In this document: positions 1 to 64,000 of the stretch, one piece after another
Position numbering within the stretch: position 1 is the first letter of the stretch
How the letters are laid out: each line of letters starts with the position of its first letter
From: Halobiforma nitratireducens JCM 10879
GTDB taxonomy: Archaea > Halobacteriota > Halobacteria > Halobacteriales > Natrialbaceae
Direction: 5' to 3'
Assembly: GCF_000337895.1 (NCBI RefSeq)
Contig: NZ_AOMA01000070.1
Coordinates: 25,039-89,038, forward strand
Length of the DNA: 64,000 nucleotides
Translations under genes and position numbers: made by a program
Notes under the pieces: generated by a model
What the model was told of the DNA's origin: nothing
Database searches by the model: none
Seen by the model: only the letters and a program-made list of their open reading frames with translations

Positions 1-21
1 AGAGATGTGTATAAGAGACAG
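1..21. other. Sequencing adapter remnant (Tn5/Nextera mosaic end)
   Basis: Bases 3-21 are identical to the 19-base Tn5 mosaic end used in transposase-based library preparation (AGATGTGTATAAGAGACAG). It abuts the interior of a haloarchaeal reading frame, so it is leftover adapter at a contig end and not genomic sequence. Homology searches at this edge should exclude it. Confidence 0.96.
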
Positions 22-291
22 GCTCTCGACGGCCAGGTAGACGACGGGCGCGGCTCCAAGCGGCGGGTCCGCGAAGTAGTCGATTCCCGTGACCTGGGCT
101 TCGACCGCGGGCGTGCCCTCGAGTGCACGGTGGGCGCGGTGCTGGAGCTGGGCGACGTGGTCGGCGTCGCCGAGGCGTTTGAGTAGACAAGAGTGAGTCT
201 CGCGGACGTCGTCGAACCCGACGAGTTCGGGGTAGAGTTCGTTTGCGAGGGTCCGGACGCGACCCGGAACGGGAACGTTGACGCTGTACAC
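22..291 (-). CDS. 2'-5' RNA ligase family protein, 3' part missing
   Basis: The minus strand from a GTG at 291 gives at least 90 residues beginning MYSVNVPVPGRV and running open to the adapter junction at 22, so the C-terminal part is cut off by the contig end. The N-terminus looks like the haloarchaeal 2'-5' RNA ligase (LigT/2H phosphoesterase) family. The fragment contains THSCLLKRL, which I read as the first catalytic H-x-T/S-type region; the second 2H motif would lie beyond the edge. An in-frame stop (322-324) lies 30 bases upstream of the GTG and there is no ATG between, which supports this start. Function is inferred from family resemblance only. Confidence 0.72.
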
Positions 292-379
292 TACTGTCCG
301 GACGGACGGGAGTGGCGAGTATCAGTCTGACGCTCTCGGTCGGCGGTCGGGTCGGTGATCGCGCCCGTCCTGTGGCGTC

Positions 380-565
380 TCAGATTCGATCGAACAGCCA
401 GAGAACGATCACGGCTGCGATGACGAGCAGTAGGATCGGCATCACGATCCGGACGACCCAGCCGACGACGATGCCGACGATCTGCAAGACGAGTAACACG
501 GCAACCAACGCGAGGACGATCGTAAGCAGCGTGTCGACCGCGAGTTTGCCGCGGGTACCGATCAT
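380..565 (-). CDS. Small two-helix membrane protein (DUF7554-like)
   Basis: A 61-residue protein with a short polar N-terminus (MIGTRGKLAVD), two hydrophobic stretches at about residues 12-34 and 36-57, and a C-terminal LFDRI. This pattern matches a family of tiny haloarchaeal membrane proteins (I believe DUF7554) of unknown function. It is transcribed divergently from the winged-helix membrane protein that starts at 677, with 111 bases between them. No catalytic motif is visible. The reading frame is clean and the hydrophobic pattern is unlikely by chance in this GC-rich DNA. Confidence 0.7.
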   Translation of the reverse strand: MIGTRGKLAVDTLLTIVLALVAVLLVLQIVGIVVGWVVRIVMPILLLVIAAVIVLWLFDRI

Positions 566-645
566 ACCGCATATAGGTGAGCGAGGATGAAAAGGACTCC
601 GAACCGAACAAGATCGGTCTCGAGACGGGAGGTGAGTCGGAAAGA

Positions 646-656
646 CCTATTTACTC
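646..656 (+). promoter_or_regulatory. TATA box of the gene at 677
   Basis: The A/T-rich CTATTTAC lies 24-30 bases before the ATG at 677. That is the spacing expected for a leaderless haloarchaeal transcript. It favours 677 over the upstream in-frame codon at 587. Confidence 0.5.
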
Positions 657-676
657 GGCACCAGCATTGTGAGATA

Positions 677-1900
677 ATGGACGCGAGGGGGCTGTGGGCC
701 CTACTCTGTGTGCTGGTGGTGGTCGGGTGCTCGGTGGCGTTCGTCCCGTTCGCGGCGGCCGCGGTCGACAGTGCCGGCGAGGTCGTGGGTGGTGCCCACG
801 CCGAGGCCGGCGAATCTGCCGGGACCGAACCCGCGATAGCGGATGCGACGCTACAGGAAGCGCCCACGGAGAGCGACGAACTCGACGCTCCCGACGAGGT
901 CCACATCGACGTCTTCGTCCACGAGAACGGTTCGGCGACGTTCGTCGTCGACTACCGGTTCGAGAACAACTCCGAGTCGAACTGGAGCGCACTTCAGGAC
1001 GACGTAGAGGCCCATCCTGACGCGTACGCCGAGAGCGAGGCCGCCGACTGGAACGAAATCCTCGAAGCGGGACAGAACGTCACCGAACGCGACATGGAGA
1101 TCAGGAACGCGTCGGTGAGGACCGATACGAGTTCCGCACCGCGGGAGATCGGCCACGTCGAGTTTACCTTCGAATGGCACTCCTTCGCGTACGTGGAGCT
1201 GAACCGCATCGATGCCGGCGATGCGCTGGTCGGTTTTACCCTCTCGGACGACACCACGCTGCGGCTGTTCCCGCCGGAGGGGTACGTCATCGGAGCCGTC
1301 GAACCGATGCCGGACGATCCGCCGGACGGGTCAGTCTTCTGGGACGGCGATGCCACGGAGTTCGCCGACGACGAACCGTACGTCGAAATCCTCGAGAACG
1401 GCGACGCCGGGGCCCAGGAGGAAGAACCCGACCCCGGTCCGACGAGTCCGTGGTTGATCGTCATCGTCGCACTGGTGCTTCTGGCGACCGTCGGGGCCGC
1501 GGGCTGGTGGGTACGCCACCAGGAGATTCTGGCCCCGAACGAGGACGCAGATACGGCGGGAGCAGAGGGTAACGGGGCCACGGCCGCGGGAACGGGTACG
1601 GGTACGGGTACGGGTCCGGACGCCACCGGGGCAAACGGCAGTAATCCGGACGGACCACCGCCGGAACTACTGAGCAACGAAGAGCGGGTGCTGCGCTTGC
1701 TCGAGCAACGCGGAGGTCGGATCAAGCAGCAAGACGTCGTCTCGGAACTGGACTGGACGGAGGCGAAGACGAGCCAGGTCGTCGGCGGACTGCGAGAAGA
1801 CGGCGAGATCGAGGTGTTCCGGATCGGCCGCGAGAACGTGCTGGCCCTGCCCGACGAAGACGGGGGCGACGAGCGCAGCGAGAACACCGACGACGCGTAA
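677..1900 (+). CDS. Membrane-anchored winged-helix regulator (DUF7345/DUF7343-like)
   Basis: A 407-residue protein starting at ATG 677. It begins with a signal peptide or anchor (about residues 4-25), followed by an extracytoplasmic domain (about 70-250) rich in N-x-S/T sequons. A transmembrane helix follows at about 259-281, then a Gly/Thr/Ala linker, then a C-terminal winged helix (about 333-390: EERVLRLLEQRGGRIKQQDV and following). This is the layout of haloarchaeal membrane-bound HTH proteins thought to couple an external domain to transcription; ligand and targets are unknown. Acidic extracellular part and acidic tail are normal for the group. Confidence 0.75.
   Translation: MDARGLWALLCVLVVVGCSVAFVPFAAAAVDSAGEVVGGAHAEAGESAGTEPAIADATLQEAPTESDELDAPDEVHIDVFVHENGSATFVVDYRFENNSESNWSALQDDVEAHPDAYAESEAADWNEILEAGQNVTERDMEIRNASVRTDTSSAPREIGHVEFTFEWHSFAYVELNRIDAGDALVGFTLSDDTTLRLFPPEGYVIGAVEPMPDDPPDGSVFWDGDATEFADDEPYVEILENGDAGAQEEEPDPGPTSPWLIVIVALVLLATVGAAGWWVRHQEILAPNEDADTAGAEGNGATAAGTGTGTGTGPDATGANGSNPDGPPPELLSNEERVLRLLEQRGGRIKQQDVVSELDWTEAKTSQVVGGLREDGEIEVFRIGRENVLALPDEDGGDERSENTDDA
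1588..1616 (+). repeat. Hexanucleotide microsatellite GGGTAC, about 3.5 units
   Basis: A short in-frame run of GGGTAC-type hexamers encodes a Gly-Thr repeat in the linker between the transmembrane helix and the winged helix of the preceding gene. Length changes in hexamer steps would alter only linker length. Confidence 0.8.
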
Positions 1901-1945
1901 CGCGACGGGAGGCCGCGACCGGGTAACATTTGCGAGGCAGACAGA

Positions 1946-1953
1946 TTTTAATA
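1946..1953 (+). promoter_or_regulatory. TATA box (TTTTAATA) ahead of the mini-ORF at 1978
   Basis: TTTTAATA is centred 29 bases upstream of the ATG at 1978, the classic distance for a leaderless archaeal transcript. It implies that transcription begins well upstream of argG. Confidence 0.5.
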
Positions 1954-1977
1954 GGGTCGGGCGATACCCGTCTACCA

Positions 1978-2067
1978 ATGAGCCGACCCGTCGGTTCCGC
2001 GCTCATCCGTTTCGATACCGACGGGTCCGTCGCTCGACGACGGCGACGACCGCGACCGGGCCTTTGA
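1978..2067 (+). CDS. Candidate leaderless 29-residue arginine-rich ORF upstream of argG
   Basis: ATG at 1978 opens a 29-codon frame ending with TGA at 2065-2067. Eight of 29 residues are Arg (positions 3, 11, 20-24 and 26), with five in a row just before the stop. The frame has a well-placed TATA box and lies ahead of the arginine biosynthesis genes, which resembles a bacterial attenuation leader peptide. Against this, argG has its own TATA box downstream (2178-2184), and spurious short ORFs in this DNA are often Arg-rich. No homologue is known to me. Confidence 0.3.
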   Translation: MSRPVGSALIRFDTDGSVARRRRRPRPGL

Positions 2068-2133
2068 GCCCGTACTATACCTATCCCCCACGTCCCCCGG
2101 TTTCCCGCTCCCCTGAAAACTCAATTTTACGGT

Positions 2134-2147
2134 TAGAGTACACTCTA
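2134..2147. promoter_or_regulatory. Inverted repeat upstream of the argG promoter
   Basis: TAGAGT-AC-ACTCTA is a perfect 6-bp inverted repeat about 30 bases upstream of the argG TATA box, in an AT-rich stretch. A role as operator for an arginine-responsive or other regulator is a guess from position. Confidence 0.35.
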
Positions 2148-2177
2148 CCACTAAATTTCGCAAAATAAACCGACGAA

Positions 2178-2184
2178 TTTAATA
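2178..2184 (+). promoter_or_regulatory. TATA box of argG
   Basis: TTTAATA lies 29-35 bases before the argG ATG at 2213, giving a leaderless or near-leaderless mRNA for the argGH unit. Confidence 0.55.
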
Positions 2185-2212
2185 CCATCCTTCCGTTGGA
2201 TTCGAGTACGAC

Positions 2213-3466
2213 ATGACACGCGTGGCACTCGCGTTCTCGGGCGGCCTGGACACGACCGTCTGCGTCCCGCTGCTCGAGGAGGAATACGGATACGACGAAG
2301 TGATCGGCGTCACAGTAGACGTCGGCCAGCCAGAATCGGAGTTCGACGAAGCCGAAGAGACCGCCGAAGCGCTCGATCTGGACCACTACGTGGTCGACGC
2401 GAAAGCGGAGTTCGCAGACCTCTGTCTCGAGGGGGTCCGCGCGAACGCGACCTACCAGGGCTACCCTCTGGGGACGGCGCTCGCCCGTCCCGTGATCGCC
2501 GAAGCGATCCTCGAGGTCGCGACGGAACAGGACTGTGACGGCGTCGCCCACGGCTGTACTGGCAAGGGCAACGATCAGTTGCGTTTCGAAGCCGTCTGGC
2601 GCGACTCGGACCTCGAAGTGATCGCGCCCGTGCGCGAACTCGGCCTCACCCGCGAGTGGGAACAGGAGTACGCCGCGGAGAAGGGCCTGCCCGTCGAGGG
2701 CGGCAGCGGCGGCGACTGGTCGATCGACACGAACCTCTGGAGTCGCTCGGTCGAGGGCGACGACCTCGAGGACCCGAACTACGTTCCGTCGACGGAAATC
2801 TACGACTGGACCGACGAGCCGACCGGCGAGAGCGAGGAGATCGAGATCACCTTCGAGAACGGTTATCCCGTGGCCATCGACGGCCAGCAGTACGAGCCCG
2901 TCGAGCTGATCGAGTATCTGAACGAACTCGCGGGTTCCTACGGCGTCGGTCGCACCGACGTGATGGAGGATCGTATGCTCGGCCTGAAAGTTCGCGAGAA
3001 CTACGAGCATCCGGCGGCGACGACGCTGCTGAACGCCCACGAGACCCTCGAGGGGCTCGTGCTCACCCAGGAGGAACGCGAGTTCAAACAGCAGATCGAC
3101 CAGCAGTGGGCCAAGAAAGGCTACGAAGGACTGGTCGACGCACCGCTGGTCGACGCGCTCGAGGGCTTCATCGCCGAGACCCAGAAGCGCGTCACCGGGA
3201 CGGTGACGATCCGCTTCGAGGGTGGCAAGGCCCGTCCCGTCGCCCGCGACAGCGAGTACGCGGCCTACTCGGCGGAACACGCCTCCTTCGACACCGAGAC
3301 GGTCGGCAAGATCGCCCAGGAGGACGCGACGGGCGTCGCGAAGTACCACGGGTTCCAGCGTCGTCTGGCAAACGGCGTCCTCGAGGACGAGGACGAAGAC
3401 GAGAGCGAACCGGTCGAACTCGCGACCGACGGCGGGAACGTCGACGACGGAGAGACCGGAAACTAA
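2213..3466 (+). CDS. argG: Argininosuccinate synthase
   Basis: A 417-residue enzyme that condenses citrulline and aspartate with ATP to argininosuccinate, the next-to-last step of arginine synthesis. The N-terminal nucleotide-binding loop AFSGGLDTT (residues 7-15) is the PP-loop signature of the family. Further family blocks are HGCTGKGNDQLRFE and SGGDWSIDTNLWSRS. The length is about normal for the family, with an added acidic C-terminal tail (EDEDEDESEP) typical of halophiles. It is followed after only two bases by argH, so the pair is surely co-transcribed. The start ATG is set by the TATA spacing. Confidence 0.97.
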   Translation: MTRVALAFSGGLDTTVCVPLLEEEYGYDEVIGVTVDVGQPESEFDEAEETAEALDLDHYVVDAKAEFADLCLEGVRANATYQGYPLGTALARPVIAEAILEVATEQDCDGVAHGCTGKGNDQLRFEAVWRDSDLEVIAPVRELGLTREWEQEYAAEKGLPVEGGSGGDWSIDTNLWSRSVEGDDLEDPNYVPSTEIYDWTDEPTGESEEIEITFENGYPVAIDGQQYEPVELIEYLNELAGSYGVGRTDVMEDRMLGLKVRENYEHPAATTLLNAHETLEGLVLTQEEREFKQQIDQQWAKKGYEGLVDAPLVDALEGFIAETQKRVTGTVTIRFEGGKARPVARDSEYAAYSAEHASFDTETVGKIAQEDATGVAKYHGFQRRLANGVLEDEDEDESEPVELATDGGNVDDGETGN

Positions 3467-3468
3467 CG

Positions 3469-4956
3469 ATGTCCGGGGAGAGCGCTCACGACGGTGGCGG
3501 ACTCGACGACGATCAGAACGACGAGAGCGTCGTTCGGCGAGACCGGTTCAGCGGCGGCCCCGCCCGGAGCTTCCTCTCCTCGCTCGAGGCCGACCGGCGA
3601 ATCTTCGAGGCCGACCTCGAGGTCGACCGCGCACACGTCGTGATGCTCGCCGAACGAGGGATCGTCGCCGACGATGTCGCCGGTGATATCCTGACCGCAC
3701 TCGATACGATCGAGGTCAGCGGTCACGAGAATCTCCCCGACGGTGAGGACGTTCACGAGGCCATCGAGACGGCCGTCATCGATCGCATCGGCGAGGACGG
3801 CGGGAAGATGCACACCGCGCGATCACGCAACGACGAGGTCGCGACCTGCATCCGCTACCGTCTGCGCGAGGACGTCCTCGAAGCGATCGAGACGACCCTC
3901 GCCGTGCGCGAATCGCTGGTGGACGTCGCCGAGACCCACCAGGAGACCGTGATGCCCGGCTACACGCACCTCCAGCCCGCACAGCCGACGACGGTCGCCC
4001 ACTGGGCGCTGTCCTACGAGGGAGCCGTTCGCCGCGACACCGAACGCCTCCTCGAGGCCTACGACCGGATCAACCGGTCGCCGCTGGGCGGGGCCGCGTT
4101 CGCGGGGACGACCTTCGACATCGACCGCGAGCGTACGGCCGAGTTGCTCGGCTTCGAGGACGTGATCGAAAACTCGATGGACGCCGCCTCGAGTCGCGAT
4201 TTCCTGCTCGAGACCGTCCAGGCGCTGTCGACCCACGCGACGACGCTGTCGGGGCTGGCCGAGGACGTCATCGTCTTCGCGAACCGCGGCTTCGTCGACC
4301 TCTCGGACGACTACGCCTCGACGTCGTCGATCATGCCCCAGAAAAAGAACCCCGACACGCTCGAACTCGTCCGCGCAGTTGCGGGCGACGCCGCGGGCGC
4401 GGTCCAGGGACTGACGACGACGCTGAAGGGACTGCCGCGCGCGTACAACCGCGACCTCCAGCGTGCGACGAGCCACGCCTGGGAGACAGCCGACGCGGTG
4501 ACGGAAGCCAGCGAGGTCGCGGCGGGAGCGGTCGCCACCGCGGAGTGGAACGACGAGGCGCTCGCGGCGGAAGCGGGCGAGGGGTTCTCGACGGCGACTG
4601 GCGTCGCCGACCTGCTGGCCGCGAACGGACTGCCGTTCAGGACGGCCCACGAGATGGTCGCTCACGCCGCGGAGAGCGGTGGAACCTACGAGGCTATCGA
4701 AGCTGCCGCCGACGATGTCCTCGAGGAACCCCTCGAGTCGTACGTCGATCCCGCAGCAGTCGAAGACGCGCTCGATCCCGTCGAGAGCGTCGCGAGCCGC
4801 GACTCCACGGGCGGGCCAGCACCGGACGCGGTAGCGGACCAACTCGAGTCGGCCCGTGACGCGCTGGCGGCCGAGGAGGCTGCTCTCGAGGAGACCAAAG
4901 CCGCGCTCGAAGAGGCCTACGAAACGCTCCGTACCGAGGTAAACGAGTATGTCTGA
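3469..4956 (+). CDS. argH: Argininosuccinate lyase
   Basis: A 495-residue protein of the fumarase/aspartase superfamily that splits argininosuccinate into arginine and fumarate. It shows the family signature SSIMPQKKNPD at about residues 286-296, the HTARSRND block near residue 118 and PGYTHLQPAQPT near 164. The reading frame is open far upstream into argG, but the ATG at 3469, two bases after the argG stop, gives the expected N-terminus MSGESAHDGG before the conserved RFSGGPA. The C-terminal helical region is rich in Glu and Ala. Confidence 0.96.
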   Translation: MSGESAHDGGGLDDDQNDESVVRRDRFSGGPARSFLSSLEADRRIFEADLEVDRAHVVMLAERGIVADDVAGDILTALDTIEVSGHENLPDGEDVHEAIETAVIDRIGEDGGKMHTARSRNDEVATCIRYRLREDVLEAIETTLAVRESLVDVAETHQETVMPGYTHLQPAQPTTVAHWALSYEGAVRRDTERLLEAYDRINRSPLGGAAFAGTTFDIDRERTAELLGFEDVIENSMDAASSRDFLLETVQALSTHATTLSGLAEDVIVFANRGFVDLSDDYASTSSIMPQKKNPDTLELVRAVAGDAAGAVQGLTTTLKGLPRAYNRDLQRATSHAWETADAVTEASEVAAGAVATAEWNDEALAAEAGEGFSTATGVADLLAANGLPFRTAHEMVAHAAESGGTYEAIEAAADDVLEEPLESYVDPAAVEDALDPVESVASRDSTGGPAPDAVADQLESARDALAAEEAALEETKAALEEAYETLRTEVNEYV

Positions 4957-4985
4957 CCGACCGTTCGAGAACCGAGTGCCACGCC

Positions 4986-5041
4986 GACGGCCGCGAACGC
5001 GGCCGTCTCGAACGCCGCAGGGCCGGGAACGTCGGTTCCCG
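4986..5041 (+). terminator. Two tandem stem-loops after argH
   Basis: GACGGCCGCG-AA-CGCGGCCGTC (4986-5007) is a perfect 10-bp inverted repeat. It is followed by CGGGAAC-GTCG-GTTCCCG (5024-5041), a 7-bp stem with a four-base loop. They begin 30 bases after the argH stop and lie upstream of the separate lysW promoter, so they probably mark the end of the argGH transcript or protect its 3' end. There is no strong T-tract after them. Confidence 0.5.
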
Positions 5042-5173
5042 CCGGAGCGGCCGTCCCCGTGAGGGGACAACTACCAACCACATGATATACATAGATAAAA
5101 AGTGCGTAAGATAGTGTTTCTGGGGTCGTTAGAGACGGGTATAGAAATATAATTTTTATTATAGGTTCGAAGG

Positions 5174-5180
5174 GTTTAAG
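5174..5180 (+). promoter_or_regulatory. TATA box of the lysW-argXCBDEF operon
   Basis: GGTTTAAG is centred about 31 bases before the lysW ATG at 5208, inside an unusually AT-rich 250-base gap after argH. It indicates that lysW starts a second transcription unit. A GGTGAG motif a few bases before the ATG could also serve as ribosome binding site on a longer transcript. Confidence 0.5.
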
Positions 5181-5207
5181 GGGTATCGTCGCCCAGGTGA
5201 GAGTACA

Positions 5208-5372
5208 ATGACAGAATGCGTCGAGTGTGGGGCCGAAGTGTCCCTGCACGACGATCTGGAAGCGGGAGAGATCATCGACTGTACGACCTGCGGTGCCGAG
5301 CTGGAAGTCGTCGACACCGAGCCGCCAGTCCTCGAGCGGGCCCCCGAGCTCGAAGAGGACTGGGGTGAGTGA
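5208..5372 (+). CDS. lysW: LysW/ArgW amino-group carrier protein
   Basis: A 54-residue protein with a zinc ribbon (CVEC near residues 4-7 and CTTC at 25-28) and the diagnostic C-terminal EDWGE. In this pathway the gamma-carboxyl of the terminal Glu is joined to the alpha-amino group of glutamate (or aminoadipate). The growing intermediate is carried on LysW through phosphorylation, reduction and transamination until ornithine (or lysine) is released. Clustering with argGH and argF argues for arginine here. The stop codon overlaps the GTG start of argX, a sign of translational coupling. Confidence 0.95.
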   Translation: MTECVECGAEVSLHDDLEAGEIIDCTTCGAELEVVDTEPPVLERAPELEEDWGE

Positions 5373-6295
5373 CATTGCAGATAGGAATTCTCTACTCACG
5401 GATCCGCAAGGACGAGAAGCTCCTGTTGAGCGAGTTGCGCGAGCGCGACCACGAGGTCATCAAGATCGACGTCCGCAAACAGGAGTTCGACGTCGGGGCG
5501 GTTCCCGAAGCGTTCGCCGACCTCGATCTCGTCGTGGACCGCTGTCTCGCCACGAGCCGCAGCCTGTACGCCACGACGTTTTTCGAGTCTTACGGAGTAC
5601 CCGTGGTCAACAGCCACGAGACAGCGGACACGTGTGCTGACAAAGTAAAGAACAGTCTCGCGCTCGAGGGGGCTGGCGTGCCCACCCCCGAGACGAGCGT
5701 CGCGTTCACGAAGGAGACGGCGATGGACGCGATCGAGGACTTCGGCTACCCCTGTGTCCTCAAACCCGTCGTCGGCTCGTGGGGTCGGCTGATGGCGAAG
5801 ATCGACTCACCCGACGCGGCCGAGGCGATCTTAGAGCACAAGGCGACGCTTGGCCACTACGAGCACAAGGTGTTCTACGTCCAGGAGTACGTCGAAAAGC
5901 CCGGGCGTGACATCCGCGTGCTCGCGACCGACGGCGAACCCGTCGCGGCGATGGTCCGCTCGTCGGACCACTGGATCACGAACGCCGCAAAAGGTGCCGA
6001 AACCGATGTCTTCGAACTCGACGACGAGGCACAGGAGTTAGTCCGGAAGGCGAGCGACGCCGTCGGCGGCGGGCTGCTCGGCGTCGATCTGATGGAGACC
6101 GAAGACGTCTCCGAGTCACACTCGGAGGGCAGCCAGACGGAGTCTGGCCAGCGGTATACGGTCCACGAGGTCAACCACACCGTCGAGTTCAAAGCACTGG
6201 ACGAGGCCGTCGAGACCGACGTCGCCAGCGCCGTCGTCGACTGGCTCGAAAAGAAAGCAGGAGCCGACGACGATCAACTCGAGGTGACCGTCTGA
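5369..6295 (+). CDS. argX: LysW-glutamate ligase ArgX (LysX/RimK family)
   Basis: A 308-residue ATP-grasp ligase that attaches glutamate through its amino group to the C-terminus of LysW. Features seen are the N-terminal IGILYSRIRKDEK, the ATP-grasp core (PCVLKPVVGSWGR, VQEYVEKPGRDIRV) and the metal/substrate block HEVNHTVEFKAL near the C-terminus. The start is GTG, overlapping the lysW stop. Between residues about 246 and 259 there is a Ser/Glu/Gln-rich insertion (SESHSEGSQTESGQ) just before the conserved RYTVHEVN. I assign glutamate rather than aminoadipate specificity from operon context only. Confidence 0.9.
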   Translation: MTLQIGILYSRIRKDEKLLLSELRERDHEVIKIDVRKQEFDVGAVPEAFADLDLVVDRCLATSRSLYATTFFESYGVPVVNSHETADTCADKVKNSLALEGAGVPTPETSVAFTKETAMDAIEDFGYPCVLKPVVGSWGRLMAKIDSPDAAEAILEHKATLGHYEHKVFYVQEYVEKPGRDIRVLATDGEPVAAMVRSSDHWITNAAKGAETDVFELDDEAQELVRKASDAVGGGLLGVDLMETEDVSESHSEGSQTESGQRYTVHEVNHTVEFKALDEAVETDVASAVVDWLEKKAGADDDQLEVTV

Positions 6296-7377
6296 TGGCC
6301 GCCGGCACGGAAGCCGATCTGTCGGCTGACGACGCCGGCGAGACCGTCACCGCGACGGTGATCGGCGGCTCCGGTTTCACGGGCGGTGAACTGCTTCGCC
6401 TGCTGGCGGGCCACCCAAACGTCGAGATCAGCGAGGTGACGAGTCGCTCGAAGGCCGGCAAGAGCGTCGGCTCGGTCCACCCGCCGCTGCGCGGCGCGGA
6501 CCTGCGGTTTACGGAACCCGACGACCTCGAGTCCGTCGACGTCCTGTTCGCGGCGACGCCACACGGCGTCTCCATGGGACAGATCGACGAGTTCTTCGAG
6601 GTCGCCGACACCGTCGTGGACCTCTCGGCGGACTTCCGCCTCGAGAGCGAAGCGCAGTACGACGAGTGGTACGACGGCCACGACGCGCCGGCGTACTTAG
6701 AACAGGCCGAGTACGCCTTGCCCGAGATCAACCGCGAGAACCTCGAGGGCGCGGAGCTGATCGCCGGCGGTGGCTGTAACGCCACCGCGACCATTCTGGG
6801 ACTGTATCCGCTGTTCGAGCACGACGTACTCGACGGGGACGAGCAAGTCGTCGTCGACGTGAAAGTCGGCTCGAGCGAGGGCGGTGCGGGCGGCGGCGAG
6901 GCCTCGAGCCATCCCGAGCGATCGGGCGTCGTCCGTCCGTATGCGCCGACGGGCCACCGCCACGAGGCCGAGATCGAGCAGTTCCTCGGGACCTCGGTCG
7001 CCTTTACCTGCCACGCCGTGGACATGGTCCGCGGTGCGAGCGCGACGAGCCACGTCTTCCCGTCGGACCCAGTCTCGAAGGGCGATCTCTGGAACGCGTA
7101 TCGTGGCTGCTACGAGGACGAACCGTTCGTCCGTATGGCTGCCGGCGGCTCCGGCGTGTATCGCTACCCCGAGCCGAAGGCGGTCGCCGGGACGAACTAC
7201 GCCGAGGTCGGGTTCGAACTCGATCCCTCGAACGAGCGCGTCGTCGTCTTCTCGGCGATCGACAACATGATGAAGGGATCGGCCGGGCAGGCGGTCCACG
7301 CCGCCAACGTCGCGCTCGGCTTCGAGGAGACGGCCGGACTCGAGTGTACGGGGCTTCACCCCGTGGGGGCACCCTGA
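6295..7377 (+). CDS. argC: LysW-glutamyl-phosphate reductase (ArgC/LysY)
   Basis: A 360-residue NADPH-dependent reductase that converts the LysW-bound gamma-phosphate to the semialdehyde. It shows a Rossmann start VIGGSGFTGGELLRLLAGHP and the catalytic cysteine in GGGCNATATI (Cys about 161). The late block DNMMKGSAGQAVHAANV is characteristic of N-acetyl-glutamyl-phosphate reductases. The ATG overlaps the argX stop (TGATG). Compared with bacterial ArgC it has an additional N-terminal acidic stretch of about 20 residues, as expected in halophiles. Confidence 0.94.
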   Translation: MAAGTEADLSADDAGETVTATVIGGSGFTGGELLRLLAGHPNVEISEVTSRSKAGKSVGSVHPPLRGADLRFTEPDDLESVDVLFAATPHGVSMGQIDEFFEVADTVVDLSADFRLESEAQYDEWYDGHDAPAYLEQAEYALPEINRENLEGAELIAGGGCNATATILGLYPLFEHDVLDGDEQVVVDVKVGSSEGGAGGGEASSHPERSGVVRPYAPTGHRHEAEIEQFLGTSVAFTCHAVDMVRGASATSHVFPSDPVSKGDLWNAYRGCYEDEPFVRMAAGGSGVYRYPEPKAVAGTNYAEVGFELDPSNERVVVFSAIDNMMKGSAGQAVHAANVALGFEETAGLECTGLHPVGAP

Positions 7378-7378
7378 G

Positions 7379-8233
7379 ATGACGGTCGTCGTGAAAGTCG
7401 GCGGCGCACGCGCCGTCGATCCCGCAGGTGCACTCGCGGATGTCGCCTCGCTGGTCGGCGAGGGGGAAGACGTGGTCCTCACCCACGGCGGTTCGACCGC
7501 CGTCGACGAGACCCTCGAGGATCTCGGCACGAAGCCCACGTACGTCGAGACGCCCGGAGGAGTAGTGGGACGGTTCACCGACGCGGAGACGATGGACGTC
7601 TTCAAGATGGTGATGCCGGGGAAACTCAACACCGACCTCGTCGAGAGCCTGCAGAACGAGGGCGTCAACGCCGTGGGCCTCTCGGGTACCGACGGGAAGT
7701 TGCTCGAGGGGAAACGCAAGTCCGCCGTCCGCGTGAAGGAAGACGGCAAGAAGAAGATCAAACGCGGCGACCACTCGGGGACGATCGACTCGGTCAACGC
7801 CGATCTGCTCGAGACGCTCCTCTCGAGTGGGTACACGCCCGTCGTCTCCGTTCCGGTTCTCGGCGCGGAGAAAGAGGGTGGCTACACCGCAGTCAACGCC
7901 GACGCCGACCGTGCCGCGGCGGCCATCGCGGGCGCACTCGAGGCCGAGCTCGTCGTCCTCACCGACGTGTCGGGGATTTACGAGGACCCCGCAGACGAGT
8001 CGACGAAGATCGACGTGGCCGCGACACCCGCGGCGTTCGAGGCGGTCGAATCAGCCGCGGAAGGGTTCATGACGAAGAAGGTCATGGCCGCCGAGGAGGC
8101 GCTCCAGGGCGGCGCTTCGAGCGTAACGGTCGCGACGGCCAACGCCGACGCACCGATCTCGCAGGCCCTCGCAGGAGAGGGGACGACCCTCGAGCCCGGC
8201 GCAGTCGCCGACGGCGAGGAGGTGGGACAGTGA
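7379..8233 (+). CDS. argB: LysW-glutamate kinase (ArgB/LysZ)
   Basis: A 284-residue amino-acid kinase that phosphorylates the gamma-carboxyl of LysW-bound glutamate. The start VVVKVGGARAVDPAG gives the substrate-phosphate loop, with a second block in LTHGGSTAVDETLEDLG. The C-terminal nucleotide-binding part includes LVVLTDVSGIYEDP and GFMTKKVMAAEEAL, both typical of the family. It begins one base after the argC stop and ends in a four-base overlap with argD. Confidence 0.93.
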   Translation: MTVVVKVGGARAVDPAGALADVASLVGEGEDVVLTHGGSTAVDETLEDLGTKPTYVETPGGVVGRFTDAETMDVFKMVMPGKLNTDLVESLQNEGVNAVGLSGTDGKLLEGKRKSAVRVKEDGKKKIKRGDHSGTIDSVNADLLETLLSSGYTPVVSVPVLGAEKEGGYTAVNADADRAAAAIAGALEAELVVLTDVSGIYEDPADESTKIDVAATPAAFEAVESAAEGFMTKKVMAAEEALQGGASSVTVATANADAPISQALAGEGTTLEPGAVADGEEVGQ

Positions 8234-9384
8234 GCGACCACGACTTCGTCTCCGGCAGCAAGCCGATCGCCTTCGAACGGGGCGAGGGATCGTCCCTCTA
8301 CACGCCCGACGGGACCGAGTATCTGGACGCCGGGGCGAGCTACGCCTGCACACCGCTGGGACACAGCCACCCCGCGGTCGTCGAGGCGGTTCAGGAGCAG
8401 GTCGGCGATCTGACGTTCGTCGACTCCTCGTTCCCCGTCGAGGCCCGCGAGGACGCCTACGCCTCGCTCGTCGCGTCGACCCCCGACGGCCTCGACTCGG
8501 CCTGGTTCTGCAACTCCGGTACCGAGGCCAACGAGGCCGCCCTGAAGTTCGCGCGGTCGGCAACCGGCGACTCGAAGATCGTCGCTGCGACCCGCTCGTT
8601 CCACGGGCGGACGATGGGGTCGCTCGCGGCGACCTGGAAGGACGCGTACAAGGACCCGTACGAGCCGCTGGCCGGTGACATCGAGTTCGTCCCGTACGGC
8701 GACGACGCGGAACTCGCCGCGGCCGTCGACGACGAGACCGCGGCCGTCATCCTCGAACCGATCCAGGGAGAGGGCGGAATCAACGTCCCGCCGGCGGGCT
8801 ACCTCGAGCACGCCCGCGAGTTGACCGAAGAGGCAGGCGCGGCGCTCGTCCTCGACGAAGTACAGACCGGGATGGGACGGACGGGCTCGATGTGGGCCTG
8901 TCAGAACGTCGGCGTCACGCCCGACGTACTCACGACGGCGAAGGGGCTGGGCAACGGTCTCCCAGTCGGCGGCATCGCGGTTCGAGGCTGGATCGCCGAC
9001 GGCGCGGCCTCCCACAACTCGACGTTCAGCGGCGGTCCCGTCGTCTCCGCGGCGGTCCACGCGACGATCTCCACGCTCGTCGAGGAGGAGTGGCCCGCCC
9101 ACGCCGCCGAGATGGGCGACTCCCTCCGGGCCGAACTCGAGACAGCCATCGGCGACGACGTTCGGGACGTCCGCGGCGAGGGACTGCTCGTCGGGCTCGA
9201 GTTGAAACGTGGGGCCAACCGCGTCGCTCGCGACCTGGCGATGAACCACCAGGTGCTCGCGCTGCCGGCGGGCCGGACGGTCCTCCGTCTGTTGCCCCCG
9301 CTCGTGATCGACGAGACGGACACAGACCGGATCGTCGACGCGCTGACGGCGGTCGTCGCTCCGGAAGCGGAGGCCCAGTCATGA
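8230..9384 (+). CDS. argD: LysW-glutamate-semialdehyde aminotransferase (ArgD/LysJ)
   Basis: A 384-residue class III aminotransferase that uses PLP to convert the carrier-bound semialdehyde to carrier-bound ornithine. The PLP lysine is in TTAKGLGNGLP (Lys about 238), preceded by LVLDEVQTGMGRTG with the Asp that contacts the pyridine nitrogen. CNSGTEANEAALKFAR near residue 95 is the phosphate-cup region. It starts at GTG 8230, overlapping the argB stop by four bases, and overlaps argE likewise at its end, so translation is probably coupled throughout. Confidence 0.94.
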   Translation: MSDHDFVSGSKPIAFERGEGSSLYTPDGTEYLDAGASYACTPLGHSHPAVVEAVQEQVGDLTFVDSSFPVEAREDAYASLVASTPDGLDSAWFCNSGTEANEAALKFARSATGDSKIVAATRSFHGRTMGSLAATWKDAYKDPYEPLAGDIEFVPYGDDAELAAAVDDETAAVILEPIQGEGGINVPPAGYLEHARELTEEAGAALVLDEVQTGMGRTGSMWACQNVGVTPDVLTTAKGLGNGLPVGGIAVRGWIADGAASHNSTFSGGPVVSAAVHATISTLVEEEWPAHAAEMGDSLRAELETAIGDDVRDVRGEGLLVGLELKRGANRVARDLAMNHQVLALPAGRTVLRLLPPLVIDETDTDRIVDALTAVVAPEAEAQS

Positions 9385-10544
9385 ACGCATCGATGGACGA
9401 CCCCACAGTCACGCTCGAGGACGCACGGACCCTGCTGATCGATCTCGTCTCGACTCCCTCGCCGTCCGGTGAGGAGGGGGCGGCGGCAGAACGCCTCGTC
9501 GAGTTCTTCGCGGCCCACGGCCGCGAGGCCTGGACCGACGAGGTCGGAAACGTCCGCGCACCTGCGGACGATTCGGTGCTTTTGACCTCCCACGTCGACA
9601 CCGTTCCCGGCGAGATTCCGGTCGAAGTCGAGCCTGCGGACGAGGCAGACCTCGAGGCCGGCGTGGCCGACAACGAGGGCGAAGACGTCCTCTGGGGCCG
9701 GGGCAGCGTCGACGCCACCGGCCCGCTGGCGGCGATGGCGGTCGCCGCCGTCCGGACGGGTGTCTCGTTCGTCGGCGTCGTCGGCGAGGAGACGAACTCC
9801 CGCGGGGCCCGCCATCTCGTCGCCGAGCGAGAAACACCCGAGGCGGTCGTCAACGGTGAGCCAAGCGGCACCGACGGCATCACCCTCGGCTATCGTGGGT
9901 TCCTGGCGGGGACCTACGTGGCGACGAGCGAGTCGGGCCACACCTCGCGCCCGGAACCCAACGCGATCCAGCACGCGACGGAGTGGTGGACGAGCGTCGA
10001 GGCGGCGTTCGAGACCGACGAGTACGGCATCGGCCCGGCGGACCGGCGAGACGGAGGCGACGAAGCCGCCGAACTACCCGTCTTCGAGCAGGTGACCGCC
10101 AAACCGGTCGCCGTCGAGGGTGGGATCAGTGACGACGGGCTCTCGGTGGAAGCGACCCTCGAGGCTCAGCTACGGGTGCCGCCGTCGATGGACGTCGAGA
10201 CGGTCCGCGAGATCGCCGAATCGGAACTCGAGATCGGCACCGTCTCGTGGGCCGAACCGATCCCGCCGGTGATGGAGAGCCCTCGGACCGAGATTGCCCG
10301 TGCGTTCCGCGCGGCGATCAGGGCCGAAGGCGGCGATCCCCGGCTGCTTCGCAAGACCGGCACCAGCGACATGAACATCTACGCCGGCGCGTGGGACTGT
10401 CCGATGGCGACCTACGGGCCCGGCAACTCGGAACTGGATCACGCGCCCGACGAGCGGCTCTCGCTGGCCGAGTTCGACCGGTCGGTGGCCGTCCTCGAGC
10501 GCGTCGCAGCGACGTGTTCGGACGCCGGAGGTGCGGACGAATGA
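9381..10544 (+). CDS. argE: LysW-ornithine hydrolase (ArgE/LysK, M20 family)
   Basis: A 387-residue zinc peptidase that releases ornithine from LysW. Metal and catalytic blocks are visible in order: TSHVDTVPG, GRGSVDATGPLAAM, GEETNSRGARH and VNGEPSG. The start MNASMDDPTV at 9381 follows from the four-base overlap with argD; the frame is open further upstream but only as an argD shadow. A second possible start at the internal Met (residue 5) would change little. This step regenerates the carrier. Confidence 0.93.
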   Translation: MNASMDDPTVTLEDARTLLIDLVSTPSPSGEEGAAAERLVEFFAAHGREAWTDEVGNVRAPADDSVLLTSHVDTVPGEIPVEVEPADEADLEAGVADNEGEDVLWGRGSVDATGPLAAMAVAAVRTGVSFVGVVGEETNSRGARHLVAERETPEAVVNGEPSGTDGITLGYRGFLAGTYVATSESGHTSRPEPNAIQHATEWWTSVEAAFETDEYGIGPADRRDGGDEAAELPVFEQVTAKPVAVEGGISDDGLSVEATLEAQLRVPPSMDVETVREIAESELEIGTVSWAEPIPPVMESPRTEIARAFRAAIRAEGGDPRLLRKTGTSDMNIYAGAWDCPMATYGPGNSELDHAPDERLSLAEFDRSVAVLERVAATCSDAGGADE

Positions 10545-11452
10545 GCACAGTCAGACACTTCCTCGAGATCGACGACGTATCGACCGACGAACTGCGTGCG
10601 ATCCTCGATCGCGCAGACGAGTACAAACGCGCCCAGGCCGACGGCCAGGACCACGAGGACCTCGAAGGTCAGACGCTGGGCATGATCTTCCAGAAGCCAA
10701 GCACTCGGACGCGGGTCTCCTTCGAGACCGGACTGACACAACTCGGCGGTCACGCCGTTTTCCTCGGCGAAGACGACATTCAGCTGGGTCGTGGGGAGCC
10801 GCTGAAAGACACCTCGCGGACGCTCTCGCGGTACGTCGACGCCGTGATGGCTCGCGTGTTCAAACACGAGAACATCGAGGTGTTCGCCGACTACGCCGAC
10901 GTGCCGGTCGTCAACGGGCTGACCGACGACGCACACCCCTGCCAGACGCTCGCGGACTTACAGACGATCCGCGAACTCGAGGGCGGATTCGAGGACGTCG
11001 AGGCGGCCTGGATCGGCGACGGTAACAACGTCGCCCAGTCGTTTACCGTCGGCTGCGCGCTGACGGACATCGATCTGACGGTCGCGACGCCGGACGGGTA
11101 CGGACTCGACGACGACGTCGTCGAGCGCGCCCGCCAACTGGGTGGCGATCCGACGCTGACGGACGATCCCGTCGCGGCCGCGTCCGGCGCTGACGTCATC
11201 TACACCGACGTCTGGATCAGCATGGGACAGGAGGACGAACGCGACGTCCGGATGAACGCCTTCGAGGGGTTCCAAGTCTGCTCGGACCTGCTCTCTCAGG
11301 CACCCGACGCGTCGGTGATGCACTGTCTGCCGGCCCACCGCGGCGAGGAGATCACCGACGAGGTCATCGAGAGCGATCGCTCGATCGTCTTCGACCAAGC
11401 CGAGAACCGACTACACGCACAGAAGGCGCTTCTGAGTTGGCTCCTCGAGTGA
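10541..11452 (+). CDS. argF: Ornithine carbamoyltransferase
   Basis: A 303-residue enzyme that makes citrulline from ornithine and carbamoyl phosphate, the link from the LysW part of the pathway to ArgG. It shows the carbamoyl-phosphate loop FQKPSTRTRVSFE near residues 48-60, HPCQTLADL for the second domain and the catalytic HCLPAHRGEE. Together with the genes before it, this completes glutamate-to-arginine synthesis in one locus. The ATG at 10541 overlaps the argE stop. Confidence 0.96.
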   Translation: MSTVRHFLEIDDVSTDELRAILDRADEYKRAQADGQDHEDLEGQTLGMIFQKPSTRTRVSFETGLTQLGGHAVFLGEDDIQLGRGEPLKDTSRTLSRYVDAVMARVFKHENIEVFADYADVPVVNGLTDDAHPCQTLADLQTIRELEGGFEDVEAAWIGDGNNVAQSFTVGCALTDIDLTVATPDGYGLDDDVVERARQLGGDPTLTDDPVAAASGADVIYTDVWISMGQEDERDVRMNAFEGFQVCSDLLSQAPDASVMHCLPAHRGEEITDEVIESDRSIVFDQAENRLHAQKALLSWLLE

Positions 11453-11608
11453 GCGTTCGAATGTCGGACCGAAGGCTAGGAGACTGCTACTGCTAGCAAA
11501 GCGGGTCACGGGTACGCCGGCAGTGACCGGCAAACCCCGTAGCGGTGAGAGCTTCTACGAAGGGCTCCGATGCGGAGCGAAGAACCCCGACCCCGAGTTC
11601 GACGCCAC
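11453..11608. other. Gap after argF
   Basis: The 156 bases between argF and the convergent membrane protein contain an inverted repeat GGTCAC / GTGACC around 11507-11531 but no T-tract, no convincing ORF and no RNA gene that I could recognise. Confidence 0.4.
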
Positions 11609-12133
11609 TCAGTCGAGCAGCCGTCCGACGACGAGGGCGTAGCCGAGCCCGAGCAACAGACCGAACAGGAGGTGGTCGACGATCGGTTCGACTGCGAAAA
11701 CGTCGACTTGCTGGGCCGTCGTGAACGCGTACCCGGCGAGCAACACGTTCCAGCCGATCACGACGTTGACGAGCCACAATACGGCTCCATAGCCGAGTCC
11801 GAGCACGGCCCCCGTCGGTATCGCCTTCGCTGCCGACCGTAGCCGTTCGTGATAGACGATGACTCCGAACACGGCCCCGAACACGATGCTGTAGGCCACG
11901 TGGATCAGCCACCACAGGTGGAATTCGGGCAACGCGATAAGGACACCGGCCGGTGAGCCGACCCCGAGTGCAGCAAGTGCCGGACGCGCGAGACCCGCGA
12001 GACCTCCGATCGCCGCCGCTTGCGGCCAGTTCGCGTAGGTGATGACGCTGCGGTTCGGTGGGTACGATTCCGCCTCGTCGGTCGCGTCGATCTCCGGTTC
12101 CGTCCCCATACGACGACCTGCCGATGGCTCCAT
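11609..12133 (-). CDS. Polytopic membrane protein of unknown function
   Basis: A 174-residue protein with a polar N-terminus (about 25 residues) followed by four predicted membrane segments (about 33-52, 65-90, 100-123 and 150-172). The ATG at 12133 is chosen over the TTG at 12271 because the upstream part is Arg/Ser-rich and lacks membrane character, and because an AT-rich TTGATAAC-type box lies about 25 bases before it. I do not recognise the family. It is convergent with argF. Confidence 0.6.
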   Translation of the reverse strand: MEPSAGRRMGTEPEIDATDEAESYPPNRSVITYANWPQAAAIGGLAGLARPALAALGVGSPAGVLIALPEFHLWWLIHVAYSIVFGAVFGVIVYHERLRSAAKAIPTGAVLGLGYGAVLWLVNVVIGWNVLLAGYAFTTAQQVDVFAVEPIVDHLLFGLLLGLGYALVVGRLLD

Positions 12134-12354
12134 CGTATTCGTTGCACTAGTTATCAAACTGTGGGAACGAAGGGAGAGGGTGATGTAGCCGGCCGACGAC
12201 AACAAACGTGACCGGCTGTCCGGGCTCGAGCAGCTACGGACGAAGGGGAAACGCTTCGTTGCGGCAGTCAACAGCCTGTTGAAGCGGCCTTCACGGATAT
12301 CTTTTCGTTGAACTATCGACAGCGGTTATTTGTCGCTGTCGGCGAACGACGAGT

Positions 12355-12432
12355 ATGTCGTTCAGGGAGCTACTCGGCGTGCTCATCCTGCTTCTCGGTC
12401 CAGCCGCGCTGCTGGCCTTTCACCTGACGTGA
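12355..12432 (+). CDS. Candidate 25-residue single-pass membrane protein
   Basis: ATG at 12355 opens a 25-codon frame: a short MSFREL head and then a nearly continuous hydrophobic helix (LGVLILLLGPAALLAF) ending HLT. An AT-rich GGTTATTT box lies 24-31 bases upstream, the correct distance for a leaderless gene. A hydrophobic frame with a well-placed TATA box is unusual among random short frames here, most of which are Arg-rich. No known family is assigned. Confidence 0.45.
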   Translation: MSFRELLGVLILLLGPAALLAFHLT

Positions 12433-12488
12433 TCGGCTACCATTGGTAGCACGAACACGGTCGGCTGTGCACCGACGGCCGGACGGGT

Positions 12489-12574
12489 CTGTAGTACCGA
12501 CTGCAGGGATTTGCACACTGATCGCCGATCCGTCTGGCGATCAGATGTGCACTGACTTGCAGTGGCTACTATAG
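12489..12574 (-). repeat. 86-bp imperfect palindromic repeat, copy 1
   Basis: One of three copies of an 86-bp sequence in this window (others at 59342-59427 and 61402-61487); this one is in the opposite orientation. Its ends are CTGTAGTA and TACTATAG, and the centre is CTGATCGCC and GGCGATCAG around a nine-base AGACGGATC spacer (as read on the minus strand). All three copies are exactly 86 bp. No coding frame. It lies in the gap before thrC. Confidence 0.9.
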
Positions 12575-12674
12575 CGGTCGCCTCCGGCACAACCACGTTG
12601 ACGGTGGGGTTCGAGTAGGATGGTGACGGACGAACCGCTATCGGTCGGAGTCAGAAGCGGCCGCAATCCACGCG

Positions 12675-12682
12675 TTTTTTAT
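12675..12682 (+). promoter_or_regulatory. TATA box of thrC
   Basis: TTTTTTAT lies about 24-31 bases before the ATG at 12706, supporting that ATG and a leaderless transcript over the upstream TTG at 12685. Confidence 0.55.
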
Positions 12683-12705
12683 CTTTGCCACCCTCCCGGA
12701 CGACA

Positions 12706-13965
12706 ATGAGTCTCAGTCTCTCGGCCGAACAGCCGGCCGTCCCGGCGGACGCGGACGACGGGGTCTGGCTCGAGTGTATCGACTGCGGCGCGACGTTTGC
12801 TCCCTTCGAGGACGTTCGCTACACCTGTGACGACTGCGACGGACTCCTCGAAGTGCGCTACGCGGACCACCCGACCTTCGATGACTTCGAGGGGAGGGGC
12901 GTCTGGCGCTACGCCGACGCCCTGCCGCTTTCCGAGGGCGTGACGGCCCAGGAGGGCGCGACGCCGTTATACGAGGTGCCCCGGCTCGAGGAGTCGATCG
13001 GCGTCCAGGCAGTGCGGATCAAACACGAGGGAATGAACCCGACGGGATCGTTCAAGGATCGCGGGATGACCGTCGGCGTCGCCGTCGCGACGGAACTGGG
13101 CGTCGACCGACTCGCCTGTGCGTCGACGGGGAACACGAGCGCGGCGCTGGCGGCCTACGGCTCCCGCGGCGGGATGGAGACGCTGGTCCTGCTGCCAGCG
13201 GGAAAAGTAGCCGCCGGGAAGGTCGCCCAGGCGAGTCTCCACGGGGCTCGCATCCTGGAGGTCGACGGCAACTTCGACGCCTGTCTCGATATCGTCCAGG
13301 ACCTCGCCCAGCAGGGCGAGGCCTACCTGCTGAACTCCCTGAACCCCTTCCGGCTCGAAGGCCAGAAGACGATCGGACTCGAGATCCTCGAGGCGTTCCG
13401 CGAGGACTACGATGCGTTCCCCGACCGGATCGTCCTCCCCGTCGGGAACGCGGGCAACACCGCGGCGCTGTACAAGGCGTTCCGGGAACTCGTCCAGGCG
13501 GGCGCACTCGCCGAGAGCGAGGTGCCGAAACTGACTGGCGTCCAGGCCGAGGGAGCCGCGCCGATGGTCGAAGCAGTCGAAAACGGCGCAGACGAGGTTC
13601 GACGGTGGGACGACGTCGAGACCCGCGCGACCGCGATCCGGATCGGGAACCCGGTCAACGCGCCGAAGGCCCTGCCGGGAATCCGGGAAACCGGCGGCAC
13701 TGCCGTCGCCGTCTCCGACGCGGCGATCACCGAGGCCCAGCGTGATCTCGCCAGTGAGGGCGTCGGCGTCGAACCCGCCTCCGCGGCCTCCGTCGCCGGC
13801 CTCCGGAAGCTGCGCGCCGAGGGAATCGTCGACGACGACGAGCGCGTCGCCTGCCTGACGACGGGCCACCTGCTCAAAGATCCCGACGCCGCCGCGGCCG
13901 CGGGAAGCGATCCGGAACCGGTTCCAGCGGAGACGGACGGCGTCCTGGATCACGTACAGAATTGA
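12706..13965 (+). CDS. thrC: Threonine synthase
   Basis: A 419-residue PLP enzyme that converts O-phosphohomoserine to threonine. An N-terminal zinc ribbon (CIDC and CDDC, about residues 24-46) precedes the catalytic domain, as in many archaeal enzymes of this family. The PLP lysine is in NPTGSFKDRG (Lys117), and CASTGNTSAALAAYG follows. LPVGNAGNTAALYKAF is the glycine-rich phosphate loop. The C-terminus is acidic. It stands alone, with the 86-bp repeat upstream; aspartate kinase at 57804 belongs to the same pathway. Confidence 0.93.
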   Translation: MSLSLSAEQPAVPADADDGVWLECIDCGATFAPFEDVRYTCDDCDGLLEVRYADHPTFDDFEGRGVWRYADALPLSEGVTAQEGATPLYEVPRLEESIGVQAVRIKHEGMNPTGSFKDRGMTVGVAVATELGVDRLACASTGNTSAALAAYGSRGGMETLVLLPAGKVAAGKVAQASLHGARILEVDGNFDACLDIVQDLAQQGEAYLLNSLNPFRLEGQKTIGLEILEAFREDYDAFPDRIVLPVGNAGNTAALYKAFRELVQAGALAESEVPKLTGVQAEGAAPMVEAVENGADEVRRWDDVETRATAIRIGNPVNAPKALPGIRETGGTAVAVSDAAITEAQRDLASEGVGVEPASAASVAGLRKLRAEGIVDDDERVACLTTGHLLKDPDAAAAAGSDPEPVPAETDGVLDHVQN

Positions 13966-14006
13966 ACGCGAACCGTGCGTGACGGATACGTCCTCCGTCC
14001 GACGCG

Positions 14007-14762
14007 TCAATCCGAGCGAGACGCTTCCGTTCCGGCGTCGGCCTCGAGCGTCGAGCCGGCAGCGTTCGCCGCCGACTCCGAACCGGTTCGAACCTCACGG
14101 ACGTACCCGAGGAAGTTGGCGAAGACGAGTTTCGCTGGGCAGGCCCGGCGGTAGTTTTCCTGGGTGATTTCGGCGAGAATGGACTCGAGCCGCTCGTCGG
14201 AGAGTTCCTTCCGGTGGACTAGCTCTCGTGCGGTCTTCGAGTCGTACTCGGGGTGAAACTGGACACCGAAGACGTGGTCTTTCCGGAAGCCGTGGTTCGA
14301 GTACTCGTTCTCGGCGAGGGGGTCGGCTCCGGGTGGGAGATCCGAGACCTCGTCGGAGTGACTGGTGAAAGCGAGGAACTCCTCGGGAACGCCGTCGAAC
14401 AGCCGCGAGTCGGCGGTTCGCTCGATGTGACTGTAGCCGACCTCGTAGGCACCCATGTCCTCGACGGTGCCACCTAACACGTCGGCCAGCAGCTGGTGCC
14501 CCCAACAGACCCCGAGAAACGGAACGCCGCGGTCGATCGCTTCGCTGACCCAGCCTTTGGTGGCGTCGATCCACTCCTCGTCCCAGTAGACCGAGGAGCG
14601 CGATCCGGTGACGACCGCACCGTCGTAGTCGTAGCCGCTAGGGACCTCGCCGTCGGTAACGTCGAACTCGGAGAGGGACGCGTCGAGTTCGCGCCGGAAG
14701 TTCCGCGTCGTGTTCTCGTCCCGATGTGCCGCGTTCAGGACGGCAATACGCAGTCGATCCAT
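14007..14762 (-). CDS. Class I glutamine amidotransferase-like protein
   Basis: A 251-residue protein with the nucleophile motif FLGVCWGHQLLAD (Cys86) and a later FHPEYD containing the catalytic His-Glu pair, so the triad is complete. It resembles the stand-alone GMP-synthase-type amidotransferase domain proteins found in many haloarchaea, whose acceptor substrate is not known. The ATG at 14762 is preferred over an in-frame codon at 14822 because the conserved fold begins with LRIAVLNAAH. It is not next to a synthetase domain gene. It has a poorly conserved Ala/Glu-rich tail. Confidence 0.8.
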   Translation of the reverse strand: MDRLRIAVLNAAHRDENTTRNFRRELDASLSEFDVTDGEVPSGYDYDGAVVTGSRSSVYWDEEWIDATKGWVSEAIDRGVPFLGVCWGHQLLADVLGGTVEDMGAYEVGYSHIERTADSRLFDGVPEEFLAFTSHSDEVSDLPPGADPLAENEYSNHGFRKDHVFGVQFHPEYDSKTARELVHRKELSDERLESILAEITQENYRRACPAKLVFANFLGYVREVRTGSESAANAAGSTLEADAGTEASRSD

Positions 14763-14848
14763 TGGGACTCCCTGGGTGCTGGACGAAAATAGGCCTTCGG
14801 GGACGTGCCGACGTTGCCGCAACTGGTGACGCCCGTTTCACCCCCGAC

Positions 14849-15673
14849 TCAGTTCTCGCGGTCCAACTCCGCGTGCGCTTCGAGAAAGCCCGCGAGCAGG
14901 TCGTTGACCGTCCGGGATCGTTCGATCGTCGCGAGATGGCCTGCCCCCTCAAGCGGGACGAACTCGCCCCGCGGGAGTCCCCGTGCGAGGTCGCGGCCGG
15001 CGTCGGCGGGAACGAGGCCGTCGTCGGTCCCGTGGAGCACCTGCGCGGGCTGGGTCACCTCGACGAGCCACTCGCTCGCGTCGAACCCCTCGAGCGCGGC
15101 GACCTGTGCGTCCCAGCCGTCGCGGTCGGCGTCGCCGTCGACACGCCAGTCGACGACGCCGTCTATCACGTCCGGCTGTTTCTCGCGGAACTCCGCCGAG
15201 AGAGTCGTCTCGAGCGTGTTTCGCAGCGCGTCTCGGTCGTCAGGAGGGGCAAACAGCGACTCGAGGTCGAACGCCGACCCGCGTGGAGCGGTCCCGACGA
15301 GCGATAGGGTTTCGATGCGACTCGAACTCGAACTCGAACTCGAACTCGAGTCACGGGCGGCCGCCAGCGCGATCGTGCCACCGAGACCGAGCCCGACGAC
15401 GTGGGCCGTCCGAACGCCGCAGTCGGCGAGAACGGCCTCTAAGTCGGCAGCCAGCGTCTCGAGGTCGTAGGGGCCGGGCGGGGCGTCCGAGCGGCCGGTT
15501 CCGCGAAGGTCCCAGACGACGGCCTCGAAGGGACCGGTCAGGGCGGCGTGTTGCCACCCCCACGACCAGCCGCCGAGGCCGGCCTCGGGGACGAAGACGA
15601 CGGTCTCGTCGCCGTCGCCGTCGCCGTCGCGTTCGTAGAACAGGGAAACGTCGCCGTTCGATGCGGTCGGCAT
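14849..15673 (-). CDS. Alpha/beta-hydrolase fold protein lacking the usual nucleophile
   Basis: A 274-residue protein with the alpha/beta-hydrolase layout: VVFVPEAGLGGWSWGW (oxyanion region), VVWDLRGTGRSDAP, an elbow at 94-98, HGTDDGLVPAD (acid) and GAGHLATIE (His). At the elbow, where G-x-S-x-G is expected, the sequence is GLGLG, so the catalytic Ser (position 96) is Gly. Just after it is a run of ten serines (109-118) encoded by a hexanucleotide repeat. It may be non-catalytic or use another chemistry. Start ATG at 15673. Confidence 0.75.
   Translation of the reverse strand: MPTASNGDVSLFYERDGDGDGDETVVFVPEAGLGGWSWGWQHAALTGPFEAVVWDLRGTGRSDAPPGPYDLETLAADLEAVLADCGVRTAHVVGLGLGGTIALAAARDSSSSSSSSSSRIETLSLVGTAPRGSAFDLESLFAPPDDRDALRNTLETTLSAEFREKQPDVIDGVVDWRVDGDADRDGWDAQVAALEGFDASEWLVEVTQPAQVLHGTDDGLVPADAGRDLARGLPRGEFVPLEGAGHLATIERSRTVNDLLAGFLEAHAELDREN
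15315..15352. repeat. Hexanucleotide microsatellite encoding poly-Ser
   Basis: A tandem CGAACT-type hexamer run (on the minus strand alternating AGT and TCG serine codons) inside the alpha/beta-hydrolase-like gene gives ten consecutive serines. Slippage would add or remove two serines without a frameshift. Confidence 0.85.
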
Positions 15674-15741
15674 ACCCGTCCCGACGGGCGCGGCGGGGAG
15701 AAAAGCGACGGTTTCGATCGCCGCTCGTCGTTACGAGTCCG

Positions 15742-17232
15742 TTACTCGAACCGCGCCCGCACCGTCTTCGCCCCGGTCTCGAGGTCGTGACGGATCGTCC
15801 GCCCAGCGGCACGGACATCGGCGACGCCGACCCCCTGGCGGTACTTGTAGAGCAGACAGGCTCCGAGCATGAGCAACAGTCCGTACAACTGGAGCGTGCC
15901 GACGGCGACGATCGGCTCGAGGATCGTCGGGAGCGGGCCGGGGTAGCCCTCGACCTGAGCGACCATCGAGGACGGACGGTTCGTGATGCTCGCGACGAGC
16001 CCGCCGACGACGAACAGTGTGGGAACGGCGTCCTCGAACCAGACGTACAGCAACGCGATCCCGGCCGTGAAGAAGGCGACGACGAGCGGCCAGTACGACC
16101 AGATCAGCGATCCATACCAGAGGTAAGCGACCGCGAGCAGCCCGATACCGAGGACGACCCCCTGGCCTCGGCGCTGGTCGTCGGGCTCGTCGTGCCAGAC
16201 GTACAGCAGCGATACCCACGAGAAAAACACGAGCGCCAGGTAGAACCGCAGCGAGGACATGAAGATGACAGTCGCCGTCAGCGTCGCGTGGATCGCCACG
16301 AGGTGGTCGGTCCGAGTCTCGAGTCGGAGGAAACAGTACGCGAGGACGGCACCGAGCACGAGCGCGGCCGCGACCGGGAGGACGGCAGCCGGCGCGTCGG
16401 GGTAGACGTTCCAGATGAGATGAGAGAGCGGCCGCTGGATCGTCACGTAGTAGGTGTCGTCGGGGGCGTAGCCGCCGACGAAGTCGGCCGTGTCGCTACG
16501 CGGAAGCAGGATTTCGAAGAAAAAGCGGTAGAGCGTGTCGGGACCGAAGACGAGCGCGGAGGCGGCCAACCCTCCCAGACCGGTCGCCGTCGCACCTGCG
16601 ATAGCGGCCCACGAGCGTACCCGAAGCAGGTAGAGGCCGACCAGCGCCGGGAACACCTTCATCAACGCGACCGCGCCGAAGAGGACGCCAGCGGTGATCT
16701 CTCGGCCGCGATCGAGCGCGAAAAAGCCGAAGACGATTCCGGCGGCAAGCAGGAGATTGATGTTGCCGAAGTTGAGCGTCCCCGTCGAGTGAACGCCGAG
16801 GAAAAACACGAAGATCGCCCCGACGTCGAGCCAGCCGAGCGTCAGGTCCCAGCGTTCGATATAGCGGACGATAGCGACAGCCGAGGCGGCCGAGACCGCG
16901 ATCGTGATCGCGGTCAACAACAGGAAGCCGTGGAAGGAATCGAGCGCGGTGAACGGCACCCAGGTGAGGATCGTGATCGGAGGGTATAGATAGGTAAAGT
17001 GGTCACCGAAGCCGGGTGGAGTCGCCGTATAGAAGTCCTCACCGGCCAGCAACGCCTCGGCGGAGTAGTGGTAGACGTAGTAGTTGACGCCGAGACGGTC
17101 GTCGGGGCTCCACTCGAGTGGGTTGAACGAGAGCCCAAGAAAACTGACGTAGGAGCTGTAGCCGACGGCGGCCGACCAGAGGAGGACGAGCCACGCGCCG
17201 AGATAGGGTCGGGAGACGATCGGACGACTCAT
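15742..17232 (-). CDS. GT87-like (DUF2029) integral-membrane glycosyltransferase
   Basis: A 496-residue polytopic protein with about 11-12 hydrophobic helices. The first extracytoplasmic loop contains DFYTATPPGFGDHFTYLYPP, and GTLNFGNINLLLAAGIVFGF follows; both match the mannosyltransferase-like GT87/DUF2029 family, which uses lipid-linked sugars at the membrane. The start ATG at 17232 excludes a polar upstream extension to 17358. Donor and acceptor are not deducible. It is upstream and divergent of the lipoprotein at 17420. Confidence 0.75.
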   Translation of the reverse strand: MSRPIVSRPYLGAWLVLLWSAAVGYSSYVSFLGLSFNPLEWSPDDRLGVNYYVYHYSAEALLAGEDFYTATPPGFGDHFTYLYPPITILTWVPFTALDSFHGFLLLTAITIAVSAASAVAIVRYIERWDLTLGWLDVGAIFVFFLGVHSTGTLNFGNINLLLAAGIVFGFFALDRGREITAGVLFGAVALMKVFPALVGLYLLRVRSWAAIAGATATGLGGLAASALVFGPDTLYRFFFEILLPRSDTADFVGGYAPDDTYYVTIQRPLSHLIWNVYPDAPAAVLPVAAALVLGAVLAYCFLRLETRTDHLVAIHATLTATVIFMSSLRFYLALVFFSWVSLLYVWHDEPDDQRRGQGVVLGIGLLAVAYLWYGSLIWSYWPLVVAFFTAGIALLYVWFEDAVPTLFVVGGLVASITNRPSSMVAQVEGYPGPLPTILEPIVAVGTLQLYGLLLMLGACLLYKYRQGVGVADVRAAGRTIRHDLETGAKTVRARFE

Positions 17233-17419
17233 ACGCTCGCCATCAAATGGATCGTATACGTTTTTTGTGGTTCGTGTTTCGGGCTCGAGGTCCGGACCTC
17301 GTCGAAAAGCCACCGACGCCCGAGGGCGTTCAGTACGAAGCCTCTTATCTCCGGGCACTCGTTCCTACATGATAGAAACGGCAAAAAGAAGTAATTGATT
17401 CCAGTTCACTCGGTCGAGC

Positions 17420-18349
17420 ATGCACACACGGCGTGAGGTCATCCGACGGGGGGCGGTTGCTGCTACGGCCGCTGGGACCGGCGTGGTTGCGGGCTGTCTC
17501 GGAGCGGAGGAAACAGCAGACGTCGACGAGGCGTTCGAGCTACTCGACGAGAACTTCCAGGTCATCGGTGAGTTCGACGAACTCGAGGAAGAGGAACTCC
17601 CGGACCAGGCGGAGATAAGCGGCGTTAGAGAGCGGGCCGACGAAGCGGAAGCGCTCTTGATCGCGGCCGAGGATGGAGCCGAAGACGACGAACTCCAGGA
17701 TGCGATCGAGCTTGGACTCGATCTCGTCGAGTTCCAGCGGGATGCAGCCCGCTTCTCCGAAGCACTGATCGACGCGATGAACGCTCTCGACGTGTTCGAC
17801 GCCCGTCTCGCGGCGGACCAACACGACGAAGCTATCGAGGCAGCCGAAGACGGCCAGCAAGCCCTCGAAACCGCTAACGACGCTCTTTCGAGCCTGATCG
17901 ACACCCTAGCGGAGATCGACGAAGACCACGATGCCATTCAAGACCGCGTCGACCTTCTCGTGAGCGTGGACAAACTCGAGACGGCCGACGACGAGCTGGA
18001 CGTGCTCGAGGAGATCGTCAGTGCACTCGAGGGGATGGCAAGAGGGTTGCAGGCTTTCGAGGCGGGACTCGAGGCGCTCGAGGAGGAAGAGTTCGACAAA
18101 GCCGACACGCACGTCACGGACGCCAAAAGCGAGTTCGAAGACGTCGCCGACCAGTTCGACGAGCTGGAAGCCGACCCTGACGTGCCGGCTCACATGGAGG
18201 CAGACGTCATCGAACTGAACGCGGAGGCGACGGCGCTCAGCGATGCGATCGGACACTTCCAGCAAGCCGTCGAAGCAGCGGACGACGGGGACTGGGACGA
18301 GATGGACGAACAGCTCGACGCGATGGAAGCGGCAATCGACGGGCTCTGA
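17420..18349 (+). CDS. Tat-exported lipoprotein, helical, function unknown
   Basis: A 309-residue protein. The N-terminus has RREVIRRG followed by a hydrophobic stretch and the lipobox VVAGC (Cys about 25), the usual haloarchaeal Tat lipoprotein signal. The mature part is almost wholly alpha-helical with heptad-like Leu spacing and repeated acidic segments, suggesting a coiled coil or helical bundle on the outer membrane face. No enzyme motif is visible. It is monocistronic, divergent from the GT87-like gene. Confidence 0.7.
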   Translation: MHTRREVIRRGAVAATAAGTGVVAGCLGAEETADVDEAFELLDENFQVIGEFDELEEEELPDQAEISGVRERADEAEALLIAAEDGAEDDELQDAIELGLDLVEFQRDAARFSEALIDAMNALDVFDARLAADQHDEAIEAAEDGQQALETANDALSSLIDTLAEIDEDHDAIQDRVDLLVSVDKLETADDELDVLEEIVSALEGMARGLQAFEAGLEALEEEEFDKADTHVTDAKSEFEDVADQFDELEADPDVPAHMEADVIELNAEATALSDAIGHFQQAVEAADDGDWDEMDEQLDAMEAAIDGL

Positions 18350-18592
18350 CAGCCGGAGTTGGCCACACTACATCCGCTGCAAGCACGAAACGCCGTCCGA
18401 ATGGACAGACACGAATGGGACACGAATAGCGTGTTGCGGTCGGGTGGAAGGCGGGCTTTCTCGGGATTGTGGAGTCGAGTGACGCGATTCACGCCCGGTC
18501 GTCGGACTACGTCTGGCGGGCAATCAGAAACCTGTGATTTCTGATGACGGCGTCAACGCCGCCATTCTCTCGCTGCTTAAAAATAGCCACGC

Positions 18593-20110
18593 TCAGGACG
18601 ACGCCTCGAGTCGGGTCGTAACCCACCGTTTCACGAACGGCCCGAACAGGATCGCGACGATCAGGAACGTCAGAATCGGCGCGAGCCAGTGACCGTACTC
18701 GAAGGGGTTGACGAAGATCATAAAGGAGCCGTCGGAGAGCTGGAGCGCGGTATAGAGGTTCTCCTCCGCGATATCGCCCAGGACCACCCCGAGAACGAAC
18801 GCGATCACCGAGTAGTTGTACCGCACCATGTAGAAGCCGACGATGCCGAAGACGATCACGGTCAGGATGTCGATCGGGTTGATCCGGAGCGCGTAGGTCC
18901 CGAGGAACGAGAGGACGACGACCATCGGAATGATGTAGTCGGTATCGAGCTTCGTCAGGTACCCCAGCTGCGTCACCATCGAGAGCCCGAAGACGATGAT
19001 CACGACGTTACCGACGAGCAACGCGAGCAACATCGCGTACGTAAGCTGGAGTTCGCCTTCCGGCTGGAACATGCTCGGACCGGGCTGGAGGCCGTGCATG
19101 AGCAGGCCGCCGATCAGGACGGCAGTCGAGGAACTGCCCGGAATGCCAAACGAAATCGCGGGCACGAGCGATCCTGCGACGGTGCCGTTGTTCGAGGACT
19201 CGGAAGCGATGACGCCGACCTCGTTTCCGGAGCCAAACGAGTCGGGATCGTCGGAGGAACGGACCGCCTCGGAGTAGGCGACGAAGTTCGAGACCGTCGC
19301 GCCCGCACCGGGGATCGCGCCAACGATCATCCCGATGTTAGCGGACTTGAACAGCGTAATCGGGTGTTTGAGCGTCGTCCTGACGCCCTCGGCCACCCCG
19401 TCCCAGCTGATCGTGACGTCGGCGTCCGCGATACCGCCTTTCTGGCCAGCGAGTTTCATCATCTCCGCGATCGCAAACAGGCCGATGAGGACGGCGACGA
19501 AGTCGATCCCGTCGTAGAGATACATCGTGTCGGCGTAGCGCTGGTCGAGCGACATCGGGGCGATGCCGACGGTCGTGACCAGCAACCCGGCGACGCCGGC
19601 GAGCAGTCCCTTCGCCATCGATCCGCGAGTGACCACCGTGATCATCGCCAATCCGAGAATCGCGACGAGGAACCGTTCCGGCGTCCCGACGGCGAGGACC
19701 ATCTCGATCAGCGCGGGCGAAAACAGGATCAGCGCCGTGATCGTGAACAGACCGCCGATCGCCGACGCCGTCGCCGAGATCGACAGCGCCGTGGCTGCTC
19801 GCCCCTGTTTCGACATCGGATAGCCGTCGAACATCGTCGCCGCTGACGACGACACCCCCGGCGTGTTGATCAACACGGCGGCGATCGAGCCGCCGTACAT
19901 CGAGCCGCTGTAGACGCCGACCAGCAGGATGATCGCGTTGATCTCCCCCAGCGGCAACGTCAACGGCAGGATGATCGCCATCCCTAGCGGCGGCCCGAGA
20001 CCGGGCAACGCGCCGATGACGATGCCGACGAGGACGCCCGCGAGCAACCACAGCATCGTTTCCAGCACCAGCAGCGATTCGACCGCCCCGAAGAACGATT
20101 CGACCGTCAC
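18593..20110 (-). CDS. tctA: Tripartite tricarboxylate transporter, large permease TctA
   Basis: A 505-residue membrane protein with about 12 helices. Family blocks are GALPGLGPPLGMAIILPLT, the SGSMYGGSIAAVLINTPG motif near residue 65 and its repeat-like counterpart GAIPGAGATVSNFVAYSEA. It forms the main membrane channel of TTT-type carboxylate importers driven by cation gradients. It overlaps the end of tctB by four bases. Substrate (citrate, tartrate, other) cannot be told from sequence. Confidence 0.9.
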   Translation of the reverse strand: MTVESFFGAVESLLVLETMLWLLAGVLVGIVIGALPGLGPPLGMAIILPLTLPLGEINAIILLVGVYSGSMYGGSIAAVLINTPGVSSSAATMFDGYPMSKQGRAATALSISATASAIGGLFTITALILFSPALIEMVLAVGTPERFLVAILGLAMITVVTRGSMAKGLLAGVAGLLVTTVGIAPMSLDQRYADTMYLYDGIDFVAVLIGLFAIAEMMKLAGQKGGIADADVTISWDGVAEGVRTTLKHPITLFKSANIGMIVGAIPGAGATVSNFVAYSEAVRSSDDPDSFGSGNEVGVIASESSNNGTVAGSLVPAISFGIPGSSSTAVLIGGLLMHGLQPGPSMFQPEGELQLTYAMLLALLVGNVVIIVFGLSMVTQLGYLTKLDTDYIIPMVVVLSFLGTYALRINPIDILTVIVFGIVGFYMVRYNYSVIAFVLGVVLGDIAEENLYTALQLSDGSFMIFVNPFEYGHWLAPILTFLIVAILFGPFVKRWVTTRLEASS

Positions 20111-21159
20111 AGGACGATCACCGCCGCTCTCACCGCGATTCCCAGAGCGTCAGCCGCGTGGGCCGAGAGCCCGAGTAGCTCGAGCAACTCGTCGGGCGGT
20201 GGCAACTCCCAGCCGGTGAGCCACCCGACGGCGATGTCGTCCTGGATGAGGTCGTAGAAGGCGTACGCGACGGCGAAGCTGAGGACGACGAGTGCTCCGC
20301 CCCTGGCCGCGTCCATCCTGGCCCACAGGGCCCACGCGGCGACGAAGATCGGCGTCGCGTACAGCATCCCGATCGTGAACGTCAGCCCCATGTACCCGAC
20401 ACAGAGCAGGGCCGTGACGACAGGGCCACGCGGATCGTCGATGTCGTAGGTGTACATCGCCTCCGAGTCGGTCTCGTCGTCCGTCGCGTCGGGCTGGTCG
20501 ACATCGGTGTCTACGTCGGACGCCGCCGTCTCGGCCGATTCGTCCGCCTCGAGGTGTTCGACCCGCTCGCCGCGTTTGGGCTCCTCGGCCGTGGGGGTCG
20601 GCTCGGACTCGAGTTCGTCCGTGGCTGGGTCCGTCGGGTCAGTTCCAGCGGCGTCGGGACCGTCACCCTCCGCCGTCGATTCGTCGACCGGTGTGCCGTC
20701 GTCGCCCATCACCTGCACGGATTCCGCGACGAACGATTCGACCGCAGCGCCGAAACGCTCGCGAAAGACGAGCGCCACAGCGAGCAGTACGAATCCGCCG
20801 ATCAACTGTGCCGTGAACTCGCCCTCTCCCGTGTACGTCGTCATGCCGCCGTACAGGAGGTACACACCCAGAACCGCACCGACCAGTGGGCCGGCGATCC
20901 GGAGGTAGTTACGCGCGAGCAACAGCACGGAGAGGAGGATCGTTCCGCCGGCCATCAGCCGCGGGAACGTCTGTGCGGCCGGCGCGAACTCGCCGGCACC
21001 CCGATACATGTAGAGGCCGACGAACAGGAACGACAGCAACAGCACGTGCTCCATGGTCGGTCGCTCGCGAAGCACTCTCTCACCGACGTCGAGAACGACG
21101 TCGAACGCGACACGAAGACGACGGCGTATCGAATCTATCGTAGACTGGTTCCGTTCCAT
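20107..21159 (-). CDS. tctB: Tripartite tricarboxylate transporter, small permease TctB
   Basis: A 350-residue protein, larger than the usual 150-200. Four or so membrane helices are split by a hydrophilic, acidic loop of about 110 residues (about 160-265, with repeated Glu/Asp/Thr/Pro) which is probably cytoplasmic. The context between tctC and tctA identifies it; TctB proteins have poorly conserved sequence. The insert is a halophile-like low-complexity region. Confidence 0.8.
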   Translation of the reverse strand: MERNQSTIDSIRRRLRVAFDVVLDVGERVLRERPTMEHVLLLSFLFVGLYMYRGAGEFAPAAQTFPRLMAGGTILLSVLLLARNYLRIAGPLVGAVLGVYLLYGGMTTYTGEGEFTAQLIGGFVLLAVALVFRERFGAAVESFVAESVQVMGDDGTPVDESTAEGDGPDAAGTDPTDPATDELESEPTPTAEEPKRGERVEHLEADESAETAASDVDTDVDQPDATDDETDSEAMYTYDIDDPRGPVVTALLCVGYMGLTFTIGMLYATPIFVAAWALWARMDAARGGALVVLSFAVAYAFYDLIQDDIAVGWLTGWELPPPDELLELLGLSAHAADALGIAVRAAVIVL

Positions 21160-21176
21160 AGTAGCGACCTTCTCCC

Positions 21177-21234
21177 CCGGGAGGATGTACTCGAGACTCC
21201 TCCCGGAAGCGCGTTCCGCTCTCTCGTGAGAGAG
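21177..21234 (-). terminator. Two stem-loops between tctC and tctB
   Basis: In the 88-base gap there is a perfect 9-bp stem CCGGGAGGA / TCCTCCCGG with a 12-base loop (21177-21206) and a 7-bp stem CTCTCTC / GAGAGAG with a two-base loop (21219-21234). They sit directly after the binding-protein gene, where partial termination or 3'-end protection commonly gives more binding protein than permease. That role is inferred from position. Confidence 0.55.
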
Positions 21235-21247
21235 AAGTCAACAGGTT

Positions 21248-22300
21248 TCAGTCTTCCGCTTCGACCATTTCTTGGAATTCGTCGAAGCCGCCGATGACGT
21301 CGTCGACCTGTTGTTCGATCTCGTCGACGCTGCCGACGTACTGGTCCGCGGCGTCGTCCATATCGCCGTATTCGACGATATTGCCGGTCTCCTCGGACCA
21401 CTCCTGGGTGTCCTCGTGCTCGCAGGCGTGACGTACCGCGTCCGAGAGAGTCTCGCGGACGTCTGCTGGGGTGTCCGGCGGCGCGACCTGTACCTGGTAG
21501 AACTCCGTGATCCAAGCGAGGCTGTCCCCGTAGTCGGTGATGGGGTCGATCCCCGGGAACACGTCGTCGAGGTCGATGTCCATGAGGTTCACGACGGCGC
21601 TGGCCTCGCCGGACTCCTCCGCGGCGACCGCCGAGGTATTCGTCGCGAAGCCAGCGGCTACCTCGTCGGAGATGACCGCTTCCATCGTCGGGCCGCCGCC
21701 GTCGTACGGCACCGCGGTATCGTACTCCAGCCCGTACTCTTCCTGCAGTATCAACGTCGTCAGGTGGCTGTCGCTGCCGGCTCCCTGGTACCCGAACCCG
21801 CTGATCTCACCGTCGGCGTAGGCGTCCCGGAGCTCGTCGAACGATTCGATGTCGTACTGGTCGTTGACGATCAGCGTGTAGCCGAAAATGCCCGAATGGG
21901 CGATCGGCTCGAGGTCGTCGGGATGCCAGCCGTCGACCTCCTGGGCTCGCCAGGTGAAGCTCCATCCCGGCGGATTGACCGTTCCGAACGTGTACCCGTC
22001 GGAATCCTGCTGGACTAACCACTCGCTGCCGAGCATGCTGCCGGCCCCCTCGCGGTTGTCGATTTCGATCGATTGACCGAGCGGCTCCTCCATGTGGGGA
22101 GCCATCTGACGTGCGTAGGTGTCCGTTCCGCCGCCCTCACCCCACGGGATCATCCACGTCAGCGAATCCGTCGGGAAGTCGTCGCCGTTTGCCGGTTCTG
22201 TGCCATCGTCGCCGTCACCGTTTTCGTCACCGAGGCACCCGGCTAGCAATCCGGTCGCAGCCGTCCCACCAGCAGCTGTGATGAAATGCCGTCTCTCCAT
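21248..22300 (-). CDS. tctC: Tripartite tricarboxylate transporter binding lipoprotein TctC
   Basis: A 350-residue extracytoplasmic solute receptor. MERRHFITAAGGTAATGLLAGC gives a Tat motif and lipobox with the lipid-anchored Cys at about residue 22. LTWMIPWGEGGGTDTYARQM and MLGSEWLVQQDSDGYTFG are typical of the TTT receptor (Bug-like) family. An ATG at 22315 is also in frame, but the TATA box at 22328-22335 puts the transcript start near 22306, so the ATG at 22300 is more likely. It is first in the tctCBA unit. Confidence 0.88.
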   Translation of the reverse strand: MERRHFITAAGGTAATGLLAGCLGDENGDGDDGTEPANGDDFPTDSLTWMIPWGEGGGTDTYARQMAPHMEEPLGQSIEIDNREGAGSMLGSEWLVQQDSDGYTFGTVNPPGWSFTWRAQEVDGWHPDDLEPIAHSGIFGYTLIVNDQYDIESFDELRDAYADGEISGFGYQGAGSDSHLTTLILQEEYGLEYDTAVPYDGGGPTMEAVISDEVAAGFATNTSAVAAEESGEASAVVNLMDIDLDDVFPGIDPITDYGDSLAWITEFYQVQVAPPDTPADVRETLSDAVRHACEHEDTQEWSEETGNIVEYGDMDDAADQYVGSVDEIEQQVDDVIGGFDEFQEMVEAED

Positions 22301-22327
22301 GATTCTTGTGGACATGTGTCATACTCC

Positions 22328-22335
22328 CATATAAC
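22328..22335 (-). promoter_or_regulatory. TATA box of tctC
   Basis: GTTATATG (minus strand), centred about 32 bases before the ATG at 22300, in an AT-rich stretch upstream of the tctCBA genes. It decides between the two candidate starts. Confidence 0.5.
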
Positions 22336-22504
22336 GCTTTGCAAAATTCCACACATGGTATAGAGAAATCAATCAGGGGTCAACCGACGGTACTGGTGTG
22401 TAGCAAGACCCCGGCCTCGAACGGTTTCGATTCAGCCAAAAACGGACACGGCTTCGGACATCCGTTCGGAAGCGCAACGTCGGAACCCAGCGCCCGAGGC
22501 GTCC

Positions 22505-25279
22505 TCAGGCGTTCAGTACGTTCTGCAGGACGGCAGGCGCGTCCTCGAGGGCGTCGTCCAGCGCTTCGACGTCCGGTCCGCCACCCTGTGCGAAGTCCGG
22601 TGGACCACCGCCGCCGCCGCCGACCTTGGCGGCGAGTTCGCCGACTACTTCGCCGGCGTTGACGCCGACGCCGTCGGGAACGGAGACGACGAACTGGGCA
22701 CCGCTCAGACCGCTACCGATGACGGCGATCTTCCCGTCCTCGCTGATGGCGTTTGCCGTCGCACGGAGTTCGTCCATGTCCGCATCGATCCGGTCGACGA
22801 CGGCCGTCGTGCCGTCGAGTTCGACTTCCGATGCGTCGCCACCGCCGCCGGCCCTGGCTTCCGCAAGCTGTTCTTTGAGGTCCTCGATACGCTTGCCACG
22901 GTCCTTCCACTCCTCGAAGAATCGTTCGGCCGTCTCGGGGACCGCTGGCGGCGAGACATCGAGGATATCGGCGGCCTCGTAGAGGGCGTCCTCTTTGTCC
23001 TGGGTCGCCTCGAGAGCGGCCCCACCGGCGGCGAACGTAATACGCTCGACGCCGTCCTGGACGCGTTCGGTCGAGAGGACTTTGATCGAGCCGATGTCGC
23101 CGGTACGAGCGACGTGAGTACCGCCACAGGCCTGGACGTCTTCGTCGACGTGGATGAGCCGGATCTGTTCGCCCGGCGGGATACCCCCCTGATAGAGGTC
23201 GAAGCCGTGTTCGGCTTCGGCCTCGTGGCGATCGGGCCACTCCTGGGTGACTGCAGTGTTTTCCATCACGATCTCGTTTGCGACCCGCTCGATCTCTTTG
23301 ATGTCTGTACGGGTGAGCCGCTCGTAGTGGCGCAGATCGATCCGCGAGGAGTCGACACCCTTCTGTGCGCCGGCCTGACGGACGTGATCGCCGAGTACCT
23401 CACGAGCGGCGTGGATGACGACGTGGGTCGCCGTGTGGTGTCTCATAAGCTGGCGGCGACGGGCAGCGTCGACCTGTCCGTTGACGAACTCACCCTTGCC
23501 GGGGTCTTCGTCGGTCCGGTGGAGGATAACGTCGTCCTCGATCTGGACATCCGTTACCTCGACCGTGGTATCGTCCGTCGAGAGCGTCCCGGTGTCGGCG
23601 GGCTGGCCACCGCCTTCGGGGTAGAACATCGTCTGGTCGAGGACGACGTCGTAGCCCTCCTCACGCTCGAAGACATCGAGCACGACCGCCTCGAACTGGG
23701 TGCGCTGTTGATCGTCGTAGTAGAGCTTCTCCGTTTCCGGGAGATCCCCGAACCGCGCGTCTTCGTCCTCGGTCATCTCCTCGACGGCCTCGGACGTGTC
23801 GTGGCGATCCGCGACCAGGCTGTAGAAGTCGTCCGGTACATCGACATCGGCACCGGCCTCCGCGGCGATCTCTTCGACCATGTCGGGCTGGATGCCGTGG
23901 GAGTCGTAGAGTTCGATCAGCTCCGCCCGGGGAATCGGTTCGCCTTTCTCGGCGTACTCCTCGGCGAGGCTCTCGACGCGACGGCCACCGCGCTCGAGGG
24001 TCTCGCGGTACTTCTCGACCTCGGTGCGAACGATATCCCGGACGGTGTCGCGGTTCTCGTACCCCAGGCGCTCGGCCTGCATGTCGACGAGTTCGTCCAG
24101 CGGCGCGTCGACGCCGACGTTGTCACAGAGCCGTTTCGTCCGCCGGAGGACCATCCGGGCGAGATAGCCGGTCCCGACGTTCGAGGGAACGATCCCGTCC
24201 CCGAGCATGTACGCGAGAGTCCGGCAGTGGTCGGCGATAGCATAGACGTCCTCGAGGGGTTCGACGAGGTCGCGAAGCTCCGCGGTGGAGACGCCGAGTT
24301 GGTCGGCGATGTCGTCGCGGGCGGCCTCGACATCGTCGACGTCGTCGATGTCCAGGTTGCCGGAGAGCCGGGCGGCACGGGCGACGAGGTCGGCTTCCTC
24401 TTCGGTGTGGTCGATCCCCGCGTTGTCCTTGAGGAAGTCGATCATCTCGGGATAGATCGCCTCGTAGACCGTCGGCGTCCCCTGGCTCATCCAGGTCCAC
24501 CGCTCGAGGCCGTAGCCGGTGTCGACGACGTAGGTGTCCATGTAGGAGTAGGTGTTCCCGTCTTTGAGTTCGTACTCGCCGTCGGGGTCTTGCTCCATAC
24601 ACATGAACACGAGCGTCGCGAGTTCGAGGCCCTTGTAGATGACCTCGATCGCGGGGCCGGCGTTGCCGCCGCCGACCCAGGGGTCCTCGATGTAGGTGAC
24701 GTCCGCGATGTCGGCACCCATCTCCTCGAGCAACGTATCACAGAGTTCGACGGTGCGGTCCTTCCAGTAGACCTCGCCCTCGTAGGCGTACTCGGCGTCG
24801 GCGTCCTCGCGGGCGTTGAACGCGTGGTGGGCCATCATCTCGAAGGCCATCGTGTGTCGGCCCGTCTTGCCGACGTTGTCGATGTCTTGCATCCGGATAC
24901 AGGGCTGGCTCACGGTAAGCGGGTTGGCCGGCGGGGGCGTCTCGCCGCTGGTGACCAGCGGCTGGAAGTCGTAGATCGACGCCTGGGTCAGCAAGACGTC
25001 GTCGCGCCACCGGTTGGCCGCGACGGGGTAGGGGTCGATCCGGTCGTGGTCGTGATCCTCGAAAAACGAGAGAAATGCCTCCCGCATCTCTTCGAGGCTG
25101 TACTCCTCGTCGAAACCGGGGTTCCCGATGAAGTCGTACTCCTCGCACGGCGGCTCACCACAGGTCTCCCGGGTTTCGTCGCGCGTCCAGAAGTGGTTCC
25201 CACACGTAGGACACTCCTTGCGCGTAAATCCTTCCTCCTCGAAGTACTCGAGGCGGTACTCGTCCGCCAGTTCGCTCAT
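22505..25279 (-). CDS. alaS: Alanyl-tRNA synthetase
   Basis: A 924-residue archaeal-type enzyme. The N-terminus has the archaeal zinc-binding extension ([19 protein letters not shown]). The class II catalytic core includes [18 protein letters not shown]. The editing domain carries [17 protein letters not shown], and CGGTH with the distal Cys-His metal site. The C-Ala part ends [13 protein letters not shown]. The start at 25279 ([13 protein letters not shown]) matches archaeal homologues; the ORF extends 14 residues further upstream without similarity. Single gene. Confidence 0.96.
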
Positions 25280-25638
25280 TGTACGTGTGTTGACCAGCCA
25301 GCGCCTAAAACAGTTCCGCAACGTTCACACGTGGAGAACGTCGGTCTCGGCGTTGCGGACGGGCGGAGTGGAACCGCAAACAGGCCGACGCCGGGGCCGT
25401 CTCGCAGGCATTTCGAAGTAGGGCCGTCCGGAGACAGCGCCCGCGTCGACGGGTCCCACTCCTCTCGAGTGAGCCGGCGTCGTCTCAGATGCATGTTTTT
25501 CCGGGCCTCAGTTCAAATTTCTCTCTGTGGAGAAATGATAGTATCCAGATCAGGTAGAAATAATCGTCGGACGCGGCCAGAGAACCTTTACCCCGGTCTG
25601 ACGGACAGTACTATAGACGATCAATTGGGAAGTCATCG
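25280..25638. other. Divergent promoter region between alaS and the sensor gene
   Basis: About 360 bases between divergent genes. The right end has TACTATAG 23-30 bases before the ATG at 25639, a likely TATA box. An AT-rich patch around 25500-25565 may hold further signals. No convincing ORF or RNA gene was seen. Confidence 0.4.
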
Positions 25639-28032
25639 ATGGCACACTCGTCACCGCGTCCGCGTCCCCGCCCCCGAACACTCCTCTACGCGGCCACGAC
25701 CGAAACGGCGGCCCGCGAGGGAGCAGCGGCACTCGAACGACGGCTCGTCGAGACGACCGACGAGACGGAAGCCAGCCGGGAACCGACGGTCCACCCGATC
25801 GGAACCCCCGAGCGGCTCCGCGAACTCGCGCCGGAAGCCGACTGTGTCGTGTTCGCCGAACGAGCAGAAGACCGCCGAGGGAACGACAATCCCGGGTTCG
25901 GACCGGCAAGCGCCGTCGACCTGCTCGAGGTGGCCGACGCCTGCGTCGAGACGCCGCTCGTGGTTTTCACCGACGACGCGTACAGCTCGACGATCGCACG
26001 GGCGGCCGGCGGCGTCGACGGTTACGTCCGTCGCGGGACCGACGACGCGATCTGCCACCTGGCCGACGAGGTAGAGAAGGCGTGTCACGCCGTCGCGACC
26101 GGGATGCAGACCGGGACCAGAACCGATACCCAACGAGCGACCGGGATGCAGACCGGGACCAGAACCGATACCCAACGAGCGACCGGGGAAAGCGTGGCCC
26201 CACCCCCGTCAGACCCGGCCGACGGTGACGGAGAAAGAGCCGGACGGCTCGAGGAACGACCGAACGCGCCGCCGGGGATGGACGCCCCCGACCCACCGGA
26301 TACAGCCGACACCGGCGAAGCCGACGGCGACGACGAGTCCGGGGACGGCGAAACGAGCGGCGCGACTACTGCAGTCCTCGAGGCCGCGGCGCGAATCGCC
26401 GAGTGTCGGGACCGTGAACGACTCTTCGAGCAACTAATCGAAGAGGTAGTCGAGGTACTCGGCTACGAGTACTGCTGGATCGCGACGGTCAAGTTCGGCG
26501 ACCTCGTGCCGCGGGCGACCGCGCCGGCGATCCCGGAGGAGACGATCGGCGAGACGCCGGTCCGAAGCCCGTTCGGGCGTGCGTTCCGGAACGACTCCGC
26601 CGTCAGAATCGATCTCGGTCTCCACGACGTACTCGAGCGACCCAGCGAGAACGCTCGGTCGCTGTACAGCGTGCCGGTCGGCGACGTCGGTGTGTTGCAG
26701 GTGGTCGTGGACTCGCCCGGTGACGCAGCCGAGAGGGCGAAACGCCCAGCCGCGAGCGACGGTGGGGCCGTCGAAACCGATCGGTACGCCCAGTCGAGCG
26801 ACGAATCAGACCTCGAGATTCTCGAGTCGCTGTGTGAGTACGCCGCCACGATCCTCGAGCGCAACTGGGGCGAGCGAGGGCTGATCAACGAACGCGACCG
26901 CGTCCGTCGGGAACAGGAGCGACTGGAAGCCGAACGCGACGTACTGGCCGACGCCTGCACGCGACTCGAGGCCGAACGCGATCGCCTCCAGCGGGTGTTC
27001 GAGAACGTCCCCGATCCCGTAGTCAGGTACGAACTCGAGGACGGTCAGGCAGTGATCCGGGCCGTCAACGCGGCCTTCGCCGAAACGTTCGACGCCGATC
27101 CGAACGCGCTGATCGGCGAGCCGATCGCCGAGTACACCGTCCCCGATGGGCTCGAGGAGCGGGCCGAGACGCTGTCGGCGGCGCTGCGATCGGGCGACCG
27201 ACAGCTGTTGATCCACCGCCGGGAGACCGTCGAGGGCGTCCAGGACTTCGTGCTGACGGCGGTTCCCCTCGAGACGGTCGTCGAGGAGGGAAGCAGTGAC
27301 GACGAAACCGAGGACGGCGGCCAGCTCCTGACGGAGACCGGCCTGCTCGTCTACGACGACGTGACCGAACGCAAGCGCCGCGAACTCGAGCACGCCGCCG
27401 CGACCCACCGCCTCGAGACGATCACCGATCTCCTCGGGGAGGAGGTCGACCCGTCGCTGACCGTCGCCCGGAGCTACCTCGAACTCGCCGAAGAGACCGG
27501 CGAAAAGGAGCACTTCCGGACGATCGCCGACGCACACGACCGGCTCGCGGAGGGAGTCACCGCCCTCGAGACGGTCGCCGATACGGAGGCGGCCGAGCCC
27601 GTCGCCGTCAGCGACGTGGCGAGACGTGCCTGGGCGACCGTCGACACGGGCGACGCCCAACTGGTCACCGAAAGCGATCTCGTTCTCGAGGCCGACCGCG
27701 AGCGACTGCGGGAGCTATTCGAGTACGTGCTCGAGACGGCGGTCGACGCGGAGGTCGCCGGCGACGCCGAGTCGGAGCCGATCACCGTCACCGTCGGCGC
27801 GACCGACGACGGCTTCTACGTCGCCGGCGATCGGCCCGCAAACGAGGACGGACCGGAGGGCCGTCAGGAAGCGCCGACGCCGGGTCGACTCGACGGTGCC
27901 GACGGTGCCGGCCTCCAGCTCGATCTCGTCGAAGAGATCGCCGCGGATCACGGCTGGGATGTCGGCGTCGCGGAGGACGAGGACGGCACGGCCTTCGCGT
28001 TCCGCGGGGTCGACGCGCTCGATCTGGCCTGA
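25639..28032 (+). CDS. GAF-PAS sensor with degenerate histidine kinase core
   Basis: A 797-residue cytoplasmic protein: a receiver-like N-terminal segment (about 13-150), an exact 14-residue tandem duplication (153-180), an acidic linker, a GAF-like domain (about 250-410, with ECRDRERLFEQLIEEVVEVL), a coiled coil, a PAS-like domain (about 455-575) and a C-terminal kinase-like domain. Where haloarchaeal kinases have SHDLRNPL, this protein has LLGEEVDPSLTVARSYLEL, so the phosphoacceptor His is absent. The ATPase part is also shortened, though GLQLDLVEEIAADHGW is recognisable. It is probably a sensory regulator without autokinase activity. Confidence 0.75.
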   Translation: MAHSSPRPRPRPRTLLYAATTETAAREGAAALERRLVETTDETEASREPTVHPIGTPERLRELAPEADCVVFAERAEDRRGNDNPGFGPASAVDLLEVADACVETPLVVFTDDAYSSTIARAAGGVDGYVRRGTDDAICHLADEVEKACHAVATGMQTGTRTDTQRATGMQTGTRTDTQRATGESVAPPPSDPADGDGERAGRLEERPNAPPGMDAPDPPDTADTGEADGDDESGDGETSGATTAVLEAAARIAECRDRERLFEQLIEEVVEVLGYEYCWIATVKFGDLVPRATAPAIPEETIGETPVRSPFGRAFRNDSAVRIDLGLHDVLERPSENARSLYSVPVGDVGVLQVVVDSPGDAAERAKRPAASDGGAVETDRYAQSSDESDLEILESLCEYAATILERNWGERGLINERDRVRREQERLEAERDVLADACTRLEAERDRLQRVFENVPDPVVRYELEDGQAVIRAVNAAFAETFDADPNALIGEPIAEYTVPDGLEERAETLSAALRSGDRQLLIHRRETVEGVQDFVLTAVPLETVVEEGSSDDETEDGGQLLTETGLLVYDDVTERKRRELEHAAATHRLETITDLLGEEVDPSLTVARSYLELAEETGEKEHFRTIADAHDRLAEGVTALETVADTEAAEPVAVSDVARRAWATVDTGDAQLVTESDLVLEADRERLRELFEYVLETAVDAEVAGDAESEPITVTVGATDDGFYVAGDRPANEDGPEGRQEAPTPGRLDGADGAGLQLDLVEEIAADHGWDVGVAEDEDGTAFAFRGVDALDLA
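26095..26178 (+). repeat. Exact 42-bp tandem duplication inside the sensor gene
   Basis: Two identical 42-base units lie head to tail in frame (starting GCGACCGGGATGCAG), followed by the first bases of a third. They encode GMQTGTRTDTQRAT twice. Exact identity at third codon positions points to a recent duplication or collapse/expansion hot spot. Confidence 0.95.
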
Positions 28033-28164
28033 TCGGTGAGAAGAGCACTCGAGACTCCGGTCGCCACCAATTGTGACTCCATCGGAATTCCGAATCTGTC
28101 CTCGATACAGTTCTGTCCGAATACTGACCGATCGGAGCTATCCGGACGTACAGCGGGACGAACG

Positions 28165-28221
28165 ATGTCGGTCGCGGAAGCGAGGGACCGACTCGGTATC
28201 GAGGACGACAGCGAGGAGTGA
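28165..28221 (+). pseudogene. Possible antitoxin C-terminal remnant
   Basis: Directly ahead of the broken RelE-like gene there is a short frame ending MSVAEARDRLGIEDDSEE followed by stop. Position and acidic C-terminus suggest the tail of the partner antitoxin. The sequence upstream (to 28036) is open but has no recognisable domain. The identification rests on the neighbouring toxin relic. Confidence 0.3.
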
Positions 28222-28231
28222 TGGCTGAACG

Positions 28232-28408
28232 GTGGCTCACGAGATCGTCCCGACGGAGACGTGGGTGAGAGGCGAGCACAGTTCGAACGACAGGACGACG
28301 AACGGATTCCCAACGAGTGAGACGACATTGGGGAGTTTCCAGGCCACCTTCTCGATCGGTTGAAGAACCATCCCGGATACAAACTCCGAGTCGGTGACCA
28401 CTTCGCCA
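28232..28408 (+). pseudogene. Frameshifted and truncated RelE/ParE-like toxin gene
   Basis: The fragments AHEIVPTETWV, then in another frame AQFERQDDERIPNE, an in-frame TGA (28318-28320), and DDIGEFPGHLLDRLKNHPGY followed by KLRVGDH together follow the order of a haloarchaeal RelE-type toxin. Conserved LDRL.NHPGYKLRVGD is clear. At least one frameshift, one stop and loss of the C-terminal part (expected Y-R-V-I-V-D-W region) make it inactive. It lies between the sensor gene and convergent rfcS. Confidence 0.6.
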
Positions 28409-28466
28409 GTCACTCTTTCCTGTCGAAACGGTCGGAACCGAAACCGAAGCTCCAAGCGGGAGCGTC

Positions 28467-29474
28467 CTACGAATCGAGCCCCTCGTCGGGGTTTTCCAGC
28501 GCCAGCGACGCCAGCATCGCCTCGAGTTGCAGCCGTTCGTTCGCCCCTTCCGTAATCCGGTAATCGACTTCACCCAGTCGCTCGAGCAGGCGCACGGTCG
28601 CCTGCTCGGGGATGTCGAACTCCCAGGCCGACCGGTGGAGCTGGTCGATGACGTCGCCGCCGGCGAGTCCGCGGTCCATCAGCAGGTCCTCCAGGGCGGC
28701 TCGCGCGGCGGTGAAGTCCCCGTCGATGGCGTGGTCGACCATCTCCTCGACCTCCTCGGGCCGGGCAGTCGAGGTGATCGCGAAGACCGTGTCCTCGTCG
28801 ACGGTCTCGCCCATCACGGCCGCAGCCTGGAGACCGTTGATCCCCTTTCGCATGTCGCCGTCGGCCGCGTAGACCAGGGCGTCGACGCCGTCGTCGGTGA
28901 GCTCGATCCCCTCTTCGGTGGCGATCTCACGGACCTGCGCTTCGATCGCGTCGTCCGTCAACTCGGTAAAGCGAAAGACCGCACACCGCGACTGGATGGG
29001 ATCGATGATCTGGCTCGAGTAGTTACACGAGAGGATAAACCGAGTGTTGCTCGAGAACTGCTCCATCGTGCGACGCAGGGCGGACTGGGCGTCGCTGGTC
29101 AGCGCGTCGGCCTCGTCTAAGAAGATGATACGGTGGTCGTAGCCGCCGAACGACGAGCGCGCGAAGTCCTTGATCCGATCACGGACGACGTCGATTCCGC
29201 GCTGGTCGGAGGCGTTCAACTCGAGGAAGTTTTCCTGCCAGTCGTCCTCGTAGACCTCGCGGGCGATGGCTTGTGCTGCGGTCGTCTTGCCGGTACCCGC
29301 CGGCCCCGCGAACATGAGGTGGGGCAGGTCGTCCTGCTCGACGTACCGCGTGAGCCGCGGCACGATGTTCTCGTGGCCCTTGATATCGTCGAGCCGTTCC
29401 GGCCGGTACTTCTCGATCCAGACTTCGGTCTTGCCGGGTGTCGGCTCCGCCGCCTCGGCGTCGGCCTCGCTCAT
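28467..29474 (-). CDS. rfcS: Replication factor C small subunit
   Basis: A 335-residue AAA+ clamp-loader subunit that, with the large subunit, loads PCNA. It has [13 protein letters not shown] near the N-terminus, Walker [10 protein letters not shown] (57-65), Walker [11 protein letters not shown], the SRC motif QSRCAVFRF with the arginine finger, and the collar domain. No intein is present. Length is normal for the family. Start ATG at 29474. Confidence 0.96.
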
Positions 29475-29605
29475 ACCGGCTCAACGCGCGGCCCGGAAAT
29501 AAATCGACCGAAGGCCGCCGTCGACCGTTCGCCGCCAACTCCCAACGTCGCGACGCTCGTGTGACCCCACACAGTAATTTGTAACTGCTCGAGGTAGGTG
29601 CGAAC

Positions 29606-30766
29606 ATGTCGTTCGAACAACTACCGTCGAGATCGCGGACGGGGACGATCACCGTCGTGGTACTCGCACTGCTGCTCTGTGTGATGCCGGCGACGGCCGC
29701 GACCACCGCAACCGCCGCCCAGATGGGCCCACAGGCGGGCGCAACGGTCGTCGTCGAGGAGGGCGAGACCGTCGACGACCTCGAGGCGTTCGCGGGGACG
29801 GTCATCGTCGAGGGGACCGTCACCGGGGACGTAAACGCCGTCGCAGGTGACGTCCGGATCGACGGCGAGGTCGGCGGGGACGTCGAGGCTGCCGGCGGGA
29901 GCGTGACGATCGGTGGCGACGTGGACGGCAACGTCGAGGCCGCGACCGGCAGCCTCGAGATTCTCGACGGGGCGACCGTCGGCGGCACGCTCTCGGCCGG
30001 GGCCGGAACCGTCGTGATCGACGGGACGGTCTCGAACAACGTGGCGATCGGCGCTGAGACGATCCAACTGGGTGAGGCGGCCACACTCGAGGGCGATCTC
30101 CGGTACGGAGGCTCGCTCGAGGGCAACACCGACGCGGTCGCAGGCGAGATCGAACGCGACTCGACGCTTGCCGTCGGCGAAGAAATCGCGCCGACGATCC
30201 AGCCGCTCGCCTCGTGGCTGTTCTCGCTGTACGCTCTCGTGTTGAACCTGCTGTTGGGCGCAGCGTTGCTCGCGCTGTTTCCGCGGTTCTCAGCGGGCGT
30301 CGCCGATCGGGTCGCGAGCGATCCAGTGCGGACGGGGCTGCTCGGAGTGGGCGTCCTGATCGGCGTTCCGATACTCCTGATCGCCACCATGATCACGGTG
30401 ATCGGGATTCCGCTGGCGGTGATCGGGCTGTTCGCGTTCCTGCTGGTGCTCTGGGTTGGGATCGTCTACGGGCGGTTCGCCGTCGCGGCGTGGCTGCTCT
30501 CGGTGGGCGGCGTCGAGAACCGGTGGCTCGCTTTGGTCGTCGGCCTCGTCGGGGGTGCGTTGCTCGCCCAGGTGCCGTGGATCGGTGGGCTGTTCAACCT
30601 GCTGATCTTCCTGCTCGGTCTCGGCGCGCTAGCCTGGGGGCTGTACGGCCACCGACGGACCGTTCGAGAGCGTCGGCGACGGGCTGGTCTCGACGACCAC
30701 GACCACGATTACGACCACGAGGGCGACGGCGGGGGCGAGCGCGGGCCAGGGCCCGAATCGGGCTAG
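29606..30766 (+). CDS. Polymer-forming (bactofilin-like) membrane protein
   Basis: A 386-residue protein. A signal peptide (about 1-32) is followed by a right-handed beta-helix region (about 50-190) with six or more short repeats of the type VEGTVTGDVNAVAGDVRIDG, the pattern of the polymer-forming cytoskeletal family. Four hydrophobic helices follow (about 205-340) and a His/Asp-rich tail (DDHDHDYDHE) that could bind metal. The beta-helix would be outside the cell. Function is not known. Confidence 0.75.
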   Translation: MSFEQLPSRSRTGTITVVVLALLLCVMPATAATTATAAQMGPQAGATVVVEEGETVDDLEAFAGTVIVEGTVTGDVNAVAGDVRIDGEVGGDVEAAGGSVTIGGDVDGNVEAATGSLEILDGATVGGTLSAGAGTVVIDGTVSNNVAIGAETIQLGEAATLEGDLRYGGSLEGNTDAVAGEIERDSTLAVGEEIAPTIQPLASWLFSLYALVLNLLLGAALLALFPRFSAGVADRVASDPVRTGLLGVGVLIGVPILLIATMITVIGIPLAVIGLFAFLLVLWVGIVYGRFAVAAWLLSVGGVENRWLALVVGLVGGALLAQVPWIGGLFNLLIFLLGLGALAWGLYGHRRTVRERRRRAGLDDHDHDYDHEGDGGGERGPGPESG

Positions 30767-30816
30767 AAACTGACGGCGAGCGACGCGCTCAAGTCCGCGC
30801 CACCGTAACTGCGCCT

Positions 30817-31044
30817 ATGCGCGTCACCGTCGACGTCAAGGGCGAAAGGAGCCACGAGATCGACCTCGAGAAGCTGGATACGGACCGTAGAGCGGACCCG
30901 ACCTACGCCGACCTGCTCGGGGAAGTCGATCTCAGTCCCCACGAGGTGAGCGTCCTCGTCGACGGTCGTCCGGTGCCGGAGGACCAGCCCGTCGAGAGCG
31001 ACGAGGTGACGGTGTTGCGGCTGATCAAAGGCGGACGGCAGTAG
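30817..31044 (+). CDS. samp2: SAMP2-like ubiquitin-like small modifier with C-terminal extension
   Basis: A 75-residue beta-grasp protein. TYADLLGEVDLSPHEVSVLV and VLRLIKGG closely match SAMP2 of Haloferax, which ends in the di-glycine used for protein conjugation and tRNA thiolation. Here two further residues, Arg-Gln, follow the GG, and an insert (LEKLDTDRRADP) precedes the TYADL block. If it is a conjugated modifier the tail must be trimmed first. ATG 30817; the longer upstream frame is a shadow of the preceding gene. Confidence 0.85.
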   Translation: MRVTVDVKGERSHEIDLEKLDTDRRADPTYADLLGEVDLSPHEVSVLVDGRPVPEDQPVESDEVTVLRLIKGGRQ

Positions 31045-31158
31045 CGTCGTTGGGCAAGCGACTCACGGGTGCCCGGTACCGACAACGACAGCGGAGACAG
31101 AACCAGTCGGACTGTCGGACAGCAGTCGAGACGACGCCGGTCGTTCCGACTAACAGTT

Positions 31159-32403
31159 TCAGGCGTTGACGTGTTTGACTTCGTACCCGTTGTCCCGGAT
31201 CGAACGGATAATCGCGCGGGACTGGCCCGCACCACTGGTCTCGATCTGGAAGACGAGGTGGGCCTCGCCGACATCGAGTTCCGGAGCCGACCGATCGTGG
31301 CGGACGTTGCGAATGTTGGCGTTGTGTTTGGCGATCAGGCCCGAAATCTCCTCCATCCGCCCAGCCTGATCGTCGATCCGTACCCGCAGACGGAGCAACT
31401 GATCCCGGTCACTCATCGCGTGAACCAGTACCGTCTGGAGCATCGTCATATCCAGGTTGCCACCACAGAGCAGCGGCATCACCGTCTCGCCGGTGACGTC
31501 CAGCTGGTCGCTGATGATAGCTGCGACCGAGGCCGCACCCGCGCCTTCGACGACCTGTTTCGCACGTTCTAACAGAAGCAGGATCGCCCGTGCGATCTCG
31601 CCGTCGGTCACCGTCACCACCTCGTCGACGTGGTCCTCGATCAACGAGAGAGTGAGATCGGAAATCCCGCCCGTAGCGATCCCGTCCGCGATCGTGTCGA
31701 CCGACTCGAGCGAGACCGGCGTCCCTTTCTGGAGGCTGTCCGGTACCGTCGCCGCGTCCGAGGCCTGGACGCCGACGACGCGAGTCTCCGGGGAGAGTTC
31801 GGCGAATGCGGTCGCGATCCCCGAGATGAGCCCGCCGCCGCCGATCGGGACGACGACCGTATCGACCTCCGGCAGGTCCTCGTACATCTCGAGCCCGAGG
31901 GTGCCCTGGCCGGCGACGATCGCGGGGTCGTCGTAGGCGTGGACGAACTCCACGTCGCCGCCGTCGTCGGCGAGGTCGCGGGCGTGGGCCATCGCCTCGC
32001 GGAAGTCAGTGCCGACGAGTTCGACGTTCGCACCGTACTCGCGGGTGGCGTCGACCTTGGCCTGGGGGGCGCTGCGGGGCATGACGATGGTCGAGTCGAT
32101 ACCCAGTTTCGTCGCCGCGAGCGCGACGCCTTGTGCGTGGTTGCCGGCGCTGGCGGCGACGACGCGGTCGGTCTCGCCCGCTTCGACGATCTGGGCGATC
32201 CTGTTGTACGCACCGCGGGTCTTGAACGAGCCAGTCCACTGGAGGTGTTCCATCTTGAGGTGGACCTCGCCGCCCGTGAGGTCGTCCAGTGACGTGCTCC
32301 GTTCGACCGGCGTGTGTTTGACCACCGAGTCGTCGTCGAGGCGCTCGCTGGCCGCCTCGACGTCGGCGAACGAGACGGTGTCGGCGTCGGAACTGCGAGT
32401 CAT
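31159..32403 (-). CDS. ilvA: Threonine ammonia-lyase
   Basis: A 414-residue PLP enzyme converting threonine to 2-oxobutanoate and ammonia, for isoleucine synthesis or threonine breakdown. The PLP lysine is in WTGSFKTRGAYNR, and ASAGNHAQGVALAA and VPIGGGGLISGIA are family loops. The C-terminal about 75 residues (RLRVRIDDQAGRMEEISGLI) form one ACT domain, so allosteric control is likely. The ATG at 32403 is used rather than the ATG-like codon at 32415. A palindrome overlaps its upstream region. Confidence 0.92.
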   Translation of the reverse strand: MTRSSDADTVSFADVEAASERLDDDSVVKHTPVERSTSLDDLTGGEVHLKMEHLQWTGSFKTRGAYNRIAQIVEAGETDRVVAASAGNHAQGVALAATKLGIDSTIVMPRSAPQAKVDATREYGANVELVGTDFREAMAHARDLADDGGDVEFVHAYDDPAIVAGQGTLGLEMYEDLPEVDTVVVPIGGGGLISGIATAFAELSPETRVVGVQASDAATVPDSLQKGTPVSLESVDTIADGIATGGISDLTLSLIEDHVDEVVTVTDGEIARAILLLLERAKQVVEGAGAASVAAIISDQLDVTGETVMPLLCGGNLDMTMLQTVLVHAMSDRDQLLRLRVRIDDQAGRMEEISGLIAKHNANIRNVRHDRSAPELDVGEAHLVFQIETSGAGQSRAIIRSIRDNGYEVKHVNA

Positions 32404-32409
32404 CCGTTG

Positions 32410-32424
32410 GCGCAATATTTGCGC
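32410..32424. promoter_or_regulatory. 15-bp palindrome upstream of ilvA
   Basis: GCGCAA-TAT-TTGCGC is a perfect inverted repeat 7-21 bases before the ilvA start. A possible TATA box, CATTATT on the minus strand, lies about 30 bases before the start, so the palindrome would sit at the transcription start, a typical repressor position. The regulator is unknown. Confidence 0.5.
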
Positions 32425-32532
32425 ACAGGCAATAATGGTTCGTTCCTCCAGCGAGCACGAGGCGGAACGGTACCGGTACCCCGACAGTGCGAAAGCCGGA
32501 CACCTTTGCGCCTACAGCCCCCACTCACGGAC

Positions 32533-33051
32533 ATGACCACGGACGCCCCTCCTGGCGATCGCCGGATCGCAGAACCGCCGTTCGTCCGCCCGGCCAGTCT
32601 CGAGGACGCCCTCGAGGTCAGGCGCATCCTCGACGCCGCTATGCTCGAGCCCGGCGACGTCGAGGCCCGGATCGAAGCCGACGACGTGTTCGTCGCCGGC
32701 GATCGGCGACGGGCGTGTGCCGTGTCCGAAGCCGGGGACGGGAACGACGACCCGGACGGGAACGACCACGACCACGACCGCATCGAACGAATCCTCGGGA
32801 CGATCGTCCTCGAGCCCATCGACGGCAAGCGGGGCGCTCACGTCTCCGCGATCGGCGTCCGCCGGCGGCACCGAAACGACGGGATCGGCCGCCGGTTGAT
32901 CCGCCACGCCCTCGAGCGCGAAGGCCGGCTCACCGCGCGGTTCGACGACGACGTTCGGCCGTTTTACGAATCGCTCGCGTTCGCGATCGAACCGCTCGAC
33001 GATCGCCGCTATCGTGGGGAGCTCGTCGCCGACGCCACAACGTCCGAGTGA
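32533..33051 (+). CDS. GNAT family acetyltransferase
   Basis: A 172-residue protein with the GNAT acetyl-CoA loop [14 protein letters not shown] ([20 protein letters not shown], about residues 110-129) and a preceding strand VSAIGV. An Asp/Asn/His-rich insert ([15 protein letters not shown]) lies between strands two and three. Substrate unknown. The ATG at 32533 is preferred over a longer in-frame upstream extension that overlaps the ilvA promoter. Confidence 0.75.
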
Positions 33052-33213
33052 CCACGTCCAAACGACGAACGGCAACCCCCTTCGTTTCGGACGGCTCGAC
33101 ATCGCGAACATGTTCACCGATAGTTCCACTCGAGTGGGAACCGGGGGGACGACTAAAGTGTGCAAACGGTGGACCGTCGGGACGAGACGGACCGACAAAC
33201 CCCTCGAACATCC

Positions 33214-33525
33214 ATGAACGAATATACGGCACTCATCGTGGCGGCAAACGCCGCGACTCTGGTTCTGGGCGGCGCAGTCGCGACCCTCGCCTACCGGGCG
33301 TTCCGGCGAACCGGCTCTCGAGCGCTGCGGGCGGTCACCGCCGGCTTCGGCTTCATCGTCGCCGGCTCCGGCATCGCCGGCCTCGCCCACCTCGTCGGCG
33401 GCAGCGTCGGCCTCGGGGTCGCTATCCAGAGTTCGTTTACCGCAGGCGGATTCGCGGTGCTCCTGTACTCGCTCTATACCGAGACCGCGACGAACAGGAC
33501 CGTCACGATACGGGGGTCGAAATGA
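33214..33525 (+). CDS. Small haloarchaeal membrane protein (DUF7521-like)
   Basis: A 103-residue protein with three hydrophobic helices (about 4-26, 41-62 and 68-90) and the start [20 protein letters not shown], a pattern of the DUF7521 family of unknown function. Its stop overlaps the ATG of ribL by four bases (ATGA), so the two are translationally coupled. Start ATG 33214. Confidence 0.65.
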
Positions 33526-34016
33526 ACTGCGACGACGATGCCGAGAGCGATACCGACGACGGCCGGACCGAAGAACCGACCCGCGTCGTCGCCCAGGGAA
33601 CCTTCGACGTCCTCCATCCAGGTCACGTCCACTACCTCGAGCAGGCCGCCGCGTTCGGCGACGAACTCCACGTCGTCGTCGCCAACAGCGAGAGCGTCTC
33701 GCACAAGCCCGACCCGATCGTTTCCGACGACCAGCGCCGCGACGTCGTCGCCGCCCTCGAGATGGTTGACCACGCCCGGGTCGGCCATCCCAGCGACTAC
33801 TCCGCGCCGGTCCGGGCCATCGACCCCGACGTGCTCGTGCTGGGCTACGATCAGCACCATGGCGACGAGGAAGTCGAAGCCATGCTCGAGTCGTGGGGCG
33901 TCGACTGCCGGGTCGAACGCGCCGAACCTCGCGAACCCGAGGAGGAGGAACTGCTCTCGAGCAGCGTCATCAGAGAGCGGATTCGCGAGCGACGAGCGCT
34001 CGAGCCGCTGCAATAG
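33522..34016 (+). CDS. ribL: FAD synthase (archaeal RibL, FMN adenylyltransferase)
   Basis: A 164-residue nucleotidyltransferase. The N-terminal [20 protein letters not shown] contains the HxGH motif of the cytidylyl/adenylyltransferase fold, and the C-terminal SSSVIRERI carries the second ATP-binding motif. Archaeal RibL uses ATP or CTP to make FAD (or FCD) from FMN. An acidic N-terminal extension of about 20 residues is halophile-like. It overlaps the preceding membrane protein gene. Confidence 0.88.
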
Positions 34017-34103
34017 GTCAAACGAGTTTTGGCGGCTGTTAGGCGGCCCGAACACCCCATCCGTGGCGGTAGAATTATCCCGTCGTGTTACATCACCAAC
34101 AGC

Positions 34104-34664
34104 ATGAACGATCGACGGTCGTCGCGCGGTCGGCTCGGCCGGTGGCACGCGCTCGTCGAAGAATATACGCCCGACGGGATGGTGGGACGGCTGCTTCTTG
34201 GTGCAGGTACTGGGACGGTCGGTCTCTGGCTGGTCGCGGCCGCGTTGTTCGAGATTCCCCGCTGGGGGCTGACCCTCGCCGCAGTGTTGTGGGCACCCGC
34301 CCTGCTCGCCGCCGGCGTCCCGCTGTTGGCGTTCGCAGCCCTCGTCCTCTGGCCGGCCTACCTTTCGCTAATCGGTACTATCGAATCCGCCGGCGCGTAC
34401 GATCCGGCCGAAAGCGGCGGGCCCGAGACACGCGGAGTCCCCGCAGCCGACGATGCGCGAACTGACGCCGACGACCCGTTCGCCGATCTAAAGGCGATGT
34501 ACGAACGCGGCGAGATCGGCGAAGACGAGTTCGAACGGCGACTCGAGGCCCGTCTGCTCGACGGTGACTACCAGTCACCGCCAGCGGAGCCACTATCGGA
34601 CGTGACGGGAACGAACGCCACAGGAACCAACTCCACTCGAGAGCGGTCGACCGAACGGGGCTGA
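34104..34664 (+). CDS. SHOCT-domain membrane protein
   Basis: A 186-residue protein with two close membrane helices (about 32-50 and 56-86) and a C-terminal SHOCT motif (DPFADLKAMYERGEIGEDEF, about 134-153). Such short C-terminal domains are thought to mediate oligomer formation. The last codons and the bases after the stop are repeated imperfectly at 35389-35440, beyond the NUDIX gene. Start ATG 34104 avoids an Arg-rich upstream stretch. Confidence 0.7.
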   Translation: MNDRRSSRGRLGRWHALVEEYTPDGMVGRLLLGAGTGTVGLWLVAAALFEIPRWGLTLAAVLWAPALLAAGVPLLAFAALVLWPAYLSLIGTIESAGAYDPAESGGPETRGVPAADDARTDADDPFADLKAMYERGEIGEDEFERRLEARLLDGDYQSPPAEPLSDVTGTNATGTNSTRERSTERG

Positions 34665-34686
34665 TGTCGGACCCGCGTCGCTGTCG
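34635..34686 (+). repeat. Direct repeat, left copy, flanking the NUDIX gene
   Basis: A 52-base segment (starting ACTCGAGAGCGG) spanning the end of the SHOCT gene matches 35389-35440 (starting ACTCGAGAACGG) at about 43 of 52 positions in the same orientation. The two copies bracket the low-GC NUDIX gene. Confidence 0.7.
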
Positions 34687-34834
34687 AGCAGATACGATCA
34701 CGGCCAGTTCGAGACCGGCAACGCCCACGGTGTTGAGTCACTGTTCGTCGTTCCGTACGGAGAACACGAAAATCATGGATAGAACGAAAATATGACACAC
34801 ATAACACTACCCAACAACCTCACCAGTAAGTAGT

Positions 34835-35302
34835 ATGGAAACTACTAGGCATTTCACTGGAACAATTTATGTAGTCAATCGCGGCGCTACCGCGCTACAT
34901 AATCACAAGAGTCTCGGAATCACGATTCCTCCTGGCGGTCATGTTGACCGGGACGAACTCCCACATGAAGCAGGCCTTCGCGAAGTCCGTGAAGAGATGG
35001 GGCTTGAACCGAGACTGATTGACGAAACTGAAGAAGTTTCCTCACCTGGGGGTAGAAAACTACCCCAACCACGCCATCAAATGCTCTACGACATTAATAT
35101 CAATGAAGGAACCGTTGGACACCAGCATATTGATCACATCTACTACGCAACTGTTCCGAACCGTAATATTTCTCCGGAGGATGGTGAAGAAGGACCAGAA
35201 TCATGGCAGTGGTATACTATAGAAGAACTTCAGAACAGTAACCTCCCGCCGGACGTAGTTCAGTTCGGTATCGAAGCAATCCAGGCAGCAGAAAACAAGT
35301 AA
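34835..35302 (+). CDS. NUDIX hydrolase, low-GC, probably acquired
   Basis: A 155-residue protein with a complete NUDIX box at residues 35-57 (GHVDRDE, then REVREEMGLE). It would hydrolyse a nucleoside-diphosphate-X compound with a divalent metal; the substrate is not deducible. The gene and its upstream 100 bases are strikingly poorer in GC than all neighbours and use codons such as AAT, ATT and GAA freely. It has a normal start and stop and is bracketed by direct repeats, which suggests a small insertion by transfer. Confidence 0.88.
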   Translation: METTRHFTGTIYVVNRGATALHNHKSLGITIPPGGHVDRDELPHEAGLREVREEMGLEPRLIDETEEVSSPGGRKLPQPRHQMLYDININEGTVGHQHIDHIYYATVPNRNISPEDGEEGPESWQWYTIEELQNSNLPPDVVQFGIEAIQAAENK

Positions 35303-35388
35303 CTTAGAGGAGATAGACGACGGCTCGCTCGAGGAACGAACACGCGAAGGTTACCGTTGGGACGAGCGAAGACTGGCGAATCGATCTG

Positions 35389-35440
35389 ACTCGAGAACGG
35401 ACGACCGAGCGGGACTGATTGCGGATCCGCGCCGCTGCCG
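35389..35440 (+). repeat. Direct repeat, right copy, flanking the NUDIX gene
   Basis: Right-hand partner of 34635-34686. It no longer belongs to an evident gene, and lies just before the stop of the minus-strand helicase gene. Confidence 0.7.
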
Positions 35441-35455
35441 CCTCGAGCCCCGACC

Positions 35456-37897
35456 CTACGACGAGTGGGACGACTCGAGTCGCGGCCGAATCCGGTCCAG
35501 CCCCATCTCGAGCATGTCGGGGCTGACGGCCTGGAACTCGCCGTCGTCTGGCAGGTACTCCCGCACCGAATCCCAGCTCTCGCGGGCGTAGCGTTCGTCG
35601 AGTAAGACCCGAACGCCGACGTCCTCGGGCGAGCGGATGACGCGACCGATTGCCTGGCGGGCCTTCCGGACCGCCGGGATGGTCAGTGCGTACTCGAAGC
35701 CGTCGCCGAAAGCGTCGTCGTAGGCCCGTCGAACCGCCTTCGTCCGTGGACTCGAGGTGTTGACGATCGGGACGCCACAGACGACCGCGGCCGCGAGCCG
35801 GTCGCCGCTGTAATCGACGCCTTCGGTCAGCGTTCCCCGCAGACTCGTCACGAGCACCTTCCCGTCGCCCGCGAAGAAGTCGCTTTTGAGCGACTCGGTC
35901 GTTTCGTCGTCGCTCGAGGCGTCAAGCAGGACGGGTTTCGCGAGGCGGTCCTCGAGGACGCCCGCAGCCCACTCGGCCTCGGCGTAGCTTGGCATCCCGA
36001 CGAGGACGTTTCCCGGAAGGCGGCCGATCTTTGTGAGGGCGTCGGCGTAGTGGGTCCGGGTCGGGTTCCGCGAGCGATCGTCGCCCGCTCCACTCGATGC
36101 GCGTCGCGCCTCGCTCTCCGATCCGGGCCGACCGCGGTTATCGTAGGTGAACTTCGGCGCGGCGACGGCGAAGCTCTCGCGATTTTCGTCGGGGAAATGC
36201 AGGCCGTAGCGCCGTTCGACGACGGGACGGTCTTCCTCGCGGTCGATGTAGTCCAGGCCCGTCACTTCGGCGAAGGCGTCCATCGGCTCGAGGGTCGCGC
36301 TCATCAGGACGCCGCCGCCGAAGACCGCGAGCCGCTCGCCGATGGCGTCGCTGGGGACGCAGTTGTGCAAGGCGAGCCGGGCGTTGTAGGCCCGCCGCCA
36401 GGAGTCGGCTGGCTCGGTGTCGTCCCAGGTGCGCTCGAGTTCGATCTCCCGGAAGTAGTCGGTGTGATCGCGGCGGTACCACTCTCCCAAAACGCGGCCG
36501 ACGGCCGGCGCGGCTCGCGTCCGCTCTTCGTCTTCGGCCTCGTTCAAAATACGGGCGACGACCGCGCCGACGGCTTCGACGCGGACCCACTCGGCGTCGC
36601 CGTAGCCGGCCTCACGAGCCCACTCCGTAATCTCGTCGTCAGCCGGCACGGCAGGATCGCGGAGGGGAATCTCCTCGTCGTCGAGGTCGTTCAGGTTCGA
36701 CTGCCACCCCCTGTGGTTCCGGTCGAGGTGGGCCGTCACTCGTCGGTCGAGTTCCGCCCGGAGGTCCCCGACGAACTCGAGGGTCCGGTTGAGTTCCTCG
36801 TAGGTGACGTCGCTGTCGTTCAGTTCGGCGCGCACGAGGTCCGCGTCCGCGGTCTGTGCACCCCCCTCCGCACGACGGCCCTCGCGTTCGAACGTCACCG
36901 GCTGGATGACTCGCGAGAGTTCGGTTTCGGCGTCCCGCAGGGTGCGGTCGGCGACTCCGTCGCTGACCAGGTCGCGAACGCGGGGCTCGAGCATGTGTGC
37001 TTCGTCGCAGACGACGAACGTCGAGTCCTCGAGCAGGGCTCCGGTGAACGAGCCGACCGTCCGGGGATCGAACGCGTGGTAGTAGTTGCCGACGACGACC
37101 TCGACCTGGCCGAGCACCGCGCCCATCACCGAGTGTGGACAGGTACCGTTGCGGGCCGCACGAGCAACCAGCTCCTCCGGTGTGATCATTCCGGCCGTCG
37201 TGAAGTCGTAGGGGACGGCCTCGGCGGGATCGCCAGCGGCGTCTTCGCCCTCCGGCAGATCCTCGAGATACTGGGCGTAGAACGGACAGTACTCCGTTGC
37301 GACGCCGGCCGCCCCGCCGTCGTCGTACTCCGGCATGTCCCGGGGGTAGGGCGTCGGTTCGCCTGCGGTCTCGAGGTAGTTGGCGGTGCTCGAGCGGCCG
37401 CTGTCGGCCAGCCCGATCTGCTGGCTGCGAGCGCGTGCAGCGAGGTTCTTGGCGGTCGTCTCGCCACCCTCGCCAGTGAGGTCGCGGGTGCGATCCCGTA
37501 GCGTCTCACAGCGGTCGTAGACGTTGCCGTCGTCGATCCCCGCCGTACCCTCGCGGTTGTACGGGCAGACGTCGGCCTTGCCGACGAGCGTGAGTCCCGA
37601 CACGGGCCGCCAGTCCTCGGGCAGGTTCTCGTTTATCGTCTCGAGGTCCTGTTCGAACTGACGCAGTTGCTGTTTGACGCTCGTGAGCACGAGCACGCGC
37701 TCGTAATCGCTGTCGGGGTCGCGCACGAGGTCGATCCCGGCGGTGAGCGCGAGCATGGTCTTCCCGGTGCCACAGGCTCCCTCGACGACGGTGTAGCCGC
37801 CTTCGCGGGCGGTCTCGATCGCGGTTTCGATCCCGTCGACCTGCTCGTCGTAGGGCTCGTCGTGGCCGAAGATCGAGCGCCAGTCCGGCTCCGTCAT
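35456..37897 (-). CDS. Rad3/XPD-family DNA helicase (FeS type)
   Basis: An 813-residue superfamily 2 helicase. Motif I is EGACGTGKTML (about 38-48), motif II DEAHML, and the last motif QAIGRVIRSPEDVGVRVLLD. Four cysteines between motifs I and II (in VCPYN, YDRCE, EYCPF and GTCPH) fit the 4Fe-4S cluster of XPD/DinG relatives, which unwind DNA 5' to 3'. A Ser/Arg/Gly-rich insert (about 628-652) is unusual. It may act in repair. Its stop lies just after the right direct repeat. Confidence 0.88.
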   Translation of the reverse strand: MTEPDWRSIFGHDEPYDEQVDGIETAIETAREGGYTVVEGACGTGKTMLALTAGIDLVRDPDSDYERVLVLTSVKQQLRQFEQDLETINENLPEDWRPVSGLTLVGKADVCPYNREGTAGIDDGNVYDRCETLRDRTRDLTGEGGETTAKNLAARARSQQIGLADSGRSSTANYLETAGEPTPYPRDMPEYDDGGAAGVATEYCPFYAQYLEDLPEGEDAAGDPAEAVPYDFTTAGMITPEELVARAARNGTCPHSVMGAVLGQVEVVVGNYYHAFDPRTVGSFTGALLEDSTFVVCDEAHMLEPRVRDLVSDGVADRTLRDAETELSRVIQPVTFEREGRRAEGGAQTADADLVRAELNDSDVTYEELNRTLEFVGDLRAELDRRVTAHLDRNHRGWQSNLNDLDDEEIPLRDPAVPADDEITEWAREAGYGDAEWVRVEAVGAVVARILNEAEDEERTRAAPAVGRVLGEWYRRDHTDYFREIELERTWDDTEPADSWRRAYNARLALHNCVPSDAIGERLAVFGGGVLMSATLEPMDAFAEVTGLDYIDREEDRPVVERRYGLHFPDENRESFAVAAPKFTYDNRGRPGSESEARRASSGAGDDRSRNPTRTHYADALTKIGRLPGNVLVGMPSYAEAEWAAGVLEDRLAKPVLLDASSDDETTESLKSDFFAGDGKVLVTSLRGTLTEGVDYSGDRLAAAVVCGVPIVNTSSPRTKAVRRAYDDAFGDGFEYALTIPAVRKARQAIGRVIRSPEDVGVRVLLDERYARESWDSVREYLPDDGEFQAVSPDMLEMGLDRIRPRLESSHSS

Positions 37898-38053
37898 TCT
37901 TCGCGTACTCGTCGGTCGTCGTCCATAGCGTTGACGGACCGAACTCGCCGCGGCTTCCGATATAAACCCTCGCGTGAATCGGGACGGGGGTCGCTCGAGT
38001 AGAAGACGTGGTTCGACGCCACTTCGCTTCGAACAGCGAGAGAACCGCGCCGT

Positions 38054-39028
38054 TCACTCGTCGGCTGGTCGTCCGCTGTCACCGTCCGGACCCTCCGGGC
38101 CGCGGGCACGGGCCGGTTCGTCGCCGTCCGGTGTGTCGCCCCCGGCTGGAAGCGCCCACTCCCGCTCGAGCGCGGGCGTCCCGGTCAAAGCGATAGCGAC
38201 CGCCGCGAGCCCGAAGACCGCGATGCCGACCGCACCGACGGGGTTGACGACGAGTTCCGACCCGCCCTGTGCGAAGACGATCATCGTCGTCGCGAAGGCG
38301 TTGAACGTGCCGTGAAACGCGGTCGGCGCGAGGACTGACTTCGCCCGCACCGTAACGTAGGTGTAGACCGGCGACATGGCGACGTTTGCCGCGATCATAA
38401 TCCCGACCCCGAGGACGGGGTAGCTCGGGTAGTTGTATCCCTCGAGGATCACCGGTGCGTGCCAGAGCCCCCAAAGAACTCCGATAACCGCCGACGCGCC
38501 CCAGAAGCCAAGCGGCGCGAGTTCCGTCAGGAGGACGCCTCGCCAGCCGAACTCCTCGCCGAACGCGAGGACGGCGTTGATCGTCACCCCGAACACGACC
38601 GCAGCGGCGATCGTGACGAGGAGGTTCCAGGGCCACCCGGGCAGCGACGGCCCGGCGGGGGCTTCCTGCTCGGACTGCTGAGCGAACTCCGTTCCTTCGC
38701 CCGTCAGCGGATTCGCGTCGGGGACGAACTCGACGCCCGGCACCCCGAGTGCGACGGCCGTCCCGAGCAAAACGAGGACGATCGGAGCAACGACGGCGAC
38801 GGCGAGCCAGCGGAGCCGGTTCCACGGGAAGCGAAGCCCCGCCGCCTCGAACGACGGCGGTCCAACGATACAGGTGGCGATCCCGGCAAGCATCGGCGTG
38901 AACATGTACAGCGGGGCGAGCGCGATCATGCTGATGTCGGTGATTGCCGAGACGGCGACGAATCCCCCGGACAGCGCCGCCAGCGAGCCGAGAAAGACGA
39001 CGAGCGGTCGGCGATCCAGATCGGTCAC
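38054..39028 (-). CDS. CPBP family intramembrane metalloprotease
   Basis: A 324-residue polytopic protein with the CPBP (Abi) motifs FGEEFGWRGVLL (EExxxR), LWGLWHAPVI (FxxxH-type) and AFHGTFNAF. Such proteins are related to type II CAAX prenyl endopeptidases. The translation start appears to be GTG at 39028. A Pro/Gly/Asp-rich tail of about 30 residues follows the last helix. Substrate unknown. Confidence 0.85.
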   Translation of the reverse strand: MTDLDRRPLVVFLGSLAALSGGFVAVSAITDISMIALAPLYMFTPMLAGIATCIVGPPSFEAAGLRFPWNRLRWLAVAVVAPIVLVLLGTAVALGVPGVEFVPDANPLTGEGTEFAQQSEQEAPAGPSLPGWPWNLLVTIAAAVVFGVTINAVLAFGEEFGWRGVLLTELAPLGFWGASAVIGVLWGLWHAPVILEGYNYPSYPVLGVGIMIAANVAMSPVYTYVTVRAKSVLAPTAFHGTFNAFATTMIVFAQGGSELVVNPVGAVGIAVFGLAAVAIALTGTPALEREWALPAGGDTPDGDEPARARGPEGPDGDSGRPADE

Positions 39029-39231
39029 GGCGGCGTCACCTCCGGCCGGAACGTGGCGTTCCCGCGAGGAGAATCGGGCCTGAGCTGTCGCATATTCGAT
39101 TCGAGAACGGGGTCGTCGAAAAGCATTGTGTCGTCGATAGGTCCCGGACCGAACGCGGCGAGTCCGACGGAGGCGGGCGGCAGGACGCTGCCGGCCGTTG
39201 GCTTACTCTCCCCACGTCCCTGGGACCGAAC

Positions 39232-39528
39232 GTGAACGTTCCAGAGCCACTCCGAAACGCCGACAACAGCGACGCACTCGTTCGGCGGGTCGAGTACGAC
39301 GACGAACACGGGAACAGAGACGAAAACCGAACCGAACCCGAGACCCTCATCGCGGTCGATTTCGGTCCCGACGTAACCAGTGCCGGAGAGGGCGTAACAG
39401 CCGACGTGATCGACTCGCGCGTGATCGTCGTCACGGCCACCCGACACCTCGAGTTCGAACTCCCACAGTCGGCGACCGACGTGACCGTCCGGAACGGCGT
39501 CTTGACGATCGAAGGCGATCGGTCGTAG
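39232..39528 (+). CDS. Small haloarchaeal protein (DUF7127-like)
   Basis: A 98-residue protein from a GTG at 39232 (MNVPEPLRNADNSDALVRRV), ending VRNGVLTIEGDRS. The beta-rich C-terminus resembles the end of small heat-shock (Hsp20) domains, as in the haloarchaeal family I recall as DUF7127. Compared with that pattern there is an acidic insert (EHGNRDENRTEPE). The frame is open 288 bases upstream, but that part is Arg-rich shadow of the CPBP gene. Confidence 0.6.
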   Translation: MNVPEPLRNADNSDALVRRVEYDDEHGNRDENRTEPETLIAVDFGPDVTSAGEGVTADVIDSRVIVVTATRHLEFELPQSATDVTVRNGVLTIEGDRS

Positions 39529-39599
39529 CTATCCAGCGCCAACTACCCGGGCAGGGGCTCTGTAGTACGGAGCGGAGCTGCGGCGGGAGCTGGTCGGGT

Positions 39600-40229
39600 C
39601 TAGCGATTCTGTCCCTCGCGCAGTCCGCGAACGGACGCGCCGAGCGAACCGAGCAGCCGCTTGCAGCCGAGCAGGCACTCTCGAAGAACCGGTGCACCGT
39701 CGGAGAGCCACAGTAGGGCCGTGAGAACGCCGACTCCGAGCTGCAGCCACAGGTACGTCGAGAGATCACCCGCGAGCAACTGCTCCTGATAGCCAGCGAA
39801 CAGTCGGACGAACTCGGCGAGAAACCCCTCGTGGCTGTGGGTCGGGGGCGTCTCGATCGGCCGGACGGGCCAGAGAACGATGCCGAACTCGAGATAGCCG
39901 CCCCTGACGTAGCCGTCGACGATGTCGGCGGGCAGATGCAGCAGGTAGCCGAGGCCGAAGGCGATACCGGCCCGCTGTCGGCCCCACGAGCGAGCGAGCA
40001 GCCCGACGACGATCGCCAGCGGACCCGCGAAGAAAATCGAGTGACCGAGCGCGTAGCCGGTCTCGAAGACGCCGAACTCCCACGCGAGGGGTTTGTCGAT
40101 GATGTCCGGGAGGACGGAGGCGAACACGACGGCGAACGCCTCGAGGCCGCCGGGGGAATCACGGTAGTAGGCGTGACAGAAAAGCGAGTAGGTGAGGTAG
40201 CCGACGATCGCGTGTTCCCAGGGCCACAT
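39600..40229 (-). CDS. Membrane-bound metal-dependent hydrolase-like protein (YdjM type)
   Basis: A 209-residue protein with about four helices and conserved-looking polar residues within them: MWPWEHAIVGYL, VFASVLPDIIDKPL, GHSIFF and GYLLHLPADIVDG. This His/Asp pattern is typical of the YdjM/LexA-induced membrane hydrolase family. The ATG at 40229 begins at the conserved WEH. The biochemical activity of the family is not well established. Confidence 0.72.
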   Translation of the reverse strand: MWPWEHAIVGYLTYSLFCHAYYRDSPGGLEAFAVVFASVLPDIIDKPLAWEFGVFETGYALGHSIFFAGPLAIVVGLLARSWGRQRAGIAFGLGYLLHLPADIVDGYVRGGYLEFGIVLWPVRPIETPPTHSHEGFLAEFVRLFAGYQEQLLAGDLSTYLWLQLGVGVLTALLWLSDGAPVLRECLLGCKRLLGSLGASVRGLREGQNR

Positions 40230-40411
40230 CGTAGTAGCCCGTAGCCGCGACCGAGGGAAGTGGGTTTGCTCCGCTCTCAGCCAGTGAAGCGGTTCGACGG
40301 AAAAAAGGTCGACCTGAAACTGCAGGTTCGACGGAGGGCAGCGACGGGTACGAGAACCGAGACCGGACCCGCGAGCGCAACGCACTCGAGTGTGGGCCGA
40401 CAAGCGGTCGT

Positions 40412-41020
40412 ATGACCGAGACGGACACGGACGCAGCTACGGACTTCGACATCGAGCAGTGGCACGAGGAACTCGAGGCCAAACGCGCCGAGAAAGACGA
40501 GTTCTTCGCCGAGCATCCCCAGTCGCCGATCCCACCCGAAGAGCGCGACGGGTTCGGCGGGCTCGACTACTTCGACCCGGCCCCCGACTATCGCGTGACC
40601 GCGACGGCGACGGTTCACGACGATCCCGAGGTCGTCCTGATGGACACCACTACGGGTCGGGAGATGCGGTACCTCCGAACCGTCACCCTCGCGTTCGACC
40701 TCGAACGTGAGGACGATGATCTCGAGGACGCCGCCCTCGAACTGGCCGCGTACCAGCAGGAGCGACCGAAAGGTGACCAGAGTGCGGAGCCGCTGTTCGT
40801 TCCGTTCCGGGACAAGACGACGGGTCAGCAGAGCTACGAGGGCGGTCGGTATATGGAGCTGGCTCCGGACCGCGAGATCGAGGACGGCGACGCGCTCGTC
40901 GTCGACTTCAACCTCGCGTACACGCCGTTCTGTGCCTACAGCGAGACGTTCGACTGTCCGCTCCCGCCCGAGGAGAACTGGCTCGAAGTGGCGATTCCGG
41001 CCGGCGAGCAGTTCGAGTAG
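40412..41020 (+). CDS. DUF1684 family protein
   Basis: A 202-residue soluble protein. EQWHEELEAKRAEKDEFFAE, YRVTATATVHDDPE, LFVPFRDKTTGQQSYEGGRY and NLAYTPFCAYSETFDCPLPP are hallmarks of DUF1684 proteins found in bacteria and haloarchaea. The function is unknown; the conserved GRY and NPFCAYS-type block suggest a small-molecule site. It precedes the ferredoxin gene by 40 bases in the same direction. Confidence 0.85.
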   Translation: MTETDTDAATDFDIEQWHEELEAKRAEKDEFFAEHPQSPIPPEERDGFGGLDYFDPAPDYRVTATATVHDDPEVVLMDTTTGREMRYLRTVTLAFDLEREDDDLEDAALELAAYQQERPKGDQSAEPLFVPFRDKTTGQQSYEGGRYMELAPDREIEDGDALVVDFNLAYTPFCAYSETFDCPLPPEENWLEVAIPAGEQFE

Positions 41021-41060
41021 TCCCCGCGCCTCTTTGTTCCTCGGTAACGTAAGCCAGAGT

Positions 41061-41450
41061 ATGCCGACAGTCCAGTACGACGGCGACCGAATCGAGTGCG
41101 AGCGCGGCGTGCTCCTGCGGGACGCGCTGCTCGAAGCAGGGCTGACGCCCCACAACGGAACGACGGACAGGCTCAACTGCGGCGGTCGGGCGACGTGTGG
41201 AACCTGCGCCGTCCGCGTCGACGGCGACGTCAGCGACCCGACGGCGGCCGAGAAACGTCGACTCGGCGTCCCGCCGCTGCGCGGGCGCAAGGGGCTTCGG
41301 CTCGCCTGTCAGACCGCGGTACGCGGCGACCTCGAGGTGACCAAAGGCGACGGCTTCTGGGGACAGAAACTGCCGCCGGACGAATCGTCGACGACGGGGC
41401 AGGACGCCGAACCCGACCGACGGCCCGACGCGCCGGACTCGACGGAGTGA
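41061..41450 (+). CDS. 2Fe-2S ferredoxin
   Basis: A 129-residue plant-type ferredoxin. Cluster cysteines are in LNCGGRATCGTCAVRV (C-x5-C-x2-C) and the fourth in LRLACQTAV. Compared with the abundant haloarchaeal ferredoxin it lacks the acidic N-terminal insertion and has instead an acidic, proline-rich tail. It is a likely electron carrier for an unidentified oxidoreductase. Start ATG 41061; upstream frame is a shadow of the DUF1684 gene. Confidence 0.88.
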   Translation: MPTVQYDGDRIECERGVLLRDALLEAGLTPHNGTTDRLNCGGRATCGTCAVRVDGDVSDPTAAEKRRLGVPPLRGRKGLRLACQTAVRGDLEVTKGDGFWGQKLPPDESSTTGQDAEPDRRPDAPDSTE

Positions 41451-41487
41451 TGGTCGGCGCTCGAGTCGAAATCGAGGGGCCGTACCG

Positions 41488-42168
41488 TCAGGGGGCGACA
41501 CCGACCGTCAACAGGGTTCCGTACTCGCGGTAACGTTCGACCATCGCGTCACGGGTGTCCCAGTCCTCGAGCGGGAACTCGCCCTCGCTGGGAATGGTGA
41601 TCTCCCGGTCCGGAATGTTGTCCTGTTCGGCGACGCGTAAGCCGGCGTCGCGGAACCCCTCGCGGTACTGCTCGCGGTCCCAGCGAGTCATCTCGATCTC
41701 GATGAACTCCTGCCACTCGTGGGAGTGAACGTTCTCCTCGTAGTAGTTGACGGCACAGTAGAAGGTGCCGCCCGGCCGGAGGACTCGGGCGATCTCCTCG
41801 AGGGTGGTGTGTGGATCGGCGGCATAATAGAAGGCTTCCATCGACCAGACGTGGTCGATCGAGTCGTCGGCGAACGGCAGGGAACCGAAGTCGCCGACGA
41901 CGTAGCCGACCTGCGGGTCGTCGGTGTATTCGGTCGCGTTGCGAGCCATCTCGGGCGAGCCGTCGAGTCCGTAGACCCGACCCGCGTCCGCGTTGTCACG
42001 GAGCGCACGACCCGCGTAGCCGCTCCCGCAGCCGAGATCGAGGATCGTGTCGCCGGGTTCGACCGGCATTCGCGCGAGCGCGTGTTTCGCCGTGTGCCAG
42101 TGGCGCTCTTCCATTCCTTTGTCCCGGCCGCTCGTGGCCCAGTCGTCGAACTCCTCGCGTACACTCAT
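41488..42168 (-). CDS. Class I SAM-dependent methyltransferase
   Basis: A 226-residue protein with motif I ILDLGCGSGYAGRAL, the acidic loop YGLDGSPEM, motif II-like VVGDFGSLPFADDSIDHVWS and the post-motif RVLRPGGTFYCAVNYYEEN, typical of UbiE/menG-type small-molecule methyltransferases. The ATG at 42168 (MSVREEFDDWA) excludes an upstream extension into the putative iron-box region. Substrate unknown. Confidence 0.83.
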   Translation of the reverse strand: MSVREEFDDWATSGRDKGMEERHWHTAKHALARMPVEPGDTILDLGCGSGYAGRALRDNADAGRVYGLDGSPEMARNATEYTDDPQVGYVVGDFGSLPFADDSIDHVWSMEAFYYAADPHTTLEEIARVLRPGGTFYCAVNYYEENVHSHEWQEFIEIEMTRWDREQYREGFRDAGLRVAEQDNIPDREITIPSEGEFPLEDWDTRDAMVERYREYGTLLTVGVAP

Positions 42169-42270
42169 GTGTGGACGGTCGTCCTCCGGGCGCAAAACGA
42201 GTTCGACTCGCGTCCCGTGGGTCCCGCCGCGGGCGCGGTCTCCTACGAATCGGGAACGACCGACAGCCTC

Positions 42271-42286
42271 TTTAGGACGGCCTAAA
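42271..42286. promoter_or_regulatory. DtxR-like operator site 1
   Basis: TTTAGG-ACGG-CCTAAA, a perfect 6-bp inverted repeat with four-base spacer, matching site 3 in arms and spacing. It lies about 100 bases from the methyltransferase start and 150 from the iron-binding protein start. Confidence 0.6.
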
Positions 42287-42304
42287 AAGATTCGATCAGA
42301 TAGG

Positions 42305-42320
42305 TTTAGGCTGACCGAAA
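42305..42320. promoter_or_regulatory. DtxR-like operator site 2 (one mismatch)
   Basis: TTTAGG-CTGA-CCGAAA has the same layout with one changed base in the right arm. A degenerate further half-site follows (GCCTAT). Confidence 0.45.
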
Positions 42321-42401
42321 GCCTATGGGAATCGGCATCGGTCGGACGAACAGCCACCCGTATCACCCTTCTCAGTACCCATACGCCGGGATAAAACGGA
42401 A

Positions 42402-42411
42402 TCTATATATG
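42402..42411 (+). promoter_or_regulatory. TATA box of the iron-binding lipoprotein gene
   Basis: TCTATATATG lies 25-34 bases before the ATG at 42436, giving a leaderless start. Operator site 3 sits between this box and the start. Confidence 0.6.
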
Positions 42412-42412
42412 T

Positions 42413-42428
42413 TTTAGGCCAACCTAAA
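42413..42428. promoter_or_regulatory. DtxR-like operator site 3
   Basis: TTTAGG-CCAA-CCTAAA, a perfect inverted repeat directly after the TATA box and ending eight bases before the start codon. Binding here would block RNA polymerase. Similarity to the TTAGG/CCTAA arms of DtxR/IdeR boxes and the iron gene downstream argue for iron-dependent repression. Confidence 0.7.
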
Positions 42429-42435
42429 TTCGAGT

Positions 42436-43647
42436 ATGCAAGACCGCAACAGCGATCGTACGAACCGGACGACAACTGGCCGCCGACCGTTCCTCGTCGG
42501 TGCAGGCGTCTCTGCAGCTGGCTTGGCCGGACTCGCCGGCTGTCTCGGTGACAATGGCGAAAACGGCACCAGCGGTACCGACGACGGTTCGGGCTCGACG
42601 ACCGGGTCCGTTACCGACGCCGATCCCCTCGCGAACCCAGTCGATTCGTCGGGCGTCTCTTGGGACGACCTCGGCGACCTCGAGGGCGAGATTACCGTCT
42701 ACTCCGGCCGAACCCGCGACCAGATCGATCTCGTGTTCGAGGAACTCGAGAACGAGTACGACGGGCTAACGATCGACCGCGATTACGACGACAACGACGC
42801 CCAGGTCAATCAGCTGGTTCAGGAAAGCGACGCAACGCCGGCGGACGTGTTCTACTCACAGGACCCTGGCGCGCTGGGGGCGGTTCACGACGAGGGACTC
42901 GTCCAACAGCTTCCGGAAGACGTCGTGGATGCGGTTCCCGAGAGCTACCGCGAACCCGACGGACACTGGACCGGTGTCAGTGGCCGTGTCCGCTCGATCA
43001 TGTACAACGCAGATCGGCTGGACGAGACTCCGCTCGACAGTTGGGACGAGCTTCCGACGGACATCTCCGAGTACGCGACCGACGACCGGTTCGAGGGGAT
43101 CATCTCGACGCGGCCGAACTCCGGGACGTTCCGTGGGTTCATTCAGGCGATGGTCGACCTCGAGGGCGAAGACGCGACGCGACAGTGGGTCAGTGACTTC
43201 ATGGACCAGGATCCAGTTCGGTACGGAAGCGGAAGCACGCAGGCCGAGGAAATCAACCGCGGCGGAGACGACGATCCGATTATCGGTCTCGGCAACAGCT
43301 ACTACGCCGCCCGCCTCGTGAACGAGGACCCAGACTCGCCGATCCGCGTCACGTTCACCGAAGGCGATGCAGGGGCCCTGTTCAGTGTTGCAGGTATCGC
43401 TGTCACGAACGATGTCGACGATCCCGAACTCGTCGCCGAGTTCGCTCGTCACCTCGTCGCCGTGGAAGGACAGGAGTTCATGATGGACGACAACGGCGAG
43501 TTCCCCGTCGTCGACGGCGTCGATTACGTCGGCCCGCTGCCCGGTCCCGAGGAACTCGACTCTCCGACGTACGACCTCAGCTCGTTCGACATGGAGCTGC
43601 AGGGAGCCAACGAGCTGCTGGAAGACGAAGGGATGATGCCACTCTAA
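42436..43647 (+). CDS. Iron(III) ABC transporter substrate-binding lipoprotein (FbpA/AfuA type)
   Basis: A 403-residue extracytoplasmic binding protein. GRRPFLVGAGVSAAGLAGLAGC gives a Tat signal and lipobox. After a Gly/Ser/Thr/Asp linker comes GEITVYSGRTRDQIDLVFEE, characteristic of the ferric-ion binding family, and VFYSQDPGALGAV. The permease gene follows. Three DtxR-like sites upstream support iron control. Confidence 0.88.
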   Translation: MQDRNSDRTNRTTTGRRPFLVGAGVSAAGLAGLAGCLGDNGENGTSGTDDGSGSTTGSVTDADPLANPVDSSGVSWDDLGDLEGEITVYSGRTRDQIDLVFEELENEYDGLTIDRDYDDNDAQVNQLVQESDATPADVFYSQDPGALGAVHDEGLVQQLPEDVVDAVPESYREPDGHWTGVSGRVRSIMYNADRLDETPLDSWDELPTDISEYATDDRFEGIISTRPNSGTFRGFIQAMVDLEGEDATRQWVSDFMDQDPVRYGSGSTQAEEINRGGDDDPIIGLGNSYYAARLVNEDPDSPIRVTFTEGDAGALFSVAGIAVTNDVDDPELVAEFARHLVAVEGQEFMMDDNGEFPVVDGVDYVGPLPGPEELDSPTYDLSSFDMELQGANELLEDEGMMPL

Positions 43648-43963
43648 TTCCGATCGACGAACAGTTCACGGGAGACCGTCTGTCACCCTCGGACCCGCCG
43701 AGTCCGTTCCACTCTTCCACTCAGTCTTGTATCACTCTCACACACCGACGACATCTCCGTTGCCCTCGGTGGATTCCCCCGTATCCAGAGATCATGCGTC
43801 CGCCGTTCGTGAGTTCCCCGTGTCTCGGTCGTCGCAGTTGATCCGCCCGGGGATGAGAGTAGTACATGGCTCGGTATTCCCGTCTCGAGAAAGTAATCAC
43901 GGGGTTCAAGAGAATCGAGGGCCGACCGATCTGTAGGCACCGGTTTGGTCGACAGCATATACG
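43648..43963. other. 316-base gap between binding protein and permease
   Basis: Only short frames are present, none with domain character. The last bases before the permease ATG include CATATAC, too close to the start to be its TATA box. I see no RNA gene or clear terminator. Its length suggests the permease may have its own promoter. Confidence 0.4.
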
Positions 43964-45583
43964 ATGAAATCGCTCAAAAACGCCGTCAGCGATACCCCCA
44001 ACCTCGAAGCAGTCATCGAGCGACTCGAGCGTGCCGAACTCTGGACGGTCGCTCTAGCCAGCGCAAGTGCTCTCGTCGCGTTTCTGGTTATTCTGCCGAT
44101 GTTCTGGTTGGTCTGGCAGGCGACGACAGTCGAACTGTCCCGGGCCTACGAACTTATCGTCTCTTCACAGACCGCCCGTATTACGGCCAACAGTATTGGG
44201 TTGATGCTGTTCGTGACCGTGTTTTCGATCGTTCTCGGCGTCCCGCTCGCCGTATTGACGACCCGAACCGATCTCCCGTATCCACGGTTCTGGACGGTCG
44301 TAGCCGCACTTCCGCTCGTGATCCCGAGCTACATCGGCGCGATTGCGTTTACAGGCATGTTCGGGTCGGGAGGCGAAGTCGACTCGCTATTGGGGGTGTC
44401 GGTCCCGCGGGTCGATGGTCTCTCGGGCGCGATCTTCATCATCACGCTGTACACCTACCCGTACGTGTTCCTGACGACGCGGGCGGCGCTGCTCTCGATG
44501 GATAGTTCGCTCGCCGACGCTGCCCGAACACTCAACGCTGGCCCGTTCGAAGCGTTTCGTCGGGTGACGCTGCCACAGATCAGACCAGGGATCGCAGCCG
44601 GTGCATTGCTTGCCGGCCTCTACGCGATATCCGACTTCGGAACACCGGCGTTCATGCAGGCGAGTGTCTTCACGAGCAGGATCTACTGGGAGTTTAGCAG
44701 TTTCAACGTCGAGTACGCTGCGTTGCTTGCGCTCCAACTGATCGCGATCGTCGCCATCGTCCTCGTCATCGAGGCTGGCATCGGCCGTGACGAAGACGCA
44801 AGCGGCGGCGCAAAAACGGGAAGCACGATCAGGCTCGGCATCTGGAAGTGGCCCGCAATGGGATTCGTTTCGGCACTCGGAGCTGTCACACTCGTCGTTC
44901 CGGTCGCGATCTTCACGAGTTGGTTGTTCCGGAGTGAAGGCGATCCCATCCCATCCCTCGAGTTTCAGTGGGAGTTCGCGTTCAACTCGATGCATCTCGC
45001 ATTGCTGGCAGCACTGGTCGCGTGTGCGTTCGCCCTTCCGGTAGCGTACTACTCCGGTCGGACAAATTCCGTCGTCTCGCGAATCCTCGAGCGCGCGACG
45101 TACGTCGGCTTTGCCGTCCCCGGAGTCGTCATCGGTCTCGCGCTGGTGTTCCTGGGGACCCGAACCCTGCCGTCGCTGTACCGGGAAGGCGTCCTGTTGC
45201 TCGTGTTCGCGTACGTTGTCCGGTTCCTTCCACAGGCCGTCGGCACCGTCCGCTCGTCCGTGCTTCAGGTCGACGAGAAGACCCTCGAGGCCGCCCGTAC
45301 GCTCAACGCGGGGCCGATCGAGACCTTCCGGCGCGTCACACTGCCGGCGATCATGCCCGGCGTGATCGCCGGCGGCGTGCTCGTGTTCCTCACGACGATG
45401 AAGGAGCTCCCGGTGACACTGATGCTTCAACCGGTCGGGATGGATACGCTCGTGTCGATCATCTGGGACGCCCAGGACGCGCTGGCCTACCGCTACGCAG
45501 CCGTCCCCGCGTTGCTCTTGATCCTCATCTCCGGGCTCTCGATGCTGGTCTTGCTCCGACAGGAGGGCGGGAAGATCAGCTGA
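43964..45583 (+). CDS. Iron(III) ABC transporter permease (FbpB type, fused double domain)
   Basis: A 539-residue protein with about 12 helices. It carries two EAA loops that contact the ATPase: DAARTLNAGPFEAFRRVTLP and EAARTLNAGPIETFRRVTLP, so it is two permease domains in one chain, the normal FbpB layout. The ATP-binding partner (FbpC) is not in this window; the next gene is unrelated. Energy supply must come from a gene elsewhere. Confidence 0.88.
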   Translation: MKSLKNAVSDTPNLEAVIERLERAELWTVALASASALVAFLVILPMFWLVWQATTVELSRAYELIVSSQTARITANSIGLMLFVTVFSIVLGVPLAVLTTRTDLPYPRFWTVVAALPLVIPSYIGAIAFTGMFGSGGEVDSLLGVSVPRVDGLSGAIFIITLYTYPYVFLTTRAALLSMDSSLADAARTLNAGPFEAFRRVTLPQIRPGIAAGALLAGLYAISDFGTPAFMQASVFTSRIYWEFSSFNVEYAALLALQLIAIVAIVLVIEAGIGRDEDASGGAKTGSTIRLGIWKWPAMGFVSALGAVTLVVPVAIFTSWLFRSEGDPIPSLEFQWEFAFNSMHLALLAALVACAFALPVAYYSGRTNSVVSRILERATYVGFAVPGVVIGLALVFLGTRTLPSLYREGVLLLVFAYVVRFLPQAVGTVRSSVLQVDEKTLEAARTLNAGPIETFRRVTLPAIMPGVIAGGVLVFLTTMKELPVTLMLQPVGMDTLVSIIWDAQDALAYRYAAVPALLLILISGLSMLVLLRQEGGKIS

Positions 45584-45723
45584 CGGTTCCGGAGGCCGTT
45601 CGGCGTGCCGATGGTCGACGATCGACGATCGACAATCTGCCAACCGCCAACGGTCAGCCAACGGGGCTCGAGAATCCACCGAATCACGCACTATTAAGTC
45701 CATCCCGGGAGTGTCTCGCGTGT

Positions 45724-46302
45724 ATGGAGTATACGCTCGAGATAGAAAACGCGCCGGCGACAGTCCCCGGGGGGACGGGGATTCTCCTTTTGCACCCGAG
45801 CACCGGCGAAACGGACCGCATCGACACCGACTTCCTCAAGACGGACACGGACCACTTCCTCGTCGTCTCCACCCGAACGACCGCCCGCGAGGTCAAACAG
45901 AAACTCGAGCACTACGACGTCGACGAGGAGCGCGCAGAAATCCTCGACACGCTGTCGATCGAACGGGGATACTCCCGGCGAAAGAGCGACACCGTCCACT
46001 ACGTCGCCGCGCCCGACGACATCGACGGCATCGTCGACCACATCGAAGGATTCCTCGAAACCCACGACGGCAAGCTTCGGGTCAGCTTCGACTCCGTGAC
46101 CGAACTGGCCTACTACGCCGGCGACGACCGCGCCCTCGAGGCGGTCGACCGTATCGCCGACCTGCTCGAGGAGTACGACGCGGTCGGGCTCTTTCACCTC
46201 TCGGAGGAGCCCCACGACGCAGACACCGTCGAACAGTTCCGCGAGCAGTTCGACGGCATCGTCGACCTCGACGAGGACGGCAGCGTCGACGCCGAGTTCT
46301 GA
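45724..46302 (+). CDS. Haloarchaeal conserved protein (RecA-like/DUF835 type, DUF7090-like)
   Basis: A 192-residue soluble acidic protein. VPGGTGILLLHPSTGETDRI resembles the first strand and loop of the KaiC-like/DUF835 fold but without a Walker A lysine. YVAAPDDIDGIVDHIEGFLE and LRVSFDSVTELAYYAG fit strands of the same fold; haloarchaeal members I recall as DUF7090. It could be an ATP-independent sensor or regulator. CTATTAAG about 28 bases before ATG 45724 is a good TATA box. Confidence 0.65.
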   Translation: MEYTLEIENAPATVPGGTGILLLHPSTGETDRIDTDFLKTDTDHFLVVSTRTTAREVKQKLEHYDVDEERAEILDTLSIERGYSRRKSDTVHYVAAPDDIDGIVDHIEGFLETHDGKLRVSFDSVTELAYYAGDDRALEAVDRIADLLEEYDAVGLFHLSEEPHDADTVEQFREQFDGIVDLDEDGSVDAEF

Positions 46303-46530
46303 CTCCCGGTCGACCACCGAACCCCAGTCGAGACGTCGGTTTCGACTCGAGCCCCGAGCAGCGGACAGTGCAACGACCGAATCGGTGTCGATCCAAGCGC
46401 GAGGGAAGCGGCGGTGGAACCGGGGGATTTCCGACCGACAGCCGACGGGAAACGAGCGTTCCAGGCGAAACTGGGGGGAAACGGAAATAGAGAACGCGAG
46501 GACGACGAACTGACGAGTCGGGCGGCGACG
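46303..46530. other. Gap between convergent conserved genes
   Basis: No ORF with domain character. A weak ORB-like stretch (TTCCAGGCGAAACTGGGGGG, 46459-46478) lies here, about 3.8 kb from the origin; it could be chance. Confidence 0.3.
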
Positions 46531-47325
46531 TCAGTCAGCCAGCGAGTCGAACGTTTTTTCGGCCCACCGGATCGCGTAGTCGGCACCGTGCGTTCGGTAC
46601 GCGTCCGTATCGAGCGCTGCGAACGGTGCCGGCAGCTCGATGGCGTGTTTGATCGCCGCACACGCGAGTTCGGTGGCGTCCGCGAACTCGGTCTCCCCGC
46701 GTGCGACCGCCCGCGGCAGTCCGGAGACGCGGTCCTCGAGACGGCTGCCGGCGTCCTGCCAGGCGTCGCCCAGCTGCGGTCGATCGCTGTCCCCGTGCCA
46801 CTCGGCGAACACCTCGCGGCTCTGTAGCCCGACCCAGCCGTCGTACAGCGCGGCCGCGACCTGGTAGGTGCCGTTCGGATCGAGGGCGGTGGCCGCGTCT
46901 AGCTCCGGATACGAGTCCTCGAAAAAGCCGATGAAGTGTTCCGGTACCTCGACCTCGAGCCCGAGTTCGACGAACGCCTCCGCGAGCAGGAACTGCAAGA
47001 ATGGCTCCGGGGTTCCCTCGACTCGCGGCTTGACGAGCACCACCGGGGGATCGGTCTGTCGAGTCCAGACGACGCTGCCGTCGCCGGGCATCCCGACCGT
47101 CAGGTCCGAACCCGCATAACGGGCCAACAGCGACGGCGCGTCTTCGGGGAGCCAGGAGTCCGGATACGTCGCCGGTTGGATGGAGTCGGTAACGAGCCCC
47201 AGTTCCTCGGCCTGTGCCGGGGGGAGCGTTTCGAAATCACGCTCACAGTCGAAGACGAGCGCGTCGGGGGCGTGATCGTCCCGCACTCCCGCCACGGGCT
47301 CCGAGAGATCGCGGGGCTCGAACAT
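46531..47325 (-). CDS. Haloarchaeal conserved protein (DUF7089-like)
   Basis: A 264-residue soluble protein. It starts MFEPRDLSEPVAGVRDDHAP and has no signal peptide or membrane helix. The length and blocks such as LPPAQAEELGLV and FLQFLLAEAFVELGLEVEVP resemble a haloarchaea-specific family (I believe DUF7089) of unknown role. Its ATG overlaps the stop of a 29-codon membrane protein gene (TGATG), so both form one transcript. Confidence 0.65.
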   Translation of the reverse strand: MFEPRDLSEPVAGVRDDHAPDALVFDCERDFETLPPAQAEELGLVTDSIQPATYPDSWLPEDAPSLLARYAGSDLTVGMPGDGSVVWTRQTDPPVVLVKPRVEGTPEPFLQFLLAEAFVELGLEVEVPEHFIGFFEDSYPELDAATALDPNGTYQVAAALYDGWVGLQSREVFAEWHGDSDRPQLGDAWQDAGSRLEDRVSGLPRAVARGETEFADATELACAAIKHAIELPAPFAALDTDAYRTHGADYAIRWAEKTFDSLAD

Positions 47326-47414
47326 CAGACGAAGACCGTCTGGAAGATGATCAGAACCGACAGCAGTGCCGATACACCGACGGTGGCGAGGACGACTTTG
47401 GTCGCAGTGCTCAT
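47325..47414 (-). CDS. 29-residue single-pass membrane protein
   Basis: ATG at 47414 gives MSTATKVVLATVGVSALLSV continuing IIFQTVFV, a single hydrophobic helix with a short polar head. TTTAAG on the minus strand is about 27-33 bases upstream, correct for a leaderless start. The stop overlaps the start of the following conserved gene by one base. The promoter, hydrophobicity and overlap make it a credible gene. Function unknown. Confidence 0.65.
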   Translation of the reverse strand: MSTATKVVLATVGVSALLSVLIIFQTVFV

Positions 47415-47606
47415 AGGTGGACGCTATCACGCACGTCGCTTAAATCCATCTGTCTCCGGCCGTTCGACGGCGTTCGAATCAGGCGTCGGCCGGCCATCGA
47501 TCCTCCTGTAAGTCTCCGTGGATACGATCATGGCCGAGTCTCCGTGCCGGCGTTACGTCGATGCGTTCGGTAGCGGGAACGAAAACCGTCGAACGTCGAC
47601 GGCGAG

Positions 47607-49040
47607 TTACTCGTTGGCTTCTCGCCAGGAGTCGGGTACGTCGATGACGTATCGACCGTCCTCCTGGAGCGAGATGATGTACTCCTCGCGGTTGTAGAGT
47701 TCCATCAGGTTGAGTTCGTACTGTCCAGGGCGGACGATCTTGATGCTCTCGAACTGCTGGTTCAACTCCTCTCGCAGCTCCTCGATCGACGGCTCGTCTC
47801 CCGAGGGTTCGCTGACGACCCGACCGTCGCCCGGCGGACCGTCTCCTGCTGTCCCGTCGGTATCGGGCGTGCCGGCGGTGTCGGACGGACGGTCCGTGAC
47901 AGTTTCTCCGTCGGAGGAGGGGTAGCCAGGACTGGATTTCGGTTCTGGCTCCGGTTCCGATTCCGGTTCCGGTTTCGATCCCAAGTCTCCACTGGGACTC
48001 GAGGGAGAGTCGGAATCGGGATCGTGAGCATAGTACTCCCGATCGTCAGCGTCGGAGTCGGCAGCCGACGACAGCGCATCTCGGTGGACGACTTCGGATC
48101 TGGCGTCCGCCTGCGCGTCGTTTTCGTTTTCGGCGAGGGTCGCCGTGCCGTCGGACTCCCGACGGCGAGCCTGGGTCGGATCGGACGACGGCGACGATTC
48201 CGAACTGCCGGTCGAACTCGAGGAATGGGTCGGACTCGCGCTTGCGTTCGCATTTGCGGTCGCGTTCACGTTCGAGTCCGTAGCGTCGCCGGAGTTGCCA
48301 CCTGACCGATCCTCAGGTCGACGGGCCGTATCCGGCCACTCGGTAAATCCGTCTTGGTCCTCGTTTTCGTCTTCGTGTCTGTGTTCTCCCTCGCTATCCT
48401 CGTCGTTTGCGGAAGCCGCCGCTCCCGACGCCGTCGGGGTCGTCGAGTTCGAAGTCTCGGTGCTGGGATCGGATTCCCTGCCGCTTTCGGGCCACGGCCG
48501 ATCCGAGGCCTCGAGTGACGCGTCGATGTCGGAAGAATCGGAAGTAGCGGAGTCGGGAGATCGAGCGAGATCGGAGGCCGAAGGGTCGGGTTCGGACGGT
48601 GTAGCCGAGCCGGCGGGATCGGCAGAGTCGGAAGCACCAGGAGCGTTCGCAGTATTCACAGCGTCGCCCGTCTCCGATCCGCCGTCGTCCGAAGACATCC
48701 ACTCGCGAACGGTTTCGGCGGCTCGACTCGCAACGCTGTCGGACTCGGAGTCAGTGGAGACAGAGCCGTCGCCGACTGTCGGCTCGGACGACGGTCCGTC
48801 GTCGTCGGAGAAATCCGTCGACGAACCCGAACCGGTGGGCGGGTCGGCTGCGGCCACACCCGGGTCGGATTCGGTGTCGACGGCGGATACGCTCCCCGCC
48901 TCGGGTTCGCTTCCGCTCGCCGACAGCGAGCCCGACGGCACGAACTGGAACTTGTTCCCGCCACAGTCGGGACACCCCGATAGCATCTCCTTGGAGCCGT
49001 CGGGGAACGTTCGGCCGCAGTTCGTACATTCGTGTGGCAT
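47607..49040 (-). CDS. oapC: Origin-associated zinc-ribbon protein OapC
   Basis: A 477-residue protein. The N-terminal zinc ribbon has CTNCGRTF and CPDCGGNKF. A 350-residue Ser/Asp/Glu/Pro low-complexity region follows. The conserved C-terminus (about 425-477) has QQFESIKIVRPGQYELNLME and YIISLQEDGRYVIDVPDSW. With the neighbours oapB and oapA and the origin it fits the haloarchaeal OapC. The long linker varies among species. The ATG overlaps the oapB stop by one base. Confidence 0.82.
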   Translation of the reverse strand: MPHECTNCGRTFPDGSKEMLSGCPDCGGNKFQFVPSGSLSASGSEPEAGSVSAVDTESDPGVAAADPPTGSGSSTDFSDDDGPSSEPTVGDGSVSTDSESDSVASRAAETVREWMSSDDGGSETGDAVNTANAPGASDSADPAGSATPSEPDPSASDLARSPDSATSDSSDIDASLEASDRPWPESGRESDPSTETSNSTTPTASGAAASANDEDSEGEHRHEDENEDQDGFTEWPDTARRPEDRSGGNSGDATDSNVNATANANASASPTHSSSSTGSSESSPSSDPTQARRRESDGTATLAENENDAQADARSEVVHRDALSSAADSDADDREYYAHDPDSDSPSSPSGDLGSKPEPESEPEPEPKSSPGYPSSDGETVTDRPSDTAGTPDTDGTAGDGPPGDGRVVSEPSGDEPSIEELREELNQQFESIKIVRPGQYELNLMELYNREEYIISLQEDGRYVIDVPDSWREANE

Positions 49041-49444
49041 TAGTTGTGGGAGACGAGTGCGCTGATCAGCGTTTCGTCCTTGTGCAGGGTTTCGATCTGG
49101 TTCGCCGGACCGATCACGGTGAGTTTCGCGTCGGAACTCTCCGATCCCATGATGCGCCCGATCAGCGACGAATCGCCGGCGTCGGATTTGGGATAGGTCT
49201 CGATCTCGATCCCGTTGAACTCGTCAGGGCTGATCTCGGCCATCGTCACCTCGATGAGACGGCTCTCCTCGTCGGGCGTCAGCCCCTCCTCGAGGATGAC
49301 GATGTTACCGTCGTGGACACCGTCCAGGATCATCCTGATCTTCTCCATCGTCGCCATCCCTTCCATGCGTTCGCCGCTTATCAGGTCGATCTGGACGCCG
49401 TCGCTTGGGCCGTCTCCGTCCTCGGCGTCGGTTGCTTGTGGCAT
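49040..49444 (-). CDS. oapB: Origin-associated protein OapB (DUF2073)
   Basis: A 134-residue protein with VQIDLISGERMEGMATMEKI, VHDGNIVILEEGLTPDEESR and KLTVIGPANQIETLHKDETL, the DUF2073 family. In haloarchaea it is encoded between oapC and oapA next to the main origin; its biochemical role is not settled. The acidic N-terminus is about 15 residues. Nine bases separate it from oapA. Confidence 0.88.
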   Translation of the reverse strand: MPQATDAEDGDGPSDGVQIDLISGERMEGMATMEKIRMILDGVHDGNIVILEEGLTPDEESRLIEVTMAEISPDEFNGIEIETYPKSDAGDSSLIGRIMGSESSDAKLTVIGPANQIETLHKDETLISALVSHN

Positions 49445-49453
49445 CGTTTCACC

Positions 49454-50092
49454 TCACCCGAAGTACTCCGCGATGTTGTCGTACACTTCGTCCATGTTGT
49501 CGCCTTCCTTCGCGGAGAGCGGGACGGTCTTGTGCTGTGGGAAGGCGTCCTCGATTCGTTTGACACTCGACTCGTCTAAGTCGATCTTGTTCGCGAAGAT
49601 GAGAACGGGGAGGTCGCGGGATTCGATGATCCCGATCAGCATCGTGTTGACCTGCGTGATCGGGTCTTCGGCACTATCGAGAACGTAGATGACGCCGTCG
49701 ACGTCTTCCCGAAGCCAGTGCATGGCCTCGGCGACGCCTTCGGTCGCCTCGCGAGAGCGACGGATCGCGTCCTCTTTGTCCATCTCGTCGGTGAACTCCT
49801 CGTAATCGACTTTCGTCGTCACGCCTGGCGTGTCGACGATGTCGATCGTCACCGTCTTGCCGTTGCGTTCGATCTCGACGTTTTCCTTCCGGCGAGCGCG
49901 CCGTGTTTCGTGTGGAACGTGGCTTTCGGTGCCGATAGCGTCGCCGGTCCAGTCCCGTGCGATTCGGTTCGCGAGCGTCGTCTTTCCTGCGTTCGGCGGA
50001 CCGTAGATGCCGATACGTTTGGGTTCCTGTTCAGTGAACAGGCGGTCCGTAGCGCGGGAGATACTATCTTTGAGTTCTGTGAACAGTCCCAT
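49454..50092 (-). CDS. oapA: Origin-associated GTPase OapA (Era-like)
   Basis: A 212-residue GTPase with P-loop IGIYGPPNAGKTTLANRI, switch II IVDTPGVTT and base-recognition ANKIDLD. The start MGLFTELKDSISRATDRLF matches the family. It is the first gene of the oapABC unit, which faces away from the origin on its left flank. A role in DNA replication or ribosome-linked control is suggested by location only. Confidence 0.9.
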   Translation of the reverse strand: MGLFTELKDSISRATDRLFTEQEPKRIGIYGPPNAGKTTLANRIARDWTGDAIGTESHVPHETRRARRKENVEIERNGKTVTIDIVDTPGVTTKVDYEEFTDEMDKEDAIRRSREATEGVAEAMHWLREDVDGVIYVLDSAEDPITQVNTMLIGIIESRDLPVLIFANKIDLDESSVKRIEDAFPQHKTVPLSAKEGDNMDEVYDNIAEYFG

Positions 50093-50281
50093 CCTTAGGG
50101 GCCCTCCAGCACCGCGGGGTGCATCTGCGCGTACTACAAACTGAATTCACTTAAGCCTACGTCAAACGTGTTTAAAGAACAACAGAATGAACTGTCATAG
50201 GCCGGAGAAAAAGAGTCGGAGTCGACCGAATCGGTCCCGACATCCAGCTCGAGATAGCTGTTACCGACCCACGTTCTACCA

Positions 50282-50307
50282 CCCCCACCCCTTCGTTTCA
50301 ACTGGAA
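50282..50307 (-). other. Origin recognition box A
   Basis: On the minus strand it begins TTCCAGTTGAAACGAAGGGG, followed by a G-rich tail (TGGGGG). It differs from box B at one of 26 positions. It is the predicted Orc1/Cdc6 binding site on the oapA side. Confidence 0.88.
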
Positions 50308-50439
50308 GCCAGCGAAGCGACAGTGGTGCCATCGGTGTGGACCGAGGTGAGTCAGACCCCGATTTCGCCTCGAGACGGCGTTCTGGAGGGTCAGAGTGCG
50401 AAAACCCCGGAAAAAGACGGGTCTAGTAACTCGAGCCGA

Positions 50440-50550
50440 CACAGCCGGGAGTTCTAGTTCGAACTAGTAACTTAATCCAACTTCTCTAGTAAAAATTCTA
50501 TTTTGCTAGGAGTGCGGATACTGTTTCTACTCCAAAGTCATAAAGCTCCT
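50440..50550. other. AT-rich unwinding-element candidate
   Basis: The most AT-rich part of the origin lies between boxes A and B. It contains the perfect palindrome CTAGTTCGAACTAG (50454-50467) and the repeated motif CTAGTAA at 50423, 50464 and 50486. It is placed and composed as a duplex unwinding element. Confidence 0.6.
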
Positions 50551-50591
50551 TGTTCTAGAGACCCCCCCTCCCCACCCTTCCTGTTCAGCAG

Positions 50592-50617
50592 TTCCAGTTG
50601 AAACGAGGGGGTGGGGG
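50592..50617 (+). other. Origin recognition box B
   Basis: On the plus strand it begins TTCCAGTTGAAACGAGGGGG and is followed by TGGGGG. It is opposite in orientation to box A, 285 bases away, with the AT-rich zone between. A C-rich tract at 50561-50578 just before it looks like the G-tail of a further degenerate box. Confidence 0.88.
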
Positions 50618-50890
50618 GCCGGAGTGACATATACGTAACAACTCTACCAGCCCCCCACAATCCCCAACCACCTATCATGGTACCGATACGTAGTCGATAC
50701 AGCCCTCTATCCGATCGTTTCGAGGATCACGACCGGCAAACTCGGCTTCGTCACGAACTGAACTCCTGGCATCCCCCAGCGAGTCGGTTGAATCGCTTCT
50801 ACGGCAACCGATGCCATAGCTATCGTGAGATATCGGACGGCTAACGGCGTGGAATGTCTCCTGGTTCGAAGTGGACGGAAGGCCGCGACC

Positions 50891-50960
50891 AGACAACAAC
50901 AACATGACGATCAGCCGACAACAATATGATGATCAGACAACAACATGACCAAAATCCACA
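50891..50960 (+). repeat. Imperfect tandem repeats in the origin region
   Basis: Three imperfect units of the type ACAACAACATGA..GATCAG follow each other, then three CACACGT-like units. They lie between box B and orc1. Function unknown; possibly protein-binding iterons. Confidence 0.65.
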
Positions 50961-51363
50961 CGTGCAACACTCCACACGTACACGCGACACGTAAACAGAC
51001 GAAACCCAGCAACCTCACTTGACTGATTCCTCGAGTCCCGTCGCTCTCGTGTGTTCGTGGTCCACTTGGAAACCGAGGATCGGTTCGGTCCGCTCGATCG
51101 GGTCGTCCCGTCGACTGCTATCGACCCGAAACGTGCCTTTTTTCGAGGACTGTTCCGCTATCGGCGTTCGGCTCGGAACGAACCAGCAGTACAACACCGT
51201 ACGGCGGCGTCTTCAATCGTCAAGTTGAACGAAGGGAAGAATTTAAGACCTCGGTCTTCCTCTGTTTCGTTTGCATCAACTGGACCCGGACCGGGACCAC
51301 GAAAAAGCGAATGGGCCTCGACGGCCGTTCTGCTTTCGGATATACCTGGTCTTGGGTTCGGAA

Positions 51364-51385
51364 CTCCACTCGAAATGAGGGGGTA
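51364..51385 (+). other. Degenerate origin recognition box before orc1
   Basis: CTCCACTCGAAATGAGGGGG matches box B at 17 of 22 positions and ends 13 bases before the orc1 ATG, where binding could also autoregulate orc1. Confidence 0.5.
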
Positions 51386-51397
51386 CGTGTACGACGG

Positions 51398-53233
51398 ATG
51401 TCAGACGACAATATGGATACGACCGATCCGGAGAACGTCGACGTCGGGACTACCGACGGGTTTTCGACGGATCTCGGCGGGACGAACTTCGGAAACGAAC
51501 TCGGCGACGGCGAGGACGAACCGAAACAAGGGCTGTTCGACGACCTGCTCAGCGGCGAACCTATCTTCGAGAACAAGGAGGTGCTCAGACCTTCCTACAC
51601 GCCCCACGAACTACCCCACCGTAGCGATCAGATCAACAAGATGGCGACCATTCTCGTCGCCGCACTTCGCGGCGAAACGCCGTCTAATATCCTGATCTAC
51701 GGAAAAACCGGGACTGGAAAGACCGCCAGCGCGAAGTTCGTGAGCAAGGAACTCGAGAGCACCTCCCAGAAGTACAGTGTCCCCTGTGACGTCGAGTACA
51801 TCAACTGCGAGGTAACGGACACCCAGTATCGCGTTCTCGCACAACTCGCGAACAAGTTCATCGAGAAGAACGAGGAACGGATCGAGCAACGGATTTCCTC
51901 CCTCGAGTCACTGCTTGCGGAGCTCGACGACTACGAGCCCGTGTCCGAGCACGACGCTGATCCCGACGTAGCTGGGGAGGCCGGCGACGACCTCTTCGAG
52001 GTGTCCGGTGACGACTCCGACGGTATCCGTGACTCGACCACCTCCGTTTCGACTGCAGGTGAGGAAGAACTGCAGTCTGGCGATTTCACAGCTGAAACGG
52101 AGGGGTCGAAACCGGACACAGCGGAGAGCACCGAAGGGGAGGCCGGAACCGGGGGTACCGAACCCGCTTCGGGTGACGGGCTCCGGTCCGAAGCAAATGC
52201 CGCCGACCCCACTGCGTCGGGGCCGGATGTCGGGGCCGGATCAGACAGCGGGCTCCCCTCAGCGCATCCGCTCGAGTCGACACCGTTCGAGTCCCGCGAG
52301 GAAGTCGAACAGCGAATCGAATCGCTCGAGGAGGACAGCGAGTCCTTCGAGGAAGTTCCGATGACGGGATGGCCGACCGACCGCGTTTACAACGTCTTCT
52401 TCGATGCGGTCGATTACGACGAACGTGTCGTCGTTATCATGCTCGACGAGATCGACAAACTCGTCGAGAAAAGCGGTGACGACACTCTGTACAACCTCTC
52501 GCGGATGAACTCCGAACTCGAGAACTCGCGGGTCTCGATCATCGGTATCTCGAACGACCTGAAGTTTACCGACTTCCTCGATCCCCGCGTCAAGTCCTCG
52601 CTGGGCGAAGAAGAGATCGTCTTCCCGCCGTACGACGCGAACCAACTCCGGGACATCCTGGAACATCGCTCGGACGTCGCGTTCAAGCAGGGAGCCCTCT
52701 CGGAAGACGTGATCCCGCTGTGTGCGGCCTTCGCGGCACAGGAACACGGGGACGCACGCCGTGCGCTCGATCTGCTTCGGACTGCCGGGGAGCTCGCCGA
52801 GCGGTCCCAGGCCGAGACGATCGTCGAGGAACACGTCCGACAGGCCCAGGACAAGATCGAACTCGACCGTGTCGTCGAGGTCGTCCGGACGCTCCCGACG
52901 CAGTCGAAACTCGTCCTCTTTGCGATCATCCTACTCGAGAAAAACGGTGTTCACAGCATCAACACCGGCGAGGTGTTCAACATCTACAAGCGCCTCTGTG
53001 AGGAGATCGACGCGGACGTACTCACGCAACGACGCGTGACCGATCTGATCAGCGAACTCGACATGCTCGGGATCGTCAACGCGGTCGTCGTCTCGAAAGG
53101 GCGGTACGGTCGAACCAAAGAGATCAGCCTCTCGGTCCCGCTCGAGGAGACCGAAGCGGTTCTCCTGTCGGATTCCCGTTTGAGCGACATCGACGACGTA
53201 CAGCCGTTCGTCCAGGCACGGTTCGAGAACTGA
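51398..53233 (+). CDS. orc1: Orc1/Cdc6 replication initiator
   Basis: A 611-residue AAA+ initiator that recognises ORBs and recruits MCM. It has Walker A ILIYGKTGTGKTASA (about 100-114), Walker B VVIMLDEIDKL, sensor ISNDLKFTDFLDPRVKSSL with the arginine finger region, and a C-terminal winged helix. Between the first ATPase half and Walker B lies a 150-residue acidic insert (about 178-325), larger than in most archaeal Orc1 proteins. The ATG at 51398 (MSDDNMDTTDPEN) is chosen over the upstream frame that crosses box C. It faces its origin. Confidence 0.95.
   Translation: MSDDNMDTTDPENVDVGTTDGFSTDLGGTNFGNELGDGEDEPKQGLFDDLLSGEPIFENKEVLRPSYTPHELPHRSDQINKMATILVAALRGETPSNILIYGKTGTGKTASAKFVSKELESTSQKYSVPCDVEYINCEVTDTQYRVLAQLANKFIEKNEERIEQRISSLESLLAELDDYEPVSEHDADPDVAGEAGDDLFEVSGDDSDGIRDSTTSVSTAGEEELQSGDFTAETEGSKPDTAESTEGEAGTGGTEPASGDGLRSEANAADPTASGPDVGAGSDSGLPSAHPLESTPFESREEVEQRIESLEEDSESFEEVPMTGWPTDRVYNVFFDAVDYDERVVVIMLDEIDKLVEKSGDDTLYNLSRMNSELENSRVSIIGISNDLKFTDFLDPRVKSSLGEEEIVFPPYDANQLRDILEHRSDVAFKQGALSEDVIPLCAAFAAQEHGDARRALDLLRTAGELAERSQAETIVEEHVRQAQDKIELDRVVEVVRTLPTQSKLVLFAIILLEKNGVHSINTGEVFNIYKRLCEEIDADVLTQRRVTDLISELDMLGIVNAVVVSKGRYGRTKEISLSVPLEETEAVLLSDSRLSDIDDVQPFVQARFEN
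52037..52106. other. ORB-like inverted pair inside orc1
   Basis: CCTCCGTTTCGACTGCAGG (52041-52059; minus orientation) and CAGCTGAAACGGAGGGGT (52089-52106; plus orientation). The second matches the ORB core at 16 of 18 positions. Both lie in the low-complexity acidic insert of the initiator, in the same mutual orientation as boxes A and B. Confidence 0.45.
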
Positions 53234-53406
53234 TCGGAGTTCGTCCAGACGCGACTCGAGAACCGACCGCAGCATCGTACCCGCAGTTCCGTCCGGTTCC
53301 GTCTTCCTTTCTCCCGTCCGACGGTCGTCCTCGCCTCCCTACACGCTACTTCCTCGAGCGCGGAGGTCCCGCTTCGGCGGCTTCGATGACTCGTCTGCTG
53401 GTGGCT

Positions 53407-53422
53407 CGACCCCTCCGTTTCA
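53407..53422 (-). other. Partial ORB downstream of orc1
   Basis: CGACCCCTCCGTTTCA; its reverse complement TGAAACGGAGGGGTCG is identical over 16 bases to the ORB-like sequence within orc1 (52093-52108). It lies in the 246-base gap before the signal peptidase gene. Confidence 0.4.
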
Positions 53423-53479
53423 CCTCGAGACGAGACGAATTATTCGCAAGCGGGTAAAAACGGGGGTCGGGCGTTCGGA

Positions 53480-54514
53480 CTACGTTCGATATCGCCGAGC
53501 GAGTCCGACTCCCGCGGCCGCGATGCCGGCGCTACCGGCGACGGCGGCCGGGCCGAACGCGGGTCGTTCGGCGTTTTCGGGGCTCGTTGCCGTGCTGTCG
53601 ATCGTACTTCCGGCGGTCGACGCTGCTGTGATCCCGTCGACCGCTGGCGACGTGGCGGGGCCGCTCGCTTCGGCGAAGACTTCGTCGAACGTCAGTCGGA
53701 CGTGACCGAGCCACGGAATTCGGAACGTCGCCTTGCCGGTGACCCAGTCCGGACGTACCACGTCGGTCCTGGCACCACCCCGGTACTGGTCGTAGACGTT
53801 GTTGGCATCGCCTTTCGTGACGAACCCGTCGTGGTTGGCGGGGCAGGTAGCAATTTCCTCGCAGGTCGAGCCACCGACGTACTCCGCTTCCGCCTTGGTA
53901 TCGACCCAGTTCTCGCCTTCTTCGACCCAGAAGTGTGCCCGGTGTATCACGGGCGTCTGTAACTCGCTTCCGTCCGGCCTGAAGACGATCACGTCTCCCC
54001 CCTGTCCGAATTTCTCGTGGCTGCCGTCCTGGCCGTTCTCGAGGGTGACGACCCCGGTTCCTTCGGTGGGATCGTCGCCGACGAACCGATCTTCGTCGAC
54101 GACGAAGATCAGGTCGCCACGTTCCATGTTCGGCTGCATGCTGCCGCTCTCGACGGCGACCAGCGGTGGCCAGACGCCGCTGATCCCGAACAGCAACAGC
54201 CCGATGACGGCGACGATGGCGACGCTGCTGACGATATCGCGGGCGAACACGACGGGTTCGTCGTCCGACGTGAGAACGTAGCGGACGACCCCGTCGTCCT
54301 CGATGGTAACGCCGTCGTCGTTCGCGTCGGCTTCGTTCTTTCCGTTTCCGATCCTGCCTGGACCCGAGGGACCGTCACCCTCTTTCGGGGCTCGAGATCG
54401 TTCGTCGGTGCCGTCGGCTGCCGTCTCGTCGGGGGGTGACCCGCCGCGATCGGGTGGCCCGGATGGATCACCCTCGTCGTTCTCGTCGGACCCGCCGGCG
54501 TCGCGACCGCTCAT
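53480..54514 (-). CDS. sec11: Signal peptidase I (S26B, archaeal Sec11 type)
   Basis: A 344-residue membrane protease. A long acidic Pro/Gly-rich N-terminus (1-80) precedes the first helix (about 93-115). The catalytic Ser is in VAVESGSMQPNMERGDLI (Ser125), the archaeal His in TPVIHRAHFW and the conserved Asp in GFVTKGDANNVYD. A C-terminal Ala/Gly-rich helix is present. It cleaves signal peptides of Sec-exported proteins. ATG 54514. Confidence 0.9.
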   Translation of the reverse strand: MSGRDAGGSDENDEGDPSGPPDRGGSPPDETAADGTDERSRAPKEGDGPSGPGRIGNGKNEADANDDGVTIEDDGVVRYVLTSDDEPVVFARDIVSSVAIVAVIGLLLFGISGVWPPLVAVESGSMQPNMERGDLIFVVDEDRFVGDDPTEGTGVVTLENGQDGSHEKFGQGGDVIVFRPDGSELQTPVIHRAHFWVEEGENWVDTKAEAEYVGGSTCEEIATCPANHDGFVTKGDANNVYDQYRGGARTDVVRPDWVTGKATFRIPWLGHVRLTFDEVFAEASGPATSPAVDGITAASTAGSTIDSTATSPENAERPAFGPAAVAGSAGIAAAGVGLARRYRT

Positions 54515-54662
54515 TGCCACGCGTTTTGCCGGGGGCGGCAATCAACTTTCTGCTCGGGTCTGCCAGTTCCGAAGACTGGAACGAACGCGACCGGTGTCTT
54601 CACCGTCGGGCTGTGGCCGTCGATTCGCTACCCTTTTTTCTCCGGTCACGAATACGAGTCGT

Positions 54663-56213
54663 GTGCCACTCGAGGCCCCCGCCCGGATCGTCAGCGAACT
54701 CACGAGCCGTGGCTACAACGCCGAGCGCGAGGCGGTGACCCAGCTCGCGTCCGCCGACCAGACGGACGCTGTCCTCGAGCGGGTACTCGAGGAGCTCCCG
54801 GAAGACGCGCTGGTCGTTCGAACGGAGCACGTCGAGTCGGCGCTGGCGGGTCTCGACTCCGAATCCGTGATAAGCTCGTCCCGGTCCGAATCGGACCCCT
54901 CCGTTTCAACTGGAACTGCCGACCCCACGGACGGTGGATCGGTGTCCTCGTCTCCAGTTGAAACGGGGGGGTATTCGGGCGGATCGCGTGAGCCGACCGA
55001 TCCCGATCTGCGGTCCCTCGAGATCGTCGGCGATATGACCGGCGAGAGTACGGGAACCGGTGAGTACGAGGACTTCGTCTCGGTGTTTCGGGACCGACTC
55101 GAGAAGCTCGGATCGAAGCTTCGGGGACGGGTCAACCACCGGCCGGCAACGGCCATCGAGGACATGCCCGGCGGCAGCGACGTCGCGATGGTCGGGCTGG
55201 TCAACGACGTACGCTCGACGGCGAGCGGCCACTGGTTGGTCGAACTCGAGGACGCCACCGGGACGTTCCCCTGGCTGGTGATGAAAGATCGGGAGTACGT
55301 CGATCTCGTGGACGAGTTGCTCTGTGACGAAGCCCTCGCGATGCAGGGAACGCTCTCTGACGACTCCGGGATCGCCTTCGTCGACTCGATGTACTTCCCC
55401 GACGTTCCGCGGACCTACGAACCCTCGACGGCGGATCGTCACGTGCAGGCGGCACTGATCAGCGACGTCCACGTCGGTAGCGAGGAGTTCATGGAAGACG
55501 CCTGGAACGCCTTCGCCGACTGGCTCCACACCGAACAGGCCCAGCACGTCGAGTACTTGCTGATCGCCGGCGACATGGTCGAAGGCGTCGGCGTCTACCC
55601 GGACCAGGACGAGGAACTCGAGATCGTCGACATTTACGAACAGTACGAGGCGTTCAACGAGCACCTCAAACGGGTACCGGGTGACCTCGAGATCGTTATG
55701 ATCCCGGGCAACCACGACGCGGTGCGGCTCGCGGAACCCCAGCCTGGATTCGACGAGGAACTGCGCTCGATCATGTCGGCCCACGACCCCCGTATCGTGA
55801 GCAATCCCTCGACGGTCACCGTCGAGGGCGTCTCCGTGCTGATGTACCACGGGGTCTCGCTGGACGAGGTTATCGCCGAACTCCCCGAAGACAAAGCCAG
55901 CTACGACGATCCGCACAAGGCGATGTACCAGCTCCTGAAAAAACGCCACGTCGCGCCGCAGTTCGGTGGCCACACGCGACTCGCCCCCGAAGAGGAGGAC
56001 TACCTGGTCGTCGAGGACGTCCCCGATGTCTTCCATACGGGCCACGTCCACAAACTCGGGTTCGGGAAGTATCACAACGTACTCGCGATCAACTCGGGCT
56101 GTTGGCAGGCCCAGACGGATTTCCAGAAGAGTGTCAACATCGATCCCGACGCCGGCTACGCGCCGATCGTCGACCTGGATACGCTAGACGTGACGGTCCA
56201 GAAGTTCAGTTGA
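54663..56213 (+). CDS. polB: DNA polymerase D small subunit (DP1, exonuclease)
   Basis: A 516-residue protein with a calcineurin-like phosphodiesterase core: ALISDVHVGSEEF, LIAGDMVEGV, MIPGNHDAVRLAEP and HTGHVHKLG, the Mre11-like 3'-5' exonuclease of archaeal PolD. An OB-fold region precedes it (AMVGLVNDVRSTASGHWLVE). Start is GTG 54663 (MPLEAPARIVSELTSRGYNA), matching the family N-terminus. A low-complexity linker (about 65-120) encodes two ORB-like DNA sequences. The stop overlaps the convergent tetR stop by eight bases. Confidence 0.92.
   Translation: MPLEAPARIVSELTSRGYNAEREAVTQLASADQTDAVLERVLEELPEDALVVRTEHVESALAGLDSESVISSSRSESDPSVSTGTADPTDGGSVSSSPVETGGYSGGSREPTDPDLRSLEIVGDMTGESTGTGEYEDFVSVFRDRLEKLGSKLRGRVNHRPATAIEDMPGGSDVAMVGLVNDVRSTASGHWLVELEDATGTFPWLVMKDREYVDLVDELLCDEALAMQGTLSDDSGIAFVDSMYFPDVPRTYEPSTADRHVQAALISDVHVGSEEFMEDAWNAFADWLHTEQAQHVEYLLIAGDMVEGVGVYPDQDEELEIVDIYEQYEAFNEHLKRVPGDLEIVMIPGNHDAVRLAEPQPGFDEELRSIMSAHDPRIVSNPSTVTVEGVSVLMYHGVSLDEVIAELPEDKASYDDPHKAMYQLLKKRHVAPQFGGHTRLAPEEEDYLVVEDVPDVFHTGHVHKLGFGKYHNVLAINSGCWQAQTDFQKSVNIDPDAGYAPIVDLDTLDVTVQKFS
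54895..54972. other. Inverted pair of strong ORB elements within polB
   Basis: ACCCCTCCGTTTCAACTGGA (54895-54914, minus orientation) matches box A at 20 of 21 positions when one further base is included. TCCAGTTGAAACGGGGGGGT (54953-54972, plus orientation) matches box B at 19 of 21 including the base before it. They are separated by about 36 bases and oriented like the two main origin boxes. Confidence 0.8.
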
Positions 56214-56832
56214 GTTTCTCGGCGTCCGACGCGACCAGTTCCTCTCGAACGTAGGTCTCCAGTTCCGTCCGCGCTTCGCGGATCGGCTCGTGGCTGTCGA
56301 CGGTCACGCGCAGGCTGCGTGCCCCGTGGATGGTCGTGACCACGTATCCCGCGGTCCGTTCGGGATCGACATCGCGGAACACGCCTTGGTCGATCCCCGC
56401 CCGGATGACATCGGCGGTATGGGTCCGATAGAAGTCGTTGAGTTTGCGGAACTGTTCGCGGTACGTCTCGTTGTGGGGGGCCTGTCCCCGGAGCGCTTCG
56501 ACTGCGCCCAGAAACTCCTCGTGGCCGGAGTCGAGTGACTCCGGGAGAGCGTGGTCGATGATCGAGAACATGTGCTCGCGCGCGTCGGCGAACCCGTCGG
56601 TCGGGACATCCGCCTCGAACTGCTCGAGTAAGAACTCGAGGAAGGCGACGAGGAGGTCGTCCTTTCCGTCGTAGTGTTGGTAGATCAGGGACTTGCTCTT
56701 GGGAAATTCGTCGCCGATGCGCTGAATCGTCAGCTCCGAGTACCCGTGTTCACAGAGCGCCTCGTAGGTCGCTTTCATAAGCTGGGTGTGGGTATCCTCG
56801 GGTGACGGTGGGAACAGCTGTTCCTCGCCCAT
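56206..56832 (-). CDS. TetR/AcrR family transcriptional regulator
   Basis: A 208-residue repressor. The N-terminal helix-turn-helix reads ATYEALCEHGYSELTIQRIG followed by FPKSKSLIYQHYDGKDDLL, typical of TetR. The C-terminal ligand domain (about 70-208) is not informative. A likely autoregulatory site precedes it. There is no adjacent transporter as its usual target; the nearest genes are polB (convergent) and a GNAT gene. Confidence 0.88.
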   Translation of the reverse strand: MGEEQLFPPSPEDTHTQLMKATYEALCEHGYSELTIQRIGDEFPKSKSLIYQHYDGKDDLLVAFLEFLLEQFEADVPTDGFADAREHMFSIIDHALPESLDSGHEEFLGAVEALRGQAPHNETYREQFRKLNDFYRTHTADVIRAGIDQGVFRDVDPERTAGYVVTTIHGARSLRVTVDSHEPIREARTELETYVREELVASDAEKLN

Positions 56833-56835
56833 TAT

Positions 56836-56852
56836 GAATGAATATTCGTTTA
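56836..56852. promoter_or_regulatory. Likely operator of the TetR gene
   Basis: GAATGAATATTCGTTTA, with the palindromic core GAATATTC (56840-56847), sits 4-20 bases before the start. A TATA box (GTATAAAC on the minus strand) lies about 32 bases upstream, so a repressor bound here would block transcription. Confidence 0.55.
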
Positions 56853-57092
56853 CGGGGTTTATACCTTGCTACCTCCGTTACCCGCGGGAGAGTGAGACTA
56901 CCGTGGTCGATGCGGTGGCGATGGTAGTGACTATGCCGACCCCACGGCGGTCGTCTCGACTCGCTGTCTTTCCCGCTCGAACTTCGACGGCCAGTTCGTC
57001 GAAGTCGGGAAGGAGCCGGACGCGTTACCGTCCCCGTAACGATGGCAGGTCGTTCCCGCTCACCACGTTTTAAGCTCCCTTTTCGTCCCGTT

Positions 57093-57530
57093 TCAGGGTT
57101 CCATTCGAAACCGTACTGTCGGCGATCCGTCGAACCGCGGTCCGGTGCCGCGGCGTTCGAACCCGTGTTCTTCGGCGGCCTCGGCGATCGAGTCGGTGTT
57201 TCGTGAAATCAGTACCTCGACTGCCATCGACTCCCGCTTGGCGAACCGGACCGGTTCCGCCAGGAGCCGTTTGCAGGCTTCCTCGGTGCCGTCGAGTTGC
57301 GTGACGTGGACGGTGTCTTCCCGTGCGTCGAAGCTGATGAACCCCAGCAGGTCCTCGGGATCTGAGCCGTCGTACTGCGACTCCGAGATGTCGGCGTTGG
57401 GGTCGTGACTACCGTCCTCAGCGACGCGCACGGTTCGGTCGTGGACGAGATTTCGCATCACGTCGGTCGGCGCGTCGGCGATCGACGCCAGCGCGTCCGC
57501 GTCGGCCTCGAGGGCGTCCCGTACGTTCAT
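57093..57530 (-). CDS. GNAT-like acetyltransferase
   Basis: A 145-residue protein. MNVRDALEADADALASIADA begins like a GNAT fold; later strands DLLGFISFDAREDTVHVTQL and the C-terminal AAEEHGFERRGTGPRFDG fit the family, but the acetyl-CoA loop (R/Q-x-x-G-x-G/A) is poorly conserved (GTEEACKRLLAEPVRFA). Substrate unknown. Start ATG 57530. Confidence 0.65.
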   Translation of the reverse strand: MNVRDALEADADALASIADAPTDVMRNLVHDRTVRVAEDGSHDPNADISESQYDGSDPEDLLGFISFDAREDTVHVTQLDGTEEACKRLLAEPVRFAKRESMAVEVLISRNTDSIAEAAEEHGFERRGTGPRFDGSPTVRFRMEP

Positions 57531-57803
57531 TACGGTATGGTAATGACACCCACGAATATAAATCCAGCCCGGACCCAGGGGTGTCGAACAAGTCGGATTC
57601 GACGAGGGTCGACACACCGAGACGGTCGGTCGAATTATCACTATCGATCGGCTGAGACGGCCGAAAACGTGATCAAATTCCGCCTAATGGAACACAGTTA
57701 TTTGCCCGCTCTGGTAACGACGTGGTATGACCCACGCCACCGGTACGCGATACAGCCACAGCCATCGTCGCCCGTCAGCGGTCGACCTCTGCGGGGTGTC
57801 AGT

Positions 57804-58982
57804 ATGCGCGTCGTAGCGAAATTCGGCGGGACGAGCCTCGGCAGCGGGGACCGGATCAATCGGGCCGCGGACTCCATTGCGGCGGCCGTCGAGGACGGCC
57901 ACGAGATCGCCGTCGTCGCCAGCGCCATGGGATCGACCACCGACGATCTGCTCGAGGAGATCACGTTCGACACCGACGAGCAGGACCGGGCCCAGATCGT
58001 CAGCATGGGCGAGCGCACGTCCGTCCGGATGCTCAAGGCTGCGCTCTCGGCCCGCGATATCGACGCCACGTTCCTCGAGCCGGGCAGCGACGACTGGCCC
58101 GTCGTCACCGACGAGTACGGGGAGGTCAACGTCGAGGAGACCCAGCGTCGCGCCCGGGAGGTCGCTGCGGAACTCGACGAGACGGTACCGGTCATCACCG
58201 GCTTCCTCGCCGAGGGGCCCGACGGGTCGATCACGACGCTCGGTCGTGGGGGCAGCGATACCACCGCCGTGATGATGGGCAAGTACATGGACGCCGACGA
58301 GGTCGTGATCGTCACCGATGTCGAGGGCGTTATGACCGGCGATCCGAACGTCGTCGAAGGGGCCCGCAACGTCGGCAAAATCTCGGTCGACGAACTCCGA
58401 AATCTGTCGTTTCGCGGGGCCGAGGTCGTCGCTCCCTCGGCGCTGTCTTACAAGGGTAGCGATCTCGACGTTCGCGTCGTCCACTACCAGCACGGTGACC
58501 TGCTCTCGGGCGGCACCAGCATCGAGGGTGAGTTCAAGAACCTGGTCGACCTGCGCGAGCGACCGCTCGCCTGTCTGACCGTCGCCGGCCGTGCGATTCG
58601 CAACCAGCCCGGTGTCTTCCACAATCTCTCCGAAGCCCTCTCCGAGAGCGACATCAACATCGACGCGGTCGCCAGCGGCATGGACACGGTCACGTTCTAC
58701 GTCGACGAGGAGGAAGCCGAACGCGCCGAGAACATCCTCCACCGTGAGGTCATCGCCCACGACGAACTCTCGAGTGTCACCGTCGACTCGCCGATCGCGG
58801 TGATCCGGGTGACCGGCGGCGAACTCCCCAGCCAGCCGGGGGTCGTCAGCGAGATCGTCTCCCCGCTGGCCGAACAGCGTATCCATCTCCAGGACGTCAT
58901 CACGAGCGCCACCAGCGTCGCCCTGTTCGTCGAGTGGGCGGATCGTGAGGAGACACTCGAGTTGACCCAGGACATCTTCTGA
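57804..58982 (+). CDS. lysC: Aspartate kinase
   Basis: A 392-residue enzyme phosphorylating aspartate, the first step to lysine, threonine and methionine. MRVVAKFGGTSLGSGDRI is the family N-terminus; LGRGGSDTTAVMMGKYM and VIVTDVEGVMTGDPNVV follow. Two ACT domains occupy the C-terminus (about 265-392), so feedback control is likely. The ATG at 57804 begins the conserved sequence; the long upstream extension is not real. Confidence 0.94.
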   Translation: MRVVAKFGGTSLGSGDRINRAADSIAAAVEDGHEIAVVASAMGSTTDDLLEEITFDTDEQDRAQIVSMGERTSVRMLKAALSARDIDATFLEPGSDDWPVVTDEYGEVNVEETQRRAREVAAELDETVPVITGFLAEGPDGSITTLGRGGSDTTAVMMGKYMDADEVVIVTDVEGVMTGDPNVVEGARNVGKISVDELRNLSFRGAEVVAPSALSYKGSDLDVRVVHYQHGDLLSGGTSIEGEFKNLVDLRERPLACLTVAGRAIRNQPGVFHNLSEALSESDINIDAVASGMDTVTFYVDEEEAERAENILHREVIAHDELSSVTVDSPIAVIRVTGGELPSQPGVVSEIVSPLAEQRIHLQDVITSATSVALFVEWADREETLELTQDIF

Positions 58983-59091
58983 CGATCGCACGTCGTCTCC
59001 CGATTTGCTCGATGGAGGCCGCTTCAGGCGTCGAGACACGTGTTTAGCGCGATTTTCTGTAACGATTCGTCATAATTCAGATGGCCGATAG

Positions 59092-59097
59092 TTTTAC
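59092..59097 (+). promoter_or_regulatory. TATA box of the candidate structured RNA
   Basis: TTTTAC (within ATAGTTTTACTG), centred about 26-27 bases before 59121, so transcription would start right at the first stem of the predicted RNA. Confidence 0.4.
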
Positions 59098-59118
59098 TGT
59101 CCAGTGGAGTGACCGTTC

Positions 59119-59280
59119 AACCGGCGGGATGGGGGGTTCAGTCGTTGCCACGGTCACGCCCATCCGGTGACCGGCCGTATCCCGCCACGCGACATCGCCC
59201 GCGGTGGTTGCCCACCGCCGCGTCTTCCCGTGCCCGTTAGGGGGCTCGTTCGACCGGCCGATTTCCTCGGCCGGTTTTCT
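59119..59280 (+). ncRNA. Candidate structured non-coding RNA between lysC and tnaA
   Basis: No protein-like frame is present. An outer stem GGCGGGAT / ATCCCGCC (59123-59130 with 59179-59186) encloses CGGTCAC / GTGACCG (59151-59157 with 59167-59173). A second hairpin is GCGGTGG-TTGC-CCACCGC (59201-59218). A third, CCGGCCGA-TTTCC-TCGGCCGG followed by TTTT (59254-59278), looks like an intrinsic terminator. A TATA box is placed for a start at about 59121. It could be an independent small RNA or a tnaA leader; I match it to no known family. Confidence 0.45.
59254..59280 (+). terminator. Hairpin with T-tract
   Basis: A perfect 8-bp stem with a five-base loop followed directly by TTTTCT. It is the only hairpin plus T-tract of this quality that I noticed in the window. 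Confidence 0.6.
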
Positions 59281-59341
59281 CGACTCCGTCCAGCGGACCG
59301 CTTTCGTCTCGGCACCTCACTCCAGCACCGCTCCGGTCGCT

Positions 59342-59427
59342 CTATAGTAGCCACTGCCCGTCAGTGTGCACTTGATCGCCAGACGGATCGGCGATCAGTG
59401 TGCAGATCGTTGTAGTTGGTACTATAG
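59342..59427 (+). repeat. 86-bp imperfect palindromic repeat, copy 2
   Basis: Ends CTATAGTA and TACTATAG are exact inverted repeats. The central TGATCGCCAGACGGATCGGC and following CGATCAGTGT are identical to the other copies. It lies upstream of tnaA in the same orientation as copy 3, so the two are direct repeats around the tnaA segment. Confidence 0.92.
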
Positions 59428-59570
59428 GACGGCAGCGTCGACGCTTCGATGTCGACCGGCGCTCGAACCTGTTCATTACTGGTCGAACACGTCGTCTACT
59501 CTTCGAGTCGATCCGCAGGTACCCACCTTCCGTCAGTCGATTTGAACTACAGGGGAGTCGGACTGGTGGT

Positions 59571-60917
59571 ATGGTCGGTTACAAGACCAAGATGGTCGAG
59601 CGAATCTCCCTGCCCGCACGGGAGCAACGGGAACGAAACCTCGAGGCGGCGGGGTACAACGTCTTCAACCTCGACGCCGATCAGGTGTTCGTCGACCTGC
59701 TGACCGACAGCGGGACGGGCGCGATGAGCGACAGCCAGTGGGCGGCGCTGATGCGTGGTGACGAAGCCTACGCTGGCTCCCGCAGTTTCGACGAACTCGA
59801 GTCCGCCGTAGCGGACGTGATGGGCTTCGAGCACGTGGTCCCGGCCCACCAGGGACGGGGCGCGGAGAACGTCCTCTACGGTTCGTTGCTGTCCGAGGGT
59901 GACATCGTTCCCAACAACACCCACTTCGACACCACGCGGGCCCACGTCGCCAACCAGGGCGCGGAGCCGGTCGACTGTCCGGTCGCGGTCGCACACGATC
60001 CGTCGGCCGACGACCCGTTCAAGGGGAACTTCTCGCTCGAGCACGGCCGGGAACTGGTCGACGAGATCGGTTCCGAACGCGTCCCGGTCGTCGTCCAGAC
60101 GATCACGAACAACTCCGCGGCGGGCCAGCCGGTCAGCGTCGAGAACACTCGCCGTGTCCGGACGTTCGCCGACGAGATCGACGCGACGTTCGTGATCGAC
60201 GCCTGCCGGTTCGCGGAAAACGCCTACTTCGTCAAGCAACGCGAAGACGAGTTCGCCGACGCTTCGATCGCCGAGATCGCTCGCGAGCAACTCGGCTACG
60301 CCGACGCCGTCGTGATGAGTGGCAAGAAAGACGGGCTCGTCAACGCCGGCGGCTTCGTCGCTACCGACGACGCCGATCTGTACGAGCGATGCAAGCAGCG
60401 AGCGATCCTCTACGAGGGGTTTCCCACCTACGGCGGAATGGCCGGCCGGGATGTCGCCGCGCTGGCAGTCGGACTCCGCGAGGCCGTCGACCACGCGTAC
60501 GTCGCCGACCGGGTCGAGGGCGTCCGGGAACTCGGCGACCTGCTCGCGGACGCCGGCGCACCGATCTACACGCCGACGGGTGGGCACGCGGTCTACCTCG
60601 ACGCGGGTGCGATGCTGTCGCATCTCCCCGACGAGGAGTTCCCCGGCCAGGCGCTGGTCTGTGAACTCTACCGGGAAGGTGGCGTCCGCGGGGTCGAACT
60701 CGGGAGCTTCGCGTTCCCCGAGACCGACCGTCCGGAACTGGTCCGACTTGCCGTACCGCGGCGTACCTACCACCGCGAACACTTCGAACACGTCGCCAAG
60801 ACGGTTGCAACCGTCCTCGAGAAGCGAGAGGGGGTCTCCGGCCTCGAACTCGCGAGCGAGCCCGAGATGCCCGAAATACGTCACTTCACTGCCGAACTCG
60901 AGCCGGTTCGGCCCTGA
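59571..60917 (+). CDS. tnaA: Tryptophanase (tryptophan indole-lyase)
   Basis: A 448-residue PLP beta-eliminating lyase that splits tryptophan to indole, pyruvate and ammonia (tyrosine phenol-lyase is the close alternative). YKTKMVERISLPAREQRERN is the family N-terminus; QGRGAENVLYGSLL and VVMSGKKDGLVNAGGF (containing the PLP lysine) are conserved. It is a catabolic enzyme that is patchy in archaea. The gene and its small downstream neighbour are bracketed by two copies of the 86-bp repeat. No permease gene is adjacent. Confidence 0.9.
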   Translation: MVGYKTKMVERISLPAREQRERNLEAAGYNVFNLDADQVFVDLLTDSGTGAMSDSQWAALMRGDEAYAGSRSFDELESAVADVMGFEHVVPAHQGRGAENVLYGSLLSEGDIVPNNTHFDTTRAHVANQGAEPVDCPVAVAHDPSADDPFKGNFSLEHGRELVDEIGSERVPVVVQTITNNSAAGQPVSVENTRRVRTFADEIDATFVIDACRFAENAYFVKQREDEFADASIAEIAREQLGYADAVVMSGKKDGLVNAGGFVATDDADLYERCKQRAILYEGFPTYGGMAGRDVAALAVGLREAVDHAYVADRVEGVRELGDLLADAGAPIYTPTGGHAVYLDAGAMLSHLPDEEFPGQALVCELYREGGVRGVELGSFAFPETDRPELVRLAVPRRTYHREHFEHVAKTVATVLEKREGVSGLELASEPEMPEIRHFTAELEPVRP

Positions 60918-60941
60918 CTCGAGGGTAGAACGTCGCGGTCG

Positions 60942-61325
60942 TTACGTCGAGAGCACGCCGCGGGCCCGGTCGCGCAGGCTGGGTTCGGGCTGGGGCTCGG
61001 GCTCCGTTCCGGAGAGTCGCCGCTTCGCAGCGGTTCGGAGTGCGGACGCGTCGATCCCCGTGTCGCCGGTTCTGCCGGCGTCCCCGCCGACGAGCCAACT
61101 CGGCAGACTCGATTCGATCTCCTGGCGTTTCTCCGCTTTCAGCTTGCTGTACCGCTGTAATGCGAACCCGACGCCGAGAAACAGCGCCGCGTCGCGCAGT
61201 TCCCGACGGAACCGGTCGGGATCGTTTCGAACCGCGATCGCCTTCACCAGCGAAATCCCGCCGATCGCGAGATAGAGTTTCGAGCGTTTCGACGGGTCGC
61301 CGCCGAGTAACCGTTGAAGCGCCAT
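60942..61325 (-). CDS. Small haloarchaeal protein with one or two hydrophobic segments
   Basis: A 127-residue basic protein (unusual here). MALQRLLGGDPSKRSKLYLA, then two moderately hydrophobic stretches (about 17-32 and 46-58), then a polar tail with Pro-Glu repeats (EPEPQPEPSL). I do not recognise the family with certainty. It is convergent with tnaA and shares the repeat-bracketed segment. Confidence 0.55.
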   Translation of the reverse strand: MALQRLLGGDPSKRSKLYLAIGGISLVKAIAVRNDPDRFRRELRDAALFLGVGFALQRYSKLKAEKRQEIESSLPSWLVGGDAGRTGDTGIDASALRTAAKRRLSGTEPEPQPEPSLRDRARGVLST

Positions 61326-61401
61326 GCGCGGCCACGTACCACGTTCGCACTCATAAAGCTGCGTCGCGCTCCTGCGTGCGTTCGGCTCGTCGACTCGTGT
61401 A

Positions 61402-61487
61402 CTGTAGTAGCCACTGCAAGTCAGTCCGCACCTGATCGCCAGACGGATCGGCGATCAGTGTACAAATCGTTGCAGTTGTTACTCTAG
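61402..61487 (+). repeat. 86-bp imperfect palindromic repeat, copy 3
   Basis: Starts CTGTAGTAGCC and ends TTACTCTAG. Its last bases (61484-61486) supply the TAG stop codon of the minus-strand thiamine-type binding protein gene, so the element abuts or invaded that gene's 3' end. Orientation as copy 2. Confidence 0.92.
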
Positions 61488-62668
61488 ACGATTTCTCTTT
61501 CCCACTCCTCGAGCCGACCGGTCATCGTTCCCCGCAGGTCGTCGTAGGTGAACGTTACCGACTCTTCGGGTTCGATCGCGTGCTCGGCGAACCGCTCGTC
61601 GAGGTCCACGTAGGCCGGTTCGACGGCCGGAAACTGGACGTTTCGCAGAGCGATTTCCCGCTGGGCGGGTCGCGACAGGAGGAAATCGACGAAGTCGTAG
61701 GCGAGTTCGGTCCGGGGCGACTCCGCGAAGACGGCGACGGACTCGACCGTCTCGACTCCCGTTCCTTCCAGGGGCGTCACTGTGTGCCCTCGCAACTCCC
61801 TGCCGGCCGCACTCGCACCGACCCGATCCGTCGAGTAGGAGACGACCAGCGGCCGCTCGCCTTCGAGGTACGACTCACGGTAGGCGTCGGTCCAGCGTTG
61901 CCTGACTCGGACGCCGTTTTCCCGTAGTTCCCGCCAGTACTCGAGGTACTCGTCGCCGTATTCGGCGACCGTCCACAGCAAGAAGGCCCGTCCCGGGTCC
62001 GACCGCCGTGGGTCCTGGACCACGAGCGCGTCTTCGTACTTGGGCTCGAGTAAGTCGGCCAGGCTCTCGGGTACTCCGGGTGACTCGTCATCGTCATTGT
62101 CATCGTCATCATCACCGTCACCGTCACCGTCACCGTCACCGTCCTCGAGCGCCGTCGCGTCTGCGACGACCGTCACGTAGCCCGTATCGAACGGAAACAG
62201 CCGGTCGCGCGGATCGTCGACGGCGTCCACGAGGGCTGGCTGGACGCGGTCGACGTGCGCGAGGCGGTCGCGGTCCAGCGTCTCGAACAGCCGGCCCGCC
62301 TGGAGCGTCTCGTCGACGTAGACCAGCTCCGGCGGCGTCAGGCCCAGGAAGAGGTCGGCGTCGATCGGGGCCTCGAGCTGGGCGCGCCGGACGTAGTTCT
62401 CGATGCCGGCCTCGGCGACGGTCCAGACGATCTCGGGGTCGTCCTCGTGTTCGGCTTCGAACGCCTCGGCGAGCCACTCGCCGGCGGGAGTTTCGCCGGT
62501 AACCATCGACGAGTACGTCGCGATCCGCAGGGTCTCCTCGTCGTCGGGCTCGGGCTCTGGGCCGTTCTCTTCCGGGCTCCTGGTGAGACAGCCGGCGAGG
62601 CTCCCGAGACCGCCGATCGCGACTGTGGAGCCGACGCCGATACTGCGGACGAGCGCCCGTCGTCTCAT
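61484..62668 (-). CDS. Thiamine-type ABC transporter substrate-binding lipoprotein (ThiB-like)
   Basis: A 394-residue protein with MRRRALVRSIGVGSTVAIGG, a hydrophobic stretch and lipobox SLAGC, then LRIATYSSMVTGETPAGEWL. FPFDTGYVTVVADATAL and LEPKYEDALVVQDPRRSDPG are typical of ThiB/iron-family binding proteins. A simple repeat encodes an Asp/Gly-rich insert (DGDGDGDGDDDDDNDDD). The ATP-binding and permease genes are not in the window. Start ATG 62668 fixes the Tat signal. Its stop codon lies in the 86-bp repeat. Confidence 0.82.
   Translation of the reverse strand: MRRRALVRSIGVGSTVAIGGLGSLAGCLTRSPEENGPEPEPDDEETLRIATYSSMVTGETPAGEWLAEAFEAEHEDDPEIVWTVAEAGIENYVRRAQLEAPIDADLFLGLTPPELVYVDETLQAGRLFETLDRDRLAHVDRVQPALVDAVDDPRDRLFPFDTGYVTVVADATALEDGDGDGDGDGDDDDDNDDDESPGVPESLADLLEPKYEDALVVQDPRRSDPGRAFLLWTVAEYGDEYLEYWRELRENGVRVRQRWTDAYRESYLEGERPLVVSYSTDRVGASAAGRELRGHTVTPLEGTGVETVESVAVFAESPRTELAYDFVDFLLSRPAQREIALRNVQFPAVEPAYVDLDERFAEHAIEPEESVTFTYDDLRGTMTGRLEEWEREIV
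62079..62142. repeat. Simple repeats GTCACC and GTCATC in the binding-protein gene
   Basis: Runs of GTCACC-type and TCATCG/TCATTG-type hexamers (plus strand) encode alternating Asp-Gly and an Asp-rich stretch on the minus strand. Copy number is likely to vary between strains, without frameshift. Confidence 0.8.
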
Positions 62669-62762
62669 CGTTTGCTCGTCACGCCGGGACGGGATAAGCG
62701 TCGCGCCGCGGCCGTCGGCGGCCCGTGAGAAAGACTTTATCCGTCCACTGATATTCACCGCT

Positions 62763-63998
62763 GTGACCACGAACGCGAACGACGGGGACGCGGCGTCGAC
62801 TCCCCGTGACTCGAGCAGAAACGATGGCGATTCCACTGCCGGCGGCGACCGCACCCGCCGGTACGTGCTTGCCGGTTTCGTCGCCGCGCTCGGCGCGCTT
62901 ACGGGTGCGATCCTGCTCGAGGTGCTCGGAACGATCCTGTTCGCGTTGACCGTCGCGTACGTCCTGTTGCCGGTCCAGCGGTGGCTGACCCGCCGCGGAC
63001 TCACCGAGTGGACCGCGGCCGTCGCCGCGACCGTGATCGGATTCGTCAGCGCCGTCACCGTGTTCTCGCCGCTTTTCGTCACGCTGTACTTCCGACTCGA
63101 GGAAGTGATCGCCGTCGTCGAGGGGCTGCCTCCCGAGTTCTCGGTGACCGTCCTCGACGTGGCCTACACGATCGAGACGGCCCAGATCCAGGCGGAGGCG
63201 GTCGACTTCATCCAGGGGATCGCCGTCTCGATCGCATCGGCACTACCGGTGCTCGGTATCAAGTTCGCGCTGTTCGTCCTGTTGCTGTTCGCGCTCTTGC
63301 TGAAAGGGGACGCGGCGGGTCGGGCGGCGATCGCACCCGTTCCCCACGAGTACCGCGATATCGTCTACGCGCTGGCCCGCCGGACGCGGGAGACGCTGTA
63401 CGCGATCTACGTCCTCCAGCTCGCGACGGCGATATCGACGCTCGCGATCGGCTACCCGCTGTTCTGGGCGCTGGGCTACGACGCGGCGTTCACGCTCGCG
63501 TTGCTCGCCGCCATCCTGCAGTTCGTCCCGATCATCGGGCCGAGCCTGCTGATCACCCCGATCGCTATCTATCACGTCGTCGCGGGCGAGATCGCCGCGG
63601 CACTGCTGGTCGGCGTCCTCGGGATCGCGCTTGTCGCGTGGTTCCCCGACGTCGCGGTCCGGCCGCGGCTCGCCCGCCGCTCGGCCGGCCTCCCCGGGAG
63701 CCTCTACTTCGTCGGCTTCACCGGCGGCCTCTTTACGCTCGGCGCGATCGGGATCGTCGTCGGTCCGCTGATCGTCGCGGTCTTCGTCGAAGCCGTCGAA
63801 CTCCTCGCGGACGAGGTCAACGGTGATACCCGATTCGGTGAATTGGCCACGACTGATGGCGGTGAGAGATCGGAAGTCGGAACCGAGAACGACGCCGACC
63901 TCGAGACGGCCGGCGGTGACGACGCCGACAGTGACGGGACCGACGACGGTTCCGACGGGGAGTCCGATCGGAACCGCAGCGTCGAACGCCCGAAGTAG
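62763..63998 (+). CDS. AI-2E family transporter (UPF0118)
   Basis: A 411-residue membrane protein with about seven to eight helices. VLAGFVAALGALTGAILLEV at the N-terminus, and late LAAILQFVPIIGPSLLITPI and GLPGSLYFVGFTGGLFTLGA are family signatures (the P-x-I-G-P loop). Members export or import small signals or act as Na+/H+ antiporters, so the substrate is uncertain. The start is GTG 62763, with CTTTATC about 24-30 bases upstream. A Ser/Asp/Gly-rich tail of about 60 residues follows the last helix. It is divergent from the ThiB-like gene. Confidence 0.85.
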   Translation: MTTNANDGDAASTPRDSSRNDGDSTAGGDRTRRYVLAGFVAALGALTGAILLEVLGTILFALTVAYVLLPVQRWLTRRGLTEWTAAVAATVIGFVSAVTVFSPLFVTLYFRLEEVIAVVEGLPPEFSVTVLDVAYTIETAQIQAEAVDFIQGIAVSIASALPVLGIKFALFVLLLFALLLKGDAAGRAAIAPVPHEYRDIVYALARRTRETLYAIYVLQLATAISTLAIGYPLFWALGYDAAFTLALLAAILQFVPIIGPSLLITPIAIYHVVAGEIAAALLVGVLGIALVAWFPDVAVRPRLARRSAGLPGSLYFVGFTGGLFTLGAIGIVVGPLIVAVFVEAVELLADEVNGDTRFGELATTDGGERSEVGTENDADLETAGGDDADSDGTDDGSDGESDRNRSVERPK

Positions 63999-64000
63999 AC

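Follow-up and report, generated by a model that had tools for sequence, protein, structure and literature searches.

The gene for the small subunit of DNA polymerase D (DP1, encoded by polB) in Halobiforma nitratireducens JCM 10879 carries, inside its own reading frame, an inverted pair of origin recognition boxes (ORBs) of the type found at the nearby replication origin oriC1. We regard it as almost certain that this pair is a real ORB-type element selected as DNA. As to function, the reading that best fits our data, held with roughly even confidence on the strength of comparative sequence analysis, is that the pair constitutes a satellite Orc1-binding locus that would hold the initiator and so exert negative control over oriC1. 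We found no earlier description of intragenic ORBs, or of ORBs in DP1, in the literature searched, a search that left many subscription papers outside its reach and the question of priority uncertain.

Results

An inverted ORB pair in the DP1 linker

The window, by which we mean the whole 64,000-nucleotide stretch of DNA analyzed, contains oriC1 and, beyond it, orc1/cdc6, then a gene resembling signal peptidases that is read from the opposite strand, and then polB. Two ORBs assigned by box match, one on the left (50287–50307, minus strand) and one on the right (50592–50612, plus strand), belong to the origin and enclose a 284-bp region (50308–50591) that is 47.5% AT overall and 74% AT in its best 50-bp window. 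The orc1/cdc6 gene of this origin (51413–53233, plus strand, start codon approximate) matches the Pfam families Cdc6_C and Cdc6_lid; the gene that follows (53480–54541, minus strand) is without a Pfam match, and we take it to be sec11 from the known gbp-cdc6-sec-polA synteny. Finally, polB itself (54663–56213, plus strand, GTG start inferred from relatives) matches DNA_pol_E_B and Metallophos, in agreement with an earlier note on this DNA that had assigned the gene to the small subunit of PolD.

About 235 nt into polB, in the part that encodes a disordered linker, lie a minus-strand box (54895–54915, TTCCAGTTGAAACGGAGGGGT), identical at 20 of 21 positions to the left oriC1 box, and a plus-strand box (54952–54972, CTCCAGTTGAAACGGGGGGGT), identical at 19 of 21 positions to the right one. 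Both have the ORB core TTCCANNNGAAAC with its 3' G-string; they are inverted, with the G-strings pointing outward as at oriC1, and stand 36 bp apart at a distance of 4.3 kb from the origin. Through the minus box, which is conserved in relatives, the frame encodes ...DPSVSTGT..., and through the plus box SPVETGG. The earlier note had given these same positions, match counts, gap, orientation and approximate distance, and all are exact; its further statement that the layout repeats that of the oriC1 boxes is correct for orientation but not for the distance (36 versus 284 bp), nor for the AT-rich element, which is missing here.

When the query TTCCAGTTGAAACGGGGGG was compared with the entire 3.69 Mb assembly, the four best matches were the two oriC1 boxes and the two DP1 boxes. 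Allowing at most two mismatches, the ORB pattern occurs eight times within the window against 0.17 expected. The assembly as a whole has seven exact 19-mer ORBs, of which five share a contig with the window.

The pair is conserved across much of the haloarchaeal class

We collected 80 named haloarchaeal DP1 loci for a box scan, and most of their linkers proved to contain the inverted pair, at a recurring offset. A genome-wide search for divergent cores with 36–54 bp between them, which used exact patterns and yields a lower bound, detected the pair in at least 160 of 392 genomes of the class, distributed over 49 of 86 genera. A control pattern gave no match in the 392 genomes, and a chance origin was dropped on these grounds. 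Pair length is 68 in nearly all of the matches listed (65 or 80 in a few), and the pair almost always occupies a single place per genome. Its position relative to DP1 was checked in 32 of the 160 genomes in addition to the collected loci; in 31 of these 32, which represent several families, it directly precedes the conserved core of DP1. The one exception, a 75-bp pair in genome G221 (family f2), lies 3.5 kb from DP1 and was not counted as a DP1 pair. Two pairs in genome G116 most likely reflect an assembly duplication; two contigs of one Natronorubrum (L038 and L039) carry the same region.

Alignment of 16 loci from several families confines the invariant columns to the two boxes. The pair is not universal, one or both DP1 boxes being degenerate in Haloferax, Halorubrum and the tested family f2, and it was not found in approximately 164 genomes of the same phylum outside the class, a result that led us to drop a deep archaeal ancestry. 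All of these genomes are related by descent, such that the loci do not count as independent tests.

The boxes are maintained as DNA

To score the boxes, we derived a weight matrix exclusively from oriC1 sites, with DP1 sites left out, and generated 200 synonymous versions of each DP1 linker by sampling codons according to local usage. The two DP1 boxes of the window score 29.3 and 22.5, as compared with 26–35 for the oriC1 sites among those listed, and recoded linkers scored with the same matrix average −11, with a plus-strand maximum of 13. At nearly every Natrialbaceae locus, the real boxes beat all or all but one of the recoded linkers on both strands (0–1 of 200). When 78 DP1 genes were aligned by codon, the four most codon-biased conserved columns, out of 425, all fell within the boxes: valine as GTT in 50 of 50 (usage 9%) and threonine as ACT in 61 of 63 (8%), followed by proline as CCA in 68 of 70 (11%) and glycine as GGA in 62 of 68 (13%). 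Glutamate as GAA (74 of 74) ranks seventh. Because the rest of DP1 has evolved on the same tree, relatedness alone cannot explain this contrast. Moreover, the free NNN triplet of the ORB coincides with a codon in the plus box, and this codon varies among V, A, P, D, L, S, H and G with the ORB retained. The pair is thus kept as DNA sequence despite both silent and amino-acid-altering substitutions, and the comparison of silent positions in related polB linkers that had been suggested as a check finds the motif strongly conserved as DNA.

These data bear on two explanations in which the ORBs would be incidental. The peptide DPSVSTG-x11-SPVETKG is more conserved than the linker around it, as would be expected if protein-level constraint had selected the peptide and generated the ORBs as a by-product; against this stand the fixation of the rare codons GTT, ACT and CCA, the destruction of the sites by synonymous recoding, and the acceptance of eight amino acids at the free codon without loss of the ORB. 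Peptide selection alone was rejected on the codon-usage and recoding tests, and we give protein-level constraint almost no credence. Alternatively, selection might have favored the inverted repeat for the stem it would form in polB mRNA, given that the two arms in the window are near-perfect reverse complements and that agreement between their NNN triplets across loci is somewhat higher (0.72) than after shuffling (0.64, p 0.003). Arm positions 14–16, however, do not co-vary (p 0.61), the arms are mismatched in many loci, Halorubrum retains a single arm only, and the sequence that is preserved is the oriC1 box itself. The missing co-variation and the single-armed lineage led us to reject an mRNA hairpin, which we likewise consider extremely improbable.

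Spacing is fixed and the locus is GC-rich

The start-to-start distance between the DP1 boxes (19-mer register) is 55 in 62 of 78 loci, with three loci at 52 and three at 67, and this spacing is constant although the linker varies in length from 110 to 220 codons. The spacer (54916–54951 in the window, where it is 31% AT) accordingly has a fixed length across the class and a variable sequence. The oriC1 boxes share with the DP1 pair the box itself, the divergent orientation and the halophile G-string, but differ from it in that their starts lie 180–335 bp apart across genomes and enclose AT-rich DNA, whereas the DP1 gap is 36 bp and GC-rich. In 49 loci compared, no AT-rich element was found at the DP1 pair: the spacer is 32.5% AT against 50% between the oriC1 boxes, and the best 50-bp window reaches 47% AT in the 700-bp DP1 flanks against 70% at oriC1. 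The pair hence lacks the AT-rich unwinding element between inverted ORBs that characterizes archaeal origins.

Across genera, the inter-ORB distances at oriC1 show a period of ~10.8–11 bp (R 0.47, 48 genus-unique values) and cluster at 300–304, 313–315, 321–325 and 334–335, as if helical phase were kept; related genomes share spacings, and we do not rely on this phasing.

ORBs cluster around oriC1

Linkage of DP1 to the origin varies. DP1 is found ~37 kb from oriC1 in Natrarchaeobius AArcht7, 36–38 kb in Halobellus, ~25 kb in Halomicrococcus and ~12 kb in Haladaptatus, and the pair or its boxes are retained in all four of these lineages, in which DP1 is 12–38 kb away. Seven largely complete genomes together have 36 exact ORBs outside the oriC1 core, and 31 of these fall within 110 kb of oriC1, a region that amounts to ~5% of the genome. 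The DP1 boxes share two features with titration loci, in that they lie outside the origin core and are close enough to the origin to be doubled soon after initiation. Each DP1 locus has two strong boxes.

Further ORBs accompany orc1. An ORB at the 5' end of the gene, which has two mismatches in the window (51364–51383, plus strand), is present in nearly all related loci, where it is usually stronger than the window's copy, and may possibly serve autoregulation. Within the orc1 linker, the window has a degenerate ORB (52086–52105, plus strand) that encodes TAETEGS, or SPVETEGS in relatives, together with a degenerate inverted partner (52040–52058, minus strand) that encodes SVSTAGEE. Of 70 loci, 27 have an orc1-linker ORB in the same frame and with the same SPVETEG-like cassette as in DP1, the plus box being stronger there than in the window.

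A third location is intergenic. The fifth-best ORB of the H. nitratireducens genome lies outside the window, 48 bp after a tRNA-Gln(CTG) gene (contig position 10601, which is position 2603 of locus L120, minus strand), and a strong ORB 38–54 bp downstream of tRNA-Gln(CTG), on the same strand, is present in 120 of 392 haloarchaeal genomes, all from two families, with no match for the control. Further loci of this kind are L121, L021, L077, L081, L084 and L126–L145. In 14 of 24 sites inspected, the best inverted partner, usually weak, stands at a distance of 44, shorter by 11 bp than the DP1 spacing. This tRNA-Gln satellite is apparently unreported before. Halorubrum has lost the minus ORB of DP1 and many of its members have the tRNA-Gln site, while in Haloferax the DP1 boxes are degenerate and the tRNA-Gln ORB is perfect; this pattern is as expected if the satellites are partly interchangeable.

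Discussion

How archaea restrain initiation at oriC1 is poorly known, and the worked case in the literature searched, oriC2D, concerns a different origin. This ORB-rich region of Haloarcula hispanica is itself unable to replicate and restrains oriC2, with an effect that scales with ORB number (PMC3936714). Like the DP1 pair, oriC2D (downstream of cdc6E) consists of ORBs set apart from the origin core and close to both an origin and an initiator gene; it has no origin activity of its own, and its negative control of the origin has been attributed to initiator titration (PMC3936714). Unlike the DP1 pair, it is intergenic, contains 11 ORBs and serves Cdc6E and oriC2, whereas the DP1 element is one inverted pair of the oriC1 box type, placed in a protein-coding gene and conserved across much of the class. 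A bacterial counterpart is datA of Escherichia coli, which has IHF and ATP-hydrolysis parts. As cited in PMC3936714, datA groups several initiator boxes at a site away from the origin, a feature it shares with the DP1 pair, and lowers initiator activity at the origin; it differs from the DP1 pair in having the unrelated initiator DnaA, an intergenic position and more boxes. By analogy, negative control of the datA or oriC2D kind is the reading that best suits the DP1 pair.

In such a scheme, the DP1 reading frame would carry the two boxes as a passenger, and two oriC1-type Orc1 molecules would bind them head to head at a fixed separation. Lying near oriC1, the locus would double soon after initiation and draw Orc1 off the origin, restraining re-initiation, and it may act jointly with the remaining ORBs near the origin, namely those at the 5' end of orc1, in its linker and after tRNA-Gln; a link to transcription of polB could exist in addition. 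Titration is favored by the clustering of strong ORBs around oriC1, the persistence of the pair after DP1 moves and the retention of different satellites in different lineages, and negative control of oriC1 by the lack of an unwinding element, the proximity to the origin and the partial interchangeability of satellites. Among the three roles that the earlier note had proposed, Orc1 titration, with binding inferred, accordingly appears the best supported. Some features sit poorly with it: two sites are few for a pure titrator, given the 11 of oriC2D, neither a fixed spacing nor residence in one gene would be needed, and the pair is not present in every lineage.

Control of transcription from within the gene, in which Orc1 bound inside polB would block or modulate RNA polymerase and thereby make PolD synthesis track the level of free Orc1, and the ORB cassette within orc1 would be the matching autoregulatory site, is the chief alternative, although we consider it rather unlikely. 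The pair stays in polB even where polB no longer adjoins oriC1, and both the in-frame SPVET-G cassette of the orc1 linker and the ORB at the orc1 5' end fit this idea. Yet the distance from the polB start codon to the pair varies from ~190 to 465 nt, a single roadblock has no need of an inverted pair of fixed spacing, and the intergenic tRNA-Gln ORB, which has no polymerase gene, indicates that satellites need not regulate polB. We think it somewhat less likely again that the pair is instead a structural site, where an Orc1 pair in a fixed nucleoprotein complex would contact oriC1 by handcuffing or looping, or organize the origin domain. The clustering of strong ORBs, the periodic oriC1 distances and the inverted spacings of 55 (DP1) and 44 (tRNA-Gln), about one helical turn apart, are consistent with such a complex, but some lineages have a spacing of 52 or a single box, the phasing comes from related genomes, and its extrapolation hinges on the exact period. 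Lower still do we rate an auxiliary or dormant origin, or an extra helicase-loading site. The divergent orientation is that of oriC1, and the ORBs of Sulfolobus each bind a single Orc1-1 molecule in a polar manner and, when inverted, direct MCM to the intervening DNA (PMC12141716); set against this are the 36-bp separation of the boxes, the GC-rich spacer and flanks, and the lack of origin activity in the comparable ORB-rich oriC2D (PMC3936714). As the AT-rich unwinding element is missing, the auxiliary origin suggested in the earlier note was set aside.

A bolder form of the satellite reading, to which we assign appreciably less confidence than to restraint of oriC1 as such, would have the DP1, orc1 and tRNA-Gln sites form a dedicated and ancient Orc1-satellite set that, through a fixed inverted geometry, sets the frequency of initiation at oriC1 and ties in polymerase synthesis. 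If true, an archaeal initiator-control circuit would be written into a polymerase gene. The conserved element, with its stated geometry, makes the question of how oriC1 is kept in check directly testable, since the boxes can be erased by synonymous codons with the polymerase protein left intact. The pair also offers a clear example of a DNA site, probably regulatory, that has long been preserved in evolution within a protein-coding gene, and it cautions that the conservation of linker peptides such as SPVETKG may reflect selection on the underlying DNA.

Additional ORB-like sites

Other ORB-like sequences were noted during the searches. A weak minus-strand site with two mismatches lies between orc1 and the signal-peptidase-like gene (53410–53429), with similar sites in several relatives, and a site with one mismatch (TTCCAGGCGAAACTGGGGGG) is located at 46459–46478, ~4 kb to the left of oriC1. 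Elsewhere in the same assembly, two identical exact ORBs of another triplet type (TCCACGCGAAACGAGGGGG; C99, position 37058, and C105, position 3680) probably belong to other origins or replicons.
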